Assembly (NCBI RefSeq): GCF_900176135.1
Contig: NZ_FWWW01000076.1
Location: 1-64,000 of the forward strand
Direction: 5' to 3'
Source: Hymenobacter roseosalivarius DSM 11622
Lineage (GTDB): Bacteria; Bacteroidota; Bacteroidia; Cytophagales; Hymenobacteraceae
DNA: 64,000 nucleotides
The notes beneath the pieces are model-generated. The model saw only the letters and a list, made by a program, of their open reading frames with translations. It did no database searches and had not been told where the DNA came from. Shown piece after piece: positions 1-64,000 of this stretch (position 1 is the first letter of the stretch; each line of letters starts with the position of its first letter). The translations under genes were made by a program, and so were the position numbers.

Positions 1-2540
1 TTGATTACAACCAGGCGGAAGTCACGTTCTCGCCCCAGCACCTCATTACCCGCAACTCCCGCATCCGGGTCGATTTTGAGTATTCTGACTTCAACTATGC
101 TCGCTCGCTGTTCGATCTGAGCCATTACCAGGAGTTGGGACGGTTGAGTGTGCATCTGAACTACTACCGCGAATCCGACAACCCGGACAACTCACCCAAC
201 CTGATTCTGAACGAAACCGACCGGGAGCTGCTGCGCAATATTGGCGACAATGTGACCCTGGCGACCACTCCCGGCGCTGACTCAGCCGCCTATGACCGCC
301 GCCAGGTACAGTACCGCCGCGAGGTGCAGACGTTGCCCAGCGGGGAGCGCGTGCCCATATTCGTTTATACCACTGACTCTACGCGTGGCGTGTACAATGT
401 GCGTTTTACGAGCGTGAGCCAAAGCGAAGGCGACTATATTTTGAGCACCAGTGCCGAGAATATCAATGCGAATGGGCGCGTATTTCAGTACGTAGGAGTG
501 GGGCGGGGGAATTACCGGGCTGAGCGCCGCTTGCCCACGCCTCTGCAAAAGCAGCTCGTGACGGCCGGCGCCAGCTACCGCCTCGATTCGACGGCTACCG
601 TGTTCGTGGATCTGGCCTCGTCGGAGCTGGATTTGAACCGGTTTTCGCCCCAAGCAGACCAAGGACGCGCGTTTCGGGTGGGCTATGCGGTACTTGATAA
701 ACCCGTGAATCTGTCCTTGCTCAAGCAATACAAGCTGCGCTCCACGCTGGACTATGAGTACAGCAGTCGGCAGTTTTCCCCTATTGACCGCTACCGCGAT
801 ATTGAGTTTGACCGCAACTGGAGCACCGCCAGCACGGTGCAGGGCAATGCTGCTTTTCGGCCCGCCCGCGAGGATAATATCTTCAACTTCTCGGCTGGCT
901 TGGTCAAAAACGAGAAGAATGCTTTTTCCTACCGCCTCAGTCGGCGCTACCGGGCCGGCGAGGTGAGCGGTCTGCAACATTGGGTGGATGCGGCCCAACA
1001 GGTTGGAGACGTGGAGCTGCGTGGGGGGCTTTTTTTACTGAATTCGGAGGCAGGAGCGCGCCAGTCTAACTGGGCGCGGGGCGAGGCAACAGCCCGTTTT
1101 GTGCGGGGGGCAATTGTGCCGGGCTACGCGTATCGTTTCGACAAAAACCGGGTATCGTTGCCCGATGGGACTTCGCTTACTTCGGCCAACTATTTCGACG
1201 AGCATTCCGTGTTTGTGCAAAGCCGCGACAGCGCTGCCACCCGCTTCCGCCTCGACTACACCTACCGCCGCGACCAGGCCCCACAGAATGACGAGCTGCG
1301 CACGCGCGGCCGGGCCCAAACCTGGCAAGGAATGTTTGCGAGTCGCTTAGGCAAAAACCAGGATTTGTCGGTATTGCTTACCTACCGCAACCTGGCTGCC
1401 CGCGACAGTGCCCGCCAATACACGGTATTGAGCAAACTCGACTGGAACGCTTCTTTCTTCGATAAATTGCTGCGCTCGGAGCTAAGCTATAGCGTAGCCA
1501 CTGGCCGTGAGCTGCGACGAGATTACTCTTTCCTGCCCGTGCCCAACGGTCAGGGAACCCACTTTTATGCAGGCGATGCCAACGTCAACAATCGTCAGGA
1601 TAAGGAGGAGTTTTTCGAGGCCCAAACGCCGGACGCGCAGTATCGCACGCACATCAAAGTGTTTTTGCCTACCGATGACTACATCATCGCCTTCACCAAT
1701 CGCTTCAGCTACCGCCTCACCAGTAGCTTGCCCCGGCAGTGGCGCGACCAGCCCGGCATTCGCGGCTTTGCCGCCCGATTCACTACTATCAGTACCGTAT
1801 CGCTGGACCGGCGCACGACCGAGCGCGACCTTAGCTCGCGCCTCAACCCCTTCGCCTTCCAGACCGAAGACGAGTTTTTGCTTTCGCTGAATAAGCTGCT
1901 ACGCAATACGCTGTATTTCAATCGGTCCAATCCCATTTTCGGGGCTGAATTTACGGTGCAGCAAACCCAGCAAAAGGCGCTTCTCACCCAAGGCACTGAC
2001 ATTCGCAATCTGGCCAGCCAGTCGATATTGCTGCGACGGACGCTGGCGCAGTCGTTTACAGGCCGCCTCATCACCACCCGCAGTATTCGGGAAAACACTT
2101 CGAACTACCTCGCAACCCGCAACTTTCGGGTGCTGCTCTACGAAGTAGCCCCCGAGCTGAGCTACCAACCAAGTCCGGCCCTGCGTTTTACCGGTACCTA
2201 TCTGCATTCCTCCAAGCGCAACACCTTCGCCGGGCCCGATGAGAATACCCGCGGTATTTTCGACGAATTAGGAGTAGAAACGCGCCTAAGTCAAGTGAGC
2301 AAGCGCACGCTCACGGCGGCCACGCGGTACGTGCGCATCGATTTTGAAGGTAATCAAGCGTCGGTAGTAGCCCTGGAAATCCTGAACGCCTTGCGGCCCG
2401 GCAACAACCTGACGTGGAACCTAAACGTGGAGCAGCGCCTCAGCAACGGTCTGAACGTAACCGTAGCCTACGACGGCCGCAAGCCCAATGGCCTGAGCGC
2501 CGTGCACACGGGCCGGATGCAGGTGTCAGTGCTGTTTTAG
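1..2540 (+). CDS. Large outer-membrane beta-barrel-like protein, C-terminal part (N-terminus outside window)
   Basis: The frame is open from base 3, so the true start lies upstream and about 845 residues are visible. The protein has many short alternating aromatic/polar stretches ending in tyrosine or phenylalanine and a final residue Phe (VSVLF), typical of outer-membrane beta-barrel proteins. The N-terminal visible part (SRIRVDFEYSDFNYARSL) resembles a family of very large Bacteroidota surface proteins of unknown function; I recognise the style, not a function. A loop DANVNNRQDKEEF has the acidic spacing of a calcium-binding EF-hand-like loop. No T9SS sorting domain follows. It converges on the hexosaminidase gene with only 6 bp between stops and no obvious terminator. 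Confidence 0.7.
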   Translation, partial: DYNQAEVTFSPQHLITRNSRIRVDFEYSDFNYARSLFDLSHYQELGRLSVHLNYYRESDNPDNSPNLILNETDRELLRNIGDNVTLATTPGADSAAYDRRQVQYRREVQTLPSGERVPIFVYTTDSTRGVYNVRFTSVSQSEGDYILSTSAENINANGRVFQYVGVGRGNYRAERRLPTPLQKQLVTAGASYRLDSTATVFVDLASSELDLNRFSPQADQGRAFRVGYAVLDKPVNLSLLKQYKLRSTLDYEYSSRQFSPIDRYRDIEFDRNWSTASTVQGNAAFRPAREDNIFNFSAGLVKNEKNAFSYRLSRRYRAGEVSGLQHWVDAAQQVGDVELRGGLFLLNSEAGARQSNWARGEATARFVRGAIVPGYAYRFDKNRVSLPDGTSLTSANYFDEHSVFVQSRDSAATRFRLDYTYRRDQAPQNDELRTRGRAQTWQGMFASRLGKNQDLSVLLTYRNLAARDSARQYTVLSKLDWNASFFDKLLRSELSYSVATGRELRRDYSFLPVPNGQGTHFYAGDANVNNRQDKEEFFEAQTPDAQYRTHIKVFLPTDDYIIAFTNRFSYRLTSSLPRQWRDQPGIRGFAARFTTISTVSLDRRTTERDLSSRLNPFAFQTEDEFLLSLNKLLRNTLYFNRSNPIFGAEFTVQQTQQKALLTQGTDIRNLASQSILLRRTLAQSFTGRLITTRSIRENTSNYLATRNFRVLLYEVAPELSYQPSPALRFTGTYLHSSKRNTFAGPDENTRGIFDELGVETRLSQVSKRTLTAATRYVRIDFEGNQASVVALEILNALRPGNNLTWNLNVEQRLSNGLNVTVAYDGRKPNGLSAVHTGRMQVSVLF

Positions 2541-2546
2541 AACAGC

Positions 2547-4652
2547 TTATTTGCTCTCAATCAACTTCCGAACGCTGGCTACTACAGCCAACTCCGCCTG
2601 TCCGGCTGGCGCTTTCGCAACGTCGAGTTGCTTGAGCGCTGCGGTTTGCCAAGCGACGGGGGGCTTTTCGCCCTTCTCCATTTGCCGCAGCCGCTCCAGC
2701 GCCAGTGCTGAAATGCTGCTGAGCTGCGCAGACAAAGGCGCATATTCCTCTAGGCTGGGCTGAGCCAGTAGCAGCGGGCGCACGAGCGCGTCGTTCAGCT
2801 GCCATTGCCGTAGCGGCGTCGCGACGGCTACTGCGGCCACCTTGGCTTCGGCAGCAAGGGCAATAGCTGTTTGGGGGGCGTTTTGGCGCAGCCGTAGCAG
2901 ATTTTCGACCGCTATGCCAAACTCGCGGGCCGCGTCCGATTCTGCGGGCGCGGCATCTACCAGCCGATTTAAGGGCGTCTGAGTCGTGTACTGCATGCCC
3001 TGAAAGTGGCGCTTGTATTCTTTCACGGGCTCCAATACGCTGGCCAGCGTGCGCAGCGGAGCCATCTCGCGACCAGCGGCTAGCTGCGTCAAGAGCTTCT
3101 CCGGCGCACGCCGGTGCTGCACGCCCAGCGTTTCAAGCAGGGCAGAAATGCCCCCCAGCCGCCGATACATATCCGGCACGTCCGTCACGGTAGCCGGCGA
3201 CCAAAACCGCTCAGCAATAGCCGCCGTGCGCGGCCAGATGCGACTATCGACAATGACCGAATCGGCAAACTCGGCCCACATAGTAGCCTCACCACCCAGG
3301 ATGCGCTGCTTCTCAATGGCAGTGAGCGGCGCGTCGGCGGGCAGCGGGTCGTTTAGGTAATGAGTGGCGGCACTGTAATTCAGGTCGATGTAGTAGCCGT
3401 TGGATAGAATAGTGGCGTGGCCGGCCTTGGCGGCCTCGTACAGACCCTTACGGCCGCGCCAGCTTTGAATAACAGCGCTGGGGGGCAAACCGGCACCAAG
3501 AATCTCGTCCCAACCCACCATCTTCTTGCCCCGCGCTGTCACCAGCTCCAGAATACGGCGGTTGAAATAAGTTTGCAAAGCGTGCTTGTCGGGCTGGCCC
3601 TTCTCCGTTACGAAGCCTTTTGTCTTCATAAACTCCACGATGCGCGGATTGCGCCGCCATTGCCGTCCGTCGTTCTCATCGCCGCCAATGTGAAAGTAAG
3701 GGTCGGGAAACAGTGCCGTCATTTCCCCGATCAACGTGTCAAGGAGCTGGTAAGTCGTTTCTCTGGTTGGGTCCATAGCGATGTTGAGCACTCCCCAGCG
3801 TTGCGCCACGCCATACGTTGAGTCGTTGCTGGCCAACACCGGATAAGCGGCCAGCCAGCTTGTCGCGTGGCCGGGCATATCAAACTCCGGGATAACCCGA
3901 ATGCCGCGGGCCGCGGCGTAGCGTAATACATCGCGCACCTGTGCCTGGGTGTAATATTGCCCTTCGCTTCCTACTTCGTGGAGGCGGGGCAATGTTTTGC
4001 TTTCCACCCGAAAACCTTGATCATCCGATAGATGCCAGTGCAATACGTTAAGCTTCACGGCCGCCATGCCATCCAGATTGCGCTTGATAACGGCTACCGG
4101 CATAAAGTGCCGGGCGGCATCAATAAGTAGTCCCCGCCACCCGAATCGGGGCTGATCGGTGATGTCTGCCTCGGGAAAATAGAAGTTCTTTTTATCCTTA
4201 GTCAGTAGCTGCCGCAACGTTTCCAGTCCCCGCAAAGCACCTAAGCTGGTTGGCGCATCCAAGGCAATGCCCGCCGGAGTTACGCGCAGACTATACCGCT
4301 CTTCGTCGCCAGCCTCCATGCGGCCCGGACGGCCGTATCGGATGGTAAGGTCGGCAGCACCGGAGGAAGTGAACTCGGGAGTTAAGCGCTTTTCATTAAT
4401 TTGCTGAACCAGCCAGGTGTTCAGGCGCTGGGCAGCGGCTCGCACGGCCGAGTCCGGCGTGACGGGTGCATTAAGTTGGGTACGCCACGTATTTTTCAGC
4501 ACAAAACGACTGACGCCCCATTTAACCTGGGCAGGCACTGGCAACAGGTTGCGCGTTTCCGTCGAAGTTTGGGAGCAGCCAATATGGCCAAAAAACAGCA
4601 ACAAGCAGGTAAGCAGGAGGGGAGTACAAGCGAAAGGATGAAGCATATGCAT
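2547..4652 (-). CDS. Beta-N-acetylhexosaminidase, glycoside hydrolase family 20, lipoprotein
   Basis: GH20 enzymes release terminal GlcNAc or GalNAc from glycans and chitin oligomers by substrate-assisted catalysis. The signature HIGGDEND carries the catalytic Asp-Glu pair about 325 residues in. It is preceded by the usual GH20b-type N-terminal domain and by the barrel motifs LHWHLSDDQGF and PEFDMPGH. The N-terminus is hydrophobic and ends in GHIGC-S, a plausible but imperfect lipobox, so the enzyme is probably anchored in the outer or inner membrane. I chose the ATG at 4652; a second ATG lies two codons later, and the longer frame would need a TTG. Length (about 700 residues) is normal for Bacteroidota GH20. 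It stands alone; SusD-type genes lie only at the far end of the window. Confidence 0.93.
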   Translation of the reverse strand: MHMLHPFACTPLLLTCLLLFFGHIGCSQTSTETRNLLPVPAQVKWGVSRFVLKNTWRTQLNAPVTPDSAVRAAAQRLNTWLVQQINEKRLTPEFTSSGAADLTIRYGRPGRMEAGDEERYSLRVTPAGIALDAPTSLGALRGLETLRQLLTKDKKNFYFPEADITDQPRFGWRGLLIDAARHFMPVAVIKRNLDGMAAVKLNVLHWHLSDDQGFRVESKTLPRLHEVGSEGQYYTQAQVRDVLRYAAARGIRVIPEFDMPGHATSWLAAYPVLASNDSTYGVAQRWGVLNIAMDPTRETTYQLLDTLIGEMTALFPDPYFHIGGDENDGRQWRRNPRIVEFMKTKGFVTEKGQPDKHALQTYFNRRILELVTARGKKMVGWDEILGAGLPPSAVIQSWRGRKGLYEAAKAGHATILSNGYYIDLNYSAATHYLNDPLPADAPLTAIEKQRILGGEATMWAEFADSVIVDSRIWPRTAAIAERFWSPATVTDVPDMYRRLGGISALLETLGVQHRRAPEKLLTQLAAGREMAPLRTLASVLEPVKEYKRHFQGMQYTTQTPLNRLVDAAPAESDAAREFGIAVENLLRLRQNAPQTAIALAAEAKVAAVAVATPLRQWQLNDALVRPLLLAQPSLEEYAPLSAQLSSISALALERLRQMEKGEKPPVAWQTAALKQLDVAKAPAGQAELAVVASVRKLIESK

Positions 4653-4795
4653 AGGAGCGGATAGGGCCAAAATTACCAGCTTATTTTATCTCAGCCCTTT
4701 CATTACGCATTCTAAGTGATAGTCGCGAATAAAGAAACCACATTGTATACACCGACTGTGGATGTGAACCGCTACATAGGTTTGTGTAAATACGG

Positions 4796-5518
4796 CTATC
4801 TGCGCTCAACGCCCAAAGCCGTGACGACTAACTTGTGGGCATAAGGGGTAAGAGCAGTAACCGATTGTTTCTCAGGGGACGTGTCGGGGTTATCGCTATG
4901 CAACTTAAGCTCAGCTAGGCGTCGTCGGGCTTCCTCACCTTCTATCATTTCAAACCGTACGGACAAATAGAAACGAGAGGTAGTGGGGCGACCTCGATAA
5001 ATAGCTGGTATCCAATTATCAGGCAAAGCTTGAAGCCGCTGAAATACCTCTCGGTCGCATTCAGGACTCATGCTGCTTTCTATGGTGAAATCTGCTGTCT
5101 GACCCGTAGGCGTAACTGTGTATGACACCACCACCGTGCCCTGAAGCTTGCGAGCTAGGGCACTGACAGGATAGCGAAGGGTGCTGATGAGATCTAGCAT
5201 TCGCTTGTCCATACTACCTATCGGTCGAGGAGCACGAGCCAAGCGCTTCAACTGCCATTGCTCATCAGCGCGAACCCAATAGCGGGTGGTATCTTCTCGG
5301 GTAAAACTGATACGGCTGGAATCGTAATCGAAGGTTAATTCTAACTGCTCTTGGCTGTTATAAAAATTCCATTTGCCAATGCGCTTACCGTCAGTTGAAG
5401 TTGCACCCTGTTCAAGCTTAGCATAAGGCGGAGGAACCTTCGACTTGATTCTTTTTTGTGCTTGAGTTCTAGTTGAACATAAAAGGAAGGTAGACAACAC
5501 AAGGATGATAGCTTTCAT
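4796..5518 (-). CDS. Secreted protein with TonB C-terminal-like domain
   Basis: The ATG at 5518 gives a clean signal peptide (MKAIILVLSTFLLCSTRTQA, cleavage before QKR); the longer frame upstream starts with an unlikely leader. The middle part (roughly residues 35-105) contains a GKWNFYNSQEQLELTFDYD segment like the repeated MORN-type strands of Bacteroidota envelope proteins. The C-terminal part (about residues 115-195) matches the TonB C-terminal domain pattern: YPVSALARKLQGTVVVSYTVTPTG, then a strand ending in SVRFEM. There is no transmembrane anchor plus proline-rich linker, so this is not a classical TonB energy transducer. The role is unknown. It is a single gene, with a strong terminator upstream belonging to the next gene. 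Confidence 0.7.
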   Translation of the reverse strand: MKAIILVLSTFLLCSTRTQAQKRIKSKVPPPYAKLEQGATSTDGKRIGKWNFYNSQEQLELTFDYDSSRISFTREDTTRYWVRADEQWQLKRLARAPRPIGSMDKRMLDLISTLRYPVSALARKLQGTVVVSYTVTPTGQTADFTIESSMSPECDREVFQRLQALPDNWIPAIYRGRPTTSRFYLSVRFEMIEGEEARRRLAELKLHSDNPDTSPEKQSVTALTPYAHKLVVTALGVERR

Positions 5519-5606
5519 ACGTATAGCGCCTTTTAATTGATTAATGAGTAGGATGGGAAGAGCCAAATATATAGGATATCTGCACCGCAATTCACTGTAA
5601 TTAAAC

Positions 5607-5643
5607 AAAAAAAGCCCCCCACACCGCTGGGTGTAAGGGGCTC
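5607..5643 (-). terminator. Intrinsic terminator of the GNAT/nitrilase gene
   Basis: On the minus strand an AGCCCC-TTACACC / GGTGT-GGGGGGCT hairpin is followed by seven T. It lies 22 bases beyond the stop of the upstream fusion gene. The 3' arm plus T run is a copy of the GGGGGGCTTTT word seen throughout the window. Confidence 0.85.
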
Positions 5644-5665
5644 TTAGCGCAGGCGCAAAAATTAA

Positions 5666-7375
5666 CTACCCGGCAGCAATAGCTTTCCGCTTGCTGGTGC
5701 GGGGGGCACGTTCTTCGCCCTGGCTCAGCAGCTCGTCATCACGCTCGGCTTTCTTCACTACCCAGCTTACCGAGTACAAATCCTTGCGCCGGTCGCGGAG
5801 GTTGCGCACGGCGCCGCTGCTGTTCAGATCCTTGAGCAAGTCCAGGTCGAGGTCAGCAATAAGAGTCATTTCGGTGTTAGGCGTGGCCTCGGCCACGATG
5901 GCGTCGTGGGGGAAGGCGAAGTCGGAAGGGCTGAATACCGCCGACTGCGAGTACTGAATGTCCATGTTCTCGACGCGCGGTAAGTTGCCCACGGAGCCCG
6001 TAATAGCCACGTAGCACTCATTTTCGATGGCGCGGGCCTGGGAGCATAGCCGCACGCGCTGGTAGGCGTTCTTAGTATCAGTCCAGAAGGGCACGAACAG
6101 GATTTTCATGCCTTCGTCGGACAGCATGCGGGCCAGCTCGGGAAACTCTACATCGTAGCAGACGAGAATGCCGATCTTACCGAAGTCAGTGTCAAAGCAC
6201 TTCAGCTTGTCGCCGCCGCGCATGCCCCAGTAGCTAGCCTCGTCGGGCGTTACGTGGAGCTTGTACTGCTCATCCATGGTGCCGTCGCGGCGGCAGAGAA
6301 AGGCCACGTTGTGCAGCTTGCCATCTTCGTACACCGGCATGGAGCCAGCCACGATGTTGATGTTGTAGCTAACCGCCAGTTCCATCATTTTGGCTTTAAT
6401 GGGCTCGGTGTAAGCGGCCATGGCGCGGATAGCTACCGAGGGCGAGTCCTCGTTGGTCAGCGCCATCAGGGGAGCGTTGAAGAACTCCGGAAACATCACG
6501 CAGTCCGACTTATAGCCGCTGACGGTATCCACGAAGAACTCAATTTGCTGCAATAGGTCTTCCAGGCTGCGGGTGGCGCGCATTTGCCACTGTACAATGC
6601 CGATGCGCACGTTGCTTTTCTGGTTGCCAATGAGCTTTTCCTCCTCCTCATAGTACACATTCAGCCATTCGAGCAGGGTAGCAAAGGCTTTCGACTCGGA
6701 ATCATAGGGCAGGTAGCCACGTATGATTTTGCGAACGTGAAACTCATTGGAGAGCTGGAAAGTCAGGATAGGGTCCGTGATTTCCTTGTTGCGTACCATT
6801 TCCACGTACTTGGCCGGGGTCATCTGGTCGGCATAAGCCGCGTAGCCCGGAATTCGCCCCCCAGCTACCATTGCGCGCAGGTTCAGGTTTTCGCACAGCT
6901 CCTTGCGGGCATCGTAAAGGCGCCGCCCCAGGCGCAGAGAGCGGTACTCAGGGTCCACGAATACGTCGACACCATACAGTGTGTCCCCATCAGGATTATG
7001 GGTGTCAAACTTGCCGTCGCCGGTTATTTTAGCGTAAGTATGACGGTCGCCGAAGTCACTGTACTGCACGATGATAGCCAAAGCTGCGGCTACTAAAGTG
7101 CCATTATCTTCAATACCAATCTGCCCTTCCGGAAACTTACGGATCAAAGCTGCATACTCGTCCGACGACCAGGAGCCCTCCATGTTGGAATATACTTTGT
7201 CCATGATGCCTTTCACCGCCTTGAAGTCGGAGCGGCGCAGTGTACGCAGCACCAGCTTGTGCGCTGGAACAGCTGTCGGCGTGAGCAACTCAGCGGTTAT
7301 TGGAGAAGATTTATTAGTTACTTTTTTGGCGTGACTGCCACCAGTGCCGGTCTTGCCGTTTGAACTCGTTGCCAT
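5666..7375 (-). CDS. GNAT acetyltransferase fused to a carbon-nitrogen hydrolase
   Basis: Two enzymes in one chain. The N-terminal half (about residues 40-240) is a GNAT fold with the acetyl-CoA loop region VDPEYRSLRLGRRLYDARKEL. The C-terminal half (about 255-540) is a nitrilase-superfamily amidohydrolase with the Glu-Lys-Cys triad visible as FPEFFNAPL, EQYKLHVTP and VCYDVEFPE. This fusion is a known architecture in Bacteroidota and other bacteria; its substrate is not established to my knowledge. I prefer the ATG at 7375 (MATSSNGKTG); an in-frame ATG at 7426 would add 17 residues of unlikely hydrophobic sequence. It ends in a basic tail (SKRKAIAAG) and is monocistronic, closed by a strong terminator. 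Confidence 0.88.
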   Translation of the reverse strand: MATSSNGKTGTGGSHAKKVTNKSSPITAELLTPTAVPAHKLVLRTLRRSDFKAVKGIMDKVYSNMEGSWSSDEYAALIRKFPEGQIGIEDNGTLVAAALAIIVQYSDFGDRHTYAKITGDGKFDTHNPDGDTLYGVDVFVDPEYRSLRLGRRLYDARKELCENLNLRAMVAGGRIPGYAAYADQMTPAKYVEMVRNKEITDPILTFQLSNEFHVRKIIRGYLPYDSESKAFATLLEWLNVYYEEEEKLIGNQKSNVRIGIVQWQMRATRSLEDLLQQIEFFVDTVSGYKSDCVMFPEFFNAPLMALTNEDSPSVAIRAMAAYTEPIKAKMMELAVSYNINIVAGSMPVYEDGKLHNVAFLCRRDGTMDEQYKLHVTPDEASYWGMRGGDKLKCFDTDFGKIGILVCYDVEFPELARMLSDEGMKILFVPFWTDTKNAYQRVRLCSQARAIENECYVAITGSVGNLPRVENMDIQYSQSAVFSPSDFAFPHDAIVAEATPNTEMTLIADLDLDLLKDLNSSGAVRNLRDRRKDLYSVSWVVKKAERDDELLSQGEERAPRTSKRKAIAAG

Positions 7376-7706
7376 AGGTATTATGTGATTTTGTAAACGC
7401 AATCGAAAGAAAAGACTAATATCCAATCAGCAGTACACTGCTTACGGACGTCTTTATGGGTAGGGTACTCCGCTTCGGGGCCTAAGGTTTGTAGAAGGCT
7501 ACTCAACGCCCGAATGGCTGACGCTTTGCCTTGGGCTCAGTCTGGAAGAAAAAGCACTTCTTTGGTTATGCTGCCCCAGGTAAAAAAGCCCAGGTTCGGC
7601 TGACGAAGGTGCCCTACACAAGATAAGGACTTGACTGTGGGAGATAACTACTATGGCCTAAGATTCGTTTCTGATGGTACGAATTCACCCTTAGCCTTTT
7701 AATCTT
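7376..7706. other. Intergenic region between divergent genes
   Basis: About 330 bases separate the divergent fusion gene and small lipoprotein gene and should hold both promoters. I see no full TTTG / TAnnTTTG promoter, no tRNA and no convincing open frame. A weak hairpin (AGAAAAAGCACTTCTT, around 7548-7563) and an unpaired AAAAAAGCCCAGG stretch near 7580 are the only local structures. Confidence 0.5.
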
Positions 7707-7958
7707 ATGAACGCTGCGCGCTTTCTTCTGCTCCTCGTAGTTGCCTCCGTTGGGGCCTGTACCTCCGACCCGGCCGCTTCTGATGCCCCTACCACTACTG
7801 CTGATATGACTCCCCCATACCCTTCGGCTGCTACTGATACGTCAGCCGTTGCTGAGCGGGTTGACTCAGCTGGCCCCGTGCGCCCAATCCCTGAGAATGT
7901 ACCATCGACGGAGTATTCAGCGCCAGCTACCAAAACCACAACGACGGGTAATCAGTAA
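7707..7958 (+). CDS. Small secreted lipoprotein, hypothetical
   Basis: 83 residues. The N-terminus MNAARFLLLLVVASVGAC-TS is a textbook lipoprotein signal with lipobox SVGAC. The mature part is a low-complexity Ser/Thr/Ala/Pro/Asp chain without visible secondary structure or cysteine, like many short Bacteroidota lipoproteins that serve as linkers or have no known role. The opposite strand is also open over the same stretch, but that frame has no signal or motif. No function can be assigned. Support comes only from the signal peptide and position between well-separated neighbours. Confidence 0.6.
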   Translation: MNAARFLLLLVVASVGACTSDPAASDAPTTTADMTPPYPSAATDTSAVAERVDSAGPVRPIPENVPSTEYSAPATKTTTTGNQ

Positions 7959-8032
7959 CAGTTGACATTGTGCCTACATGAGAGAAGCGGGCCAAGAACC
8001 CGCTTCTAACAACATATCCAAAAGTAACTCGG

Positions 8033-8689
8033 CTACAACTGCATTTCTGGTACGTCGCCCTCGGGGACTACCAACTTGCCGGCTGTTGCGGCCTTAATCT
8101 GCTCTACACTCACGCCAGGTGCCCGCTCACGCAGCACGAAGCCATCAGGTGTGATATCGATGACGGCTAGTTCCGTCACAATCTTTTTCACGCAGCGCAG
8201 ACCGGTAATGGGCAGCGTGCAATCGGGGAGGAGCTTGCTGCTGCCGTCGCGGGCTACGTGCTGCATGGCCACAATGATGTTTTTGGCCGAGGCCACTAAG
8301 TCCATAGCACCGCCCATCCCTTTCACCATCTTGCCCGGAATCTTCCAGTTGGCAATGTCGCCCCGCTCCGATACTTCCATCGCTCCGAGGATGGTCAAAT
8401 CTACGTGCTCGCCCCGAATCATGCCGAAGCTGTCGGCCGAGTTGAAAAGGCTGGAACCGGGCAGCGTGGTTACGGTTTGCTTGCCGGCATTAATAAGGTC
8501 AGAATCAACTTCGGACTCTGTCGGAAAGGGCCCCATCCCTAACAGGCCGTTTTCGGACTGCAATTCAACGTTGATTCCGGCCGGAATATAATTCGCTACC
8601 AGCGTTGGAATGCCGATGCCAAGGTTGACGTAGGAGCCATCGCGCACTTCCTGGGCGATGCGTTTGGCGATGCCGTGTTTATCAAGCAT
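8033..8689 (-). CDS. scoB: 3-oxoacid CoA-transferase subunit B
   Basis: Subunit B transfers CoA from succinyl-CoA (or another acyl-CoA) to a 3-oxoacid such as acetoacetate, in ketone body or leucine breakdown. The subunit-B signature with the catalytic glutamate is present (LQSENGLLG), near residue 48, after the start [15 protein letters not shown] and the VNLGIGIPT loop. The ATG at 8689 gives 218 residues, the normal size; the frame is open further upstream, but that stretch is translation of a palindromic repeat. The A subunit lies just upstream in the same direction, 109 bases away, which is unusually far for this gene pair. Substrate choice (acetoacetate or 3-oxoadipate) cannot be read from sequence alone. 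Confidence 0.95.
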
Positions 8690-8698
8690 TATCTGAGG

Positions 8699-8802
8699 GT
8701 AGGGGCGCGCTGCATGCGCCCTAGTTAAACGATTCTTGGGGAAGATGATAAAGCGGCTGCACGAGGGCCAGCCAACGACGGGCGCGTACAACGCGCCCCT
8801 AC
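8699..8802. repeat. Inverted repeat between scoA and scoB
   Basis: Arms GTAGGGGCGCGCTGCATGCG (8699-8718, continuing to 8721) and its near complement at 8780-8802 surround about 58 bases. The right arm contains the scoA stop codon (TAG within GTAGGGG). A related half copy sits at the dacB stop (47358). This is a REP-like extragenic palindrome between two genes that are normally adjacent. Confidence 0.85.
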
Positions 8803-9494
8803 GTGCGTACGGTCCGTTGCTCGATGCGCTTCTCGTAATTCTTGCCCTCAAATATGCGCTGCACGAAGATGCCGGGCGTATGAATCTGGTTGGGGTCAAG
8901 CTCGCCGGCAGGCACCAGTTCTTCCACTTCGGCTACGGTGATTTTGCCAGCCGTCGCCATCATGGGGTTGAAGTTGCGGGCGGTGCCTTTGTAGATAAGG
9001 TTACCGGCCGTGTCGCCGCGCCAGGCTTTCACGAAGGCATAATCGGCGGTAAGGCCTGTTTCGAGCAGGTACATCTTGCTTTTAAACTCTCGGCTTTCCT
9101 TGCCTTCGCCTACTTCGGTACCGTAGCCAGCGGGCGTGTAAAAGGCCGGAATACCGGCTCCGCCCGCCCGAATGCGCTCGGCCAGCGTGCCTTGGGGAAT
9201 CAACTCTACTTCCAACTCCCCCGATAGTAGCTGCCGCTCAAACTCCGCGTTCTCCCCTACATAGCTCGAAATCATCTTGCGCACCTGCTTGGTTTGCAGC
9301 AGAAGCCCGATGCCAAAATCATCGACGCCCGCGTTGTTACTAATACAGGTCAGCTCCTTGACGCCGAGGTGCAACAACTCCTGAATGGCGTTTTCGGGAA
9401 TGCCACAGAGGCCGAAGCCGCCGAGCATTAGCGTCATGCCGTCGGTGATGCCGTGCAGAGCCGCCTGAGCGTCGGCTACAACTTTGTTTATCAT
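8799..9494 (-). CDS. scoA: 3-oxoacid CoA-transferase subunit A
   Basis: Partner of the B subunit in the CoA-transferase. The subunit-A signature is intact near the N-terminus: [20 protein letters not shown] (the glycine-rich CoA loop). Further on are [14 protein letters not shown] and [16 protein letters not shown], both standard for the family. 231 residues is the expected length. The ATG at 9494 follows a purine-poor leader, usual in Bacteroidota where Shine-Dalgarno sites are rare. The stop codon TAG falls inside the arm of a palindromic repeat that separates it from scoB, so the two genes may be joined only by readthrough of a structured spacer. Confidence 0.95.
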
Positions 9495-9559
9495 ATGTGG
9501 TGGGTGGTTGGGGGCGGAAAGTTAAAAGGATAATAGATTCCGCGAAAGGAAGTCGCAAA

Positions 9560-10513
9560 TTAGCCCCCTACCAAGTGCCGGCGGGCCGCATCGGAGTCTT
9601 TGGCCAGTTGCACCTTCAACTCATCCAGGTCCGCGAACTTCTGCTCATCGCGCAGGCGGGCTATCAACTGTATGGTCAGCGGCTGGTCGTATATGTCGCC
9701 CGAAAAATCCAGCAGATGCACTTCAATGGTCTGCGCTAAATTGCCCCCCACGGTAGGTCTCACGCCGATATTGAGCATGCCCGGCTGCACGTCGCCGGCG
9801 GCAGTGGTAGCCAGTACGGCGTACACGCCGTGGGCGGGCACCAGCTTGGATGCCTCCGCCAGTTCCAGATTGGCGGTAGGAAAACCGATGGTACGGCCGA
9901 GCTGCTGACCGCGCACAACGTTGCCAGTCAGGGAGTAGGAATAGCCGAGGTGGCGGTTGGCGGTGGCAATGTCGCCGCTAAGCAGGGCGCGGCGGATGCG
10001 GGTGCTGCTTACGCCCACCGCGTCCACGTCTTCGCGCGGAATCTCTTCTACTTCCAACCCATAGCGGTCGGCGTGTTTGCTGAAGTATTCAAAGCCTCCT
10101 TCGCGGTTTTTGCCAAACCGGTGGTCATAACCAATCACCAGCTTTTTGGCGCCTACTGTGCGCAGCAGCAGCTGTTGAATATATTCCTCGGAGGTCAGCT
10201 GCGCGAACTCGCGGGTGAAGGGCACAATCAACAGGTAATCGACGCCAAACTGTTCGAGGCGCTCAATTCGCTCATCGAGCGTGGAGAGAAGCTGCAAATC
10301 GAGTGGCTCCGGGTGGGTGGGCGGCGGGTCGAGCACCATGCGCGGATGCGGCCAGTAGGTAATGACCACGGCGGGGCCGCCACTTTGCCGGGCCACTTCC
10401 AGCAAGCGTTGCAGAATTCTCTGGTGCCCGACGTGTACGCCATCGAAGGTTCCGCTTGTTACAACGGCTTGACCTAGAAACGGGAATTGCGCCGGGTCAC
10501 GGAAAACTTGCAT
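9560..10513 (-). CDS. ribF: Bifunctional riboflavin kinase / FAD synthetase
   Basis: Makes FMN from riboflavin and FAD from FMN in the cytoplasm. The N-terminal nucleotidyltransferase half (about 1-185) has GTFDGVHVGHQ, IGYDHRFGKNREG and the SSTRIR motif. The C-terminal flavokinase half (about 186-310) has GRTIGFPTANL. Length 317 is typical. It is the last gene of a leftward run ftsX, DUF3098, uppP, truB, ribF, with 28 bases after truB. That order recurs in many Bacteroidota. No FMN riboswitch is visible upstream, as expected for a gene inside an operon. Confidence 0.96.
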   Translation of the reverse strand: MQVFRDPAQFPFLGQAVVTSGTFDGVHVGHQRILQRLLEVARQSGGPAVVITYWPHPRMVLDPPPTHPEPLDLQLLSTLDERIERLEQFGVDYLLIVPFTREFAQLTSEEYIQQLLLRTVGAKKLVIGYDHRFGKNREGGFEYFSKHADRYGLEVEEIPREDVDAVGVSSTRIRRALLSGDIATANRHLGYSYSLTGNVVRGQQLGRTIGFPTANLELAEASKLVPAHGVYAVLATTAAGDVQPGMLNIGVRPTVGGNLAQTIEVHLLDFSGDIYDQPLTIQLIARLRDEQKFADLDELKVQLAKDSDAARRHLVGG

Positions 10514-10541
10514 CTGCTGGGGTGGCTAAATGACTGGAAAA

Positions 10542-11354
10542 CTATTCCTGGGGGGCTTTTTCGGCGGCGGCGGAGGCTGCCGCGGCGGTAGAAGCGTCGT
10601 AGTAAGCCAGACCCTGACGCACTGGCCGATGCCGTTCCCCGACTGGGCGCGGTGGCTTGGCTGGATCAGCTTCGGGGCGGGGCGGCCGCAGGGCTTCCAC
10701 ATCGGTTATGGTGAGGGCATTTGATAATGAGTACTCGCCAATACGAGTGCGGGCGAGCTGGGTAAGATGAGCGCCACAGCCCAGGGCCGCCCCAAAATCG
10801 CGGGCAAGGCTACGGATATAGGTGCCCTTGGAACACACCACCCGAAACTGAACATTGGGCAGGGCAATACTCATCAGCTCGAAAGCGGTAATGGTAATCT
10901 GCTTGCTCTTGATTTCGGCGGTATCGCCACGGCGGGCTACTTCGTAGGCTCGCTCGCCATTGATTTTTACCGCTGAAAATAGCGGCGGCGTCTGCTTTAT
11001 CAAGCCGATAAAAGGCGCGGTAGCCGCTTGCAAGTCGGCTTCGGTGAGGTGGGCGTAAGGTAGCTCGGCATCGACGGGCGTTTCCAGATCGAAGCTGGGC
11101 GTCGTCTGGCCAAGGCGGAAGGTGCCGGTGTACTCTTTTTCCTGCGCCTGAATAGCGTCGATTTCCTTGGTTTTCTTGCCGGTGCACAAAATGAGTAGGC
11201 CTGTCGCCAATGGGTCAAGCGTGCCGGCGTGGCCTACTTTCTTGATGCGCAGCATGTTTTTCACCTTGCGCACCACGTCAAATGATGTCCAGGTAAGAGG
11301 CTTATCCAGCAACAAAACCTCGCCGGCTTCAAAGTCAAATTCCTTCTGCTTCAT
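10542..11354 (-). CDS. truB: tRNA pseudouridine(55) synthase
   Basis: Isomerises U55 in the T-loop of tRNAs. The catalytic motif GHAGTLDPLATG is present with the nucleophilic Asp at residue 47, and the preceding LLLDKPLTWTSFDVV is the family N-terminus. The C-terminal third has no PUA domain signature; it ends in a low-complexity Pro/Arg then Ala-rich tail (about residues 225-270), longer than needed for catalysis. The start ATG overlaps the uppP stop by four bases (ATGA), so the two are translationally coupled. Confidence 0.96.
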   Translation of the reverse strand: MKQKEFDFEAGEVLLLDKPLTWTSFDVVRKVKNMLRIKKVGHAGTLDPLATGLLILCTGKKTKEIDAIQAQEKEYTGTFRLGQTTPSFDLETPVDAELPYAHLTEADLQAATAPFIGLIKQTPPLFSAVKINGERAYEVARRGDTAEIKSKQITITAFELMSIALPNVQFRVVCSKGTYIRSLARDFGAALGCGAHLTQLARTRIGEYSLSNALTITDVEALRPPRPEADPAKPPRPVGERHRPVRQGLAYYDASTAAAASAAAEKAPQE

Positions 11355-12139
11355 ATCAATTGCAGATCAATACCCAACCCTATCATCAGCAGAATAATAA
11401 CTCCGATAACGATGCGATACATGCCGAAGGACCGGAAACCGAAGCGCGATACGAAATTTACAAACGAATTAACTGCCAACAACGCCACCACGAATGCCAC
11501 CACATTACCAAACGCCAGCACTTGCAAATCGCCGGGCTGCAGCGGCGTGATTTTGTAGGCTTTATACAGCTGATACGCAGTAATAACAAACATGGTGGGC
11601 ACGGCCAGCAGAAACGAAAAGTCGGCGGCGGAACGGCGGTCGAAGCCCTGGCTAAGACCACCTACGATGGTGGCCGCCGAGCGCGACACGCCTGGAATCA
11701 AAGCGATGCACTGAAACAAGCCGATTTTGAACGCCTGCTTAATGTTGGGCGTGGTCACTTGCTTGCGCTCCCCATCAAACCACTTATCAACGAACAGCAG
11801 AATAATGCCCCCCAGGACCAAGGAAACGGCTACCACCGTCACGCTTTTCAGCAATTCCGTGATTACGTCTTTCAGCACAAAGCCCAGAATACCAAATGGA
11901 ATGAAGGCCACGGCCAGCTTCAGGTAAAAATCAAAGCTCTGCAGAAAGCGCCGCCAGTACAGCGCCACCACCGACAGAATAGCCCCAAACTGAATGGAAG
12001 TAATGTAGACTTCCGTAAACGGTGCCTGCCCGATACCGAGCAGATTGGCCACGATAATCATGTGGCCGGTGCTGGATACCGGTAAAAACTCCGTCAGACC
12101 CTCCACAATAGCGAGGATCAGCGCATGCCAATAATTCAT
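11351..12139 (-). CDS. uppP: Undecaprenyl-diphosphatase
   Basis: Integral membrane enzyme that recycles undecaprenyl diphosphate, the carrier lipid of peptidoglycan and surface glycans; high dosage gives bacitracin resistance in other bacteria. The two catalytic motifs are visible: EGLTEFLPVSSTGH at residues 13-26 and PGVSRSAAT near 145-155, with eight or so hydrophobic helices. 262 residues is typical. It starts immediately after the DUF3098 stop and overlaps truB by four bases, so the genes are clearly co-transcribed. Confidence 0.96.
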   Translation of the reverse strand: MNYWHALILAIVEGLTEFLPVSSTGHMIIVANLLGIGQAPFTEVYITSIQFGAILSVVALYWRRFLQSFDFYLKLAVAFIPFGILGFVLKDVITELLKSVTVVAVSLVLGGIILLFVDKWFDGERKQVTTPNIKQAFKIGLFQCIALIPGVSRSAATIVGGLSQGFDRRSAADFSFLLAVPTMFVITAYQLYKAYKITPLQPGDLQVLAFGNVVAFVVALLAVNSFVNFVSRFGFRSFGMYRIVIGVIILLMIGLGIDLQLI

Positions 12140-12466
12140 CTAAGAACGCTTGTAAGTAGGGCGCGCCGCCGGGGTCGGGGCCGCTGGTGCTGAAGAGACG
12201 CTGGCAACCGAAGCTGCCTCCACGGATGTAGCCTCAGCGGGAGTTGAAATTTGCCCCCCAGGCTTGGCCATAATGGCAAAAAACTCAATTATGAACCCAA
12301 TAACCAATAAAATGGGGCCGAGTGTGATGCCCAGAAACCCAAGGCCGTAGTCCGCTGTATCGAGGGTCATGGTGATAAACCCTGCTACCAACACGGCTAG
12401 GCCTATAAACATGAGTCGGTAATTGCGTGGCCCGAAAGCGAAGTGGGGAGAGGGGCGTTGTTCCAT
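12140..12466 (-). CDS. DUF3098 membrane protein
   Basis: About 108 residues with two transmembrane helices: LMFIGLAVLVAGFITMTL, then ITLGPILLVIGFIIEFFAIM. The segment FAFGPRNYRLMFIGL is the hallmark of DUF3098, a small Bacteroidota protein nearly always placed between ftsX and uppP. Its job is unknown; position suggests a link to division or carrier-lipid recycling. I chose the ATG at 12466 because family members start shortly before the FAFG motif; another ATG at 12475 and a TTG at 12487 are possible. The C-terminal 40 residues are an Ala/Ser/Thr/Pro-rich cytoplasmic tail. Confidence 0.85.
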   Translation of the reverse strand: MEQRPSPHFAFGPRNYRLMFIGLAVLVAGFITMTLDTADYGLGFLGITLGPILLVIGFIIEFFAIMAKPGGQISTPAEATSVEAASVASVSSAPAAPTPAARPTYKRS

Positions 12467-12526
12467 GGAATACATAGGAGGTTTCAAGCTATGTATTCGG
12501 CACAGCTTGATAGAAGTGAATTAATG

Positions 12527-13426
12527 TTAATACAAATCGTCGAGCGACATGCCCAGGTACTTACGCACGGCGCGGTAGGAGCTGAAAAAGCCGATGACGC
12601 AGCCCAATACGACCATTAGCACGAGTAAAGCACCGATCAAGCGCTCATCGAGCAAAAGCCGAAGCTCATCTACTTGCAAGTACGCGTATTGCTGCAGCGC
12701 CAGCAAAATAAGAGCCGCCAACGTGCCACTAACAAAGCCTTGCCACGTAGCCCGCCGCAAAAATGGGCGTTGAATAAAGAAGGAAGTGGCCCCTACTAGC
12801 TGCATGCTCCGAATCAGGAAGCGCTGGGAGAAAAGGGCCAACTTAATGGTATTGTTAATAAGGATCGTCACGACAAGCGTGAGGACCACGGCAAAGCCGA
12901 GAAGCACCAGGCTGAGCTTGCGTACATTCTGGTTGATGCTGGTAATCAGGCTCTGCACGTATTGTACCTCGTGTACGCCACTTTCGGTCCGTAGCTCCTG
13001 CTCTATTTGGCGTAGGTTGAGCGAATCGGTGTATTCGGAATTGATGCGCAGGATATACGCATCACGCAATGGATTATCGCCCAGAAACTGCTGGAAATCC
13101 TCGCCGGTTTGCTCGATGAACTGCCGGGCGCCTTCTTCTTTGGACAGGAAGCGCACTTGAGGCTGCCGGTCGCGGAAAGCAATAAAGGGCTTGCTGGAAA
13201 AGGCTTGCTGCAAGCGCAGGAGTTGCGCTTCGGGCAGGTCGCGGTCCAGATAAACCTGCATTTCCAGATTCTCTTTCACTAGGTTGGAAAGCTTGTGGGC
13301 GTGAACCAGGAGCAGTCCAAAAAGCCCGATAACCAGCAAGGCCAGCGTGATACTAAACACGACCATCGTGTGCGGGTAATTACCCAGCTTTTTCTTACGA
13401 GTGGACGAACGGGGAGGGGAAGCCAT
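12527..13426 (-). CDS. ftsX: Cell division protein FtsX
   Basis: Membrane subunit that, with FtsE, couples ATP hydrolysis in the cytoplasm to peptidoglycan hydrolase activation at the septum. Topology is correct: one helix at about 21-42, an extracytoplasmic domain (50-165) with NLEMQVYLDRDLPEAQ and FLSKEEGARQFIEQTGEDF, then three C-terminal helices around 170-195, 226-249 and 263-286. It ends with the usual GMSLDDLY. FtsE is not adjacent, which is normal in this phylum. A TAnnTTTG element lies only four bases before the ATG (see promoter at 13431). First gene of the run down to ribF. Confidence 0.94.
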   Translation of the reverse strand: MASPPRSSTRKKKLGNYPHTMVVFSITLALLVIGLFGLLLVHAHKLSNLVKENLEMQVYLDRDLPEAQLLRLQQAFSSKPFIAFRDRQPQVRFLSKEEGARQFIEQTGEDFQQFLGDNPLRDAYILRINSEYTDSLNLRQIEQELRTESGVHEVQYVQSLITSINQNVRKLSLVLLGFAVVLTLVVTILINNTIKLALFSQRFLIRSMQLVGATSFFIQRPFLRRATWQGFVSGTLAALILLALQQYAYLQVDELRLLLDERLIGALLVLMVVLGCVIGFFSSYRAVRKYLGMSLDDLY

Positions 13427-13430
13427 GCCG

Positions 13431-13438
13431 CAAAGGTA
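13431..13438 (-). promoter_or_regulatory. Candidate -7 element of ftsX (TACCTTTG)
   Basis: Read on the minus strand, TACCTTTG is an exact match to the Bacteroidota -7 consensus TAnnTTTG. It ends four bases before the ftsX ATG. If used, transcription would start at or within a base or two of the start codon, giving a leaderless or nearly leaderless mRNA. A -33 TTG is present but 23 bases away, slightly too far. Prediction only. Confidence 0.45.
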
Positions 13439-13511
13439 GGAGTAGCAATTAGCAATGAACGCAATTGCCAGATTTGAATTAGAAAAATGCCCCCCAACGA
13501 CGGTTTAGGCG

Positions 13512-13537
13512 GTCATGCTTGGCGACCTGAGCATGAC
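13512..13537. repeat. Short palindrome after tamB
   Basis: GTCATGCT and AGCATGAC flank a 10-base loop (TGGCGACCTG). It starts about ten bases past the tamB stop on the minus strand. There is no T run, so it is a REP-like hairpin and at most a weak terminator. Confidence 0.6.
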
Positions 13538-13547
13538 AGAACCCCAA

Positions 13548-16500
13548 TCACATAATGGTGCGCGGATCGTCATCTACGACGAGGGCTTCGCGGGCTTTGC
13601 GGGCGGCTTCGTCGCGGCGGCGCACGCGCTTACGCGCAAAAAGCTCCTGTATCGAATCAAATTGCTCGGTGTGGAGCAAGCTGACGGCGGCGCGGGGCTG
13701 ATTGATGGTTTCCAGGTCGCGGGGCGTAGTTTGGTAGCGCAAGCGAGCCCGAAAACGGCCATCAGCTTGGAGATAATACTCTAGGCTCAGGTCGCCCAGC
13801 AGGGAGGTTTGGGCCGTAGCATCAATATCGGAGCCGGGAACGGTGCCCAGGTTCGTCGTATTACTAAAGCCGCCTTCGCGGGTTACGCGCAGCCGGCCAT
13901 TCAGAAAGCTGTAGCTCAGGCGCACCTGCAACGCCCGGAGCTGGTCTTCTGAAAGCCCGTTGAGGTTAAAGTCAATCTCCAGGTTCTGATCGATCTGGGA
14001 AGTGAGCAGACCTAGCTGTGTCGACAGGACCTGCCCCAAACTATTTCCAATAGTGTTATTGCTGCCACTCAGCGAAAGCTGCGCGAAAGAACCGGGAGGC
14101 GACAGTTGCTTGAACACGAGTAAGCTGAATACTTGACGATTCAACTCCTGCTCATCGTTGCGTAGCGAGTTCGTAAACGAAGCCAAATCGCCCTCCAAGG
14201 CGGAAGGTGCGTCATTAAACTCCAGCCCCAGCTGAATGGCCGGCAACAACAGCGGACCCGTCAGATTCATCACGGCCGTAACGGGCACCACCGCGCCCGC
14301 GCTAGGAGTAGTCGTGCCCAGCACCGGCGCCAAAGAGGTGCGCTGGGTGTAGGCGGCTGTTACGTTCATCTGGCCATCCAGCGGATTGCCGTTCCAGGAA
14401 ATGGTGCCGCCGGGCCGCACCACAAATTCCTTGTTGATCAGGCCCTGCAAGGTGAAATTATAAGCCCCCCGCACGATTTCAATCTGCCCGTACATATTGA
14501 ATTCGCCGCGAGTATCTACGTTTAGGCGCAATTGCCCCACGGCCGTACCACGAATTACGTCGCCGGTGCTTTCGTCGAGGATAATCTCCACGTAAGCATC
14601 CTCGGTCACCGTCAGGTTGAAGTTGAGCTGCAAACCCGATAGATCCACGCGGCCAGCAGCGGCTGCTACGATGGGCACGGTAGACGTGGTATCGGTGGGC
14701 AGATTGCGGTTTACAAACTTAATGTAGCTGGCTTGCTGGGCTTTGGCCGCATTATCAAGGGGAAGAGAAACCCGGGTGCCGGCCTCGCTGCGTGCCGTGA
14801 CGTTCACGGTCAGATTATCGACCGGGCCAAACACGCGCGCCTCGCCCGTTCCGTAGGCCCGACCGAAGTATAGCTCGTTTTCCTTGCGGGTGGTATTGAG
14901 CAGCTGGAGCTTGCGGAAGTCGGCCCTCAGATTAAGCACCATATTCTGAAAGCCCTGATGTCGAATATCCCCGTCGAGCGTACCGGTATTGCCGAACACG
15001 TCCCGCAGGGTTACCTCCCGGAAAAGAATACGGTCCTCGCGGAAGGAAATGCGGTCGGTGAAGCGGTAGGTGGTGCCCAGATAAATAAACTTGAAACGGC
15101 CGTTACTCACGTCGACATCGCCCACGAGGTTGGGGGCACCTAGCGGGCCAGTCAGCCGCAGTCGACCCACGGCCGTGCCGCGCATATTGTCGAAGAGCGT
15201 ATTTAGCAGGGGCTCGGCTATTTTCACCGGCGCACTGTCGAGCACGGCCGTCAGGTCGAGCTGGCGTATGGGCTCGCGCGGCGCCACGGTGCCCGTCACC
15301 GTAAGCACGCGCTGCTGGCTGTTCATTACATCTAGGTTGACGCCTAGCTTGCTGGTGGTATTATCCCAGTCGCTGCTGCCGGTGACGTTACCGATCAGGA
15401 TATCATCAAACCGCAGCGAGTCAACGGCCAGCGAGCTGTTCACAACCAGGGCTCCAAACACGCCGCTCACGGTTCCCTGCGCGTTGGCTACGCCCGTAAT
15501 ATTTTGCTTGGTGAGGGAGCTGAGCGTAGCCAGCTCCAGGTTCTGGACGGCCAGCTGCAAGGTTTTGGCCGGATCAGTGGAAATAAAGCCCTGCGCGCTC
15601 ACTTGTTGGGTGCCATTGGATAAGGTCAGGCTGCGAATGTCAATCTCTTTGCCAGCATTGGAGATAAGAATTACGTTTTCCGGTGCCAGTGTCCAGTCCT
15701 TCCCCAATAGGTTGACGCCCGACTGCCGAAATACCACTTGCACGGCCTGCGGCAGAAAAGCTATTGAGCCATTAATAGCCCCCCGATTCGTGGTGCCGGT
15801 TTGGGTCAGAGAAGTCGAAAAATTAATCTTATCCTGATCCCAGACGCCTTCCACGTAGAAGTTCTCCGTCTGATTCAGCAGAGGAAGTTTTTGTTTTTCA
15901 GAGGTGATATTAGCCTGCGCAAGGATTTCAGGCTGATAGGGCAGCTTGGAGGTGAGTAGGTCCAGCGACGTATTCACGGCCCGAATGCTATCGTAGCGCA
16001 GGCTGTCAAATTGCCCGGCGAGCGTGAAAATAGAAGTAGGACCATTGCGAAAGGAGCCGTCCACCCGTGAGTAGTCGGATATCTCCAGCTTTGGTACGAA
16101 TAGCTGAATAACGGGATTAGCACGCTTCAGATAGAGATCTAAGTCGATAGCGTACTCGGAAATTGCCCCCTGGCGCTTGCGACGGTAATAGTTGGCGGTT
16201 TCAATGTCGTTGCTTTCGAAGTTGAGTTGATATTCCTGGATGAGCGTTTGTACGTCGCGGGCTACGGTGGTGAAGTCGAAATCGCCGTTGGCCGTCAGGT
16301 TCAATACTTCAGAGCGCACGGCCACGCTGCGCTGCCCGCCCTGGCGCTGGCTTACTATATCGAGAGTGTCGATGGCCACGTTGCGGCCGGCGTAGCCCAC
16401 TTTGGTTTCGCGCAGAATAATGCGGCCGATCAGATCATCGAGCTTTAATCCCTGAAAACGTAGATCAGCGTTGGTGGCAATGGTAACGGCCTGGTCGGTA

Positions 16501-18113
16501 AGGCCGAGGGCGCGCAGATCGGCGCGGCGTATCTGGGCGCGGAGGTCGAAGGCTTGGCGGCTTTTGTTCAGGTCCACACGGCCGTCGGCGGCTATTTGCA
16601 GAGCGGGGTCGTTGATGGCTAGCTTGCCCTCGAAGGTTTCGCGGCTGAACTGGCCGTTGGTAGTGATGTTGCGGAAGCGGTAGCCGTTCAACCAGATGCT
16701 TTGCACCGTTGCATTGGCCCGCAAACGGGCACCGGCTGGCGTGAAGCCTACGCCTTCTACACGGCCGCTGAAGGCAATGTCGCGCACGGTGTTTTGGTCG
16801 CCCAGAAACTTGCCCAGCTGGAAGCCCGTGGTTTTCACCTGGCCCTCATAAGTGGAATAGCGAGGGTCAGTTTTGAACTTGATATTTACGTCCGACACCA
16901 CGTTGCCGAGGGCCGTGTTGAAGGAGCCGTTGGCCACGAAGTCGTTGTAGAATCCCAGAAATTGCCCCTTGAGGCGCACAGTGCCGAGGCGCTGCACGTA
17001 GGCCCAGCCCTTGGCAGGCACGTACTTACGAATGTCGCGCCCATCTATTACGGAGGGTTGCAGGCGCATTTCCACGAAGCTTTCCTTCAGATTGGGCAGC
17101 CCTTCCACATTAATATTGCCCACAATGTGCGTGTTCTGGCCATAACGCACATCGAGGTTGCGGGTCGTGAAATTGGTAACGTACCCTTTAGCCTCGCCCG
17201 AAAGCAGCACCGTTTCATTCAGGTTGCGGAGTTGGGGGGCAAAATGCGCGATATCGTCGGAAATAAGCCGCGTGGGGCCCAGCCGCGCCGTTACGCGCAC
17301 CGAGTCGTTGAAGTGCGTGAAGTTGAGAAAACGCTTGTAGTCGAAGCGGACGTAATCCTTGAGGTAGCTGCGGCCCACGCGCAGGTCGGTGTTGGCAAAC
17401 TCCCAGAAGGTGGGCGCGAAGGTCATGTCAGTGTCCCAGTGCTGCACGCGGGTCTTGGAGGGCGTTTCGATGGCGCGCATATCGCGGATGCGGGCGGCAA
17501 TGGTGTCGCCATTCATCTGAATACCCGAAAAATCGGCGTAGATGCTGTCAACCCGCACGTGGGCGTAATCGATGCCGTATTCCGTGCGCGGCTGGTTCTG
17601 GCGTTCCAGCACGAAGCGGCCATTACGCAGGCCGAGGCTTTTGATCTGAAAATCGAAGAGCTTGGTAACTTTGGTGGTGTCGGTGGGGCCAATGAGGCGG
17701 CGCACGGCGGTCAGAAACTGGCTCAGGTTGGTAGAGTCAGGCGCGTCGGCGTACGTAACCAGGGCAAAGCGCGGCTCATTCAGCACCAGCTGGCCTATAT
17801 GCAGGCGGCGCAGATTCAGTACAGAGAACAGCTCAATATTGGCCTCGGCCTGCCCAATGTGAAACAGCTCGCCCCCGCGTCGGTCCAGTACCTGTACATT
17901 CTGGAGCAGCACCCGCGAGAACGGCCGAACATCTACCCGCCCGATACTCACGCGCTGCCCCAGCTTATCCGACAGAAAAGTGGCCGCCCGCTGCGCTACC
18001 CTTGTTTGTACGCTTGGCACCCGTAAAGCCACCAATACCACGCCCACGGCCAGCACCACGAGCAGGAGCAGGCCCAGCAGGATTCGGAGCAGTACGGAGA
18101 TGAAACGGGGCAC
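13548..18113 (-). CDS. tamB: TamB-type translocation/assembly module protein
   Basis: Very long (about 1,520 residues) inner-membrane-anchored periplasmic protein of the AsmA/TamB superfamily, thought to bridge the two membranes and carry phospholipids or assist outer-membrane protein insertion. It starts with a single helix (RILLGLLLLVVLAVGVVLVALRV, shown in part), followed by the typical VQTRVAQRAATFLSDKLG and GRVDVRPFSRVLLQNV. The C-terminal TamB domain (about the last 350 residues) contains YRFTDRISFREDRILFREV and long beta-strand repeats. The GTG at 18113 is preferred; the open frame runs 30 codons further to a TTG but encodes no plausible signal there. tamA is not adjacent. Divergent tsaD is a conserved neighbour in this phylum. 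Confidence 0.93.
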   Translation of the reverse strand: MPRFISVLLRILLGLLLLVVLAVGVVLVALRVPSVQTRVAQRAATFLSDKLGQRVSIGRVDVRPFSRVLLQNVQVLDRRGGELFHIGQAEANIELFSVLNLRRLHIGQLVLNEPRFALVTYADAPDSTNLSQFLTAVRRLIGPTDTTKVTKLFDFQIKSLGLRNGRFVLERQNQPRTEYGIDYAHVRVDSIYADFSGIQMNGDTIAARIRDMRAIETPSKTRVQHWDTDMTFAPTFWEFANTDLRVGRSYLKDYVRFDYKRFLNFTHFNDSVRVTARLGPTRLISDDIAHFAPQLRNLNETVLLSGEAKGYVTNFTTRNLDVRYGQNTHIVGNINVEGLPNLKESFVEMRLQPSVIDGRDIRKYVPAKGWAYVQRLGTVRLKGQFLGFYNDFVANGSFNTALGNVVSDVNIKFKTDPRYSTYEGQVKTTGFQLGKFLGDQNTVRDIAFSGRVEGVGFTPAGARLRANATVQSIWLNGYRFRNITTNGQFSRETFEGKLAINDPALQIAADGRVDLNKSRQAFDLRAQIRRADLRALGLTDQAVTIATNADLRFQGLKLDDLIGRIILRETKVGYAGRNVAIDTLDIVSQRQGGQRSVAVRSEVLNLTANGDFDFTTVARDVQTLIQEYQLNFESNDIETANYYRRKRQGAISEYAIDLDLYLKRANPVIQLFVPKLEISDYSRVDGSFRNGPTSIFTLAGQFDSLRYDSIRAVNTSLDLLTSKLPYQPEILAQANITSEKQKLPLLNQTENFYVEGVWDQDKINFSTSLTQTGTTNRGAINGSIAFLPQAVQVVFRQSGVNLLGKDWTLAPENVILISNAGKEIDIRSLTLSNGTQQVSAQGFISTDPAKTLQLAVQNLELATLSSLTKQNITGVANAQGTVSGVFGALVVNSSLAVDSLRFDDILIGNVTGSSDWDNTTSKLGVNLDVMNSQQRVLTVTGTVAPREPIRQLDLTAVLDSAPVKIAEPLLNTLFDNMRGTAVGRLRLTGPLGAPNLVGDVDVSNGRFKFIYLGTTYRFTDRISFREDRILFREVTLRDVFGNTGTLDGDIRHQGFQNMVLNLRADFRKLQLLNTTRKENELYFGRAYGTGEARVFGPVDNLTVNVTARSEAGTRVSLPLDNAAKAQQASYIKFVNRNLPTDTTSTVPIVAAAAGRVDLSGLQLNFNLTVTEDAYVEIILDESTGDVIRGTAVGQLRLNVDTRGEFNMYGQIEIVRGAYNFTLQGLINKEFVVRPGGTISWNGNPLDGQMNVTAAYTQRTSLAPVLGTTTPSAGAVVPVTAVMNLTGPLLLPAIQLGLEFNDAPSALEGDLASFTNSLRNDEQELNRQVFSLLVFKQLSPPGSFAQLSLSGSNNTIGNSLGQVLSTQLGLLTSQIDQNLEIDFNLNGLSEDQLRALQVRLSYSFLNGRLRVTREGGFSNTTNLGTVPGSDIDATAQTSLLGDLSLEYYLQADGRFRARLRYQTTPRDLETINQPRAAVSLLHTEQFDSIQELFARKRVRRRDEAARKAREALVVDDDPRTIM

Positions 18114-18415
18114 GGAGCGCGAATAGAGAGGAATGGAACAACGAAGATGCTGCTTTTCGCTCAACCGTTGGCTGGCACCGCTGGCAGCCGCAGTCAGGGA
18201 CAAAACTCTCTTTTGTCTTGCTAAAAGCCAGACGGTTGAGAAAAGCTAGACTTGAATACGGGTCAGACCATTTAACGAGCCGGAGGTTTAGTCATTTAAA
18301 CGACCTTTGTCATGAAATATGCGGCCAGGAACAAAAGTAACGCTCCCAGCCACTTCTATTTTCAACGCTTGTACTTTTTGCTCATCGCTTTCATGGTGCT
18401 GGCTTTCCACATCTT

Positions 18416-19426
18416 ATGGCATATCCTATTATCCTGGCCATCGAATCATCCTGCGACGACACCTCGGCCGCCGTGCTGGCCGGGGGGCAAATTCGCTCCA
18501 ACGTCGTGGCTACCCAGCGTGTGCACGAACAATACGGCGGCGTGGTGCCGGAGTTGGCCTCGCGGGCGCATCAGCAGCACCTGATTCCGGTGGTGCAGGA
18601 GGCCTTGCGCCAAGCCGGCGTCACCAAAGCTGAACTTGATGCAGTAGCTTTCACCCAAGGGCCGGGCCTACTAGGCTCGTTGCTGGTGGGCAGCATGTTC
18701 GCCAAAACCTTTGCGCTGGCGTTGGGCAAGCCGTTGCTGGCTGTGAATCACATGCGGGCGCACATTCTGGCGCACTTTATTAATGAGCCGCGCCCTACGT
18801 TCCCCTTTCTCTGTCTGACGGTTAGCGGCGGCCACACCCAGCTGGTGGTCGTAAAAAGCCCCCCAGACATGCAGGTCGTCGGCCAGACCATCGACGACGC
18901 GGCCGGCGAGGCCTTTGACAAAACGGCCAAGCTGCTCGGCCTGCCGTACCCCGGCGGCCCGCACCTGGATAAATTGGCCAGCACCGGCAACCCCACGCGC
19001 TTCCCGTTTCCAGTAGGCGCTATGCCCGGCTATGATTTCTCCTTCAGCGGCCTCAAAACGGCCGTGCTGTACTTCCTGCGCCAGCAAACGGCTAAAAACC
19101 CGAACTTTATTCAGGAAAATCTGCCCGACCTCTGCGCCAGCATTCAGCACACGATTATTCAAACCTTGCTGCGCCAGCTTCAGCGCGCCGCCGCCGATCT
19201 TGGTCTTACACAGATTGCTCTGGCTGGTGGCGTGGCCGCTAATTCCGGCCTCCGCGCCGCCTTACAGAATTTGGCCGCCGAAAAAGGCTGGGCCGTGTTT
19301 ATTCCCGAATTCCAGTATTGCACCGATAACGCCGCTATGGTCGCCATGACGGCGCATTTTCAGTTCGAGGCTGGCGATTTTGCCCCCCAGCTCGTCAGCC
19401 CGGACCCACGGTTGAAGTTGACGTGA
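18416..19426 (+). CDS. tsaD: tRNA N6-threonylcarbamoyladenosine transferase TsaD
   Basis: Transfers the threonylcarbamoyl group to A37 of ANN-decoding tRNAs. Family motifs are all visible: ILAIESSCDDTS at the N-terminus, QYGGVVPELASRAH, the iron-binding pair H112 and H116 in NHMRAH, SGGHTQL, GEAFDK and GGVAAN near the C-terminus. 336 residues is standard. The intergenic stretch to tamB (about 300 bases) carries both promoters; I could not identify an exact -7 element. A 33-bp perfect inverted repeat follows 14 bases after the stop. Confidence 0.97.
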   Translation: MAYPIILAIESSCDDTSAAVLAGGQIRSNVVATQRVHEQYGGVVPELASRAHQQHLIPVVQEALRQAGVTKAELDAVAFTQGPGLLGSLLVGSMFAKTFALALGKPLLAVNHMRAHILAHFINEPRPTFPFLCLTVSGGHTQLVVVKSPPDMQVVGQTIDDAAGEAFDKTAKLLGLPYPGGPHLDKLASTGNPTRFPFPVGAMPGYDFSFSGLKTAVLYFLRQQTAKNPNFIQENLPDLCASIQHTIIQTLLRQLQRAAADLGLTQIALAGGVAANSGLRAALQNLAAEKGWAVFIPEFQYCTDNAAMVAMTAHFQFEAGDFAPQLVSPDPRLKLT

Positions 19427-19440
19427 GTATGAAATCAGCT

Positions 19441-19533
19441 GTCATGCAGAGCGAAGCGAAGCATCTCGCGTGCTGACACTGGATTAGTAACCCAACGACT
19501 GCACGCGAGATGCTTCGCTTCGCTCTGCATGAC
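19441..19533. repeat. Perfect 33-bp inverted repeat after tsaD
   Basis: Left arm 19441-19473 begins GTCATGCAGAGCGAAGCGAA. Right arm 19501-19533 is its exact complement; the spacer is 27 bases. There is no T run, so it is an extragenic palindrome (REP/MITE-like) rather than a standard terminator, though the RNA would fold strongly. Confidence 0.9.
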
Positions 19534-19564
19534 GGCCTAATTTACAGTTTTCTCTTACCCATTG

Positions 19565-19978
19565 ATGAAAAACCCTTTCCAGTTAGGCGACGTCAAAATA
19601 TATTCCTTTGTAGTCACGGAGGCCGACTTTGCTACGATGGAAGGCCATATGGTGCATGAAGTGTTGAGCACGTTTGCGCTGGGGCGCAGTATGGAATGGG
19701 CGGGGCGGCTGTTTGTGCTGGAAATGCTGGAGGCGGGGGAGGAGGGCATCGGGACCATGCTGCACGTGGAGCACCACACGCCGGCCTTCGCGGGCGAAAC
19801 CGTCGAATTTCGCGCTACTTTTGCCGCCCTGGAAAATCGGGAACTGACTTGCGCCGTAGAAGTCTGGGTGGACGAGCGGCTGGTCGCTACTGGCCGCACC
19901 GGTCAGCGCATCGTACGTAGCGAAAAGCTGTCGGCTCGTTTTGCCGCCTTGCGCGCCGGCTCCCCAACATCTGCTTAA
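19565..19978 (+). CDS. Hotdog-fold thioesterase, FlK-like
   Basis: 137 residues with the fold and catalytic pattern of the fluoroacetyl-CoA thioesterase (FlK)-like hotdog family. A Thr in HEVLSTFAL, a Glu in RSMEWAG and a His in HVEHHTPAF occupy the places of the Thr-Glu-His triad, followed by the GETVEFRATF strand. The family hydrolyses small acyl-CoAs or blocks access to them. True fluoroacetate specificity is unlikely here; many close relatives are general thioesterases of unknown substrate. The ATG at 19565 directly follows a TTG that would extend it by one codon. The next gene, smpB, starts 28 bases later, probably in the same transcript. Confidence 0.8.
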   Translation: MKNPFQLGDVKIYSFVVTEADFATMEGHMVHEVLSTFALGRSMEWAGRLFVLEMLEAGEEGIGTMLHVEHHTPAFAGETVEFRATFAALENRELTCAVEVWVDERLVATGRTGQRIVRSEKLSARFAALRAGSPTSA

Positions 19979-20006
19979 TCAGCGTCTCAACGCGCTTTCT
20001 GTTATT

Positions 20007-20477
20007 ATGGCCAAAGAAAAAGACGCTCCGCGCAAAGTCAATATTGTTAATCGCCGGGCCAGCCACGAGTATTCTTTCCTGACGAAGTACGACGCAGGCA
20101 TGATGCTGCAAGGCACTGAAATAAAAAGCATCCGCGACGGCAACGTGAACATGCAGGACGGCTTTTGCATCTTCCACCCCGACGGCAGCCTATGGGTACA
20201 CAACCTCTCGATTTCCAAGTACACCGAGGGCACCTACAATAACCATGAACCCACCCGCGAGCGCAAGCTGCTGCTCACCAAGCGCGAGCTGCGCCAGCTT
20301 TCCGACAAAAGCCAGGAGCAGGGCCTGACCATCGTTCCCATTCGCCTGTTCGTGAGCGACCGGGGCTTTGCCAAGCTCGAAATTGCCTTAGCCAAAGGCA
20401 AAAAGCTCTATGACAAGCGCGAAGACATCAAAGCAAAAGACCAGAAGCGCGAAATGGATAGAGCGCGTGACTACTAA
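20007..20477 (+). CDS. smpB: SsrA-binding protein SmpB
   Basis: Binds tmRNA and brings it to stalled ribosomes for trans-translation. Clear family features are NRRASHEYSFLTKYDAGMML near the N-terminus, GTEIKSIRDGNVNMQDGFC, and the KGKKLYDKREDIKAKDQKRE tail that enters the ribosomal A site. The ATG at 20007 (MAKEKDAPRKV) is right for the family; the frame is open upstream into the preceding gene. 156 residues. The tmRNA gene itself is not in the window. Confidence 0.97.
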   Translation: MAKEKDAPRKVNIVNRRASHEYSFLTKYDAGMMLQGTEIKSIRDGNVNMQDGFCIFHPDGSLWVHNLSISKYTEGTYNNHEPTRERKLLLTKRELRQLSDKSQEQGLTIVPIRLFVSDRGFAKLEIALAKGKKLYDKREDIKAKDQKREMDRARDY

Positions 20478-20588
20478 CTTGCCTCTTAAGCTGATTTGGA
20501 AAAAGCGAAAGTTGGTTCCCTCTACTAAGAAGTTATCTGACGAGTTTTTGCTAAACGGATTTTAAGCCGCAGCTTCGTGGCGTCATCT

Positions 20589-20638
20589 GAATCAGCGAAA
20601 TCAATTTAATCAGCAAAATCAGCGACTTAATCTGCGAT
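20589..20638 (+). repeat. Single copy of an AT-rich dispersed repeat
   Basis: The stretch reading CAGCGAAATCAATTTAATCA and on to CAGCGAC matches, with about five changes in 34 bases, the right arm of the ung/lepB inverted repeat at 34531-34563. Here only one arm is present, just before the NlpC/P60 gene. The rest of the smpB-NlpC gap (20478-20588) shows nothing recognisable. Confidence 0.6.
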
Positions 20639-20639
20639 T

Positions 20640-21431
20640 GTGGAATATGGAATTTGCCCCCTGAGCGTGGTGCCGGTGCGGGCCGAGCCGAATGACCGGG
20701 CCGAAATCGTTACCCAACTCATTTTTGGGGAGTGCTACACGCTGTTGCTCATTCAGGGTAACTGGTGCCAGATACGCATCGCGGCCGATCAGTATGTGGG
20801 CTGGATGGATGTAAAGCAGCACGAGCCTGTGACCAGCACCTACTTCGCCGAGTGGAGCGCGCATGCCCATCCGCGCAGCCTCGATGTGGTGCAGATGGTG
20901 AGCGATGCTGACTCGCGCCAACCTATTTCTCTGGGTGCTCGCCTGCCCTTTTTCGACGGCATGACCTTGCGCCTGGGCGAGCGGCAGCTTTTTTATAACG
21001 GTGCCGCGACGAATCCTGCCGCCAACGGCGACCCAGGGCGGAAGGCCGCGCTGCTCCAGAAGATGGGCCAAGCGTTTCTGAAAGCACCGTACCTGTGGGG
21101 GGGCAAAACCCTGTTTGGCGTCGATTGCTCTGGCCTCATGCAGCAGCTCTACGGCCTGGTTGATATGCAGCTTCCCCGCGACGCCCGCCAGCAAATCGAC
21201 CACGGCCGCACCGTGCATTTTGTGTCTCAGACCCAGCCTGGCGACTTAGCTTTTTTTGATAACGCCGAAGGCAACATCGTGCACGTCGGGATGCTGCTGG
21301 AAGACCAACAAATCCTGCACGCCAGCGGCGAAGTCCGCATAGATCCGCTCGACCACAACGGCATCTATAACCGTCAGCGCCAGAAATATTCCCATAAGCT
21401 ACGCCTGATCAAGCGGTTATTGCCTGATTAG
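20640..21431 (+). CDS. NlpC/P60 family peptidase with N-terminal SH3-like domain
   Basis: Cell-wall endopeptidase of the C40 type. Residues 5-60 form an SH3b-like domain (VVPVRAEPNDRAEIVTQLIFGE). The catalytic Cys is in GVDCSGLM (Cys163) and the His in GNIVHVGM (His215), with the YLWGGKTLFG approach loop before them. No signal peptide is visible from this start (a GTG at 20640); Bacteroidota homologues of this architecture often lack one as well. 263 residues, normal. A strong inverted repeat begins three bases after its stop. Confidence 0.9.
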   Translation: MEYGICPLSVVPVRAEPNDRAEIVTQLIFGECYTLLLIQGNWCQIRIAADQYVGWMDVKQHEPVTSTYFAEWSAHAHPRSLDVVQMVSDADSRQPISLGARLPFFDGMTLRLGERQLFYNGAATNPAANGDPGRKAALLQKMGQAFLKAPYLWGGKTLFGVDCSGLMQQLYGLVDMQLPRDARQQIDHGRTVHFVSQTQPGDLAFFDNAEGNIVHVGMLLEDQQILHASGEVRIDPLDHNGIYNRQRQKYSHKLRLIKRLLPD

Positions 21432-21434
21432 AGT

Positions 21435-21545
21435 GTAGCGCGGCAATCCGCTCCGCGTCGTGCGCAGCGCGAAAATACGCGGTTGTAGCCAACTGCTACC
21501 GCCTGATTCGTGCTGCGCACGACGCGGAACGAATTTCCGCGCTAC
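21435..21545. repeat. 34-bp inverted repeat after the NlpC/P60 gene
   Basis: Left arm 21435-21468 starts GTAGCGCGGCAATCCGCTCC. Right arm 21512-21545 is its complement with three mismatches. The spacer is 43 bases. The left arm begins three bases past the stop codon of the peptidase gene. An AAAAAAGCCCCCCA word follows at 21553 without a pairing partner. Confidence 0.88.
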
Positions 21546-21657
21546 GCTTCCCAAAAAAGCCCCCCACGGCTCTTAGCTAAAGGAAACTTAACTCATCGGC
21601 TGTTGTTAATGCGCTTAGAATCACCTAGCTTTCGCTAACCCGATTCTCCCTGAGCGT

Positions 21658-22149
21658 ATGGATCAAAAAGTGCTTGTCTTGAATGGTGACTACACCGCGA
21701 TTACGCTGTGCAGCGTGCAAAAGGCTTTCGTATTGCTTTTTTTGGATAAAGCGGAGATGATTGCGAAGTCCGATGGAACCTTGCGCTCCATCAGCCAGGC
21801 TTTTCCCAAGCCCAGCATTATCCGCTTGCAGCGCTACGTGCGCGTACCCTACAAGGGTATCGCCCTAAGCCGGCACAACATCATGAAGCGTGACCATTTT
21901 GAGTGCCAGTACTGCGGTTCGACCAAAAATCTGACCCTCGACCACGTAGTGCCCCGCTCGCGTGGCGGCGACTCATCGTGGACCAACCTGCTCACAGCCT
22001 GCGCCCGCTGCAACCACGCCAAAGGCCACCGCACGCCCAACGAAGCCGGCCTCACGGTGCGGCAGCAGCCGAAGAAGCCGACGTTGGCCGGCTTTTTAAA
22101 ACTCTCCGCCGGCACCATCGATCAGAACTGGCACGACTACCTGAATTAA
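21658..22149 (+). CDS. HNH endonuclease-domain protein
   Basis: 163 residues. The zinc-binding HNH fold is complete: Cys83-Cys86 in CQYCG, DHVVPRSRGG with the catalytic His96, and Cys115-Cys118 in CARCNH. The N-terminal 70 residues (LVLNGDYTAITLCSVQKA) match the family widespread in Bacteroidota and cyanobacteria. It has no methylase or phage neighbours, so it is not part of an evident restriction or mobile system. Its cellular substrate is unknown. Confidence 0.88.
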   Translation: MDQKVLVLNGDYTAITLCSVQKAFVLLFLDKAEMIAKSDGTLRSISQAFPKPSIIRLQRYVRVPYKGIALSRHNIMKRDHFECQYCGSTKNLTLDHVVPRSRGGDSSWTNLLTACARCNHAKGHRTPNEAGLTVRQQPKKPTLAGFLKLSAGTIDQNWHDYLN

Positions 22150-22257
22150 CCTGGAAATGGGGCGACAGACAGCAGTTTGTCGCCCCATTCTTCTTTGGTG
22201 CCTGCCGGAATAAGCGCTCAGCTTTAAACTAACCATCGCTACTTGGAGTTAGAGGCA

Positions 22258-22265
22258 TACATTTG
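22258..22265 (+). promoter_or_regulatory. Candidate -7 element of the desaturase gene (TACATTTG)
   Basis: TACATTTG matches TAnnTTTG exactly, 26 bases before the ATG. It runs directly into CCCCCC, so the TTTGCCCCCC word doubles as promoter sequence. No TTTG lies about 20 bases upstream; a TTG 12 bases upstream is too close. Confidence 0.45.
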
Positions 22266-22291
22266 CCCCCCGTTCCACCCAATCAGCGTTC

Positions 22292-23356
22292 ATGTCAGTT
22301 CCCAAATTTGCGGCTTCCCGCTCTTTTCACACCGAGTTAAAATCTCGGATCAATGCCTACTTCGAGGAAGCGGGCAAATCACAAACTGGCAATTCCGGGC
22401 TTTTCGTCAAGGCACTTATCCTGACGACGGCTTTCGTGCTGGTATATCTGCACCTGGTATTCTTCACGCCAAACGCCTTTTTGGGTATTCTGGAATGTAT
22501 ATTACTTGGCGGCATCGGCGCAGCCATTGGTTTCAACGTCATGCACGACGGCGCCCACGGCAGCTTCAGCAAGTCAAAGTGGCTCAACCAGTTCGCGGCA
22601 TTTACCCTGAACGTGCTGGGCGGGAATAGCTTCATGTGGAATATGAAGCACAACCTCATCCACCACATGTACACTAACGTGGACGGCGTGGACGACGACC
22701 TCGACGTACAGCCCTGGATGCGCATGAGCAGCACCCAGCCCCGCCGCAAGCTTCACCGCTTCCAGCACCTCTATTTCTGGTTTCTCTACGCCCTGCTCTA
22801 CATCGCCTGGATTTTCTTCATGGATTACCAGAAGTATTTCAAGGGTAAAATCGGCGCGATGCCCATCAAGAAAATGACGGCCACCGACCAGTCGGTTTTC
22901 TGGGGCTTCAAGGTGATTCACCTGCTGCTCTTTATGGCCCTGCCCATTTACACGGTAGGTTTCGTGTCGTGGTTGGTAGGTTTTGTGATTTTCGCCGCTG
23001 TAGCTGGCTTCACCCTGAGCCTGGTGTTCCAATTGGCCCACACAGTGGAGCACGCCGCCTTCCCCATGCCCGACGAAATTACTAACAAGCTGGAAGATGA
23101 ATGGGCTATTCACCAGATTAAAACCACTGCTAACTTTGCCACCCACAACAAAGTCATCAGCTGGCTAGTAGGCGGCTTGAACTTTCAGGTAGAGCACCAC
23201 CTGTTTCCGAAGATTTCGCACGTACATTATCCTGCCATCAGCAAGATTATCAAGCAGATGTGCGAGGAGTTTGACATCACCTACAACGAGTATCCTAAAA
23301 TGCGTTACGCCGTAGCCTCGCACGTTTCCCACCTACGGGAGCTGGGCCGCAAATAG
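22292..23356 (+). CDS. Membrane fatty acid desaturase
   Basis: Di-iron membrane desaturase acting on acyl chains. The three histidine boxes are present: HDGAH (85-89), HNLIHH (120-125) and QVEHH (299-303). The glutamine in the last box is typical of front-end and linoleoyl-CoA type desaturases. There is no fused cytochrome b5 domain. Hydrophobic segments at about 40-80 and 160-180, and a long one near 205-250, fit the usual topology. 354 residues. Likely role is adjusting membrane fluidity. It ends at a strong terminator shared with the convergent lipoprotein gene. Confidence 0.93.
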   Translation: MSVPKFAASRSFHTELKSRINAYFEEAGKSQTGNSGLFVKALILTTAFVLVYLHLVFFTPNAFLGILECILLGGIGAAIGFNVMHDGAHGSFSKSKWLNQFAAFTLNVLGGNSFMWNMKHNLIHHMYTNVDGVDDDLDVQPWMRMSSTQPRRKLHRFQHLYFWFLYALLYIAWIFFMDYQKYFKGKIGAMPIKKMTATDQSVFWGFKVIHLLLFMALPIYTVGFVSWLVGFVIFAAVAGFTLSLVFQLAHTVEHAAFPMPDEITNKLEDEWAIHQIKTTANFATHNKVISWLVGGLNFQVEHHLFPKISHVHYPAISKIIKQMCEEFDITYNEYPKMRYAVASHVSHLRELGRK

Positions 23357-23370
23357 GCTTTTTAACGCAC

Positions 23371-23409
23371 AAAAAAGCCCTCCAGAAATGTTTCTGGGGG
23401 GCTTTTTTT
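23371..23409. terminator. Bidirectional intrinsic terminator
   Basis: AAAAAAGCCCTCCAGAAA and TTTCTGGGGGGCTTTTTTT pair around a short loop, 15 bases past the desaturase stop. A-rich and T-rich tails on both sides suit both convergent genes. One arm carries a C-to-T change (CCCTCC) tolerated as a G-T pair. Confidence 0.9.
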
Positions 23410-23515
23410 CTGATTTTAAAGAGTATAAGCTGTGAGCTAGGCTATTGACTCATTGAACTCGAAAGGAAGCCGATTAAACTATTCTGACTAGTCAAAGATT
23501 TTTTACACGCGTCCT

Positions 23516-24208
23516 CTAATATTTCCAGCTCGCCACTACCTCACTCGCAATAATTCTCCATTTGCCATTATACTTCTCAATGCAGTATAACAGAACTCTG
23601 CCAACACCTGGATCAGAATAATGAACTTGGAATGCACCTTTGGTAAAACCTTGATTAAAAGCACCTCTCGAAAATTCATAGTAGGCACTGGATTCATTTT
23701 CACCAAAAAATGAATAATAACTGGGCAGCAGATATGAGGGATAGTCTAGTCTGCCTTCCATTGCGTGATAGGGAATGAGTCGGCTAGTTTTGTTTATAAG
23801 ATTCTTAGGATCCCACATACTTAAGAACAATAAAGCAAAGGCAGAATCTAGCTTCGGACTTCGTGTGAGACGGTAAGCTTCTTTCCTTGCGTACTTTCTC
23901 TGGTCTTCAGTTCTGAATTCAAGATCTTTATACAGAATTCCAAAGCTGGCAGGAAAGGTTATGTCATGCTTAATATCAACTGTATTAGTGTTAGCTAAAG
24001 AACGATAAGGCCAGAATTGATCAAGAACAATAGGTTGGGTTGTATCAGAAAACCAATAGGTTTCATTGTTTATAACTTGGCCGCATAGAGCAATAAGAAC
24101 TGAATCCTCCTGCTGTTGATAAAAAACAGATTTTGGATGATTTACATCAACATCCTTAGTACAACCCAAGATTAAACTTAGTAAGATTAACAGAAGCCAA
24201 TTCTTCAT
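23516..24208 (-). CDS. Hypothetical lipoprotein, AT-rich gene
   Basis: 230 residues beginning MKNWLLLILLSLILGC-TK, a clear lipoprotein signal. The rest has mixed alpha/beta character with several Tyr/Phe/Trp residues and ends ...GKWRIIASEVVASWKY. I recognise no domain. The gene and its flanks are much AT-richer than the neighbours: two 60-base lines I counted inside it are about 42% GC, against a window average in the high fifties. Codon choice (many AAA, ATT, TTT) differs accordingly, which suggests acquisition or a recently inserted cargo gene. Confidence 0.7.
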   Translation of the reverse strand: MKNWLLLILLSLILGCTKDVDVNHPKSVFYQQQEDSVLIALCGQVINNETYWFSDTTQPIVLDQFWPYRSLANTNTVDIKHDITFPASFGILYKDLEFRTEDQRKYARKEAYRLTRSPKLDSAFALLFLSMWDPKNLINKTSRLIPYHAMEGRLDYPSYLLPSYYSFFGENESSAYYEFSRGAFNQGFTKGAFQVHYSDPGVGRVLLYCIEKYNGKWRIIASEVVASWKY

Positions 24209-24243
24209 AATCTGAAAGTAATAATATTCCGTGTACTAATATC

Positions 24244-24275
24244 TTTCCTTTCTTACGGTCAAATCCGTACCTTTG
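24244..24275 (+). promoter_or_regulatory. Candidate rpsA promoter (TTTC-N20-TACCTTTG)
   Basis: TACCTTTG at 24268-24275 matches the -7 consensus exactly. TTTC at 24244-24247, 20 bases upstream, is one base off the -33 TTTG. The transcript would carry a leader of roughly 105 bases before the rpsA ATG, long enough for autoregulatory structure, but I see no specific fold. Confidence 0.6.
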
Positions 24276-24385
24276 CCGCCCCGCCAGGGTGGAGGGTTTG
24301 GAGCCTCAGCTTCAGGGAGTTATTCATAACGCGTTCCGGTAGGTGGCCCTGAGCTGGACGTGTAGATAAGGGCCAAGCAAGTATT

Positions 24386-26524
24386 ATGGCAGAAGTAGCA
24401 GATAACTTCGACTGGGACAACGTTGGAGCAACCGGCTTTGGTGGCAATTATAGCCCCGAGCAGCGCGCCGAGATGGAGAAAATGTACGGCGACACGCTGA
24501 CCACCGTCCAGGAGGAAGAAGTAGTGAAAGGCACTGTAGTCGGCATCACCGACCGCGACGTGATCCTAAACATTGGCTTCAAATCCGACGGCCTCGTGCC
24601 CCTGTCCGAATTCCGCGACCTGGTTGACCTGAAAATTGGTGACCAAGTAGAGGTATTCATCGAAGACCAGGAAGATTTGAATGGCCAGCTGATCCTTTCG
24701 CGCAAGAAGGCGAAGATCAAGCAGGCATGGAAGTCGATTTACGACGCGCTGGAGTTCGATAACATTCTGGAAGGCGTGGTAAAGCGTCGGACCAAAGGCG
24801 GTCTGATCATGGAACTGGACGGCGTAGAAGCCTTCCTGCCCGGCTCGCAGATTGACGTGAAGCCCATCCGTGACTTCGATATTTATGTTGGTCGCCGCAT
24901 GGAAGTGAAAGTGGTAAAAATCAATGCCGCTTTCGATAACGTAGTTGTTTCGCACAAAGTCCTGATTGAGAAGGACCTGGAGAAGCAGCGTGAAGCCATC
25001 CTGAACAACCTCGAAAAAGGTCAGATTTTGGAAGGTGTTATTAAGAACATGACCAACTTCGGTGTGTTCATCGACCTCGGCGGTGTCGATGGTCTGTTGC
25101 ACATTACCGATATCTCGTGGGGCCGCATCGCTCATCCGAGCGAAGTATTGCAGCTTGATCAGAAACTCAACGTGGTTGTTCTGGACTTCGACGAAGCCAA
25201 GAAGCGTATCTCGTTGGGCCTAAAGCAGCTGACTCCTCACCCATGGGATTCGTTGCCCGCCGACATGGGCGTAGGCTCGAAAGTAAAAGGCCGTATCGTG
25301 AACGTAGCCGACTATGGCGCATTCATGGAAATCGTGCCCGGTGTAGAAGGCCTGATCCACGTTTCGGAGATGAGCTGGAGCCAGCACCTGCGCAACCCGC
25401 AGGACTTCATCAAGCAGGGCGACGTGGTAGAAGCGCAAATTTTGACGCTGGACCGCGAAGACCGCAAGATGAGCTTGGGTATCAAGCAATTGAGTGAAGA
25501 CCCATGGACGCGTGGCGACTTCGGCACCAAGTACGCCGTAGGTACCAAGCACAACGGCCTCGTGCGCAACCTGACCAACTTCGGCCTGTTCGTAGAGCTG
25601 GAAGAAGGTGTTGACGGCTTAGTACACGTATCTGACTTGTCATGGACCAAGAAGATCAAGCACCCATCCGAAATGGTGAAGGTGGGCGACCGTCTGGACG
25701 TGCTCGTGCTGGAGCTGGACGTGTCTAACCGTCGTTTGGCCCTGGGTCACAAGCAGCTGGAGGAAAACCCCTGGGATACGTTCCAGACGGTATTCACCCC
25801 CGGCTCGGTGCACAAAGCCACGATTACGGAGAAAAATGACCGTGGCGCGGTACTCGAGCTGCCTTACGGCATCGAAGGTTTCGCTTACCCTAAGTCATTG
25901 GTGAAGGAAGACGGTTCAAACGCTGAAAACGGCGAAGCGCTCGACTTCCGCGTGGTTGAGTTCTCGAAGGATGATCGTCGTATCGTGCTGTCGCATACTG
26001 CCGTCTTCAATCAGGCGCAGCAGGAAGAAGACACCCGCAACTCGAAGTTCGCTAAGAAGAAGCCAGCTGCTGGCCAGACTGCTGGTGCCGCTCAAGGCGA
26101 AGGCAAGCTAAGCGACCTCAAGAAGCCCGCCACTGCCGACAAATCGACTCTTGGTGACCTGGATGCTCTGTCCGCTCTGCGCGACAAGATGATGGGCAAC
26201 GAGCGCGATGCTGGTGTGCAAAAGCTGGAGGCTAAAGCTCCTAAGGCTGCCAAAGCCGAAGAAGCTCCGGCTGCTGAGGCTCCCGAAGCTGACACTACGG
26301 AGGAGGCTCCGGCCGCTGAAGGTGGTATCCTGGCTGCCGTAACTGGTGCTGCCTCGGCTGCTTTCGAGAAAGCCAAAGAAGTAGCTGGCGACGTAGTTGA
26401 CACCGTAGCTGATTCAGCTGCTTTCGAGAAAGCCAAAGAAGTAGCTGGCGATGTAGTAGAGAAAGCAAAAGACCTGCTGCCCGGCAACGAAGAGGCCGAC
26501 AAGAAGGACGAAGAGAAAGTCTAG
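24386..26524 (+). CDS. rpsA: 30S ribosomal protein S1
   Basis: Binds mRNA on the small subunit and helps initiation on structured or SD-less messages, which matters in Bacteroidota where Shine-Dalgarno sites are weak. Six S1 repeats are visible in order, each with a GxxVxGxV start and a GLI/LHVS/TD-type core (for example GVFIDLGGVDGLLHITDISW and GLFVELEEGVDGLVHVSDLS). After about residue 555 comes a 155-residue acidic Ala/Glu/Lys-rich tail not part of the fold. It contains a near-perfect tandem duplication of AAFEKAKEVAGDVV separated by six residues. 712 residues is long for S1. A rho-independent terminator follows directly. Confidence 0.96.
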   Translation: MAEVADNFDWDNVGATGFGGNYSPEQRAEMEKMYGDTLTTVQEEEVVKGTVVGITDRDVILNIGFKSDGLVPLSEFRDLVDLKIGDQVEVFIEDQEDLNGQLILSRKKAKIKQAWKSIYDALEFDNILEGVVKRRTKGGLIMELDGVEAFLPGSQIDVKPIRDFDIYVGRRMEVKVVKINAAFDNVVVSHKVLIEKDLEKQREAILNNLEKGQILEGVIKNMTNFGVFIDLGGVDGLLHITDISWGRIAHPSEVLQLDQKLNVVVLDFDEAKKRISLGLKQLTPHPWDSLPADMGVGSKVKGRIVNVADYGAFMEIVPGVEGLIHVSEMSWSQHLRNPQDFIKQGDVVEAQILTLDREDRKMSLGIKQLSEDPWTRGDFGTKYAVGTKHNGLVRNLTNFGLFVELEEGVDGLVHVSDLSWTKKIKHPSEMVKVGDRLDVLVLELDVSNRRLALGHKQLEENPWDTFQTVFTPGSVHKATITEKNDRGAVLELPYGIEGFAYPKSLVKEDGSNAENGEALDFRVVEFSKDDRRIVLSHTAVFNQAQQEEDTRNSKFAKKKPAAGQTAGAAQGEGKLSDLKKPATADKSTLGDLDALSALRDKMMGNERDAGVQKLEAKAPKAAKAEEAPAAEAPEADTTEEAPAAEGGILAAVTGAASAAFEKAKEVAGDVVDTVADSAAFEKAKEVAGDVVEKAKDLLPGNEEADKKDEEKV

Positions 26525-26546
26525 GCTTCCTTAGCTTTTACGTAAT

Positions 26547-26579
26547 AAAAAGGCCCTGACAATCGTCAGGGCCTTTTTT
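26547..26579 (+). terminator. rpsA terminator
   Basis: AAGGCCCTGAC-AATC-GTCAGGGCCTTTTTT: a perfect 9-bp GC-rich stem with six T. It starts about 22 bases after the rpsA stop and is not built from the GGGGGGC word. Confidence 0.92.
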
Positions 26580-26676
26580 GTGGGTTACAGGGTGAGTTTT
26601 AAGCAGTAGTACTTTTAAGTTACGCTGCACAAAACCAGCTGCTTAGCATGTCGCAAGCCGAAAAAAGCCCCCCAGG

Positions 26677-26708
26677 TTTGGCGAAGGTCAGATAATGGCG
26701 TAAGTTTG
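26677..26708 (+). promoter_or_regulatory. Promoter of tRNA-Cys (TTTG-N20-TAAGTTTG)
   Basis: TTTG at 26677-26680 and TAAGTTTG at 26701-26708 are both exact matches to the Bacteroidota -33 and -7 consensus, with the ideal 20-base spacer. The tRNA begins 15 bases after the -7 element. This is the best promoter in the window. Confidence 0.85.
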
Positions 26709-26722
26709 CACCCTCACTACCC

Positions 26723-26793
26723 GGTGACGTGACCGAGTGGCTAGGTAGAGGTCTGCAAAACCTCCTACGGCGGTTCGAATCCGCCCGTCACCT
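26723..26793 (+). tRNA. tRNA-Cys (GCA)
   Basis: A 71-nt cloverleaf. The acceptor stem GGTGACG pairs with CGTCACC, discriminator T. The anticodon stem GAGGT/ACCTC encloses the loop CTGCAAA with anticodon GCA. The T arm is GGCGG-TTCGAAT-CCGCC. U73 is the known identity base for cysteine. CCA is not encoded. It is flanked by its own promoter and a terminator. Confidence 0.97.
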
Positions 26794-26825
26794 CTTTACC
26801 TGTTCCTGTTTTCTATTGCCTAGTG

Positions 26826-26858
26826 CCCCGGTTGCTTAGCCCCAACCGGGGTTTTTTT
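26826..26858 (+). terminator. tRNA-Cys terminator
   Basis: CCCCGGTTG and CAACCGGGG pair around an eight-base loop, followed by seven T, starting 33 bases past the tRNA. The rest of the 560-base stretch between rpsA and cphA (26859-27081) is AT-rich upstream sequence of cphA with no clear element. Confidence 0.9.
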
Positions 26859-27081
26859 GCTTTTTGCCCCCTGGCAGTTATAGCGCATTATTAGCTGGTT
26901 ATAAACTTTTCTTCTTACTTTATAGAGGTAAGCTGAGCGGTAGCTTGTGTTAACCAGTATGGTAGCAGAATCTGCTCCGGGGGGCATTCTTGCCGCTGCT
27001 ACGTGGTTTTAGTGACGCATTATCCCTATATTTCGTTTGTGCGTACAACCGCTAACTTTTGCCTTTTCGCCTCAGCTCTCT

Positions 27082-29733
27082 ATGAAAATTACCGACCTCC
27101 GCACTATGCGCGGCCCAAGCTACTGGTCCGTTAAGCACCTGAAGCTTATTGTGATGAAAGTAGACCTGGAGGAGTTGGCCAACCAGTGGTCTAATGCCAT
27201 ACCAGGTCTAGCGGGGCGGCTCACGAAATTGCTACCAGGCGTAGGCCAGCCCTGCGCTACGCCTGACTCATCCATACAGGCATACAAGCATCCTCCTTTA
27301 ACCCAAGAGCAGCTTGCTGATGGCGAGCCACTGGGCCATGTGATTCAGCACGTAGCCCTGGAACTACAACGCCTGGCCGGTATGCCCGTGTACTGGGGCA
27401 AATCGTATCCGGCAACGCAGGAAGAAGGTGTCGAGTACGTCGTATTCACCTACCAGGAAGAGCGAGCGGGCCGCGTGGCCGCTAATGCCGCGGTGGAAAT
27501 TGTGGATGCCTTATGCCACAAGCAGAAAGTAGATATAAAGCCGATTATTGCGGAATTGCATAGTATTCGGGAAGAAGAGTTTTTTGGTCCGAGCACCTAT
27601 AGTATCGTGTCGGAGGCTGTATCGCGTAAGATTCCTTATATCCGGCTCAAGAATACTTCTGTCATTCAGCTGGGCTACGGCGTGAATCAAAAGCGCATTC
27701 AGGCCACCACGTCGTCCAATACGAGCTACTTTGCTGTGGATATTGCCGGTAATAAGAATCGTACGAAGGCCATGCTGGCCGATGCGGGTATTCCAGTGCC
27801 CCAGGGTACCACGGTGTACTCACTTGACGGTCTGCGCGATGCCATTGAGGAGTTGGGCTTTCCCATCGTGACCAAGCCCCTGGATGGTAATCATGGCAAA
27901 GGAGCCAGCATCAATATTCTGGATTGGAAGGCGGCCCAGACTGGCTTTAAAGAGGCTCAGGAATACTCGCGCGCCGTCATTGTAGAGCAGTTTATCGAAG
28001 GGTTTGACCACCGGCTGCTGGTGGTGAATGGCAAGTTGGTGGCCGCGGCCAAACGTACGCCAGCCGCCGTCATTGGCGATGGTCATAGCACCATTCAGGA
28101 GCTGATAGACCAGGTAAACCTGGACCCGCGTCGGGGAGAAGGGCACGAGAAAGTGCTCACCAAAATCAAAGCCGACAAGCATACCAGTGCCATTCTCAAA
28201 GCGCGCGACCTAACACTGAAATCGGTGCTGCCGGAAGGGGAGGAGCTATTTCTAAAGAGTACGGCCAATATCAGTACGGGCGGCACGGCTACTGATGTCA
28301 CTGATTTGGTGCATCCGTATAATGTGCTGTTGGCGGAGCGAGCTGCCGGAATCATTGGCCTCGATATCTGCGGCATCGACATGCTGACTTCTGACATTGC
28401 CATTCCGCTGAATGAAACGCGCGGAGCGGTAATTGAGGTGAATGCTGCGCCTGGCTTCCGTATGCATATCTCGCCTACCAAAGGCTTGCCGCGCAACGTA
28501 GCGGCGCCCGTAGTCGATATGCTATTTCCGCGTAATTCTACTTCGCGCATTCCCATTATCGCGGTTACTGGCACCAATGGCAAAACCACCACCACACGTC
28601 TGATTGCCCACATGGTGGCGGCCCAGGGCTATAAAGTTGGCTTCACTACCACTGATGGCATTTACATTCAAGGCAACCAACTACAGAAAGGCGACTGCAC
28701 GGGTAGCCAGAGCACGGAGTTCGTGTTGCGTGACCCGACCGTAAACTATGCGGTGCTGGAAGTAGCGCGTGGTGGCATGCTGCGCTCCGGCCTGGGGTTT
28801 GACACCTGTGACATTGCCGTCGTTACCAACGTAGCCGCCGACCACTTGGGCATGCGCGATATTTATACGGTGGAGGAGATGGCTGCTGTTAAGGGCGTGC
28901 TGCCTCGTACGGTTAACAAAAGCGGCTGGGCCATCCTGAACGCCGATGACAATTTAGTATACGCCATGGGCGAACGGCTGCAATGCAAGGTCGCGTTGTT
29001 CAGCATGAACGAAAACAATCCCCGAATCCTCGACCATGTGGAGGCAGGCGGCGTAGCGGCTGTGTACGAGGAGGGCTACGTAACTATCTATCAAAACAGC
29101 TATAAGCTGCGCATCGATCGGGCGGCTGAGTTTCCGGTTACGCTGGGCGGACGAGCCGGCTTCAACATTGAAAACTGCCTGGCCGTGGCACTCACGGGCT
29201 ACGTAGCCGGCTTTGAGCGCGACGATATAAAGACGGCCTTGCGCACCTTCGTGCCGTCGGCGGCCAAGACGCCGGGCCGGATGAACGTGTTTAAGTTTCC
29301 CGATTTCGAGGTTATTGTCGATTATGCTCACAACACGGCGGGTATCGGCAAGTATGCTGAGTTCCTGAATAACACGCCGGCTACGCACAAAGTCGGGATA
29401 GTATCGGGGCTGGGCGACCGGCGCGACGAAGACACGCTAGGCTTCGCGCGCATCGCGGGGGGCATTTTTGACGAAGTTGTGTTGCGTCAGGACCGCGACC
29501 TACGCGGAAAAACGGCTGAGCAATTAAAGGAGATTATGATGCGCGGTCTGCGGCTTGATAAGTCTGAGTTGCCGATTACCTATATCGAGAATGAAGTGGA
29601 CGCTATTCGCCACGTTCTAAGCACGGCCCACGAGGGATCTGTCATCACTATTTTCACGGAAAACATCACCGCCACTATCAAACAGATAGAGGATTTCGAA
29701 GCACAGATTACGCAGGGTAGGCATAAGAGCTAA
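27082..29733 (+). CDS. cphA: Cyanophycin synthetase
   Basis: Polymerises Asp and Arg, ATP-dependently, into cyanophycin (or Lys-containing variants), a nitrogen store. The start MKITDLRTMRGPSYWSVKHL is the standard N-terminus, so I use the ATG at 27082. Domains in order: N-terminal domain (1-160), ATP-grasp domain (about 215-480) with KPLDGNHGKGASINI and NETRGAVIEVNAAPGF, then a Mur-ligase-like domain from about 490 with the P-loop VTGTNGKTTTTR and the DYAHN motif. 883 residues, full length. No cyanophycinase or isoaspartyl dipeptidase gene is adjacent, so degradation genes must be elsewhere or absent. A strong terminator follows. Confidence 0.95.
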   Translation: MKITDLRTMRGPSYWSVKHLKLIVMKVDLEELANQWSNAIPGLAGRLTKLLPGVGQPCATPDSSIQAYKHPPLTQEQLADGEPLGHVIQHVALELQRLAGMPVYWGKSYPATQEEGVEYVVFTYQEERAGRVAANAAVEIVDALCHKQKVDIKPIIAELHSIREEEFFGPSTYSIVSEAVSRKIPYIRLKNTSVIQLGYGVNQKRIQATTSSNTSYFAVDIAGNKNRTKAMLADAGIPVPQGTTVYSLDGLRDAIEELGFPIVTKPLDGNHGKGASINILDWKAAQTGFKEAQEYSRAVIVEQFIEGFDHRLLVVNGKLVAAAKRTPAAVIGDGHSTIQELIDQVNLDPRRGEGHEKVLTKIKADKHTSAILKARDLTLKSVLPEGEELFLKSTANISTGGTATDVTDLVHPYNVLLAERAAGIIGLDICGIDMLTSDIAIPLNETRGAVIEVNAAPGFRMHISPTKGLPRNVAAPVVDMLFPRNSTSRIPIIAVTGTNGKTTTTRLIAHMVAAQGYKVGFTTTDGIYIQGNQLQKGDCTGSQSTEFVLRDPTVNYAVLEVARGGMLRSGLGFDTCDIAVVTNVAADHLGMRDIYTVEEMAAVKGVLPRTVNKSGWAILNADDNLVYAMGERLQCKVALFSMNENNPRILDHVEAGGVAAVYEEGYVTIYQNSYKLRIDRAAEFPVTLGGRAGFNIENCLAVALTGYVAGFERDDIKTALRTFVPSAAKTPGRMNVFKFPDFEVIVDYAHNTAGIGKYAEFLNNTPATHKVGIVSGLGDRRDEDTLGFARIAGGIFDEVVLRQDRDLRGKTAEQLKEIMMRGLRLDKSELPITYIENEVDAIRHVLSTAHEGSVITIFTENITATIKQIEDFEAQITQGRHKS

Positions 29734-29751
29734 TGCCTCGTTAACTAATGT

Positions 29752-29786
29752 AAAAAAGCCCCCCAGATATTTCTGGGGGGCTTTTT
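29752..29786. terminator. Bidirectional terminator after cphA
   Basis: AAAAAAGCCCCCCAGA-TATT-TCTGGGGGGCTTTTT: a perfect inverted pair of the GGGGGGC word with A and T tails. It separates cphA from the convergent coiled-coil gene. Confidence 0.95.
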
Positions 29787-29809
29787 CGTAATAAAGAATG
29801 ACCTCTGAC

Positions 29810-30757
29810 CTACTTCAGGGTGAAAGTCGATTTGCCGATCATCACGCCGCCTTCATACAGCTCAACGGTGTGAAGACCAGTTTTATAGGCTGCACCTTTC
29901 GCGTACACGAACTGCACGGGCTGGCGGGTGTTGTCGTACACGATATCCTGCTTGGCCGTGTAGAAGGCTTCTGAGCCATCGATCATGAACGTGCCGCCGC
30001 CAGTGCTCAAGTTATACAGGGCAGAGCCATCGGGCTCCACGAGGCGCATCATAATCTGCTTGGTTTCTTTCGGCGATACGTCGTTGCGGGCAAGGTTGAA
30101 GGTGACCTTGATTTTCTCCACGCGCTTAGCCTTAAACTCGTTGTCGTCGTCATCTTTCTCCTTATTACGACCGTTAATCACGTTTATCCGAATATTATCG
30201 GCTTGCAGGAGCGAGGCCACAGCTACCTTTTCTGACAGCTCCTGGTTGGTACGAGCGATGGTCGAAATGGTGTCGGTGAGCTTGTTCTGACGCTCTTTCA
30301 GCGTGGTAGTCTCAGTGTAGAGTACCTCATTGTCAGCTTTGAGCTGCGCAATCTCCTCGTCCTTCTTACGAAGCTGCTGTTCCAGGTTGGTCGCCCGGTT
30401 GCGGAAGCGAGCTTGCTCAGCCAGCGAGAAGCTGCCCTTGCGGAAGCCGCGAAGCTTGAGCAAATCAGAGTTGATAGTAGCAATGCGGGCTTCTAACGAG
30501 TCATTGGCGAGGCCCATTGCCTGTACTTCCTGACTTTGGCGCTCAAAATCAGCTTTGAGGGTTTCGTACTGTTTAATTTGCTCTTCGAGCCGTACATCCT
30601 TCGCTTTCACCTCAGCTGTGAGCTGCTCATTTTGCTTGCCTTTCTGGTTGTTCATGTAGAAAAGCAGGGCATTAATACCGGCCAGAACCAGAAATAGAGC
30701 CACTATTAGCAAAAGACGGCTCTTGTTTTTAGGCTCCGTGTTTTCGTTTTGTTCCAT
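29810..30757 (-). CDS. Membrane-anchored coiled-coil protein, conserved hypothetical
   Basis: 315 residues. A short charged N-terminus and one helix (about 15-34, LLLIVALFLVLAGINALLFY) are followed by a long coiled coil to about residue 180, with heptads rich in Glu, Lys, Gln and Leu. A basic/acidic spacer (NGRNKEKDDDDNEFKAKRVE) leads to a C-terminal beta domain of about 110 residues ending in VELYEGGVMIGKSTFTLK. The architecture suggests an inner-membrane protein whose periplasmic coil presents a beta-sandwich head. I know similar Bacteroidota proteins but no established function. Single gene, convergent with cphA. Confidence 0.8.
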   Translation of the reverse strand: MEQNENTEPKNKSRLLLIVALFLVLAGINALLFYMNNQKGKQNEQLTAEVKAKDVRLEEQIKQYETLKADFERQSQEVQAMGLANDSLEARIATINSDLLKLRGFRKGSFSLAEQARFRNRATNLEQQLRKKDEEIAQLKADNEVLYTETTTLKERQNKLTDTISTIARTNQELSEKVAVASLLQADNIRINVINGRNKEKDDDDNEFKAKRVEKIKVTFNLARNDVSPKETKQIMMRLVEPDGSALYNLSTGGGTFMIDGSEAFYTAKQDIVYDNTRQPVQFVYAKGAAYKTGLHTVELYEGGVMIGKSTFTLK

Positions 30758-30888
30758 TGAGGAAGGGGATTGGTTAATTAATGTGGAAGTACGCGGCTAG
30801 TTAGGACGGTACGCTACCTTTACGCACAAAAATAAAGGACTTACCCATGTGGGCAAGTTTCGGCACTAAATACTCCACTTAAGCCAAT

Positions 30889-31488
30889 ATGGATTTGCTG
30901 CTTGATGAGACCTATTGGCGAACCCGCTACACCACTGGCCAGACCGGCTGGGATGTGGGAGCCATAACGCCACCGCTACAGGATTATTTTAAGCAGCTCG
31001 GCCAACCTGATGATCGGCGCATTCTCATTCCAGGCGCGGGGCGGGCTTATGAGGCCGAATACCTGCACAACCGGGGCTTCACTAATGTCATTGTGGCCGA
31101 TGTCGCGCCCGAGGCATTAGAAGCTCTGCACCAGCGCGTACCTGGCTTTCCTGGGGGACATTTAGTGCAACAGGATTTCTTTACGCTGCCCGCTGTGCCA
31201 CCTTACAATTTAATTATAGAGCAGACGTTTTTTTGCGCGCTGCCCCGCCCGCTTCGTTCTGACTATGCTCAGCAGTGCGCGCGTTTATTGCGGCCGGGGG
31301 GCAAATTAGTGGGCTTGCTCTTCGAGACGGATTTCGGTCTCTCACCCGAACCACCGTTCGGCGGCACCCACGCCGAGTACCGAGCGTACTTTGAGCCGTA
31401 TTTTGAGTTCATCCATTTTGATACTGCCTACAACTCTGTCCGGCCTCGCCAAGGTAGGGAGTTGTTTATTTGTCTGGAAAAGAAGTAA
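30889..31488 (+). CDS. TPMT-family SAM-dependent methyltransferase
   Basis: 199 residues of the thiopurine S-methyltransferase family, class I Rossmann fold. Visible motifs: the N-terminal YWRTRYTTGQTGWDVG, the SAM loop ILIPGAGRAYEAEYL, VADVAPEAL, and GGKLVGLLFETDFG. In bacteria these enzymes methylate sulfur, selenium or tellurium compounds or halides; the exact acceptor here is unknown. A -7-like TACCTTTA lies upstream at about 30810. A GAGCTTCGCTGTCCTTCGG repeat fragment follows the stop. Confidence 0.85.
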   Translation: MDLLLDETYWRTRYTTGQTGWDVGAITPPLQDYFKQLGQPDDRRILIPGAGRAYEAEYLHNRGFTNVIVADVAPEALEALHQRVPGFPGGHLVQQDFFTLPAVPPYNLIIEQTFFCALPRPLRSDYAQQCARLLRPGGKLVGLLFETDFGLSPEPPFGGTHAEYRAYFEPYFEFIHFDTAYNSVRPRQGRELFICLEKK

Positions 31489-31496
31489 CATCAAAT

Positions 31497-31530
31497 TAGA
31501 GCTTCGCTGTCCTTCGGTTGGTATTAACCC
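31497..31530 (+). repeat. Fragment of a dispersed repeat (GCTTCGCTGTCCTTCGG)
   Basis: TTAGAGCTTCGCTGTCCTTCGG at this site shares its core with 45799-45826 and, in reverse complement, with 47432-47458. At those two sites the word is extended by GTCAAC/GTTGAC. It starts nine bases after the methyltransferase stop. Confidence 0.55.
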
Positions 31531-31538
31531 TGCGTTTT

Positions 31539-32363
31539 ATGTTTGACTCTCTCGCCAACGCGCTGCCCCATTTTCGCAACACCAACTCCGGTCAGTTTTT
31601 TCTGATGGCTGGACCCTGCGTAATTGAGGGTGAAGACATGGCCTTGCGCATCGCCGAGCGCGTGCGCCAACTCACGGATAAGCTGCAAATTCCCTACATC
31701 TTCAAGGGTTCTTACCGCAAGGCCAACCGTTCCCGCCTTGATTCCTATACCGGTATCGGCGACGAAACGGCCCTGCGCATTCTGCAAAAAGTAGGACGCG
31801 AAATCGGGGTGCCCACCGTTACGGATATCCATGAGTCTGGCGAAGCTGCCTTGGTGGCCGAGTACGTCGATGTGCTTCAGATACCCGCCTTCCTGTGCCG
31901 CCAGACTGATCTGCTACTAGCGGCAGCCAAAACCGGTAAGGTGGTTAATATCAAAAAGGGCCAGTTCCTCTCGGGCGAGGCCATGCAGTTCGCGGTCGAT
32001 AAAGTGCGCCAGTCGGGCAATGAGCATGTGATTCTCACCGATCGGGGCAACTCTTTTGGCTACGCCGATTTGGTAGTAGACTTCCGTAATCTGCCCGTGA
32101 TGCAGCGCTTCGACGTGCCCGTGGTGATGGACGTAACGCACTCCCTGCAACAGCCCAACCAAGCCAGCGGTGTCACGGGTGGTCAGCCGGCCCTCATTGA
32201 GACTATTGCCAAAGCCGCTATTGCCGTCGGTGCTGATGGGTTGTTTATCGAAACGCATCCTACGCCCGCCACTGCCAAGTCGGATGGCGCTAACATGCTG
32301 CCGCTAGATCAGTTGGAGGCATTGCTGGTGAAGCTTACGCGGGTTCGGGAAGCAATACGGTAA
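31539..32363 (+). CDS. kdsA: 3-deoxy-8-phosphooctulonate synthase
   Basis: Condenses phosphoenolpyruvate and arabinose 5-phosphate to Kdo-8-phosphate for lipid A/LPS inner core. Motifs: FLMAGPCVIEGEDMAL, IFKGSYRKANRSRLDSYTG, LQIPAFLCRQTDLL, KKGQFLSG, DRGNSFGY and VMDVTHSLQQPN, all diagnostic of KdsA rather than DAHP synthase. The ATG at 31539 (MFDSLANALP) is preferred over an upstream in-frame start. 274 residues, normal. It confirms an LPS-bearing organism. The convergent methyltransferase stop is only two bases away. Confidence 0.96.
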   Translation: MFDSLANALPHFRNTNSGQFFLMAGPCVIEGEDMALRIAERVRQLTDKLQIPYIFKGSYRKANRSRLDSYTGIGDETALRILQKVGREIGVPTVTDIHESGEAALVAEYVDVLQIPAFLCRQTDLLLAAAKTGKVVNIKKGQFLSGEAMQFAVDKVRQSGNEHVILTDRGNSFGYADLVVDFRNLPVMQRFDVPVVMDVTHSLQQPNQASGVTGGQPALIETIAKAAIAVGADGLFIETHPTPATAKSDGANMLPLDQLEALLVKLTRVREAIR

Positions 32364-32365
32364 TT

Positions 32366-33196
32366 CTACGCAGACAATCGTTGGACCCGGTCTAGCAGCT
32401 GATCGAACACATTATCGAAGCGAAGCGAGAAATGCTGCTTCGGCTGATTCTTCCTGAAAAACACCAAGCCCATAAAAAACGCATCCACGGTCAGCATTAC
32501 GTCCGGGTGTGCTTTAATTGTTTGCCAGGCGCGGTCCATTTCCGCTGACCAATGAATGTCGTCAAAAATGAATACGCTTTGATCAGTGCGGCAAGTGAGG
32601 CACTGCTCGAAATAGCGAACAGTAGGTTCGTAGCGGTGGTTGCCGTCGAAAAAAGCAAAATCTACGGGCACAGTTAGCGCCGCTAAAGTAGGAGCAAGCG
32701 TATCATCAAGGTTGCCTTCGATAAGCGCTATGTTGCGCAAACCCAAGCTGCTAAACGTCTCGCGGGCCACGGCAGCGGTGGCCGGACAACCCTCAAACGT
32801 AATAACCTGGCTGTGGCTATTTGGAGTAGCAAGGTAGGCAGTAGTCAGACCCAACGATGTGCCTAGTTCCAGCACCGTGCGCGGCTGAAAATGATTGACT
32901 AACCGAAACAGAAGCTGCCCGAGCTGCCGCGGCTTGGTGGCGGTGCGGGCAATGTGGCGCACGCGGCGCTGCCGGCCGGCGCCCGTATGGGAGCCGGCCC
33001 CAAAGTCAGTTACCGTTATGGTTTGCTCGCTAGCCAGCAATTCGGTGCGGCGGTGCTCTATGGCTTCGTAGGGAGCAAAGAAGCCGGTGTGGCGCACTAC
33101 ATCATTGTAGAGCGCAAAAACGAACGGGGAATGCAGCCCATGTGCATTCCCCGAGCGGAGCAAAAATCGGATGTAACTGAATGCTTGGTGAAGCAA
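32366..33196 (-). CDS. Class I SAM-dependent methyltransferase (O-methyltransferase-like)
   Basis: 276 residues. The N-terminus (HGLHSPFVFALYNDVV) is characteristic of a Bacteroidota family. The SAM-binding site is VLELGTSLGLTTAYLA, followed by VITFEGCP, IEGNLDD, and FAFFDGNHRYEPTVRYFE, as in the catechol O-methyltransferase-like Methyltransf_24 group. Acceptor unknown. The start is a TTG at 33196; I see no in-frame ATG upstream before the reading frame leaves the family pattern, so the exact start is uncertain. It ends within two bases of kdsA without a terminator between them. Confidence 0.82.
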   Translation of the reverse strand: MLHQAFSYIRFLLRSGNAHGLHSPFVFALYNDVVRHTGFFAPYEAIEHRRTELLASEQTITVTDFGAGSHTGAGRQRRVRHIARTATKPRQLGQLLFRLVNHFQPRTVLELGTSLGLTTAYLATPNSHSQVITFEGCPATAAVARETFSSLGLRNIALIEGNLDDTLAPTLAALTVPVDFAFFDGNHRYEPTVRYFEQCLTCRTDQSVFIFDDIHWSAEMDRAWQTIKAHPDVMLTVDAFFMGLVFFRKNQPKQHFSLRFDNVFDQLLDRVQRLSA

Positions 33197-33254
33197 GTAC
33201 TTAGCGTTGCGGATTGAAAGAGGTGAGTTAGAAGGTCAAACTCACAACTCGCCG

Positions 33255-33641
33255 CTAATTTAGGCGATATGGTACAACCAGCGTGAATTCCGGAATTTCA
33301 ACCGTGAATTCCCGGCCGTCGGCGAGGCGCTCCATCTGATAAGTGCCACGCATCTTGCCCAGGCCCGTCTTCAGATTACATCCCGATACGTACTGGTGGG
33401 CCTCATTGGGCTCCAATACAGGCTGCTGGCCTACCACACCCTCGCCTTCCACTTCGCGGACAACGCCGTTAGCATCGTAAATGTACCAATGACGGCGAAG
33501 CAGCTTCACGGTATACTCGCTGTTGTTGCGAATATCGATTTTATAAGCAAACACGTAATGTTCCTGGCCGGGGCTGGAATAATCGGGCAAATAGTTGGTC
33601 GTAACACTAACGGTCACTCCCTGCGTAGTGGTAGTATTCAT
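33255..33641 (-). CDS. apaG: ApaG family protein
   Basis: 128-residue beta-sandwich protein. Motifs: VTVSVTTNYLPDYS, the YVFAYKIDIRNNS strand, LLRRHWYIYDANG, VVGQQPVLEPNE, YVSGCNLKTGLGKMRGTY and FTLVVPYRLN, all as in ApaG/CorD. Its role is still debated (linked to Co2+ efflux and to Ap4A metabolism in enterobacteria). Single gene here, divergent from ung with about 107 bases between starts. Confidence 0.95.
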   Translation of the reverse strand: MNTTTTQGVTVSVTTNYLPDYSSPGQEHYVFAYKIDIRNNSEYTVKLLRRHWYIYDANGVVREVEGEGVVGQQPVLEPNEAHQYVSGCNLKTGLGKMRGTYQMERLADGREFTVEIPEFTLVVPYRLN

Positions 33642-33748
33642 GGCGCCTGTGCGGTTCGGTGGATAACTAACAGCCGTTCTCGGAATTTGGTTTATCTACG
33701 CAAGCTACCTGCAGAAAGGCTTGCCGAACCCGTAAAAAACTTTTCCCT

Positions 33749-34414
33749 ATGTCCATAAAGATAGAAGAAAGCTGGCGCAAAGTACTAAAAGACGAATTTG
33801 AAAAGCCCTATTTCCAGCATCTTACCGCTTTCGTGCGCGGCGAGTACGCCACGGCCACGGTGTATCCGCCTGGGGGGCAAATTTTTCATGCCTTCGAGGC
33901 CTGTCCCTTCGATAAAACCAAGATCGTCATTCTGGGTCAGGACCCTTATCACGGTCGCGGGCAGGCGCATGGTTTAGCGTTTTCGGTGGCCGAAGGAGTC
34001 CGCACACCGCCCTCCCTGCAAAACGTTTTTAAGGAGCTACAGGCCGATCTGCCGGAAACTCCGCCCGCTCCGAATGGCAATTTAGACCGCTGGGCGGAGC
34101 AAGGCGTGCTTTTACTTAACGCCACGCTTACCGTTCGCGCCGCGGAGCCAGCCTCGCATCAAAAAAAGGGCTGGGAGCAGTTCACCGATACCGTTATTCA
34201 GCGCGTCTCGGAGCAGAAAGAGTACGTTGTGTTTATTCTTTGGGGGGCTTCTGCTCAAAAGAAGGTGGAGCTGATTGACGAAAAGAAACACCTAGTGCTG
34301 AAAGCGGCGCATCCTTCGCCCTACGCCGCCGACCGTGGCTTCTTTGGCTCCCGGCCCTTCAGTAAAACCAATGAATACCTGCGCCAGCACGGCTTAGAGC
34401 CGATTAAGTGGTGA
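33749..34414 (+). CDS. ung: Uracil-DNA glycosylase
   Basis: Removes uracil from DNA as the first step of base excision repair. The catalytic motif GQDPYHG has Asp65 and the second motif [18 protein letters not shown] carries His188. The LLLNATLTV segment is standard. 221 residues, complete. Its stop codon TGA is immediately followed by the first base of a 33-bp inverted-repeat arm shared with the convergent lepB gene. Confidence 0.97.
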
Positions 34415-34563
34415 ATCGCAGATTTTGCAGATTAAAGTGATTCCGCTGATTTGAACGGCTCCCTTTCTAGAAAAAAGCCCCCCAAATTATTTGGGGGCTT
34501 TTTCTAGTGAACGTGTGTACCATCTAAAGCAGCGGAATCACTTTAATCTGCAAAATCTGCGAT
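34415..34563. repeat. Perfect 33-bp inverted repeat flush with two stop codons
   Basis: Left arm 34415-34447 (ATCGCAGATTTTGCAGATTA and on) begins at the base after the ung TGA. Right arm 34531-34563 is its exact complement and ends at the base before the lepB TAA (read on the minus strand). A 83-base centre holds an intrinsic terminator. A diverged single arm is found at 20589. Confidence 0.93.
34471..34503. terminator. Bidirectional terminator between ung and lepB
   Basis: AAAAAAGCCCCCCAAAT-TATTTGGGGGCTTTTT-type hairpin with A and T tails, nested in the centre of the 33-bp inverted repeat. It serves both convergent genes. Confidence 0.92.
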
Positions 34564-35724
34564 TTAGTGAATCACATTAAATAAGCGGCTCCAGCGGATT
34601 TTGCTAAAGAAGTCAGCATATGGATCTACCGATAGCCAAATCAGAACGGCCTTGCCCACGATATGATCTTCGGGTACAAAGCCCCAATAGCGCGAGTCGA
34701 GCGAGTTGTGGCGGTTGTCGCCCATCATGAAGTAGTAGTTTTGCTTGAAGGTGTAGCTAGTAATGGGCTTGCCATTTTGCTGCAACACACCATTAGCATA
34801 CGTTACGCCTTCGTTGCGCTCGTAGCGCATGATGATCTTCTGATAAATAGCCGTGTTTTGGGGTGTTAGCGCTACTGTCTGGCCCTTCTTCGGAATTTGC
34901 AGCGGACCATAATTATCCCGGTTCCAGGGGAAAGCGGCTGTGGGCGAACTGTGCGGGTAGTCAGGATTGTTCGGGAAAACTTCCGCTTCGGCCTGGCCTG
35001 GCTGTGCTACTTCTTCCACCACGCCCTTAATAAAGGGCTGTTGCTTGAAATAAGCGGCAATAGTGGAGGTAGTATTCACCACGTAAGCAGGTCCCATGGC
35101 CGTAGTCTGTGCTTGGGGCACGCCGTTGGGCGTGTTGGAGTCCGTTACGCCTAAATCCTGAAACACTTTATCACGCACAGGGTCAGCTACTTGTAAATAG
35201 TAGCTGGACTGCATTTGCGGTGGGTTCGCCACTGGCTGCCCGTTGATATACACCTGCGTCTTCTTAATTTCCAATACATCGCCGGCCACGGCTACGCAAC
35301 GCTTGATATAATTGGTGCGCAGATCGGCGGGGTGCTCGCTTTCAAAGGGAATATTAAAGACCACGACATCGCCGCGCGTTATTTCTGAAAAACCAGGTAA
35401 GCGGTAGGAGGGAAGCTGAATCGCATCGGAGTAGCTCTTGATATTTGTGCCCCAGATGGTCTGGTGGGTGAGCGGTACCTGCAAAGGCGTTTGGGGCGTG
35501 CGCGGTCCGTAGTGCAGCTTGCTCACAAACAGATAATCGCCGACCAGCAGGGAGCTTTCCATGGAAGGCGTTGGGATGGTGTACGCCTCAAACGTAGCCC
35601 AGCGAATAAGCGAGGCCACCACCACGGCAAAGAGAATGGCGTCGCCCCACTCCCGCAAAAAGCTCTTGGGCTTCTTTGGTGCTACTTCGGTAGTGGAGGT
35701 TTTCTCCCAGAATTTTACGGCCAT
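34564..35724 (-). CDS. lepB: Signal peptidase I
   Basis: Membrane serine protease that removes Sec signal peptides. One N-terminal helix (about 29-45) precedes the catalytic serine in TIPTPSMESSLL (Ser54). The lysine-containing box is NYIKRCVAVAGD, and the C-terminal box is YYFMMGDNRHNSLDSRYWG. At about 387 residues it has the long insert between boxes common in Bacteroidota. The ATG at 35724 (MAVKFWEKT) is preferred over one 17 codons upstream. It follows dapB with a 149-base gap in the conserved parA-parB-DUF5683-dapB-lepB order. Confidence 0.95.
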   Translation of the reverse strand: MAVKFWEKTSTTEVAPKKPKSFLREWGDAILFAVVVASLIRWATFEAYTIPTPSMESSLLVGDYLFVSKLHYGPRTPQTPLQVPLTHQTIWGTNIKSYSDAIQLPSYRLPGFSEITRGDVVVFNIPFESEHPADLRTNYIKRCVAVAGDVLEIKKTQVYINGQPVANPPQMQSSYYLQVADPVRDKVFQDLGVTDSNTPNGVPQAQTTAMGPAYVVNTTSTIAAYFKQQPFIKGVVEEVAQPGQAEAEVFPNNPDYPHSSPTAAFPWNRDNYGPLQIPKKGQTVALTPQNTAIYQKIIMRYERNEGVTYANGVLQQNGKPITSYTFKQNYYFMMGDNRHNSLDSRYWGFVPEDHIVGKAVLIWLSVDPYADFFSKIRWSRLFNVIH

Positions 35725-35873
35725 ATAGCAATATGAAAACGGGCAGCGGGCTGCCCAGGCAAAGCAAGGATACAATTGAAGGGTTAAATATCCGAATTAA
35801 TGCAGCAATGTGCTCTGTAGAGGTCGGACGCCGGACAATTTGCTAGTAACTCCTAATGCAACCCGGTGCGTTC

Positions 35874-36593
35874 CTACAATCCGAGTAGCTCCTTCATGCC
35901 AAATACGCCTTTGCGCCCCGGCAGCCATTCGGCGGCTAGCAAAGCGCCCTGTACAAAACCGTCGCGGGTATGGGCTTCGTGCTTCAGCTCAATGGTATCG
36001 GCTGAGGAAGAGTAGGTAACTATGTGCGTACCAACAACTTCTCCGGTTCGCTCCGAAAGTACAGCTAACTCCTGCGGGGCAGTCGTCGGCTCATTGCGCC
36101 AAATAGTCTTGGTAGGAAAGTGACGGATAATAGATTCGGCGGCGGTAAGCGCCGTACCGCTGGGCTGATCAACTTTCTGAGTATGGTGAATTTCGCGCAC
36201 CTGCACATCATAGCCCCCGAAATGGTGCATTTTGGCGGCGATGTACTCGTTGAAATGAAAGAACAAGTTTACGCCTACACTATAGTTGGAAGCGTAAAAA
36301 AGCCCCCCACCCATTTCCTTACACAGGTCGCGGGCTTCCTGGAAATGGTGCAGCCAGCCCGTAGAGCCACAAACGACTGGCAGGCCCTGGCGCAGGGCGG
36401 CGCTCACATTGGCGAAAGCAGCATCTGGGTGCGTAAATTCAATGGCCGCGTCGACGGTAGTAGCGTCAAAGTCGGTGATGCGTACACCAGGCCGCGAAGG
36501 GTCCACGATGCCAGCAATCTGGTGGCCTTGGGCAATAGCCTGGGCCTCAATGGCCTGGCCCATCTTGCCGTAGCCAATCAGCAGCAATTTCAT
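35874..36593 (-). CDS. dapB: 4-hydroxy-tetrahydrodipicolinate reductase
   Basis: NAD(P)H-dependent step of the diaminopimelate/lysine pathway. The N-terminal Rossmann loop is LLIGYGKMGQAIE. The catalytic region reads YDVQVREIHHTQKVDQPSGTAL, with the His and the PSGTA loop in place. 239 residues is short against E. coli but normal for the Bacteroidota type. Its ATG overlaps the DUF5683 stop by four bases (ATGA). Confidence 0.95.
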   Translation of the reverse strand: MKLLLIGYGKMGQAIEAQAIAQGHQIAGIVDPSRPGVRITDFDATTVDAAIEFTHPDAAFANVSAALRQGLPVVCGSTGWLHHFQEARDLCKEMGGGLFYASNYSVGVNLFFHFNEYIAAKMHHFGGYDVQVREIHHTQKVDQPSGTALTAAESIIRHFPTKTIWRNEPTTAPQELAVLSERTGEVVGTHIVTYSSSADTIELKHEAHTRDGFVQGALLAAEWLPGRKGVFGMKELLGL

Positions 36594-37237
36594 TTTGTTG
36601 AACGGGAAGTAGACTTCAGATTTAAACTAAAATTGATGCCGGCCGTGGGCTGCGCCGTGGGCATATAAAGCATCGTCGGCTCCCAGTGCAGACTTAAATC
36701 ATCGCTGACATCGAAGTCGCGCAAGTGGGCATCAACGAGGGCATCGACTACACCTATGGCGTAAGCCACAGCAGAAAAGGCAATCCACTTGTCGCGGTTG
36801 CGGCGGTAGATAATTAACCCTCGATCTATCGTAGCATTGTCCTCAATAGTACTGGAAAGAGGGCCGGTATCAATGGTCAATGGATCGTTATCATTGCGGG
36901 CCGCTTTTGCTTCCCGAAACTCTTTAAAGCGACTTTGGTAGAAAAACTCCACCGTAAGAGCCGTGCCTAATACACCGTACACAAGGGGCAGCTTCCAGTA
37001 CTTGCGGTTATAAATCTGGCCGGCGCCTGGCACCAGCGCCGACAACATAGCCGCCTTGGCTGGTCGCGTTACGTGAAGCCCGAATAGCCTTTCGGTACGC
37101 CGCGTGGTGTCAGCTACCGCTGGCGTACTGACACGGGCCGAATCGGGACCGGTAGTAACTACCTGGGCTTGCGCCGACTGAGCTAGCGGTGCGCCCACCA
37201 GGCAAAACAAAATCGCCGCTTTCCAATGCCCAGTCAT
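36590..37237 (-). CDS. DUF5683 membrane protein
   Basis: 215 residues with a signal peptide (ILFCLVGAPLAQSAQAQ). The family core is AAMLSALVPGAGQIYNRKYWKLPLVYG, followed by hydrophobic segments around residues 90-105 and 160-175. DUF5683 is found almost only in Bacteroidota, between parB and dapB, as here. Its function is unknown. It starts 19 bases after the parB stop and overlaps dapB, so it is part of the same transcript. Confidence 0.88.
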   Translation of the reverse strand: MTGHWKAAILFCLVGAPLAQSAQAQVVTTGPDSARVSTPAVADTTRRTERLFGLHVTRPAKAAMLSALVPGAGQIYNRKYWKLPLVYGVLGTALTVEFFYQSRFKEFREAKAARNDNDPLTIDTGPLSSTIEDNATIDRGLIIYRRNRDKWIAFSAVAYAIGVVDALVDAHLRDFDVSDDLSLHWEPTMLYMPTAQPTAGINFSLNLKSTSRSTK

Positions 37238-37256
37238 CTGCCGTTGATACGTCTTA

Positions 37257-38198
37257 CTAAGACGGTTGAAGAATATGAAGAATGCGCTGCATATCTTCTA
37301 CCGAGTCAAACGCAATTCTGATCTCGCCATTGCCCTGGGGGCTGGGCTTTACCTGTACCCGGCTGCCAAAGCGGTCGGAGAGGTGGCGCTCGGTGCGGCG
37401 CAGCTCGGCCACGGGAACCGGCTGGGGGGCATTTTCGGAGGTTTTCTGACCGGGTGCAACGGCCGGAGCCCCCGTGCCACCACGCACGATTTGTTCTACG
37501 CGCCGCACCGATAGATCTTCGGCCACGATGCGGCGGTACAGCAGAAGCTGCTGCTCGGCATCCTCAATATTAATGAGGGCGCGGGCATGGCCCATCGAAA
37601 TTTCGGCGTCGCGCAGACCGATTTGGATATCGGGGGGCAATTTGAGCAGGCGCAGGTAGTTGGTTACCGTCGAGCGGTTCTTACCCACCCGGTCGCCGAG
37701 CTCTTCCTGTTTCAGGCTGCACTCGCTCACTAGGCGCTGGTAGCTCAGGGCAATCTCGATGGCGTTGAGATTCTCGCGCTGAATGTTCTCAATCAAGGCC
37801 ATTTCCAGCATCTGCTGGTCGTCGGCCTTGCGGATATACGCCGGAATGGTATCCAGGCCCGCCAGCTTGGAAGCCTGCAAGCGTCGCTCGCCGCTGATTA
37901 GCTGATAAGCGTTGGTGCCCAGTTGGCGCACTGTTACGGGCTGAATGATACCCTGAATCCGGATAGACTCAGCTAATTCCTGTAAGGCCTGCTGGTCGAA
38001 GTGGGTACGGGGCTGATACGGATTTGCCTCGATATGATTCACCGAAATGAAGCCCACCGAATTGACCGGATGCGGCACCAGCCTTTCCCCTTTTTTCTCG
38101 TAGCTGCCTTCAATAAGGGCATTGAGCCCGCGACCTAAGCCACCAATTTTGCGCTTCGGAACTGACGCGGGCATTTTTTCTTCGTTCTTCTCTGACAT
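37257..38198 (-). CDS. parB: Chromosome partitioning protein ParB
   Basis: Binds parS sites and spreads as a CTP-dependent clamp to segregate the origin. The family start is KRKIGGLGRGLNALIEGSYE. The CTP-binding box is ISGERRLQASKLAG, with ALIENIQRENLNAIE after it, and the helix-turn-helix lies around SLKQEELGDRVGKNRSTVTNYLR. The C-terminal dimerisation domain ends ...VEDMQRILHILQPS. 313 residues. No parS-like site (GTTTCACGTGAAAC type) was seen in the window. A hairpin separates it from parA. Confidence 0.96.
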   Translation of the reverse strand: MSEKNEEKMPASVPKRKIGGLGRGLNALIEGSYEKKGERLVPHPVNSVGFISVNHIEANPYQPRTHFDQQALQELAESIRIQGIIQPVTVRQLGTNAYQLISGERRLQASKLAGLDTIPAYIRKADDQQMLEMALIENIQRENLNAIEIALSYQRLVSECSLKQEELGDRVGKNRSTVTNYLRLLKLPPDIQIGLRDAEISMGHARALINIEDAEQQLLLYRRIVAEDLSVRRVEQIVRGGTGAPAVAPGQKTSENAPQPVPVAELRRTERHLSDRFGSRVQVKPSPQGNGEIRIAFDSVEDMQRILHILQPS

Positions 38199-38241
38199 AC
38201 CTACTAACAGCCTGAGCCCAGTACCGGGCCAAAGCGGGATT

Positions 38242-38249
38242 CAAAAATA
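38242..38249 (-). promoter_or_regulatory. Candidate -7 element for parB (TATTTTTG)
   Basis: On the minus strand TATTTTTG matches TAnnTTTG exactly, 43 bases before the parB ATG and downstream of the parA-parB hairpin. No -33 element was found. If real, parB is also transcribed separately from parA. Confidence 0.35.
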
Positions 38250-38307
38250 CACAAACGCCGGGGAAGGACCGGAAATTTTACTTCCTGCTGCTGACATTGG
38301 CCCAAAA

Positions 38308-38345
38308 CGAAAGCTGGCAGATGGAATACCATCTGCCAGCTTTCG
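38308..38345 (-). terminator. Hairpin between parA and parB
   Basis: CGAAAGCTGGCAGATGG and its exact complement pair around a four-base loop (17-bp stem). On the minus strand it is followed by TTTTGGGC, a short T run, so termination may be partial. It sits 23 bases past the parA stop and could set the parA:parB ratio. Confidence 0.75.
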
Positions 38346-38368
38346 TTTCTTAACCGATGAATCAGGCC

Positions 38369-39175
38369 TTAAGCTGCTTCATCCTCAGCTGCTTCGGGGT
38401 CGGCAGCTACCGAGTTCTTCTCCACAATCTCGCGGGCCAGATTCAGGTAGCTGATAGCTCCTTTGCTGTCCGCGTCGTGCAGAATGACTGGAATACCGAA
38501 GCTCGGCGACTCGCTCAGCTTCACATTACGCGGAATAATCGTGTCGAACACCAGCTGCTGGAAATGCAGCTTTACTTCCTCTACTACCTGGTTGGAAAGG
38601 CGCAGGCGCACATCATACATCGTGAGTAGAATACCTTCAATTTCGAGTTCCGGGTTGAGCCGGCTCTGGATGATTTTGATGGTATTCAGCAATTTGCCTA
38701 AGCCTTCCAAAGCGAAGTACTCGCACTGCACCGGAATAATTACGGAGTGAGCGGCCGTGAGGGCATTCACCGTAATCAAACCTAAGCTCGGCGAGCAGTC
38801 GATAATGATGAAGTCGTACTGGTCGGCGAGCGGCCGCAGTGCCTCCTTCATCTTCTCCTCCCGATTCGGAAGGTTGATCATTTCTACTTCGGCTCCCACC
38901 AAGTCGATGTGGGAAGGCATGAGGTCGAGGTGAGGCAGGATGTTGGTTTGCAGAATGATATCCTGCGCGTTGATGCCATCCACCATGCACTCATAGATGC
39001 TGTTCTGAATGTCCTTGGGGTCGAAGCCAACACCAGATGTAGCGTTGGCCTGTGGGTCGGCGTCAACGAGCAGAGTACGGTATTCCAAAGCCGCCAAGCT
39101 AGCCGCAAGGTTGATGGATGATGTGGTCTTGCCCACGCCACCCTTCTGATTGGCTACCGCGATAATTTTTCCCAT
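38369..39175 (-). CDS. parA: Chromosome partitioning ATPase ParA
   Basis: Deviant Walker-A ATPase that moves ParB-parS complexes over the nucleoid. Motifs: [32 protein letters not shown], and [19 protein letters not shown]. 268 residues. It is the first gene of the leftward par block. Upstream lies an AT-rich inverted repeat (39200-39275), which may contain or mask its promoter. Confidence 0.97.
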
Positions 39176-39199
39176 GTGGGTTACTTCTTACTTGGTTAT

Positions 39200-39275
39200 A
39201 ATGAGTGAATGGACGAATAAGTGAATCCTTAATTATCTACGATCACTCATTCACTCATTTGCCCATTCACTCATT
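39200..39275. repeat. AT-rich inverted repeat of GTGAATGAGT-type units
   Basis: AATGAGTGAATGGACGAATA (39200 on, to 39226) is the near complement of 39249-39275 (three mismatches in 27). Short ATTCACTCATT units recur inside it. It separates parA's start from the metallo-hydrolase stop. Similar AT-rich words (TTAGCAATGAGC) occur near 43790 and 43890. Confidence 0.75.
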
Positions 39276-39280
39276 GTGTT

Positions 39281-39961
39281 CTACAACTCCATTGTCGACC
39301 CAATGGCCATCAGCACTAACTCTTTTCCGGCTTGCGTAGCCTGTTCACGGGCCGCGTCGTGGTCGATTTTGATAGGCGGGAACGTGTCGTAATGCATACC
39401 GATGAATTGGCGAACACCTACCCAGTTAGCTGCTTCAATGGAGTCATCTACGCCCATGGTGAAGTTATCACCGATGGGCAGAATAGCAAAATCCAGCTCA
39501 TGCCGTTCGCCGATGAGCTTCATGTCGTAGGTGAGGGCGGTGTCGCCGGCGAAGTAGAAGTTTTTCTCGGCGGTTTCAATCACGAAGCCAGCCGCCAGGC
39601 CCGCGTAGGAGCCATCGGGCAGGGAGCTGGAGTGAGCCGCGGGAACCAGCTTCACTGTGCCGAAGGGCAGCTTAACTTTACCCCCCAGGTTCATTTTGTA
39701 GGTGGCCTTCAAGCCCTTTGCTTCAAACCAGCTCAGTACCTCAAACATCCCGACCAGCTCGGCACCCGTGCGCTTACCTATTTCCTCGGCATCGGCTACG
39801 TGGTCGCCGTGGCCGTGGCTGAGCAGGATGAAATCAGCTTCAATTTTCTCGACGTCAATGTCCTTAGCTAACTCATTGGGGCGGATAAATGGATCAAAGA
39901 GCAGCTTGGTGCCCCCAATCTCAGCCAGGAAGCAGGAGTGGCCGTAATAGGTCAGTTTCAT
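39281..39961 (-). CDS. Metallo-beta-lactamase-fold hydrolase, UlaG/UPF0173-like
   Basis: 227 residues starting MKLTYYGHSCFLAEIGG, the hallmark of the UPF0173 group of metal-dependent hydrolases. The metal-binding motif is LLSHGHGDHVAD. Later motifs are AAHSSSLPDGS, GDTALTYDM and IGMHYDTFPPI. Substrate unknown; these proteins act on small cyclic or lactone compounds, or on nucleotides. The ATG at 39961 is chosen because it begins the family N-terminus; the longer frame has no signal. Candidate -7 elements lie upstream. Confidence 0.92.
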   Translation of the reverse strand: MKLTYYGHSCFLAEIGGTKLLFDPFIRPNELAKDIDVEKIEADFILLSHGHGDHVADAEEIGKRTGAELVGMFEVLSWFEAKGLKATYKMNLGGKVKLPFGTVKLVPAAHSSSLPDGSYAGLAAGFVIETAEKNFYFAGDTALTYDMKLIGERHELDFAILPIGDNFTMGVDDSIEAANWVGVRQFIGMHYDTFPPIKIDHDAAREQATQAGKELVLMAIGSTMEL

Positions 39962-40017
39962 AAATAAAGCGAAGCGGAAAGGAGCGGTCAGACGCTGATT
40001 TAGCGTTACACTTGCAC

Positions 40018-40036
40018 CAAACTTAGCACAAATATA
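40018..40036 (-). promoter_or_regulatory. Two candidate -7 elements of the metallo-hydrolase gene
   Basis: On the minus strand, TATATTTG (40036-40029) and TAAGTTTG (40025-40018) both match TAnnTTTG exactly, giving leaders of about 50-60 bases. No -33 TTTG lies 20 bases upstream of either. Confidence 0.45.
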
Positions 40037-40054
40037 CACTGTTTCACCTTTCTC

Positions 40055-41722
40055 ATGTTTCCGTTTTCGCGTCGTTTTGCTGGTTTTGCCCTCCCGCTGC
40101 TCACGGCATTAGCCAGCTGCGGCGGCCCTGCCAGCCCCACCGACGAGAGCCGCGTCTTTCGCTACAATCAGCCCGAGGCCCTCACGTCTCTCGACCCAGC
40201 CTTTGCCCGCAACCAGGCTAACACCTGGGCCGTGACGCAGCTATATAATGGGCTGGTGGAGCTGGACGACCAGCTCAAGCCCGGTCCGGCCCTGGCCCGT
40301 CGCTACGACATCTCGCCCGACGGCCGCCGCTACACCTTCACCCTGCGCCCCAACGTATTCTTCCACGACAGCGAAGTATTCTCAGGGGGCAAAGGCCGGC
40401 GCGTCACGGCCCAGGACTTCGTGTACAGCTTCCGCCGCCTGCTCGATCCCGTTACGGCCAGCACCGGCGGCTGGATTTTCCGGGGAAAAGTGCTGGAAAA
40501 CACGGCCGGCGAGCCTTCGGATACAGCCTTTGTCGCCGTGAATGATAGCACCGTACGCATTTATTTACAGGAGCCGTTTATTCCCTTCCTGAGCATTCTG
40601 ACCATGCCTTACGCCTACGTAGTGCCCCGCGAGGCCGTGCAGCGCTACGGTAAGGACTTCCGGGAGCATCCGGTGGGCACGGGGCCGTTTCAGTTTCACG
40701 ATTGGGACGAGGGTAATGCCATTGTGTACCACCGCAATCCGCGGTATTGGCGCAAGGACGCGCAGGGTCGGCCGCTGCCATACCTGGATGCCGTGCAGAT
40801 CTCCTTTATTCAGGACCGCAAAACGGAGTTTCTGACCTTCCAGCAGGGCAAGCTTGACTTTGTGAGCGGCATTCGGGCCGGCTCGCGCGACCTGATTCTG
40901 CACCCGGATGGCACGGTGCGCGAAGATTTTCTGGGCAAGTTTCGCTTCGAGAAAGTGCCGTACCTGAACACGGAATACCTCGGCATTCAGCAGGACCCGG
41001 CCAACCTGCGCGGTGATGCGGCCAACCCGGCTCTGCGCGACAAGCGGGTGCGGCAGGCTTTAAATTATGCGCTCAACAAGCCGGAGCTGATTGCTTATTT
41101 CCTCAATAACGTAGGCCGGCCCGGCAACTCGGGCTTCGTGCCGGCTTCCCTGCCTTCCTTCAGCGAGAAACTGGTTCCTGGCTACACCTATCAGCCCGAA
41201 AAAGCTCGGAAGCTGCTGAGGGCCGCAGGCTTCGGCGCTGGCAAACCACTGCGCCTGCGCCTCGGCACGGTAGCCGAAACCAAGGAAATAACCGAGTATT
41301 TACAAAAGAAATGGGCCGAAATAGGCGTACAGGTAACCATTGACGTAAGCCAGGGCGCGGCTCACCAGGAAAATGTGGACAACGGCCGCGCTGCCTTCTT
41401 TACCAAATCCTGGCTGGGTGATTATCCAGATGCAGAAAATTACCTGGCGCTGTTTTACAGCAAAAATTTCTCTCCCGCCGGCCCTAACAAAACGCACTTC
41501 AAAAGCGCCGCATACGACCGTCTGTATGAGCTAGCTCAACTAGAGCAGGACACAGAGAAACGCTATGACCTGTACCGACAGATGGACCGCATTATCGTGG
41601 AGGAATGCCCGGTTATTCCTATGTATTATGATGAGGTAGTGCGGCTTACTCAAAATAACGTGCAGGGCCTCAAGCCTAACCCAATGAATCAGCTGGTACT
41701 GGAGCGGGTGCGGAAGCTGTAA
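40055..41722 (+). CDS. Peptide/nickel-type ABC transporter substrate-binding lipoprotein
   Basis: 555 residues of the SBP_bac_5 family (OppA/DppA-like). The N-terminal signal ends in LTALASC-GG, a lipobox with Cys22. Typical motifs are TSLDPAFARNQANTWAVTQLYNGLV, LRPNVFFHDSE, VTAQDFVYSFRRLLDP, GTGPFQFHDWDEGNAIVYHRNP and VRQALNYALNKPELI. It would capture oligopeptides in the periplasm. No permease or ATPase gene is next to it, so its transporter is encoded elsewhere. The last codon and stop lie inside a palindrome (41717-41748), followed by a terminator. Confidence 0.93.
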   Translation: MFPFSRRFAGFALPLLTALASCGGPASPTDESRVFRYNQPEALTSLDPAFARNQANTWAVTQLYNGLVELDDQLKPGPALARRYDISPDGRRYTFTLRPNVFFHDSEVFSGGKGRRVTAQDFVYSFRRLLDPVTASTGGWIFRGKVLENTAGEPSDTAFVAVNDSTVRIYLQEPFIPFLSILTMPYAYVVPREAVQRYGKDFREHPVGTGPFQFHDWDEGNAIVYHRNPRYWRKDAQGRPLPYLDAVQISFIQDRKTEFLTFQQGKLDFVSGIRAGSRDLILHPDGTVREDFLGKFRFEKVPYLNTEYLGIQQDPANLRGDAANPALRDKRVRQALNYALNKPELIAYFLNNVGRPGNSGFVPASLPSFSEKLVPGYTYQPEKARKLLRAAGFGAGKPLRLRLGTVAETKEITEYLQKKWAEIGVQVTIDVSQGAAHQENVDNGRAAFFTKSWLGDYPDAENYLALFYSKNFSPAGPNKTHFKSAAYDRLYELAQLEQDTEKRYDLYRQMDRIIVEECPVIPMYYDEVVRLTQNNVQGLKPNPMNQLVLERVRKL

Positions 41723-41748
41723 TGCCAAGCTGGAGCTTGGCATTACAG
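41717..41748. repeat. 32-bp palindrome containing a stop codon
   Basis: CTGTAATGCCAAGCT-GG-AGCTTGGCATTACAG: perfect 15-base arms with a two-base centre. It includes the final Leu codon and the TAA of the binding-protein gene. The same word family (CCAAGCT..AGCTTGG with ATTACA) occurs at the outer edges of the 45607-45910 element. Confidence 0.9.
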
Positions 41749-41749
41749 C

Positions 41750-41786
41750 AAAAAAGCCCCCCAGATATGTTCTGGGGGGCTTTTTT
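41750..41786. terminator. Bidirectional terminator between the binding-protein gene and yidC
   Basis: AAAAAAGCCCCCCAGA-TATGT-TCTGGGGGGCTTTTTT, a perfect inverted pair of the GGGGGGC word, directly after the palindrome. Confidence 0.95.
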
Positions 41787-41802
41787 GATGACTAAAGTAA
41801 CC

Positions 41803-43662
41803 TTATTTATTCTTGGACTTAGCCGGGCCTTGCTTGCGGGCTTCGCCTTCGCGCTCTTGGGCGGTTTTCATGGCTTCGGCGAGGCGGGCCTGGAAGCCGC
41901 CGGGCTTTTTGTCCTTGTTCTTTACCTTGTTGGCTTCGAGCTGGGCGCGCAGCTTGGTTTCATCCACGAAGCGGCGGGTGAGGGCCTGCTGGCCGAAGGT
42001 AATGACGTTGGACACGAAGTAATACCAGGTCAGGCCGGCAGCGAAGCTGTTCAGTACGAACAGAAAAATCAGCGGCATCAGGTAGCTGTAGAACTTCATC
42101 GGGCCCTGCATGGCGGTATTGACCTGGTTGCTCTGCCAGGTCATGAGCAGGGTGGAGGCCGTCATGAGCAAGGTAAACATGCTGATATGGTCACCATAAT
42201 AGGGAATGGCGAATGGCAGCTTGGCGAATACGTCGTAGCTACTCAGGTCTTTTGCCCACAGAAACGCTTCCTGCCGCAGCTCAATGGAATTGGGGAAGAA
42301 GTTGAACATGGCAAACAGGATGGGCAGCGTCAGCAGCGTCGGCACGCAGCCGCTCAGCGGACTCACGCCCATCGACGTGTAGAGCTTCATGGTCTCGCTC
42401 TGCACTTTGGTCTGGTCGTCGCCGTACTTTTCCTTAATCTCGTCCAGCTCCGGCTTCAGCACCTTCATGCGCGCCTGCGACACGTAGGTTTTGTAGGTCA
42501 ATGGCCAGGTAACGAGCTTGATAAGCAGCACCAGCAGGGCGATGATAATGCCGTAGCTGCTGATAAACTGCTCCAGGAAGTGAAACACCGGAATAATCAC
42601 GAAGCGGTTCATCCAGCGGAAAATACCCCAGCCCAGATACACGTTGCGGTCGAAACCAGGCGCTACTTCCTTCAGCATTTGGAAGGAGTTCGGGCCGAAA
42701 TAGTAACGGAACTGGCCTTTGCCCCCCAGCACATCGGCGGCCGGAATGGTGAGCGTGGAGCTGAGCGTTTTGATGAACTTGTTGGTCGAATCGGTGGCCG
42801 CGGGCACCGTGGAGGTGAACTTGCCGGTGCTGAACTGATTCTGGGCAATCAGGCCGGCCACGAAGAAGTCGTGCTTGTGGGCGGCCCACTTCACGGGCTC
42901 GCTGATGACGATTTCCTCGGGGTTCTCGCTGGCTTCGGCCAACGAGCCGTTGTCTTCGGTGGCCAGGTAGTGGTTAATGGTCGTGTGGTTGCGGTTCTGA
43001 GCGCGGTCCTGCTCGGTCTGGCGCACGCGGTCGAGGAAGGTGAGCGTGATGGGCTCCTGGGCAATGACGTTGCCGAGGCCGGTCATGCGCAGGTCGTAGC
43101 CAAGCTCGTAGGAATCGCTATAGAGCGTGTACACCTGCTCAATTTGCCCGCCAGCCACGGCGGCCGTGAGGGTCAGGCGCTGGCCCTGGCGGTTACCTTC
43201 GGTAATGGGCTGCGCGGCACCAGGCTGAAAATACAGATCGGAGAAGCGGATGGTGCGGCCGTCGGTGGTGCGAAAGCGCGTATCCAGCTTAGCGCTCTCT
43301 TTGTCGAGCAGATCGAGCGGCTGGCCGAAGAAGGTCTTGTACTTGCTCAGGCGCACGGCCTGCACCTGGCCGCCTTTGGTGGAGAAGGTGACGGTGAGGT
43401 TGTCGTTGCGCAACTGCACATCCTGGGCCGTGCCCTGGGCGGCGGTGGCGAAAGCGCCGAGGGCCTGGGCCGCGGCGGCCGAGTCGGGAGGAGCCGCCGT
43501 GGCCGCTGCCGCCGCGGAGTCAGCAGCCGGCGCCGGCGTCGTGGCGGCCGCTACCGGCTTGGCGGGGGCCTTCTCGGGCTCCGACTTCGGCGAAAAGAAA
43601 AATAAATAGATGAGGAGCAAGGCCGAAATCAAAAACAGGCCGGTTGCTTGGTTCTTGTCCAT
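41803..43662 (-). CDS. yidC: Membrane protein insertase YidC
   Basis: Inserts membrane proteins alone or with SecYEG. The N-terminus has one helix (about 7-24), then an Ala/Pro-rich linker and a large periplasmic domain (about 70-350) as in Gram-negative YidC. The conserved insertase core follows (about 360-590) with WPLTYKTYVSQARMKVLKPE, CVPTLLTLPILFAMF and further helices. A basic C-terminal tail (KNKDKKPGGFQAR ... KSKNK) can contact the ribosome. 619 residues. pyrG lies upstream in the same direction, a common pairing in the phylum. Confidence 0.96.
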   Translation of the reverse strand: MDKNQATGLFLISALLLIYLFFFSPKSEPEKAPAKPVAAATTPAPAADSAAAAATAAPPDSAAAAQALGAFATAAQGTAQDVQLRNDNLTVTFSTKGGQVQAVRLSKYKTFFGQPLDLLDKESAKLDTRFRTTDGRTIRFSDLYFQPGAAQPITEGNRQGQRLTLTAAVAGGQIEQVYTLYSDSYELGYDLRMTGLGNVIAQEPITLTFLDRVRQTEQDRAQNRNHTTINHYLATEDNGSLAEASENPEEIVISEPVKWAAHKHDFFVAGLIAQNQFSTGKFTSTVPAATDSTNKFIKTLSSTLTIPAADVLGGKGQFRYYFGPNSFQMLKEVAPGFDRNVYLGWGIFRWMNRFVIIPVFHFLEQFISSYGIIIALLVLLIKLVTWPLTYKTYVSQARMKVLKPELDEIKEKYGDDQTKVQSETMKLYTSMGVSPLSGCVPTLLTLPILFAMFNFFPNSIELRQEAFLWAKDLSSYDVFAKLPFAIPYYGDHISMFTLLMTASTLLMTWQSNQVNTAMQGPMKFYSYLMPLIFLFVLNSFAAGLTWYYFVSNVITFGQQALTRRFVDETKLRAQLEANKVKNKDKKPGGFQARLAEAMKTAQEREGEARKQGPAKSKNK

Positions 43663-43913
43663 TGAAGGGGAAATAAATTCGTAGGTGTTGGGTGTTGGGG
43701 AACCCGAAAAAAGCTCCCCAGTACGCGGTGGTTTTCAGCGAAAAATCGGCAGCTCCGCTACAAAGGTCGCTTATGAGCGATTAACAATTAGCAATGAGCA
43801 CTTAGTAATGAGCAATGAACCGGGACCAAGCATTTCCGGTCACTCCTGTTCTTCCTGACCCAGGTGGTTGAGAGATACTCTTTTATGCCTTTCTAATTGC
43901 TCACTACTCAATG

Positions 43914-45910
<1,997 letters not shown>

Positions 45911-45980
45911 CAAAAAAGCCCCCCAGCGCTTCCTTTTCGACTTTATTCTGTGCATATTGCGGTAATAACTACTCCGCGCG

Positions 45981-47360
45981 ATGTCGCCTTACTTCCGTTT
46001 GCTCGCTTTCTTGATTTTGCTGTTGCTGCCCCTTAGTGCCGCTGCGCCGCGCTACGGCTCCCTCAGCAACGACGATGAGGAGGCCGAAATGAGCGTCAAC
46101 CGGGGGAAAGGGCCGCGCTGGCTGAATAAAATGGTGACGGAATCGGCCGTGCTACGCCAGCATCAGGTTGGCATCAGTATTACGGAGGTAGAAACCGGGG
46201 AAAAGCTGTACGAGCTGAATGCCGACCGCTATTTCACGCCCGCCAGCAACATGAAGCTGTTCAGCTTCTATGCCGGTCTGCACCTGCTCGGCGACTCGCT
46301 GCCCAGCCTACGCTACGTCGTGCGCCACGACTCGCTGCTATTCTGGGGCACCGGCGACCCTACCCTGCTCCACGGCGACGTGCCCTCGCGCCGGGCCTTC
46401 GATTTCCTGCAAAAACGGCCCGAAAAGCTTTTTTATCGCGAAATGCCAATGACCGAAGCTTCGTTTGGGCCGGGCTGGGGCTGGGACGACTACAATTATT
46501 ACTACCAGCCCGAGCGCTCGGCTTTCCCGGTGTACGGCAATGTTATCCGCTTTTACGCGGGGCCCAATAAGCGCCCCGCCGTGCGCCCGCGCTTTTTCAA
46601 TCCCGTGGTAAAGGAGGCCCCCGCTGGCTTTCCTCACCCCGCCGACGACCACGTACGCCGCGAACTGACCGACAACCACTTTGTTTACTTCGTGTCGCCC
46701 AAAAAATGGATTGACGAGACGCCTTTCCGGCCCAGCTCACAGCTGGTACTTCAGCTGCTCCAGGATACGCTGCGGCGGCCCGTGCTGAATGCCCCCTGGC
46801 ATTCGGTGCGCCCCCAAGAGGCGGTGCGTACCCTGGCTGGCCTGCCCGTCGATTCGCTGTACCGGCGGATGCTGCAAGTGAGCGACAACCTGCTGGCCGA
46901 GCAGCTATTGCTCATGTGCTCCGCTCGTCTCCGCTCCGACTCGCTGAGCACTCAAACCGTTATTCGGGCCGTACAGGCGCAGTTTCTGCAAAACCTACCC
47001 GACGCCCCGCGCTGGGTAGATGGCTCCGGCCTCTCGCGTAAGAATCTGGTTACGCCCCGCACGCTCTCGGCGCTGCTGCTCAAGCTGCACCAGGAAGTGC
47101 CAGAGCCACGTCTGCTGAGCTTGTTGGCGGCCGGCGGCGGCCACGGCACCCTGCGCCGCGTGTACCGCGACGCGTCCGGCCCGTGGTTTTGGGGCAAAAC
47201 CGGTACGCTCAGCAACAACCATAACGTATGTGGCTACCTGCGCACCCGCAGGGGGCATTTATTAGCCGTGAGCTTCATGAATAACAACCATGTGGTAGAG
47301 ACTATCGTGGTGCGGCAGGAAATGGAACGGGTACTAAAAGAGGTGCGCGAACGGATGTAG
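45981..47360 (+). CDS. dacB: D-alanyl-D-alanine carboxypeptidase/endopeptidase, PBP4 family (S13)
   Basis: Periplasmic serine peptidase that trims or opens peptidoglycan cross-links. Signal peptide in the first 22 residues. The three penicillin-binding motifs are intact: SNMK (Ser89-Lys92), SDN (301-303) and KTG (406-408). 459 residues is normal for this class. The catalytic set is complete, so it should be active. The stop TAG lies inside the first bases of a GTAGGGGCGCG repeat. Confidence 0.93.
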   Translation: MSPYFRLLAFLILLLLPLSAAAPRYGSLSNDDEEAEMSVNRGKGPRWLNKMVTESAVLRQHQVGISITEVETGEKLYELNADRYFTPASNMKLFSFYAGLHLLGDSLPSLRYVVRHDSLLFWGTGDPTLLHGDVPSRRAFDFLQKRPEKLFYREMPMTEASFGPGWGWDDYNYYYQPERSAFPVYGNVIRFYAGPNKRPAVRPRFFNPVVKEAPAGFPHPADDHVRRELTDNHFVYFVSPKKWIDETPFRPSSQLVLQLLQDTLRRPVLNAPWHSVRPQEAVRTLAGLPVDSLYRRMLQVSDNLLAEQLLLMCSARLRSDSLSTQTVIRAVQAQFLQNLPDAPRWVDGSGLSRKNLVTPRTLSALLLKLHQEVPEPRLLSLLAAGGGHGTLRRVYRDASGPWFWGKTGTLSNNHNVCGYLRTRRGHLLAVSFMNNNHVVETIVVRQEMERVLKEVRERM

Positions 47361-47380
47361 GGGCGCGTTACACGCGCCCA
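47358..47380. repeat. GTAGGGGCGCG repeat at the dacB stop
   Basis: TAGGGGCGCGTTACACGCGCCC forms a short hairpin (GGGCGCGT/ACGCGCCC) whose first three bases are the dacB stop codon. It is the same family as the scoA/scoB repeat at 8699-8802. Confidence 0.75.
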
Positions 47381-47394
47381 CCAGCCAGGGCGGG

Positions 47395-47570
47395 GTGGTG
47401 CCACAACTTTTTCTGTCGTGGTACCACTATCGTTGACCCGAAGGACAGCGAAGCTAACGAGGTAGCTGGGGGGCTTTTTTACTAAAACCGCAGCCGCTAC
47501 CTCAACCACCGCCACGCAAGCAACGTCAGCAACGATAATGGTGCCACGACGAAAAAAATCGTGGCACCAC
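47395..47570. repeat. Inverted repeat with 41-bp imperfect arms
   Basis: Left arm 47395-47435 (GTGGTGCCACAACTTTTTCT and on) and right arm 47530-47570 are imperfect complements, each itself a small hairpin (GTGGTGCCAC..GTGGTACCAC). The centre carries the GTTGACCCGAAGGACAGCGA word and a TGGGGGGCTTTTTT stretch. Confidence 0.8.
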
Positions 47571-47579
47571 GCCGTTCTA

Positions 47580-47735
47580 TAGAGCTTATACCGACTACTG
47601 GTTTAAGCGTTTTGAGGCCTGAGCAGTTAGTGAGTTCAAGTCATTTTCAAGGCCGGTTTCGGGCAGTTTCAAGCCCCTAAGCAAACGACAGACAACAGTT
47701 CAAATCTTATAATCCCGCAGTCGGTATAAGCTCTA
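47580..47735. repeat. Second element with 17-bp terminal inverted repeats
   Basis: TAGAGCTTATACCGACT at 47580-47596 and its exact complement at 47719-47735 bound about 120 bases without open frame. The size and perfect ends resemble a MITE. It abuts the preceding element. Together with the repeats at 47358 and 47395, this accounts for the 500-base gap between dacB and the next gene. Confidence 0.75.
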
Positions 47736-47786
47736 ATACGTATGAATAATCTAAAAGCTGGCGAATCCACTTATACAAAGTGAAAC

Positions 47787-47822
47787 CAGAAAGCGCCGGT
47801 CATCTGACCGGCGCTTTCTGGT
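47787..47822. terminator. Terminator of the YdeI-like gene
   Basis: CCAGAAAGCGCCGGTCA and its exact complement surround a two-base loop. On the minus strand it lies about 40 bases past the stop and is followed by TTTCACTTTG. A strong hairpin, with a weak T run. Confidence 0.75.
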
Positions 47823-47860
47823 TATTGTGAAGTCAAGCACCAACTATTTATTAGCAGCAC

Positions 47861-48346
47861 CTACCGAAACCGCCGCCCGATTTTAATCCGCTCCACGGCC
47901 TCGCTTACGCGCTCGGCGCGGGTTTCGTATTTTTTGGCGCGCGTTATCCACTGGGCGTATTCTTTGCGCTGGGCGTAGGCCAGCTGCTCAAACTTGGCGA
48001 GCAAGCCATTTTGCACTAAGGACCGCGTTAGCTCCTCCGGGATGTCCAAGGGGCTTTCTTCGGTATCGGGGGCGAGCACGATGTGCACAGTTTGGCCCCA
48101 GGTTTTATCAATAGCATTGCGGATTTGCTTATGCACGGTCAGCGTGTGCTCTCCGTCGGGGCTGGGCTGCAAGGGCAGGCGAAACGGAAAGCCGTCGATA
48201 GTGCCGCGCACATGCAGGGTCCCGCGCTGCCCATATATTTCCTCCACATTGAAAGGAACGGTCAGAAACACGCCGCCATCTGAGCGGTGAAGCTCAAGCT
48301 GGGCGTCGAAAGTTTGTTCGGGGGCAGTAGGAGAAGGAGTTGTCAT
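47861..48346 (-). CDS. DUF1905 / YdeI-like (OmdA) protein
   Basis: 161 residues in two parts. The N-terminal beta-barrel-like domain (about 10-95) matches DUF1905: FLTVPFNVEEIYGQRGTLHV, then IDGFPFRLPLQP. The C-terminal helical segment (about 105-160) has the YdeI/OmpD-associated pattern: PEELTRSLVQNG, YAQRKEYAQWITRAKKYETR, ERVSEAVERI. Members occur in many soil bacteria; suggested roles (bacteriocin protection, polymyxin tolerance) are not firmly established. Single gene. Confidence 0.85.
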   Translation of the reverse strand: MTTPSPTAPEQTFDAQLELHRSDGGVFLTVPFNVEEIYGQRGTLHVRGTIDGFPFRLPLQPSPDGEHTLTVHKQIRNAIDKTWGQTVHIVLAPDTEESPLDIPEELTRSLVQNGLLAKFEQLAYAQRKEYAQWITRAKKYETRAERVSEAVERIKIGRRFR

Positions 48347-48387
48347 CAGTCAATTTTTTGACAAAGAAACAACGCTGCCGGCTACTA

Positions 48388-49332
48388 CTAGCTTTGGTGG
48401 ATAGAGCGCAGCGCCGTGGTCAGAGCTTCCTCATCGTGGGCCGGAACCACTTGGATGCGATCTGCGGCTACAGAATAAGCACTTTGCAGGCGCTGAGCCA
48501 AGGTTTCATTAGCGGCAAGAACCAGCGTAGCCCGGCGAAGCGCCAGCCGCTCCAGCTCCAAAATCCAGCCGCGGTCGTCGAGCGAATCGCGGTCCAGTGC
48601 CAGCGAATGGACGTGTAGCACCAGCGGCCGCCCGGTAAGCTGCCGGATTTCGAGGCCCGCCAACCACACATGCCACTCGGGGGCGTAGATCACGCCGAAC
48701 TCTTCGCGCAGCGCCAGACGCGTGGCAAAGCGCGTGTACTGAATAATCTGAAAATTAAGGTCGCCGGGAGCTTCGGGCAGCGCCGTCAGCAGATTGCGCA
48801 GGGTAGCACGCTCAGCCGTAAACTCGATGGAGGGCAAATATTCTGGTTGAATAGGCGCGCCCGGCTTATCCAGCGTCAGATTATTGCCGGGGTGGTCAAG
48901 GTCATGGGCCTCGTCGGCCCCAGGCTCTGAGGCTTCAACTGCTTGATCATCAGCTAGAAGGAGGTCTGGGGGGCTATTCTCGGGCAGATAACCCGTTTTG
49001 TTCAGATCCGTTTCGCTTAGGCCAGCTTGCCCGTTTTCCTGATCTGCGGTCTCTGTTGGCGTAGCTCCTATATAGGGCGCGGCCGGCGCCTGCCAGGCAC
49101 CGACCGCACGCACTGGCTGTAGCTCGTCCAGGTCCGCTAGGGTTAAGGAATCGAGGCTCGTGATGCGTGCGTTGGAGAGCTGACCCTCGGGCAGGTGCGA
49201 CAGAATAGCCGTCAGGGTAGTCTGGGAAGCTAAGGCTTGCAACAGCGACAACGAATCGGGCTGCCCCGAGTAGTTGACTTGCGTTGTCTCATCCCAGCCT
49301 AACAGCAATACCTTGAGATTGGGATTTTCCAT
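48388..49332 (-). CDS. Glycosyltransferase-like protein with only the N-terminal GT-B half
   Basis: 314 residues. The C-terminal part (about 195-310) reads like the acceptor-side domain of glycogen/starch synthase-type GT4/GT5 enzymes: FGVIYAPEWHVWLAGLEIRQLTGRPLVLHVHSLALDRD, quoted here only in pieces (APEWHVWLAGLE, GRPLVLHVHSLALD), then a rising helix RATLVLAANETLAQRLQ where synthases have their linker. The protein stops there; the donor-binding second Rossmann domain with its Glu residues is absent. Residues 85-180 are low-complexity, acidic. Either a regulatory or degenerate relative, or an old truncation. It is divergent from the GH31 glucosidase gene. Confidence 0.6.
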   Translation of the reverse strand: MENPNLKVLLLGWDETTQVNYSGQPDSLSLLQALASQTTLTAILSHLPEGQLSNARITSLDSLTLADLDELQPVRAVGAWQAPAAPYIGATPTETADQENGQAGLSETDLNKTGYLPENSPPDLLLADDQAVEASEPGADEAHDLDHPGNNLTLDKPGAPIQPEYLPSIEFTAERATLRNLLTALPEAPGDLNFQIIQYTRFATRLALREEFGVIYAPEWHVWLAGLEIRQLTGRPLVLHVHSLALDRDSLDDRGWILELERLALRRATLVLAANETLAQRLQSAYSVAADRIQVVPAHDEEALTTALRSIHQS

Positions 49333-49528
49333 GGGGAAGGGACGATGACGAGAAAAAAATGGTCAGCAAAAAAAGCCCTGTATTAGCGCTACGGTCGTGT
49401 TTTACGGAATCTGCTCCTAAGGTTAGCTAATTTTCGCGGTAATCAGTTTTACCTTGCATACTTCTGCGAAAAAAACATTCCGGCGCTGCCGGTATTTTTT
49501 TTGCTCATCTCAACTGCCGCTTTCGCTC

Positions 49529-51958
49529 ATGGCTGATCTCATTCAGGAAAATAATTACATGGTGAACGACCTGGCTACCAGGGGGAAACAAGAGTTTTCT
49601 CCCGGCCAGATCGTTTCGTGTCAGCAATCAAATCACGACTTTCTCTTCACCTGCGACAACGGCGTGCAGCTGTGCCTACAGGTAATTACGGATAAAATAC
49701 TTCGTTTTCGCTACGCCACAGAAGTTGGTTTCGCGCCCGATTTCAGCTACGCTGTGCCCGCTGATCTGCCGCGCGCCGCACTGGATTTTTTGGAGTTTCG
49801 GGAAAAGCCCGACCACTACCGCATCACCACCGACCGGCTGATCTGCACCATTGCCAAGGAAAACCTGGCTACCCGCGTGCTCGACCGCTCCGGCACGGTG
49901 CTGTCGGCCGACGAAAAGGGCTTTCACTGGGAGCACGACGATGACACTGGCAACGACACCGTGAAGATGAGCAAGCAGGTGCAGGGCGGTGTACACTACT
50001 ACGGCCTCGGCGACAAGCCCGACAATATGAACCTGCGCGGCAAGCGCTACACCAACTGGGGTACCGATACCTACGGCTACGTAAAAGGCTCGGACCCGCT
50101 GTACAAGAACATCCCGTTTTACCTGGAGCTGCACCAGAAAATCGCCCACGGCATCTTCTTCGATAATACGTTCAAAGCCAGCTTCGACTTTGCTGCCGAG
50201 CGCGCCGACGTCACTAGCTTCTGGGCACTGGGGGGCGAAATGAACTACTATTTCCTCTATGGTCCCACGCTCACCGAAGTCACCCAGGAGTACACCCGCC
50301 TGACCTGCCCGCCCGAAATGCCCCCCATGTGGGCCCTGGGCTACCACCAGTGCAAGTGGAGCTACTACCCCGAAAGCAATTTCCGGGCTATTGCGGCCGG
50401 CTTCCGGGAGCGGCAGATTCCCTGCGATGCGCTCTACTTGGACATTGACTACATGGACGGCTACCGGTGCTTTACCTGGAGCCCCACCCATTTTCCCGAC
50501 CCCAAAACCATGGTGCTGGAGTTGGCCGCCGATGGCTTCAAAACCGTCGTTATCATCGACCCCGGCATCAAGATTGATCCTGACTATTTGGTTTATACGG
50601 AAGGCCTGGCGAATGACTATTTCTGCCGCCGCGCCGACGGGCCGCTGATGCGCGGCTCTGTGTGGCCGGGCCTGTGCAACTTCCCCGACTTCACCCAACC
50701 CGACGTGCGCGAGTGGTGGGCCGGCCTGTTCAAAGGTCTGATTCAGGAAGATGGCGTGCGCGGCGTGTGGAATGACATGAACGAGCCGGCCGTGTTCGAG
50801 AAAGGTACTTTCCCCGATGATGTGCGCTTCAACTACGATGGCAACCCGGCCTCGCACAAAAAGGCCCACAACATCTACGGTATGCAAATGGCTCGGGCCA
50901 CGGCCGCAGGCGTCAAGCAGTTCAGCTACCCGAACCGGCCCTTCAGCATCACGCGCAGCACCTACGCCGGCGGGCAGCGCTACTCTTCCGCCTGGACCGG
51001 CGACAACATCGCCTCCTGGGAGCACCTCTGGCTGGCTAATATTCAGTGTCAACGCCTGAGTATCAGTGGGTTTTCTTTTGTGGGCTCGGATATTGGTGGC
51101 TTCGTGGAAACGCCTGACGGCGAGCTGTACGCCCGCTGGATTGCGCTGGCGGCTTTTCACCCGTTCTTCCGTACCCACTCCAGTGGCGACCACGGCGACC
51201 AGGAGCCCTGGTCGTTTGGGGAAGAGGTAACCGATCTGGCGCGCAAGTTTATCAGCCTGCGCTACCAGCTGCTGCCCTACGTGTACACCACGTTCTGGCA
51301 GTACGTGCAGCAGGGCACACCCATGCTGCGCCCCATGGCTTTCCTCGACCAGACCGACACGGATACCTACCTGCGCATGGCCGAGTTCAGCCTCGGCGAC
51401 CATCTGCTGGTGTGCCCTATCACCACCGCCGGCGCCGATGGCCGCTGGATGTACCTGCCCAAAGGCCAGTGGTACTACTGGTGGACCGATGAAGTGCGCA
51501 CCGGCGGGGCCGAAGTATGGGCCAGCGCCGCCCTCGACCGGATTCCGCTCTTCGTAAAAGCCGGCGCCGTCATTCCCCTCTACCCCATCATGCAGTACGT
51601 GGGCGAGAAAGTAGTGGAAGAAATAACCCTGCACGTTTACTACAAAAACGGCACGGAGCACAGCGTTCTTTACGATGATGGCGGCGAAGGCTACGGCTAT
51701 CAGGAAGGCCACGCCACTACGCGCCGCTTCACCCTCACCGGTACCGATACCACGCTCACGCTCCGCCAGGAAATCGAAGGCGACTACCAGCCTAGTTTCG
51801 CTACCTATCGCGTAGTGTTGCATAGCCTGCCCTTCGCTCCGCTGAAAGGCACCGTCGATGCAAAAGCCGCTCCTTTGACGGAAAATGAAGCGGATACAGG
51901 TGCTACGCTGCCGCAAACTATTGTGAAGGCCGGCTTTGCTGAAATTGTGATTAAGTAA
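49529..51958 (+). CDS. Alpha-glucosidase, glycoside hydrolase family 31
   Basis: About 809 residues. The catalytic nucleophile lies in WNDMNEPAVF (Asp416 from the ATG at 49529); the acid/base region SGFSFVGSDIGGF follows. N-terminal galactose-mutarotase-like domain with GLGDKPDNMNLRGKRYTNWG, and C-terminal beta domains. GH31 members of this kind cleave alpha-1,4/1,6 glucosidic ends of malto-oligosaccharides. I see no signal peptide from this start, so it is probably cytoplasmic. A TTG 25 codons upstream is possible but encodes no family sequence. It ends at a shared terminator. Confidence 0.94.
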   Translation: MADLIQENNYMVNDLATRGKQEFSPGQIVSCQQSNHDFLFTCDNGVQLCLQVITDKILRFRYATEVGFAPDFSYAVPADLPRAALDFLEFREKPDHYRITTDRLICTIAKENLATRVLDRSGTVLSADEKGFHWEHDDDTGNDTVKMSKQVQGGVHYYGLGDKPDNMNLRGKRYTNWGTDTYGYVKGSDPLYKNIPFYLELHQKIAHGIFFDNTFKASFDFAAERADVTSFWALGGEMNYYFLYGPTLTEVTQEYTRLTCPPEMPPMWALGYHQCKWSYYPESNFRAIAAGFRERQIPCDALYLDIDYMDGYRCFTWSPTHFPDPKTMVLELAADGFKTVVIIDPGIKIDPDYLVYTEGLANDYFCRRADGPLMRGSVWPGLCNFPDFTQPDVREWWAGLFKGLIQEDGVRGVWNDMNEPAVFEKGTFPDDVRFNYDGNPASHKKAHNIYGMQMARATAAGVKQFSYPNRPFSITRSTYAGGQRYSSAWTGDNIASWEHLWLANIQCQRLSISGFSFVGSDIGGFVETPDGELYARWIALAAFHPFFRTHSSGDHGDQEPWSFGEEVTDLARKFISLRYQLLPYVYTTFWQYVQQGTPMLRPMAFLDQTDTDTYLRMAEFSLGDHLLVCPITTAGADGRWMYLPKGQWYYWWTDEVRTGGAEVWASAALDRIPLFVKAGAVIPLYPIMQYVGEKVVEEITLHVYYKNGTEHSVLYDDGGEGYGYQEGHATTRRFTLTGTDTTLTLRQEIEGDYQPSFATYRVVLHSLPFAPLKGTVDAKAAPLTENEADTGATLPQTIVKAGFAEIVIK

Positions 51959-51972
51959 GTGTTTTACTTTAT

Positions 51973-52008
51973 AAAAAAGCCCCCCAGAATTACTCTGGGG
52001 GGCTTTTT
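51973..52008. terminator. Bidirectional terminator after the GH31 gene
   Basis: AAAAAAGCCCCCCAGA-ATTAC-TCTGGGGGGCTTTTT, inverted pair of the GGGGGGC word between convergent genes. Confidence 0.95.
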
Positions 52009-52022
52009 GGCAGAGTGGCTCG

Positions 52023-53129
52023 CTACACCTGCTCCCGCAGATACTGATACACCTCCGGGTTGCTGAGCAGGCCTATATGGCTTTGCTGGGAGAATACGGT
52101 AGTTGTCACCATGGAGCCGGCCGGCAGCGCCGGGTCGCCGAAGGTGCGGCCGATGGCGCTGCCGCCACCCACTAGGCCGTCGCCGAAATAGTGGTCGAGG
52201 GCGGAGCCCAGGGTTTTGAGCAGAGAGCCGACCAGCACATGGTAGTGCACCCCCGGCAAGGGTGGCACTACGGTGCGGGGGGCAAAAATGTCGTTGGCGC
52301 GCGGGTTTTGCCAGTCCTCATCTATTAGCCAGGCATAGCGCAGGTCCTTGATGCCGTTGCTGCGCTGGTCCATAGCTTTGCTGAGGAAGCGCGTAGGAGC
52401 CACGTTTATCTTGCGTAGCAGCACAGAAGTCAGGTGGCTGTTTTGCTCCAGAAAAGAGCCATCATTGGGTACGCCCAGCAGGAATACCGACTTCAGAGAC
52501 GTCACCCACGGAGCTTTCCCCTGACCTTTGCGGGCGCCATAGTAGCCCGCGCTACGAATTACCAGGCCCCCCATGGAGTGGCCCACCAGCACCAGTTCGC
52601 CAATAGCTTCGGCGTGAGTCTCAAACAGCTCGCTTAATAACGTGTTGAGCAGCTGGCCGTTCTTCGAAATATGCAGGCCGCTATTGTAGCGTACATAGAG
52701 AGACCGTACACCGGCTTCGCGCTGAAGCAATGGCCCGTAGCGCGGCGTATCCGGCATGCCCGACTGCCAGATCATCTCGTCGCCCATGAGACCATGCAGA
52801 AACACGACGGTTTTCTGCGACTCACCACTCAGTCGCAAGTCAGCAACGGCGACATCGACCCCGTGCTGACGAAAACTCAGCTGAATGGCCCGGCGGTCCT
52901 GGCGCTCGGCCAGCTGGTCGCCGATGGCCCCATTGAGCACGGGCAGCGTAAAATGACGGTACGCCTGACCCGTGCGGTACAGAAAATCCAGACCCGTACC
53001 GGGCAAAGCGGCTGCCCGGCGCATAGCCGTTCGGGCCCGCTGCCACCGCGACGATGGTTGCTGTTGGGGCGGCGTGCTATCAGCGGCAGAGTTGAGTGAA
53101 GGATTCTCGGGGGGCAATTCTATGGTCAC
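52023..53129 (-). CDS. Alpha/beta-hydrolase, lipase/esterase-like
   Basis: 368 residues. The oxyanion-side motif VVFLHGLMGDEMIW and the nucleophile elbow LVGHSMGGLVIRSAGYYG (Ser185) are typical of PGAP1-like or triacylglycerol lipase-type hydrolases; the nearby YVRYNSGLHISKNG is a common companion. A catalytic His is likely in SQQSHIGLLS near the C-terminus. No clear signal peptide. The start is a GTG overlapping the stop of the T9SS cargo gene (GTGA), so both are probably one operon. Confidence 0.88.
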   Translation of the reverse strand: MTIELPPENPSLNSAADSTPPQQQPSSRWQRARTAMRRAAALPGTGLDFLYRTGQAYRHFTLPVLNGAIGDQLAERQDRRAIQLSFRQHGVDVAVADLRLSGESQKTVVFLHGLMGDEMIWQSGMPDTPRYGPLLQREAGVRSLYVRYNSGLHISKNGQLLNTLLSELFETHAEAIGELVLVGHSMGGLVIRSAGYYGARKGQGKAPWVTSLKSVFLLGVPNDGSFLEQNSHLTSVLLRKINVAPTRFLSKAMDQRSNGIKDLRYAWLIDEDWQNPRANDIFAPRTVVPPLPGVHYHVLVGSLLKTLGSALDHYFGDGLVGGGSAIGRTFGDPALPAGSMVTTTVFSQQSHIGLLSNPEVYQYLREQV

Positions 53130-54076
53130 TGAATCACTAATTTGCGGGTTAGCGTGCCTTCCGTCGTGCTCAGGCGTAGTAAATACACGCCCGCGGGTTG
53201 GCCCCGCAGACTAATAAGCCGCCCACTAGCGGCGCTGGTGGGTGCCGCACCCTGCCGCAATACTACTCGGCCCGTGGCATCCGAGATGGTAAAAGGAGCA
53301 GTAGCGACACCCGGCTTTTGTAAGGAAGCCAGCGAGAAATCGCCGTTGGAGCTGGGATTAGGATACACAACCAGGGCGGCTTCCAGTTGCGGATTACGAT
53401 CGGCGGTGACGGTGAGGGGCACGGTCACGTCGTCAATAAATAAAGCAGCGGTAGTAGACGGCGTCTGGTTGGTACCGGCGGTGAAAACGATGCGCAATGT
53501 GTCGGGCATCACGGCTGAGCCGTAGGTAATAGGTAGGTTGATCAGGGTATACGTGTTTATCCCACCATTCAGGGTGATGCCCGCCTGCCCGATTGCCTGT
53601 CCCTCTTTCGAGAGCACCACAGCCGCCTGCCCGGCGTCGGCGGCGACGCCGGTATACTTGTACCAGAATTGCAGCGAGGTGGGGCGGGCCGTGAAGGGAA
53701 TGCCACCCGGCCGCAGCCGAACGATGTCTTCTTGCGTGCGGGGTAGGTTCGTGGGACTGATTTCGGGGACTTTGGTACCAAGCAGCAGCAGCGCGGGCAC
53801 AGGGAAAGTGCCCAGGATGGGAATGGTTACGTTGCGAAAGCTCAGTCGGGCCGCAAATGCTCCCGTGCGCGATTCCGTCGATTTCGTGACACCATTCACG
53901 GCTATAAACAGGTTGGCCGCTATCTGGTCGGAGGTAATCCACTGGACGGGGCCTTCGGGGCCGTTTTCCCGGTTCCAGGTTTCCAGGGTGCCATTCGCCA
54001 GGGTGGTTTGGGCCACAGCCGCGCCCGACCAGCAGATGCCACCAAGTAAAGCGAGCGAGAGTAAAGAAGCCTTCAT
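53126..54076 (-). CDS. Secreted T9SS cargo protein (type A sorting domain)
   Basis: 316 residues. Signal peptide MKASLLSLALLGGICWSGAA with cleavage near VAQ-TT; I chose the ATG at 54076 for that reason. The middle (about 25-235) is a beta-sandwich-like domain beginning NGTLETWNRENGPEG and including LQFWYKYTG and ALFIDDVTVP, a layout of secreted Bacteroidota carbohydrate-related proteins. The C-terminus is a type A sorting domain: VYPNPSSNGDFSLAS, then PAGVYLLRLSTTEGTLTRKLVIQ (shown in part). It would be exported by T9SS and attached at the surface. It sits upstream of the esterase gene. Confidence 0.88.
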   Translation of the reverse strand: MKASLLSLALLGGICWSGAAVAQTTLANGTLETWNRENGPEGPVQWITSDQIAANLFIAVNGVTKSTESRTGAFAARLSFRNVTIPILGTFPVPALLLLGTKVPEISPTNLPRTQEDIVRLRPGGIPFTARPTSLQFWYKYTGVAADAGQAAVVLSKEGQAIGQAGITLNGGINTYTLINLPITYGSAVMPDTLRIVFTAGTNQTPSTTAALFIDDVTVPLTVTADRNPQLEAALVVYPNPSSNGDFSLASLQKPGVATAPFTISDATGRVVLRQGAAPTSAASGRLISLRGQPAGVYLLRLSTTEGTLTRKLVIQ

Positions 54077-54244
54077 ATAGAAGAAATAAGTTGGAGGTGG
54101 GGCAAAGGTGGGAGCAGAGTACATGCCGGTGTAAATGCCGGGTAATAGGTACACTACGTTGCTGAGCGGCTGTTGGGTTGTTGGTCAGCAGCTAATTTGG
54201 GCCAGGCCGCCGTGGCTTTCCAAATTTTGGGAAAAATACAGAAA

Positions 54245-55087
54245 TTATTGAACTTTAACAGTGCCCAGTAGCCAGCCGCGCCCTAGCCCCAGCCCAACCA
54301 GCGCACCCGTACCTAAGCCGCCTAAGTGCGCCGCGTGATCAATATTACCCCCCAGCCCGCCCACTAGTCCGTTGAGCATAAAGTAGAAGACAAACCACAG
54401 CATAGTGCGCCGCTGGGCGCGACTGAAGGGCACCGCGCGCGTTGCGAGTAAAGCCAGCAACAGCCCATACAACCCAAAAATCGCCCCCGATGCTCCCACC
54501 GAGTTTACGCCCGCGCTATTCCACCACAAGCTGGCCAGGCTACCCCCGATGCCGCACACCAAAAAGCCCCCCAGCAAGCGCCACCTGCCCAGCAGCGGCT
54601 CCAGCAACGACCCCAAAAACAACAGCCCCAGGCCGTTGAGCAGCAAATGCGCTACGCTGCCGTGCAGAAAGCAGCTGGTAAGCAGGCGCCAGGGCTGGCC
54701 GTGCAAGGTGAGCGGCGAAAAATTAGACCCCCACATTACCAGCTCCCCTCCACTCGGTGCAAGCGGATCGGCGGCGGTAAATGCCAGCAGCGCGTAAATC
54801 ACTAGGTTCAGGTCGAGCAGCAGGGGCGTGACGAAGAACGACCCCGCCGGCCACAGCAGCGCCCGCAGGCTCCGCAGCAGGAGGCGGCCGGTGCTTTCGT
54901 CGAGGAGTGGGGAGGGTGGCGGAGTGGGCGGGGCGGGCGCCTCCGTGGGCACAAGGCCGCGCCGCTGCAATTCGCGCACGGCGGCCTGCACTACCGCGGG
55001 CGGAAAGCGTTGCGCCTGCTGCGCTAGAAAGAAAAGCTCAGCGTCGGTTTTCTGGGTGAATAAGTGGTGGGAGTCGTCGGGGGACAT
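54245..55087 (-). CDS. Rhomboid-family intramembrane serine protease
   Basis: 280 residues. Six or so helices with the catalytic Ser200 in GASGAIFG and His251 or His254 in DHAAHLGG, plus the LHGSVAHLLLNGLGLLFLG helix of the family. The N-terminal 60 residues are extra: LFTQKTDAELFFLAQQAQRF ... VRELQRRG, then a proline-rich linker. The same module starts the next gene upstream (see 55107), which suggests a shared interaction or sorting role. Catalytic residues are present, so it is probably active. Confidence 0.92.
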   Translation of the reverse strand: MSPDDSHHLFTQKTDAELFFLAQQAQRFPPAVVQAAVRELQRRGLVPTEAPAPPTPPPSPLLDESTGRLLLRSLRALLWPAGSFFVTPLLLDLNLVIYALLAFTAADPLAPSGGELVMWGSNFSPLTLHGQPWRLLTSCFLHGSVAHLLLNGLGLLFLGSLLEPLLGRWRLLGGFLVCGIGGSLASLWWNSAGVNSVGASGAIFGLYGLLLALLATRAVPFSRAQRRTMLWFVFYFMLNGLVGGLGGNIDHAAHLGGLGTGALVGLGLGRGWLLGTVKVQ

Positions 55088-55106
55088 AAGGACAGTAGCC
55101 TGATTA

Positions 55107-55928
55107 TCAGCGCGCTACCGTCAGATCGATGTGGCGGGTGGGCTGCTTGCCGCCGCGCAGCTCATACAGCATATCCGCCACCGGGGCCAACGTATTGCGT
55201 ACTTCTTTATCGAGGGGCGGGCGGCCAAGGGCGTAGTTATCGCGCATTTGCTGCAATGACTGCATGCGCCGGTTGGCTATGTCGTGCATCATATTCACGC
55301 GCTCCTGCATGGCCGGACGCAGATTGTGATTGTACACCAATACGCGCGTTAGCTCCCGCCATTGGTCATATACCAGTGTGGTCTTGCCCAGAAACGTGGA
55401 ATCTATTTTGGCAATTGCTACCTGATCGGCCAGGAATTCTGCTTGATTTTCGGCCTTCCAGAAACGACCCGCCAGAATCAGGTATTTGCCCAGCGGCTTT
55501 TTGTCGGTGCGCTCTTTGGTGGGCAAAAGGCTTGGCTCCTGTTTTACTTGCGCGGCGGTTTCGGCGTCAAAGGTCGGTAGCACATTCAGCTCCACCGATT
55601 TCAGCTCTATGGGAGCTTTAGGCGCAACGGCAAAAGCAGGCGACGGCCTATAAAACTGATTATACAAAAAGCCCCCCACGACGAGCAGCGCCCCGCCGAT
55701 GACAGGAGCCAGCCAGCGCCGCTCGGCGGGCTCGTGGTCATAGTCTGTTACAAAGCTTTCAGTATCAGTCAGGTGGGAGCGGGTAGCTGCTCCGCGACGA
55801 TGCAGCTCTTGCCGCGCCGCCGTCACCACGTCAGCGTGATATAGCTCTGGGTGCTGGAGGAAATAGAGGAGCTCGGTATCGGTTTTCCGGGTAAATAAAT
55901 CGGTCGTGTTAGCTGGGCTCGATGACAT
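55107..55928 (-). CDS. Single-pass membrane protein with N-terminal LFTRKTD module
   Basis: 273 residues from the ATG at 55928 (MSSSPANTTDLF). Residues about 8-45 (LFTRKTDTELLYFLQHPELY ... ARQELHRRG) match the N-terminal module of the adjacent rhomboid gene. One helix follows at about 72-90 (LAPVIGGALLVVGGFLYN). The rest (about 100-270) is a soluble domain with conserved-looking PLGKYLILAGRFWKAENQAEFLADQ and no family I recognise. The frame is open upstream, overlapping the divergent small gene, but without motif. Same direction and 19 bases from the rhomboid start. Confidence 0.7.
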   Translation of the reverse strand: MSSSPANTTDLFTRKTDTELLYFLQHPELYHADVVTAARQELHRRGAATRSHLTDTESFVTDYDHEPAERRWLAPVIGGALLVVGGFLYNQFYRPSPAFAVAPKAPIELKSVELNVLPTFDAETAAQVKQEPSLLPTKERTDKKPLGKYLILAGRFWKAENQAEFLADQVAIAKIDSTFLGKTTLVYDQWRELTRVLVYNHNLRPAMQERVNMMHDIANRRMQSLQQMRDNYALGRPPLDKEVRNTLAPVADMLYELRGGKQPTRHIDLTVAR

Positions 55929-56067
55929 GCGTAAGCTAGATAGCAGGTGAGAAATAGTGAGGATACTAAACTCCCCAAGTTGGCAAAAAAGCACGGCAAT
56001 GCCACCCCTTTTGAGCCGAACCCGCGTATAGTTTAGCAAGCACTTTTTCGTTCTAACTACTTCCGCT

Positions 56068-56391
56068 ATGGCAAACGACCAAACCCAACCCGACCAACAG
56101 CCCACCGATAGCCGCGCGATTCAGCAAGGCACTGTTTCCCAATCCGATCAGCGCCAGCCCGAAGGCCGCCAGGCATCCGGCGACGGCAACGATTCGCTGC
56201 GCGGCCTCAACGCCGATGACAACTCCGGCAGCGGCGGCACCGAAGGCGGTCAGGAGATAAAAAGCGAAAACGTGAGTACCAGCACTACCTATGACGCACC
56301 CGGCAACGCCGCCGAAGGCGATGTAGGCGGCAGCACAACCAGTAGCGGCACAGGCGTATCGGGTGGCGAGACCGGGCGGGTAAACCTTTAA
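56068..56391 (+). CDS. Small disordered hydrophilic protein A
   Basis: 107 residues, no hydrophobic segment, no Cys or Trp. Composition is dominated by Gly, Ser, Thr, Asp, Gln and Asn with few aliphatics, predicting disorder. It starts MANDQTQPDQQ. A second protein of the same length and style follows (56441), with 49 bases between. Function unknown; such chains in desiccation-tolerant bacteria can act as protectants, which here is only a guess. Start supported by the shared MAN- beginning of both. Confidence 0.55.
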   Translation: MANDQTQPDQQPTDSRAIQQGTVSQSDQRQPEGRQASGDGNDSLRGLNADDNSGSGGTEGGQEIKSENVSTSTTYDAPGNAAEGDVGGSTTSSGTGVSGGETGRVNL

Positions 56392-56440
56392 CCTTCAGTG
56401 CTGTATTTTCTTATTTCACCCTCAATCTAATTTTAGCATC

Positions 56441-56764
56441 ATGGCAAATCATCCCCAAAATACCGACACCACTTCCGAAGATAGCGGCGCAGGCCGCGTA
56501 AGTACTACCAACAGTGGGCAAGACGGCACCTCTATTAACAAAGCCTTCTCCGCCGCCAAAAAAGCCGAGCAAAAAGACGAGAGCCAGCAAGGCGGCCAAA
56601 ACCCCGACACCACCAGCACCCAGGGCAATATGGGTGACGGTGCCGGCATCCGCGGCGACTACGGCGACAGCGACCAAACCAACGGCATGGAAGGCGAAGA
56701 CGGTGCTGACATGCGCCGCGCCGCCGAGGCTGGTGACGAAAGCGAAAACTCTGAGAAGCGGTAA
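56441..56764 (+). CDS. Small disordered hydrophilic protein B
   Basis: Also exactly 107 residues, starting MANHPQNTDTTSE, rich in Gly, Asp, Ser, Thr, Glu, Lys. Unlike protein A it has a short amphipathic stretch (INKAFSAAKKAEQKDE). No signal or domain. The pair looks like an old duplication that has diverged. It precedes a cell-wall-type serine hydrolase by about 110 bases. Confidence 0.55.
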   Translation: MANHPQNTDTTSEDSGAGRVSTTNSGQDGTSINKAFSAAKKAEQKDESQQGGQNPDTTSTQGNMGDGAGIRGDYGDSDQTNGMEGEDGADMRRAAEAGDESENSEKR

Positions 56765-56874
56765 AGCTTCTTTTGTTTAGAATAGTAGGGCAAATTTGCC
56801 CCCCAGAGGCCCCCATTACTTCCCTGAGCTTCATTTGGTAGGCTGAAAGCACGCTCCCGCGTATCTTCCCAGCT

Positions 56875-58176
56875 ATGAAAACTACCAGATGGTGCCAAAG
56901 CAGGTGGTGGGGGCCTTTTTGTGGGGCACTCCTTGGATTGAGTGGGCTAACCAGTCACTCGGCGACAGCCCAAAACGGCAACCCGCTGCGCCGCCTGCTG
57001 CACGCCGATACGGCCCGTTTCGGGCGGGTGCTGTGCGCCCCGGAGCAGTACCGCATCCAGATTATTTACACCCAGATAAACCGCGACGCCCAGAATAAGC
57101 CGCATTTTCGCTCCTACACCTACGGGGGGGCAAATTTGCGGCGCTACTTCTATCCGGCCAGCACCGTGAAGCTGCCGGCCGCCGTGCTAGCCCTTGAAAA
57201 GCTGCGGCAACTGCGGGCTCAGTATCCTGAGCTAACGCCGGAATCGCCCGTGCGCATCGACTCCGCTTTTGCCGGCCAGGCCCGCGTCGTGCGGGATTCT
57301 ACCAGTCCAACGGGGCGGGCAAGCATGGCGCACTACATTCGGAAAGTGTTGCTGGTGAGCGACAACGACGCTTACAACCGGCTATATGAGTTCTTAGGCC
57401 CCGGCCGGCTCAATGCGGAGCTGCGCCGGCGGGGCTACCGCCGGGCACGCCTGCTACATCGCCTTTCCGTCGGGGACCAAGAGCCTGGCTCCCGTCATAC
57501 TAATCCGATGGTTTTCTTTACTGATTCGGCGCTGCAAACCCCTGTTTATCAGCAGGAAGCAGGTTTTTTTGCGGGCACCTGGCCCCGGCTTGGCCTCAAG
57601 GGCGAAAAGCTAGGCCGGGGCTACCTGCAGGGCGACAAGCTGGTAGAGCAGCCACTCGATTTTAGCACCAAAAACTACATTTCCCTGGCTAATTTGCAGG
57701 CTGTGCTGCGAGCTGTGCTATTCCCGGAAAGCCTGCCCGCGAAACGCCGCTTTCAACTCGACAAGGCTGATTATCAGCTTTTGAGACAGTATATGTCTAT
57801 GCTACCGCGGGAAAGCCAGGCTCCGCGCTACGATTCGCTGAAATATCCCGATAACTACGCCAAGTTCTTGTTGACGGGCGGCCCGCCCGGCCCGTTGCCG
57901 CCCGGCGTACGCATCTTCAATAAAATCGGGCAGGCTTATGGGTTTCTTATTGACAACGCCTACATTATGGATGAGGCGCGGGGCGTTGAGTTTCTCCTTT
58001 CCGCCGTGATTTATACGAATGCGGACGGAATTCTGAACGACGACCGCTACGAGTACGACACTATCGGCTTCCCCTTCCTACGCGACTTGGGTCGGGCAGT
58101 GTACCAATACGAACTAGGGCGCTCACGCCGTCACAAGCCCGAATTAAGCCAATTCAACCCCGCTTCCGCTAAATAA
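56875..58176 (+). CDS. Secreted serine hydrolase, class A beta-lactamase-like fold
   Basis: 433 residues with an N-terminal signal (cleavage near SATAQ-NG). The active-site motif YPASTVKLPA has Ser96-Lys99. A second motif is VSDNDAYNR (Ser162-Asp163-Asn164), as in class A beta-lactamases and related peptidases. A KTG equivalent may be NKIGQAYG, with Ile in place of Thr, so the third box is atypical. The long C-terminal half suggests a peptidase/esterase rather than an antibiotic-resistance lactamase. An AT-rich spacer of 276 bases follows, with a small AGGCAG..CTGCCT hairpin after the stop. Confidence 0.82.
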   Translation: MKTTRWCQSRWWGPFCGALLGLSGLTSHSATAQNGNPLRRLLHADTARFGRVLCAPEQYRIQIIYTQINRDAQNKPHFRSYTYGGANLRRYFYPASTVKLPAAVLALEKLRQLRAQYPELTPESPVRIDSAFAGQARVVRDSTSPTGRASMAHYIRKVLLVSDNDAYNRLYEFLGPGRLNAELRRRGYRRARLLHRLSVGDQEPGSRHTNPMVFFTDSALQTPVYQQEAGFFAGTWPRLGLKGEKLGRGYLQGDKLVEQPLDFSTKNYISLANLQAVLRAVLFPESLPAKRRFQLDKADYQLLRQYMSMLPRESQAPRYDSLKYPDNYAKFLLTGGPPGPLPPGVRIFNKIGQAYGFLIDNAYIMDEARGVEFLLSAVIYTNADGILNDDRYEYDTIGFPFLRDLGRAVYQYELGRSRRHKPELSQFNPASAK

Positions 58177-58452
58177 GACTCTAGGCAGTTTTATGGTGTC
58201 TGCCTAAAATATATTGCTGACAATATGCGGTTTGCTAATCTTTATAGTAATAAGGCCATTTAAACTGACAATTGTATTTATAGAGGAGCTGGCAACAAAT
58301 ATTTCAAATTGGAGTAGACCCTGATACTTTGATTATAGCTGTATTTCCCGCAGGCTGGTTTGGCAGGCGCAGACACTGTAGGTGAAAGTGGCCGCTATAT
58401 TGCATCAGTATAAGCTCACCTTATTATTTAGGTAAGCCTTTGAGAATTAAAA

Positions 58453-59100
58453 ATGCCCCCCAGCGAGCTGATTTCCAACAATATGCATGGTCTACGTGTC
58501 GTCACGACGCCGGACTATTACCACCGGCAGGTGCAGGAAACTCCAGAAAGCGAATTGGTTAATTTGGCGGAATTTATACCCGGCATCATGCTGGATATTC
58601 GTTATGCAACCGCCGCTAATTTGCTAGGCCGGCCCTTATATCAGCAGCCCGCCGCGTACTTGCGGCGGCCAGCCGCGACCGCGCTACGGGCCGTGCAAGC
58701 CGAATTGGCTACCGTCGGGATAGGCTTAAAAGTGTTCGACGCGTACCGACCTTATAGCGCCACCGTGGCTTTTTACGACCATGTGCGCGACGAAACCTAC
58801 GCGGCCCCGCCTTGGCGCGGCTCCCGGCATAATCGGGGCTGTGCCGTAGATGTCACCTTGGTAAGTCTGAGTACGGGCGAGTCGCTGATGATGCCCACCG
58901 ACTTCGACGAACTAACGCCTGCCGCCCACGCTGATTTCTCGCAGGCGCCTATATTGGCTCTTCTTAATCGGGCAGTGCTCCGGGCTGTCATGAGGCGTCA
59001 TTACTTCCAGCATTGCCCCGATGAGTGGTGGCATTTCGATCATAAATGTTGGGAGGATTACGATTTATTGGATCTGGAATTCGCTGCTTTACAGGCCTGA
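58453..59100 (+). CDS. M15-family D-Ala-D-Ala dipeptidase (VanX/DdpX-like)
   Basis: 215 residues. Zinc-site motifs are intact: SRHNRGCAVDVTL (His126 and Asp133) and DEWWHFDH near the C-terminus with the catalytic Glu and the third ligand His. The enzyme family cleaves D-Ala-D-Ala, mostly for peptidoglycan turnover. No VanH/VanA or VanRS genes are near, so it is not part of a vancomycin operon. No signal peptide is visible with the ATG at 58453; whether an upstream start exists is unclear because the first codons overlap a GCCCCCC word. Confidence 0.88.
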   Translation: MPPSELISNNMHGLRVVTTPDYYHRQVQETPESELVNLAEFIPGIMLDIRYATAANLLGRPLYQQPAAYLRRPAATALRAVQAELATVGIGLKVFDAYRPYSATVAFYDHVRDETYAAPPWRGSRHNRGCAVDVTLVSLSTGESLMMPTDFDELTPAAHADFSQAPILALLNRAVLRAVMRRHYFQHCPDEWWHFDHKCWEDYDLLDLEFAALQA

Positions 59101-59225
59101 CTTATAGCGGGCACCGGGTGGCAAGCCGGAAAGCAGGTCAGATAAATAGCGGTAAATGTGCGTTTTGTGTCGGCTACGAGCGTTGAGCTATGTAATTTGC
59201 GGGCGTTTTACCCGTTTACGTTCCG

Positions 59226-61019
59226 ATGTTCCGATTGCTTATCGCTGATTCTCGTGTTTGCTTTTCTCTAGTACTGCTATGTGGGCTCCTAATGGTGCCT
59301 ATTGCCCGCGGCCAGAATGCCCCCCCGAAGCGGGAAATGCGCGGCGTCTGGATTGCCAGCGTCGAGAATATTGACTGGCCCAGTCGGCGCGGTCTTACGC
59401 CTGAGCAACAGCGCCGCGAGTACACGCAAATGCTCGATACGCAGCAGAAAAACGGCATTAACGCGGTATTCGTGCAGATTCGGCCCGCCGCTGATGCTTT
59501 CTACCAAAGCGACCTGGAGCCCTGGAGCAAGTGGCTGACCGGGCAGCAGGGCAAAGCCCCCAGCCCCGCCTACGACCCCCTGCCTTTCCTGATTGATGAA
59601 GCCCACGCCCGCGGCATGGAGTTTCATGCCTGGTTCAATCCCTACCGCGCCTCCCTCGACTCGGTGACGAGCAAATTGGCTGCTACTCACCCTTTTCGGC
59701 AGCATCCTGAGTGGTTTTTGCGCTACTCAGGTAAGCTGCTCTTCAATCCTGGCTTACCCGAAGTGCGCGCCTACATCAGCAGAGTCATTCTGGACGTGGT
59801 GCGCCGCTACGACATTGATGGGGTGCATTTCGACGATTATTTCTATCCATATCCCGAAGCTGGTCAGGTTATTCACGATGAAGTGGCCTATCAGCAGTAC
59901 AACCCCGAACAGCTGAAGCTGGCCGACTGGCGCCGCCAGAACGTGAACCTGCTGGTGCGGGATCTGCACACCAATATTCAGAGCACGAAGCGCTGGGTGA
60001 AGTTTGGGATTTCGCCCTTTGGTGTCTGGATGAACCAAACCAGCAACCCCGAGGGCTCAGGCACGGCCGCTTTCGAGGGCTACTCGGGCCTGTATGCCGA
60101 TGCTCGCCTCTGGATGCAGCAGGGCTGGGTTGATTATATAATGCCCCAGCTATACTGGAGCACCACCTTCAAGCCGGCTTCTTATTCTGTGCTGCTGGAG
60201 TGGTGGGCGCGCAACCGCTTCGACCGGCACTTGTATATTGGGCAGGGCGCGTACCGCATTTTTGAAAACGGTAAGCGCGACCCTTCCTGGCGCGACCCCA
60301 CCGAGCTGCCCCGCCAGATTCGACTCAACCGCTCTTACCCAACGCAGGTAAGTGGCAGCGTGTTTTTTAGCTCCAAATCATTAATAGGCAACCCACTGCA
60401 CGTAGCCGATACGCTGCGTCAGAACTTGTTCCGCTACCCGGCGCTGGTACCCACGATGCCGTGGCTGGATGCCGTGCCGCCCCGCGCGGCCCAGAACCTG
60501 ATACTCACCCGCACCGGCCGCGCCGTAAGCCTGCTCTGGCAGCCCGGCCCCGCAGCCACCGATGGCGATGTGGCCCGCTACTTTGTAGTGTACCGTTTTG
60601 GCCCCAGAGAAACACCGGCCCCCGATGATCCGCGCCGTATTATAGCCCTGGTGCCGCGTCCGGCCAACAACCAGCCTGCTTTAGTCGATACCACGGCCCG
60701 GCCCGGCGTGGAGTACGCCTACTACGTTACTTCCGTCGACCGACTGCATAATGAAAGCCCGCCCGTGCGCGTGAGCACGGTAGCCGGCTCGCCGATGCTG
60801 GTGGCGCAGGCCCCACCCGCCGTACCCTCGGTACCATCCGGGCCGCCAGCTCCGGTGCAGCCACACGATGCCACGCCGCGGCCCACCCGGACCGTACCGC
60901 CTGTCACCCCTCGCCCCACCATCAGTCGACCCGCGACCAATACAGCCAGCAAAACCAAAGTGAAAGTGAAAAAACGCAAGCGCGGCGGCTTCTTAAAGCA
61001 GGTGTTCGGTGGACGGTAG
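59226..61019 (+). CDS. Glycosyl hydrolase-like 10 (GHL10) family protein
   Basis: 597 residues. Signal peptide (about 1-29, ends ARGQ). The GHL10 barrel (about 35-385) has RGVWIASVENIDWPSR, VFVQIRPAADAFY, EFHAWFNPYR, GVHFDDYFYPYP and GISPFGVW, all typical; catalytic acids probably include the DDY pair. Residues about 405-505 resemble a fibronectin III domain, followed by a proline-rich then Lys/Arg-rich tail (VKVKKRKRGG). The family is thought to act on peptidoglycan-related or surface glycans; direct evidence is limited to related members such as YngK/DigH. Confidence 0.9.
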   Translation: MFRLLIADSRVCFSLVLLCGLLMVPIARGQNAPPKREMRGVWIASVENIDWPSRRGLTPEQQRREYTQMLDTQQKNGINAVFVQIRPAADAFYQSDLEPWSKWLTGQQGKAPSPAYDPLPFLIDEAHARGMEFHAWFNPYRASLDSVTSKLAATHPFRQHPEWFLRYSGKLLFNPGLPEVRAYISRVILDVVRRYDIDGVHFDDYFYPYPEAGQVIHDEVAYQQYNPEQLKLADWRRQNVNLLVRDLHTNIQSTKRWVKFGISPFGVWMNQTSNPEGSGTAAFEGYSGLYADARLWMQQGWVDYIMPQLYWSTTFKPASYSVLLEWWARNRFDRHLYIGQGAYRIFENGKRDPSWRDPTELPRQIRLNRSYPTQVSGSVFFSSKSLIGNPLHVADTLRQNLFRYPALVPTMPWLDAVPPRAAQNLILTRTGRAVSLLWQPGPAATDGDVARYFVVYRFGPRETPAPDDPRRIIALVPRPANNQPALVDTTARPGVEYAYYVTSVDRLHNESPPVRVSTVAGSPMLVAQAPPAVPSVPSGPPAPVQPHDATPRPTRTVPPVTPRPTISRPATNTASKTKVKVKKRKRGGFLKQVFGGR

Positions 61020-61031
61020 GTGATTCTTCTT

Positions 61032-61175
61032 AGAGGCTGCGGTGGAGACGCATACTTGCATCTCGTCGTTGAACCAAAGGTCAGCGGGGCTGATGATTGG
61101 AATCATGTCATTCGAATTAAATAACATCAGCAACGATTGAGGCGCAATTATGCGCCTCTACCGCCAGCAGCCTCT
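61032..61175. repeat. Imperfect inverted repeat after the GHL10 gene
   Basis: AGAGGCTGC at 61032 and GCAGCCTCT ending at 61175 bound a degenerate palindrome of about 144 bases with roughly 40-base arms. Inner parts include GAGGCGCAATTATGCGCCTC. It begins about a dozen bases past the stop. Confidence 0.65.
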
Positions 61176-61204
61176 CAGCGGTCTTGAAGATCACATAAGA
61201 TCAC

Positions 61205-61239
61205 AAAAAAGCCCCCCAGAAACTCTGGGGGGCTTTTTT
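61205..61239. terminator. Bidirectional terminator after GHL10
   Basis: AAAAAAGCCCCCCAGA-AAC-TCTGGGGGGCTTTTTT hairpin with tails, between the GHL10 gene and the convergent lipoprotein gene. Confidence 0.95.
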
Positions 61240-61263
61240 ATAAGATACTAAGGGAATGCAGGC

Positions 61264-62553
61264 TTACAGTGCCTTCACGGCCAGCGTCACGGCTACATCG
61301 GTAGCGGAAGTTCGGTTGATGCCCGTTACGGTGAAGATAGCATACTGATCGAGGCCGCGTACCCGCGCTATTACCACGTCGCCGACTACCACGTTATCGA
61401 GGGTCGTGACCTGATTAGCCGTTGGCGCGGTCAGGAACGTCTGCCGGATGCTGTTGAGGGTGGCCGAGGTGTAGGCCGCGGCCCCGCCCGTAGTCAGGCG
61501 TACAAAGCGAGTAGGCGTGGGGGCGGGGGTACCGGTAGTCGGGTTCAGCGCTTGCAGGCGTACGGCATTGCTGGCCGTATTGGTGATGGCCACGTCCTTG
61601 GTGCCGGCCGGGCCGGCGGCCGGTACGGTCGTGAAGGTGGTCAGGTCCAGGGCCGCCTGGTCGCCGCCGGTAGTGCCGGCGTAGGTGAGCGTGAGGGCGC
61701 GCGCGGCCGCCAGGGCCGTGGGCGGAGCGGGCGTGAGGGCATCGGCGGTGGCCGAGGCCGTGCGGGCGGGCGTACGCACCTTGGCCTCGAAGCGGAAGGT
61801 GACCGCCTGCCCGGCCGAGCCGGCCGGGATGGTCGCATCCACGTCCAGGGTGGTGGCAGCCCCGGTCTGAGCCCCCACGACGGGCAGGCGCTGCCGCAGC
61901 AGGCGGCGCTCGGCGGCGGCCCCTACCTTCACGTAGGTAACGAGGCTGTCGAGGTCCTTGTAGAGAATGCTGGTGGCCGGGGTAGTGGTGGTGGCGGCCG
62001 TTACGCCATTCACGTTCAGGGTCAGATTATAGCGCACCACGTCGCCGGCCACTACCGGGCCGGCGGCCGGGGCCGTCACGTTCGTTGCCCGGTTGATGCG
62101 GATGGTGGGCGTGGCCTCCGCTACGCGGAAAAAAGCCGACCGGGTGCGGGACTGCCCGTTCTGACTGACCACGCGCACATCCACCCGGATCTGGGCTTTG
62201 TTGGCCGCCGGCGGCACCACGTAGCGCACCACCAGCGTATCGGCCCGCTTGAGGCGGGAGAAGGCAGGCTGATAAGGAATGGTCTGCACCACCACCGAGT
62301 CGGGGCTGGGCTCTATTTTTTGCAGCACCAGGATTTCCCGCACCGGCGCGGTCTGCGCGGCGAAGTTCAGCTCCAGGGGCACGATTTCGCCCACGGCGTA
62401 CTTGGTCGCGGGCGTAAAGTTGGAGTTGTTCAGCACGGTGGGGAACTGCGGCCCCACCTCGGTATAGTAAGTATCCAGCTCCTTGGTGCAGCTGGTCAGG
62501 AGGCCAGCCGCCGCCAGTAGCAGGGGCGTAAAACGCGTTAGAAAGTGCTTCAT
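61264..62553 (-). CDS. SusD-associated surface lipoprotein
   Basis: 429 residues. Lipoprotein signal ending GLLTSC-TK. The N-terminal half carries Ig/PKD-like beta segments; the C-terminal half is unusually rich in Ala, Thr, Val and Pro with blocks such as AAARALTLTYAGTT. It directly follows a SusD gene (50 bases), the usual place for the outer-leaflet partner lipoprotein of a SusCD pair in Hymenobacter-like genomes. Probably helps bind the substrate, which is not identifiable here. Confidence 0.75.
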   Translation of the reverse strand: MKHFLTRFTPLLLAAAGLLTSCTKELDTYYTEVGPQFPTVLNNSNFTPATKYAVGEIVPLELNFAAQTAPVREILVLQKIEPSPDSVVVQTIPYQPAFSRLKRADTLVVRYVVPPAANKAQIRVDVRVVSQNGQSRTRSAFFRVAEATPTIRINRATNVTAPAAGPVVAGDVVRYNLTLNVNGVTAATTTTPATSILYKDLDSLVTYVKVGAAAERRLLRQRLPVVGAQTGAATTLDVDATIPAGSAGQAVTFRFEAKVRTPARTASATADALTPAPPTALAAARALTLTYAGTTGGDQAALDLTTFTTVPAAGPAGTKDVAITNTASNAVRLQALNPTTGTPAPTPTRFVRLTTGGAAAYTSATLNSIRQTFLTAPTANQVTTLDNVVVGDVVIARVRGLDQYAIFTVTGINRTSATDVAVTLAVKAL

Positions 62554-62603
62554 AAACAGGAATTAACTAAGCCAGAAAAAAGACGTGGGGGGCAAAATCA
62601 GCC

Positions 62604-64000
62604 CTAGGGCTGGTCCCACCACACGGGCAGGGCCACGTAGTCGGGCGCGTTGCCGCCCAGGCGCGCGATTTCGTTGGGGTTGTAGAGCACTTCCGTCGCG
62701 CCGGGCAGCAGGCGGCGCGGGAAGCGTACCCCGGCGGGGGAAGTAGGCGTGGCGGCTGTAACCAGGGCCGTATTCACGTTGCTGGGGGCCCGCAGATTCA
62801 CGTAGATGGCGGGGCTGAAGTCGAAGCGGCGCATATCCGACCACGACTCCGGATTCAGGAACATGGCGATGTACTTCTGCTCCATGATGTTCTTCAGCTC
62901 CAGGGCGGCGGCATTCTGCGGCACGGCCGCGCTGGCCAGGTAAGCCGTAATCTGGGCCTCAGTGATGGGGGGATACGTCACGGTCGTAATCGTGGTGTTC
63001 GTGCCGCCCGTCCCGATTTTGCGCATGTGGGCCCGGATGCCTTCCTGAAACGCGGTGAAGGCCCGCGTACGGTTGCCGGCCCGGAACGCCGCTTCGGCCT
63101 CAATGAATTTGAGCTCGTGATAGGTAATCAGCTCAAAGTAGCCCAGGTCGCGGGCGTACCAGCTGGCATAAAAATCGGTGAGCTGCGAGCCCGGCGCCAG
63201 ATTGGCGGTGGTGGCCGTGCCCACGCCGGGGTCGGCACCGGTGCTGGTGGCCGTGGCCATAATGGGCAGGCGCGGATCGACGACGCCAAACGTGCGGCCG
63301 TCCAGGTACTTGATCAGGTTGGCCGAAAAGGTTGCGGTCGCGAAGTTGTTGCGGGTGGTGCCAAAGATATTCGTGGTGTTCGTGAGCGGGGCCACGGCCA
63401 CCTGAAACTGGAGCTGCGCATCGTCGGCAGTGGCCTTGAAGCCCTGATCAACCAGGGCCAGAATGGCGTTCGGGTCGTAGGAGGCCTTCTTGGTCAGATG
63501 GTGGTTCTGCCGGGCCTTGAGCGAGTACGCCAGCCTGATCCACTTGCCCACGTCGCCCCGGTACAGGATGTCGCCGCTGATGCTGGGCGAAGTCAGGTAG
63601 AGCGGACGGAAATTGGCCGAGGCCGGCTTGCTCATCTCCGTGATGCCCTCGTCGAGCAATTGGTTGATGTTAGCGTAAATCTGCTCCTGGGAATCATACT
63701 TGGGCGTGTAGTTCCGCGCGCCCAGAAAGGCCTCGGAGTAGGGAATGTCGCCGAACATATCGGTGGCGTGGCTCAGCAGCAGGGCCAGCATGATTTTGCC
63801 CGCCCCCACGTAGTACACCGAGCCCTCGGCCTGGGCCGCGGCAATCATGGGCGGAATATTGCCCCCCGACTGGAAGTAGGTGAAGTTGAAGGTGTTGGTG
63901 CTCTGCGCGTTGGTGTAGAAGAAGCCATCGACGGCGTTGTTGGCCGCGCGGCTCACCAGGTACTGGGTGATAAACGGGGTGCGCAGGGCCGTAAACATCT
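62604..64000 (-). CDS. SusD/RagB-family lipoprotein, C-terminal part
   Basis: The reading frame is open to the window edge, so the start and lipoprotein signal lie outside; 465 residues are visible. The SusD-like (PF12771-type) features include YYVGAGKIMLALLLSHATDMFGDIPYSEAF, quoted only in pieces (AGKIMLALLLSHATDMFGDI, PYSEAF), YANINQLLDEG, and LELKNIMEQKYIAMFLNP with WSDMRRFDF near the end. SusD proteins hold nutrients over a TonB-dependent SusC channel; the susC gene should lie just upstream (higher coordinates). Substrate unknown. Confidence 0.92.
   Translation of the reverse strand, partial: MFTALRTPFITQYLVSRAANNAVDGFFYTNAQSTNTFNFTYFQSGGNIPPMIAAAQAEGSVYYVGAGKIMLALLLSHATDMFGDIPYSEAFLGARNYTPKYDSQEQIYANINQLLDEGITEMSKPASANFRPLYLTSPSISGDILYRGDVGKWIRLAYSLKARQNHHLTKKASYDPNAILALVDQGFKATADDAQLQFQVAVAPLTNTTNIFGTTRNNFATATFSANLIKYLDGRTFGVVDPRLPIMATATSTGADPGVGTATTANLAPGSQLTDFYASWYARDLGYFELITYHELKFIEAEAAFRAGNRTRAFTAFQEGIRAHMRKIGTGGTNTTITTVTYPPITEAQITAYLASAAVPQNAAALELKNIMEQKYIAMFLNPESWSDMRRFDFSPAIYVNLRAPSNVNTALVTAATPTSPAGVRFPRRLLPGATEVLYNPNEIARLGGNAPDYVALPVWWDQP

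Follow-up and report, generated by a model that had tools for sequence, protein, structure and literature searches.

The ung-lepB intergenic region

In the window, by which we mean the whole stretch of 64,000 nucleotides of Hymenobacter roseosalivarius DSM 11622 that was analyzed, the convergent genes ung and lepB are separated by an inverted repeat whose arms enclose a G+C-rich hairpin with a T run (Table 1). The ung stop codon, TGA, occupies positions 34412-34414 and the lepB stop codon, TAA on the minus strand, positions 34564-34566. The outer end of the left arm shares the last base of the ung TGA, that of the right arm shares the last base of the lepB TAA, and in each gene's own sense ATCGCAGATTTTGCAGATTAAAGTGATTCCGCTG follows directly 3' of the stop codon. 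The arms are 39 nt long and 97% complementary, and they are perfect over the first 35 nt when the A common to both stops is counted, or 34 nt without it. A preliminary description of this DNA had reported an inverted repeat flush with both stops and with a terminator in its middle, which we confirm; it had given the length of the perfect arms as 33 bp.

Table 1. Features of the ung-lepB region and the second copy of the repeat in the window
Feature	Position	Strand	Remarks
ung, uracil-DNA glycosylase	33749..34414	+	TIGR00628 match; left arm adjoins
Left arm	34414..34452	+	Four GATT units, spacing ~9-10 nt
Terminator-like hairpin, AAAAAGCCCCCC...GGGGGCTTTTT	34472..34503	.	Bidirectional intrinsic type; between the arms
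Right arm	34526..34564	-	Inverted copy with a single mismatch over its 39 nt
lepB-like signal peptidase I ORF	34564..35775	-	TIGR02227 match; right arm adjoins; the upstream TTG start is merely the longest option
Second family copy, single arm	20590..20639	+	GATT end adjoins the GTG start at 20640

A 20-mer of the repeat had three matches in the window with up to three mismatches and none in 100 dinucleotide shuffles. The copy at 20589 in the preliminary description does belong to the same family, and it adjoins a start codon, not a stop. A search of the whole window against Rfam at gathering scores gave one tRNA and nothing else.

The ung-lepB palindrome has a single-strand folding energy of -86.1 kcal/mol (z = -16.3; 200 shuffles). 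With inverted arms, the mRNA 3' ends of ung and lepB have the same sequence, as had been pointed out. The further suggestion that the two transcripts could pair with each other is not supported, since identical 3' ends are not complementary over their length and only a read-through RNA would pair. Pairing between different members of the family had also been proposed; 3' copies are in fact complementary to the 5' leaders of start-flush copies and could in principle pair with them.

Copies of the repeat in the H. roseosalivarius genome

A tolerant pattern located the repeat at 14 places in the window's genome, and a sequence model gave 30 matches at E <= 5. After removal of two chance-like matches (L038 and L039) and with L040 and L044 counted as one arm, 27 distinct copies were left, of which 23 were read as lying at a start or stop codon or no more than 3 nt away from one (14 starts, 9 stops). 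The start-flush genes include nusA, ffh, gatB, hemE, ftsW and trpD, the last with a TTG start; at hemE (L011) and at L012 the arm contains what appears to be the GTG start, and the apparent ffh start bears an arm in three species. At convergent gene pairs on contigs C120, C112 and C83 a terminator-like hairpin is enclosed by arms that are similar or identical. The remaining four copies adjoin a TATCTTTG-type promoter box (L025, L032) or a terminator T run (L029), or are unclear (L035).

A promoter-like box, TATCTTTG or TACCTTTG, was seen directly at the arm end in L025 and L032 (G000:C105 and C93, G000 being the window's genome) and also in L106 and L112 of a second genome, G020. At L032 the box precedes what looks, from a motif, like an SRP RNA gene.

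Placement of arm ends at start and stop codons

The pattern AATCHGYRN{1,3}AATCHGYGRTY was searched in related genomes with the reversed pattern as control. It matched in 26 of 39 genomes of the same order, with one control match, and in 56 of 61 congeners, with no control match and with 0 to 64 matches per genome. For the placement count, stretches were taken around all 19 matches of G020, all 38 of G002, 57 of the 62 of G016, and parts of G000 and G010. A first count found 91 of 114 outer ends flush with a codon. Addition of contig C110 of G000 and 200 kb of G010 brought the sample to 119 ends from five genomes, 96 of which were flush, 64 at a stop codon (-2 to +1 nt) and 32 at a start. Among the latter, 23 lay at +1 or +2 nt and nine had a GTG inside the arm. 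Starts were scored, in the controls alike, as the earliest in-frame start from -6 nt onward, and a GTG inside the arm can score by chance; without these nine the count is 87 of 119. Genes were called throughout by a simple greedy ORF method. By comparison, 6 of 452 random intergenic points and none of the 119 inner ends of the same repeats were flush. A different repeat family, GTCATGC.GAGCG, had seven copies, five with a neighbouring gene and one flush, which is too few for a good control.

At stops the arm often provides part of the stop codon (TRA/ATC, the slash marking the border), and at starts the arm is followed by one or two bases and then ATG. In G016, a genome with many similar arms, 43 of 57 ends were flush by reading of the rows. 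Flush placement is thus a rule of this family. Copies at random distances from stop codons, which the preliminary description had named as the result that would speak against its reading, were clearly not seen, and its expectation of a repeat family placed preferentially at gene ends was borne out; stops, the only ends it had considered, account for 64 of the 96 flush ends, and it had missed the 32 at starts. We rejected a passive filling of neutral spacers by the repeat, since it is the terminal unit, and not a random repeat phase, that meets the codon. Insertion at a TA target was not adopted either, as it leaves both flush ends of one spacer unexplained.

GxxExxY nuclease genes between the arms

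In one spacer of G020 (L104) a 132-codon ORF lies between 80-nt perfect arms and matches both TIGR04256 (GxxExxY; E = 1.9e-39) and PF13366 (PDDEXK_3; E = 1e-38). A nuclease gene between the arms of relatives had escaped the preliminary description. Of the 39 same-order genomes, 22 had a match to the GxxExxY profile at E <= 0.001, in 21 of them above the cut-off; of 14 control genomes, 3 had a match, none above the cut-off. We distinguished two types by motif, type A with LGxGFxE[LV]IYQ and similar sequences and type B with LGPGLLESVY. Type-A genes were found within arms of GATT/GATG units at L104/L342, L196, L156 and L205, while the arms of type B consist of other short units (GCAGAGG, GCGAAGTT, GCAGTGT) and mostly lie near the flanking genes.

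Flank-to-flank inverted repeats scoring at least 15 were present at 23 of 29 loci of both types in the same-order genomes, from which the degraded gene L203 was excluded, and at 1 of 19 control genes. Within Hymenobacter, 28 of 30 fetched type-A loci had flanking inverted repeats scoring at least 25, a count that stands without a control set of its own; the low-scoring L348 is near a contig end. In the same-order genomes, a flank with at least three GATT units was seen at 4 of 8 type-A loci and, on one side, at 2 of 13 type-B loci, so that arm unit and nuclease type are associated and not strictly tied. The sole GxxExxY gene found in the window's genome is of type B (L197, G000:C50:72551-72892) and sits between 38-nt arms that consist of GCAGAGG units and lie close to the neighbouring genes. 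A search for type-A genes found none in that genome; its GATT arms are therefore orphans, and for the same reason the ung-lepB copy is probably a relic.

Judged by the flank letters, one gene pair seems to be occupied by a GxxExxY element in several Hymenobacter genomes (L342, L343, L344, L346 and L347). The nuclease gene is found there in either orientation, as if the interior inverts via recombination between the arms.

Predicted structure of the nuclease

Residues D70, E80 and K82, forming a D...ExK motif, are invariant in 58 type-A proteins (L237 is a truncated protein). The structure was predicted with a pLDDT of 92.1 and a pTM of 0.85, and its best Foldseek match was 4ic1 (SSO0001; E = 6.1e-4), which we take to be a Cas4 protein. 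VIA-align gave Z = 9.2 for 4ic1; several restriction enzymes, as well as the Holliday-junction resolvase Hjc, scored about 6-7.6, and such values may reflect a common arrangement only. A sequence search of the PDB gave no GxxExxY relative at E <= 10. By predicted fold and motif the GxxExxY protein is a PD-(D/E)XK nuclease; as to function, the TIGR04256 and PF13366 models name nothing beyond the nuclease superfamily.

Distribution of type-A elements across phyla

A scan of named genomes used the best 80 of 551 loci by similarity, all of type A by motif, an uneven sample in which many loci come from metagenome-assembled genomes. The records of these best 80 of 551 are labelled Bacteroidota, Cyanobacteria, Spirochaetes, Chloroflexi, Fibrobacteres, Latescibacteria, Calditrichia and Neomarinimicrobiota. 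Five of the 80 were excluded from the search for unit arrays because of short flanks, and arrays of at least three GATT/GATG units lay beside 65 of the 75 usable type-A genes, on both sides in 38. The corresponding counts (any side, both sides) were 5 and 0 of 75 for mononucleotide shuffles, 3 and 0 of 29 for other genes, and 13 and 1 of 137 for shifted frames. Three of the same 80 loci had flanks too short for inverted-repeat scoring. For 109 other genes the 95th percentile of the score was 15 and the maximum 24; that percentile was exceeded by 56 of the 77 usable loci, while 36 of the 77 were above 21, the 95th percentile for 400 non-cognate flank pairs. Only one of the 77 was above the non-cognate maximum of 103, since arm sequence is shared between different loci.

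Outside Hymenobacter the arm often starts with TTGTCTGAAC-C. Among 25 loci inspected there, the arm adjoins starts in L226, L241, L249 and L268 and stops (TAG/TCTGAAC) in L241, L251 and L280, and the arm's own TGA is the stop codon in L217, L223 and L226; several arm ends lie tens of nt from the next gene, for example on the right sides of L214 and L278. Phage records contained no relative of the type-A protein at E <= 1e-5. Eight plasmid records had one, all at less than 60% identity and all predicted non-mobilizable.

Evolution of the ung-lepB spacer and of the arms

The ung-lepB spacer was readable in 16 species, after G001 (contig end), G004 (misplaced start), the split G005 and 10 genomes outside the genus had been dropped, and eight of these species have GATT-type arms (G000, G002, G003, G007, G008, G009, G013 and G016). 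The arms differ between species and resemble each other within a species, and in G003 and G008 the ung-side arm begins about 4-5 nt past the stop. Arm-bearing spacers measure 149-197 bp, while in G010, G011, G015 and G018 the spacer is 69-110 bp long with a plain terminator. The difference in length is about that of two arms, which suggests that the arms were added around an existing terminator spacer; alternatively, the whole arm-terminator-arm unit may have replaced the spacer. In G006, G012, G014 and G017 (L297, L307, L309 and L305) the spacer holds other, unrelated palindromic repeats. The ung-lepB spacer seems to be a hot spot for palindromes.

G010 is the nearest relative examined (ung 95% identical; 85% DNA identity over 102 kb). 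It has no arms at ung-lepB, a similar terminator hairpin is present, and the tryptophan-stop end of ung is the same in both genomes; at the 20590 site it has a different short-unit repeat at the gene ends. Another element, at 88789 of G000:C110 and 164544 of G010, is present in both genomes with a common interior and was therefore inherited. No fresh insertion was seen in the genomes compared, and some sites were vertically inherited. At 34412-34566 no target duplication is visible, the borders there being codons under selection.

Arm similarity was 0.88 within a locus and 0.77 between loci of a genome, and the partner arm was the best match in 17.5 of 30 cases. At one site compared between G020 and G005, where the flanks are 93-94% identical, each of the two substitutions found in one 80-nt arm has its mirror image in the other. 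Pairs at greater distance showed mirrored changes together with others, and in most of these pairs the mirrored ones were not the majority. In the comparison of mirrored substitutions and inner ends the arms of L367 were misdetected and those of L362 partly so. The likeness of arms within a locus and the mirrored substitutions fit arm-to-arm copying, or pairing under selection. The closest of the 30 Hymenobacter nuclease loci to the window arm was L361, with a local score of only 23 for a 46-nt query.

Among the 61 Hymenobacter genomes, the median number of pattern matches was 9 in those with a type-A gene (n = 32) and 3 in those without (n = 29; p = 0.002), with type A limited at 50% identity and nuclease genes with inner stops included. 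The presence of type B shows the same link (p = 0.002), so the correlation is not specific to type A. An L104-like clade stands out with a median of 36 repeats (n = 7) against 4.5 (p = 0.00014); all of these statistics ignore kinship and use counts copied by hand. G008 has 28 repeats and no GxxExxY gene.

Comparison with known repeat systems

In REP/RAYT systems a dedicated nuclease-type gene lies between inverted copies of a repeat. REPs, including those arranged as BIMEs with a RAYT (TnpA_REP) gene, resemble the arms described here in being short, palindromic, intergenic and present in many copies, part of them close to stops. Their placement near stops is far looser: according to PMC12306157, 446 of 4,072 predicted REPs of E. 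coli lie within 15 nt of a stop codon, whereas the present arms abut to the nucleotide, at starts as well as stops. The partner enzyme also differs, being a PD-(D/E)XK protein here and an HUH tyrosine transposase in REP/RAYT, and each arm here is a tandem array of phased units and not, as a REP is, itself a palindrome. The GTAG/CGTC tags that define most REPs, as stated in PMC3733652, are absent at the ends of the ung-lepB palindrome, which read TGAATCGCAG and TAAATCGCAG.

With MITEs and insertion sequences the family shares terminal inverted repeats, present at ung-lepB, and the occurrence of enzyme-bearing and enzyme-less versions. Unlike them, it had no transposase between the arms in the loci examined, its ends lie on codons, and the two arms of one locus share locus-specific linkers; no target duplication was seen. 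Short tandem units directly before start codons are also a feature of the TAACTGA heptamer repeats (MacGregor 2015, PMC4679880), which that paper places directly upstream of starts in distant phyla including Bacteroidetes. These have another unit, and the abstract mentions one indirect repeat and makes no mention of stops, inverted pairs or a nuclease partner.

The gene inside the full-length elements belongs to the GxxExxY/PDDEXK_3 proteins (TIGR04256, PF13366), a family named in PMC8934634. In the literature searched, which did not extend to subscription papers and preprints, we found no link of GxxExxY to repeat arms or gene ends. A palindromic repeat with a partner nuclease is a known kind of system, and we did not find GxxExxY arms described in that literature.

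Origin of the ung-lepB palindrome

By a GxxExxY element we would mean a small PD-(D/E)XK nuclease gene (TIGR04256/PF13366) enclosed by a pair of inverted arms, each arm being built of about three to five short phased units, in type A a GATT every ~9-11 bp. The outer arm ends in Hymenobacter lie mostly on gene borders, that is on stops, starts and occasionally a promoter box or terminator. The window palindrome has four and three GATT/GATG units in its arms, at least three in each, with an inverted repeat score of 43, and both of its outer ends have an offset of 0, one to the ung stop and the other to the lepB stop. Its arms are only 73 nt apart with no GxxExxY gene between them, and we therefore call it a derivative and not a full element. 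A nuclease-less, non-autonomous derivative of a GxxExxY element is what the palindrome probably is. The anatomy of the locus, the flush rule with its controls, the nuclease between the arms of full-length relatives, the persistence of sites between species and, in one pair of genomes, the mirroring of both arm substitutions are all observed.

The explanation with which this reading must chiefly be compared is that the arms are host signals under selection at gene borders, a REP-like punctuation of transcription or translation, with the GxxExxY genes as passengers. Exact placement at the starts and stops of housekeeping genes (nusA, ffh, gatB, hemE, ftsW, trpD) is what such a signal would look like, as is the arm at the apparent ffh start in three species, and E. 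coli REPs within 15 nt of a stop are described in PMC12306157 as stalling ribosomes. We nevertheless consider host signals unlikely. GATT arms are missing at ung-lepB from half of the readable relatives (8 of 16 have them), copy number is low (0-64 pattern matches in 61 congeners), and the location of 28 of 30 type-A nucleases inside arms would be left unexplained. In addition, the same arm end faces the gene at starts and at stops and would therefore stand on opposite strands in the mRNA, for which reason the arms appear to be an element of the DNA and not a signal in RNA. Another reading is a 3' UTR device in which the mRNAs of ung and lepB, or those of different family members, pair with each other. 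The strong fold of the read-through strand and the complementarity of 3' copies to the leaders of start-flush copies would suit it, but the two 3' ends are identical and not complementary and the nearest relative examined has no arms, and we regard such a device as highly improbable.

We think it just as improbable that the palindrome is an ordinary extended terminator which came to lie at the stops by accident; a hairpin does lie in the middle, in the arm-less relative too, but 96 of 119 ends are flush against 6 of 452 random points, start-flush copies exist, and the family recurs in 56 of 61 congeners. GxxExxY might also be a free-standing homing endonuclease, copied into the same spacer of other strains, with the arms as remnants of cut and repaired sites that are loosely linked to the nuclease-less copies. 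Homing would account for finding the nuclease, in one orientation or the other, at the same gene pair of several genomes, for the harmless intergenic location and for the PD-(D/E)XK fold. It would not, however, spread arms to dozens of unrelated gene ends, as in G016 with its 62 pattern matches, or yield the genome-specific arm subtypes of that genome, and we think it improbable.

If the palindrome is a derivative of a GxxExxY element, it would have arisen from one through loss of the nuclease. The phased GATT units could be binding or cutting sites of the nuclease, which would act at a hairpin or cruciform formed by the arms; nuclease and repair would then carry copies of an arm to the other side of a locus and to further gene ends, with the nuclease acting in trans where a copy has none of its own. 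Placement at gene ends would result from the insertion mechanism and not from later trimming. A bold option for the choice of borders is targeting coupled to starting or stopping ribosomes. The copies that adjoin promoter boxes and a terminator speak for something broader, a targeting of the edges of functional units. We give less weight to a rapid loss of neutral DNA as far as the border, since in G016, where many arms are similar, 43 of 57 ends are already flush.

Generalizing further, and more tentatively than for the ung-lepB copy itself, GxxExxY elements could be a class of mobile DNA not described before, one that has no transposase and for which a small PD-(D/E)XK nuclease and phased-iteron arms suffice, with insertion at exact gene borders. 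The choice of target would possibly be coupled to ribosomes that initiate or terminate, or else to the edge of transcription; the arm units that are read would differ from one nuclease lineage to another, and nuclease-less offspring would make up a large share of the short palindromic repeats between bacterial genes. There is a fair chance that the class as a whole is categorically new. To our knowledge, exact placement at both starts and stops is not expected of any known transposon; it implies either a choice of gene borders at insertion or strong selection of a kind not understood. If the proposal is true, a large orphan nuclease family would gain its first likely role, and an easily overlooked kind of intergenic repeat a likely source. 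To the widespread GxxExxY family the arms would offer a concrete setting and testable substrates.

Other short repeats in the window

The spacer at 19426-19561 contains an inverted pair from a different palindromic family (GTCATGCAGAGCGAAGCGAAGCATCTCGC), which recurs in G010; this pair is not flush with genes, its offsets being 5 and 18. Another inverted short-unit repeat (AATGAGTGAATGGACGAATAAGTGAAT) occupies the spacer at 39175-39280 and possibly represents the arms of yet another GxxExxY-like element type.
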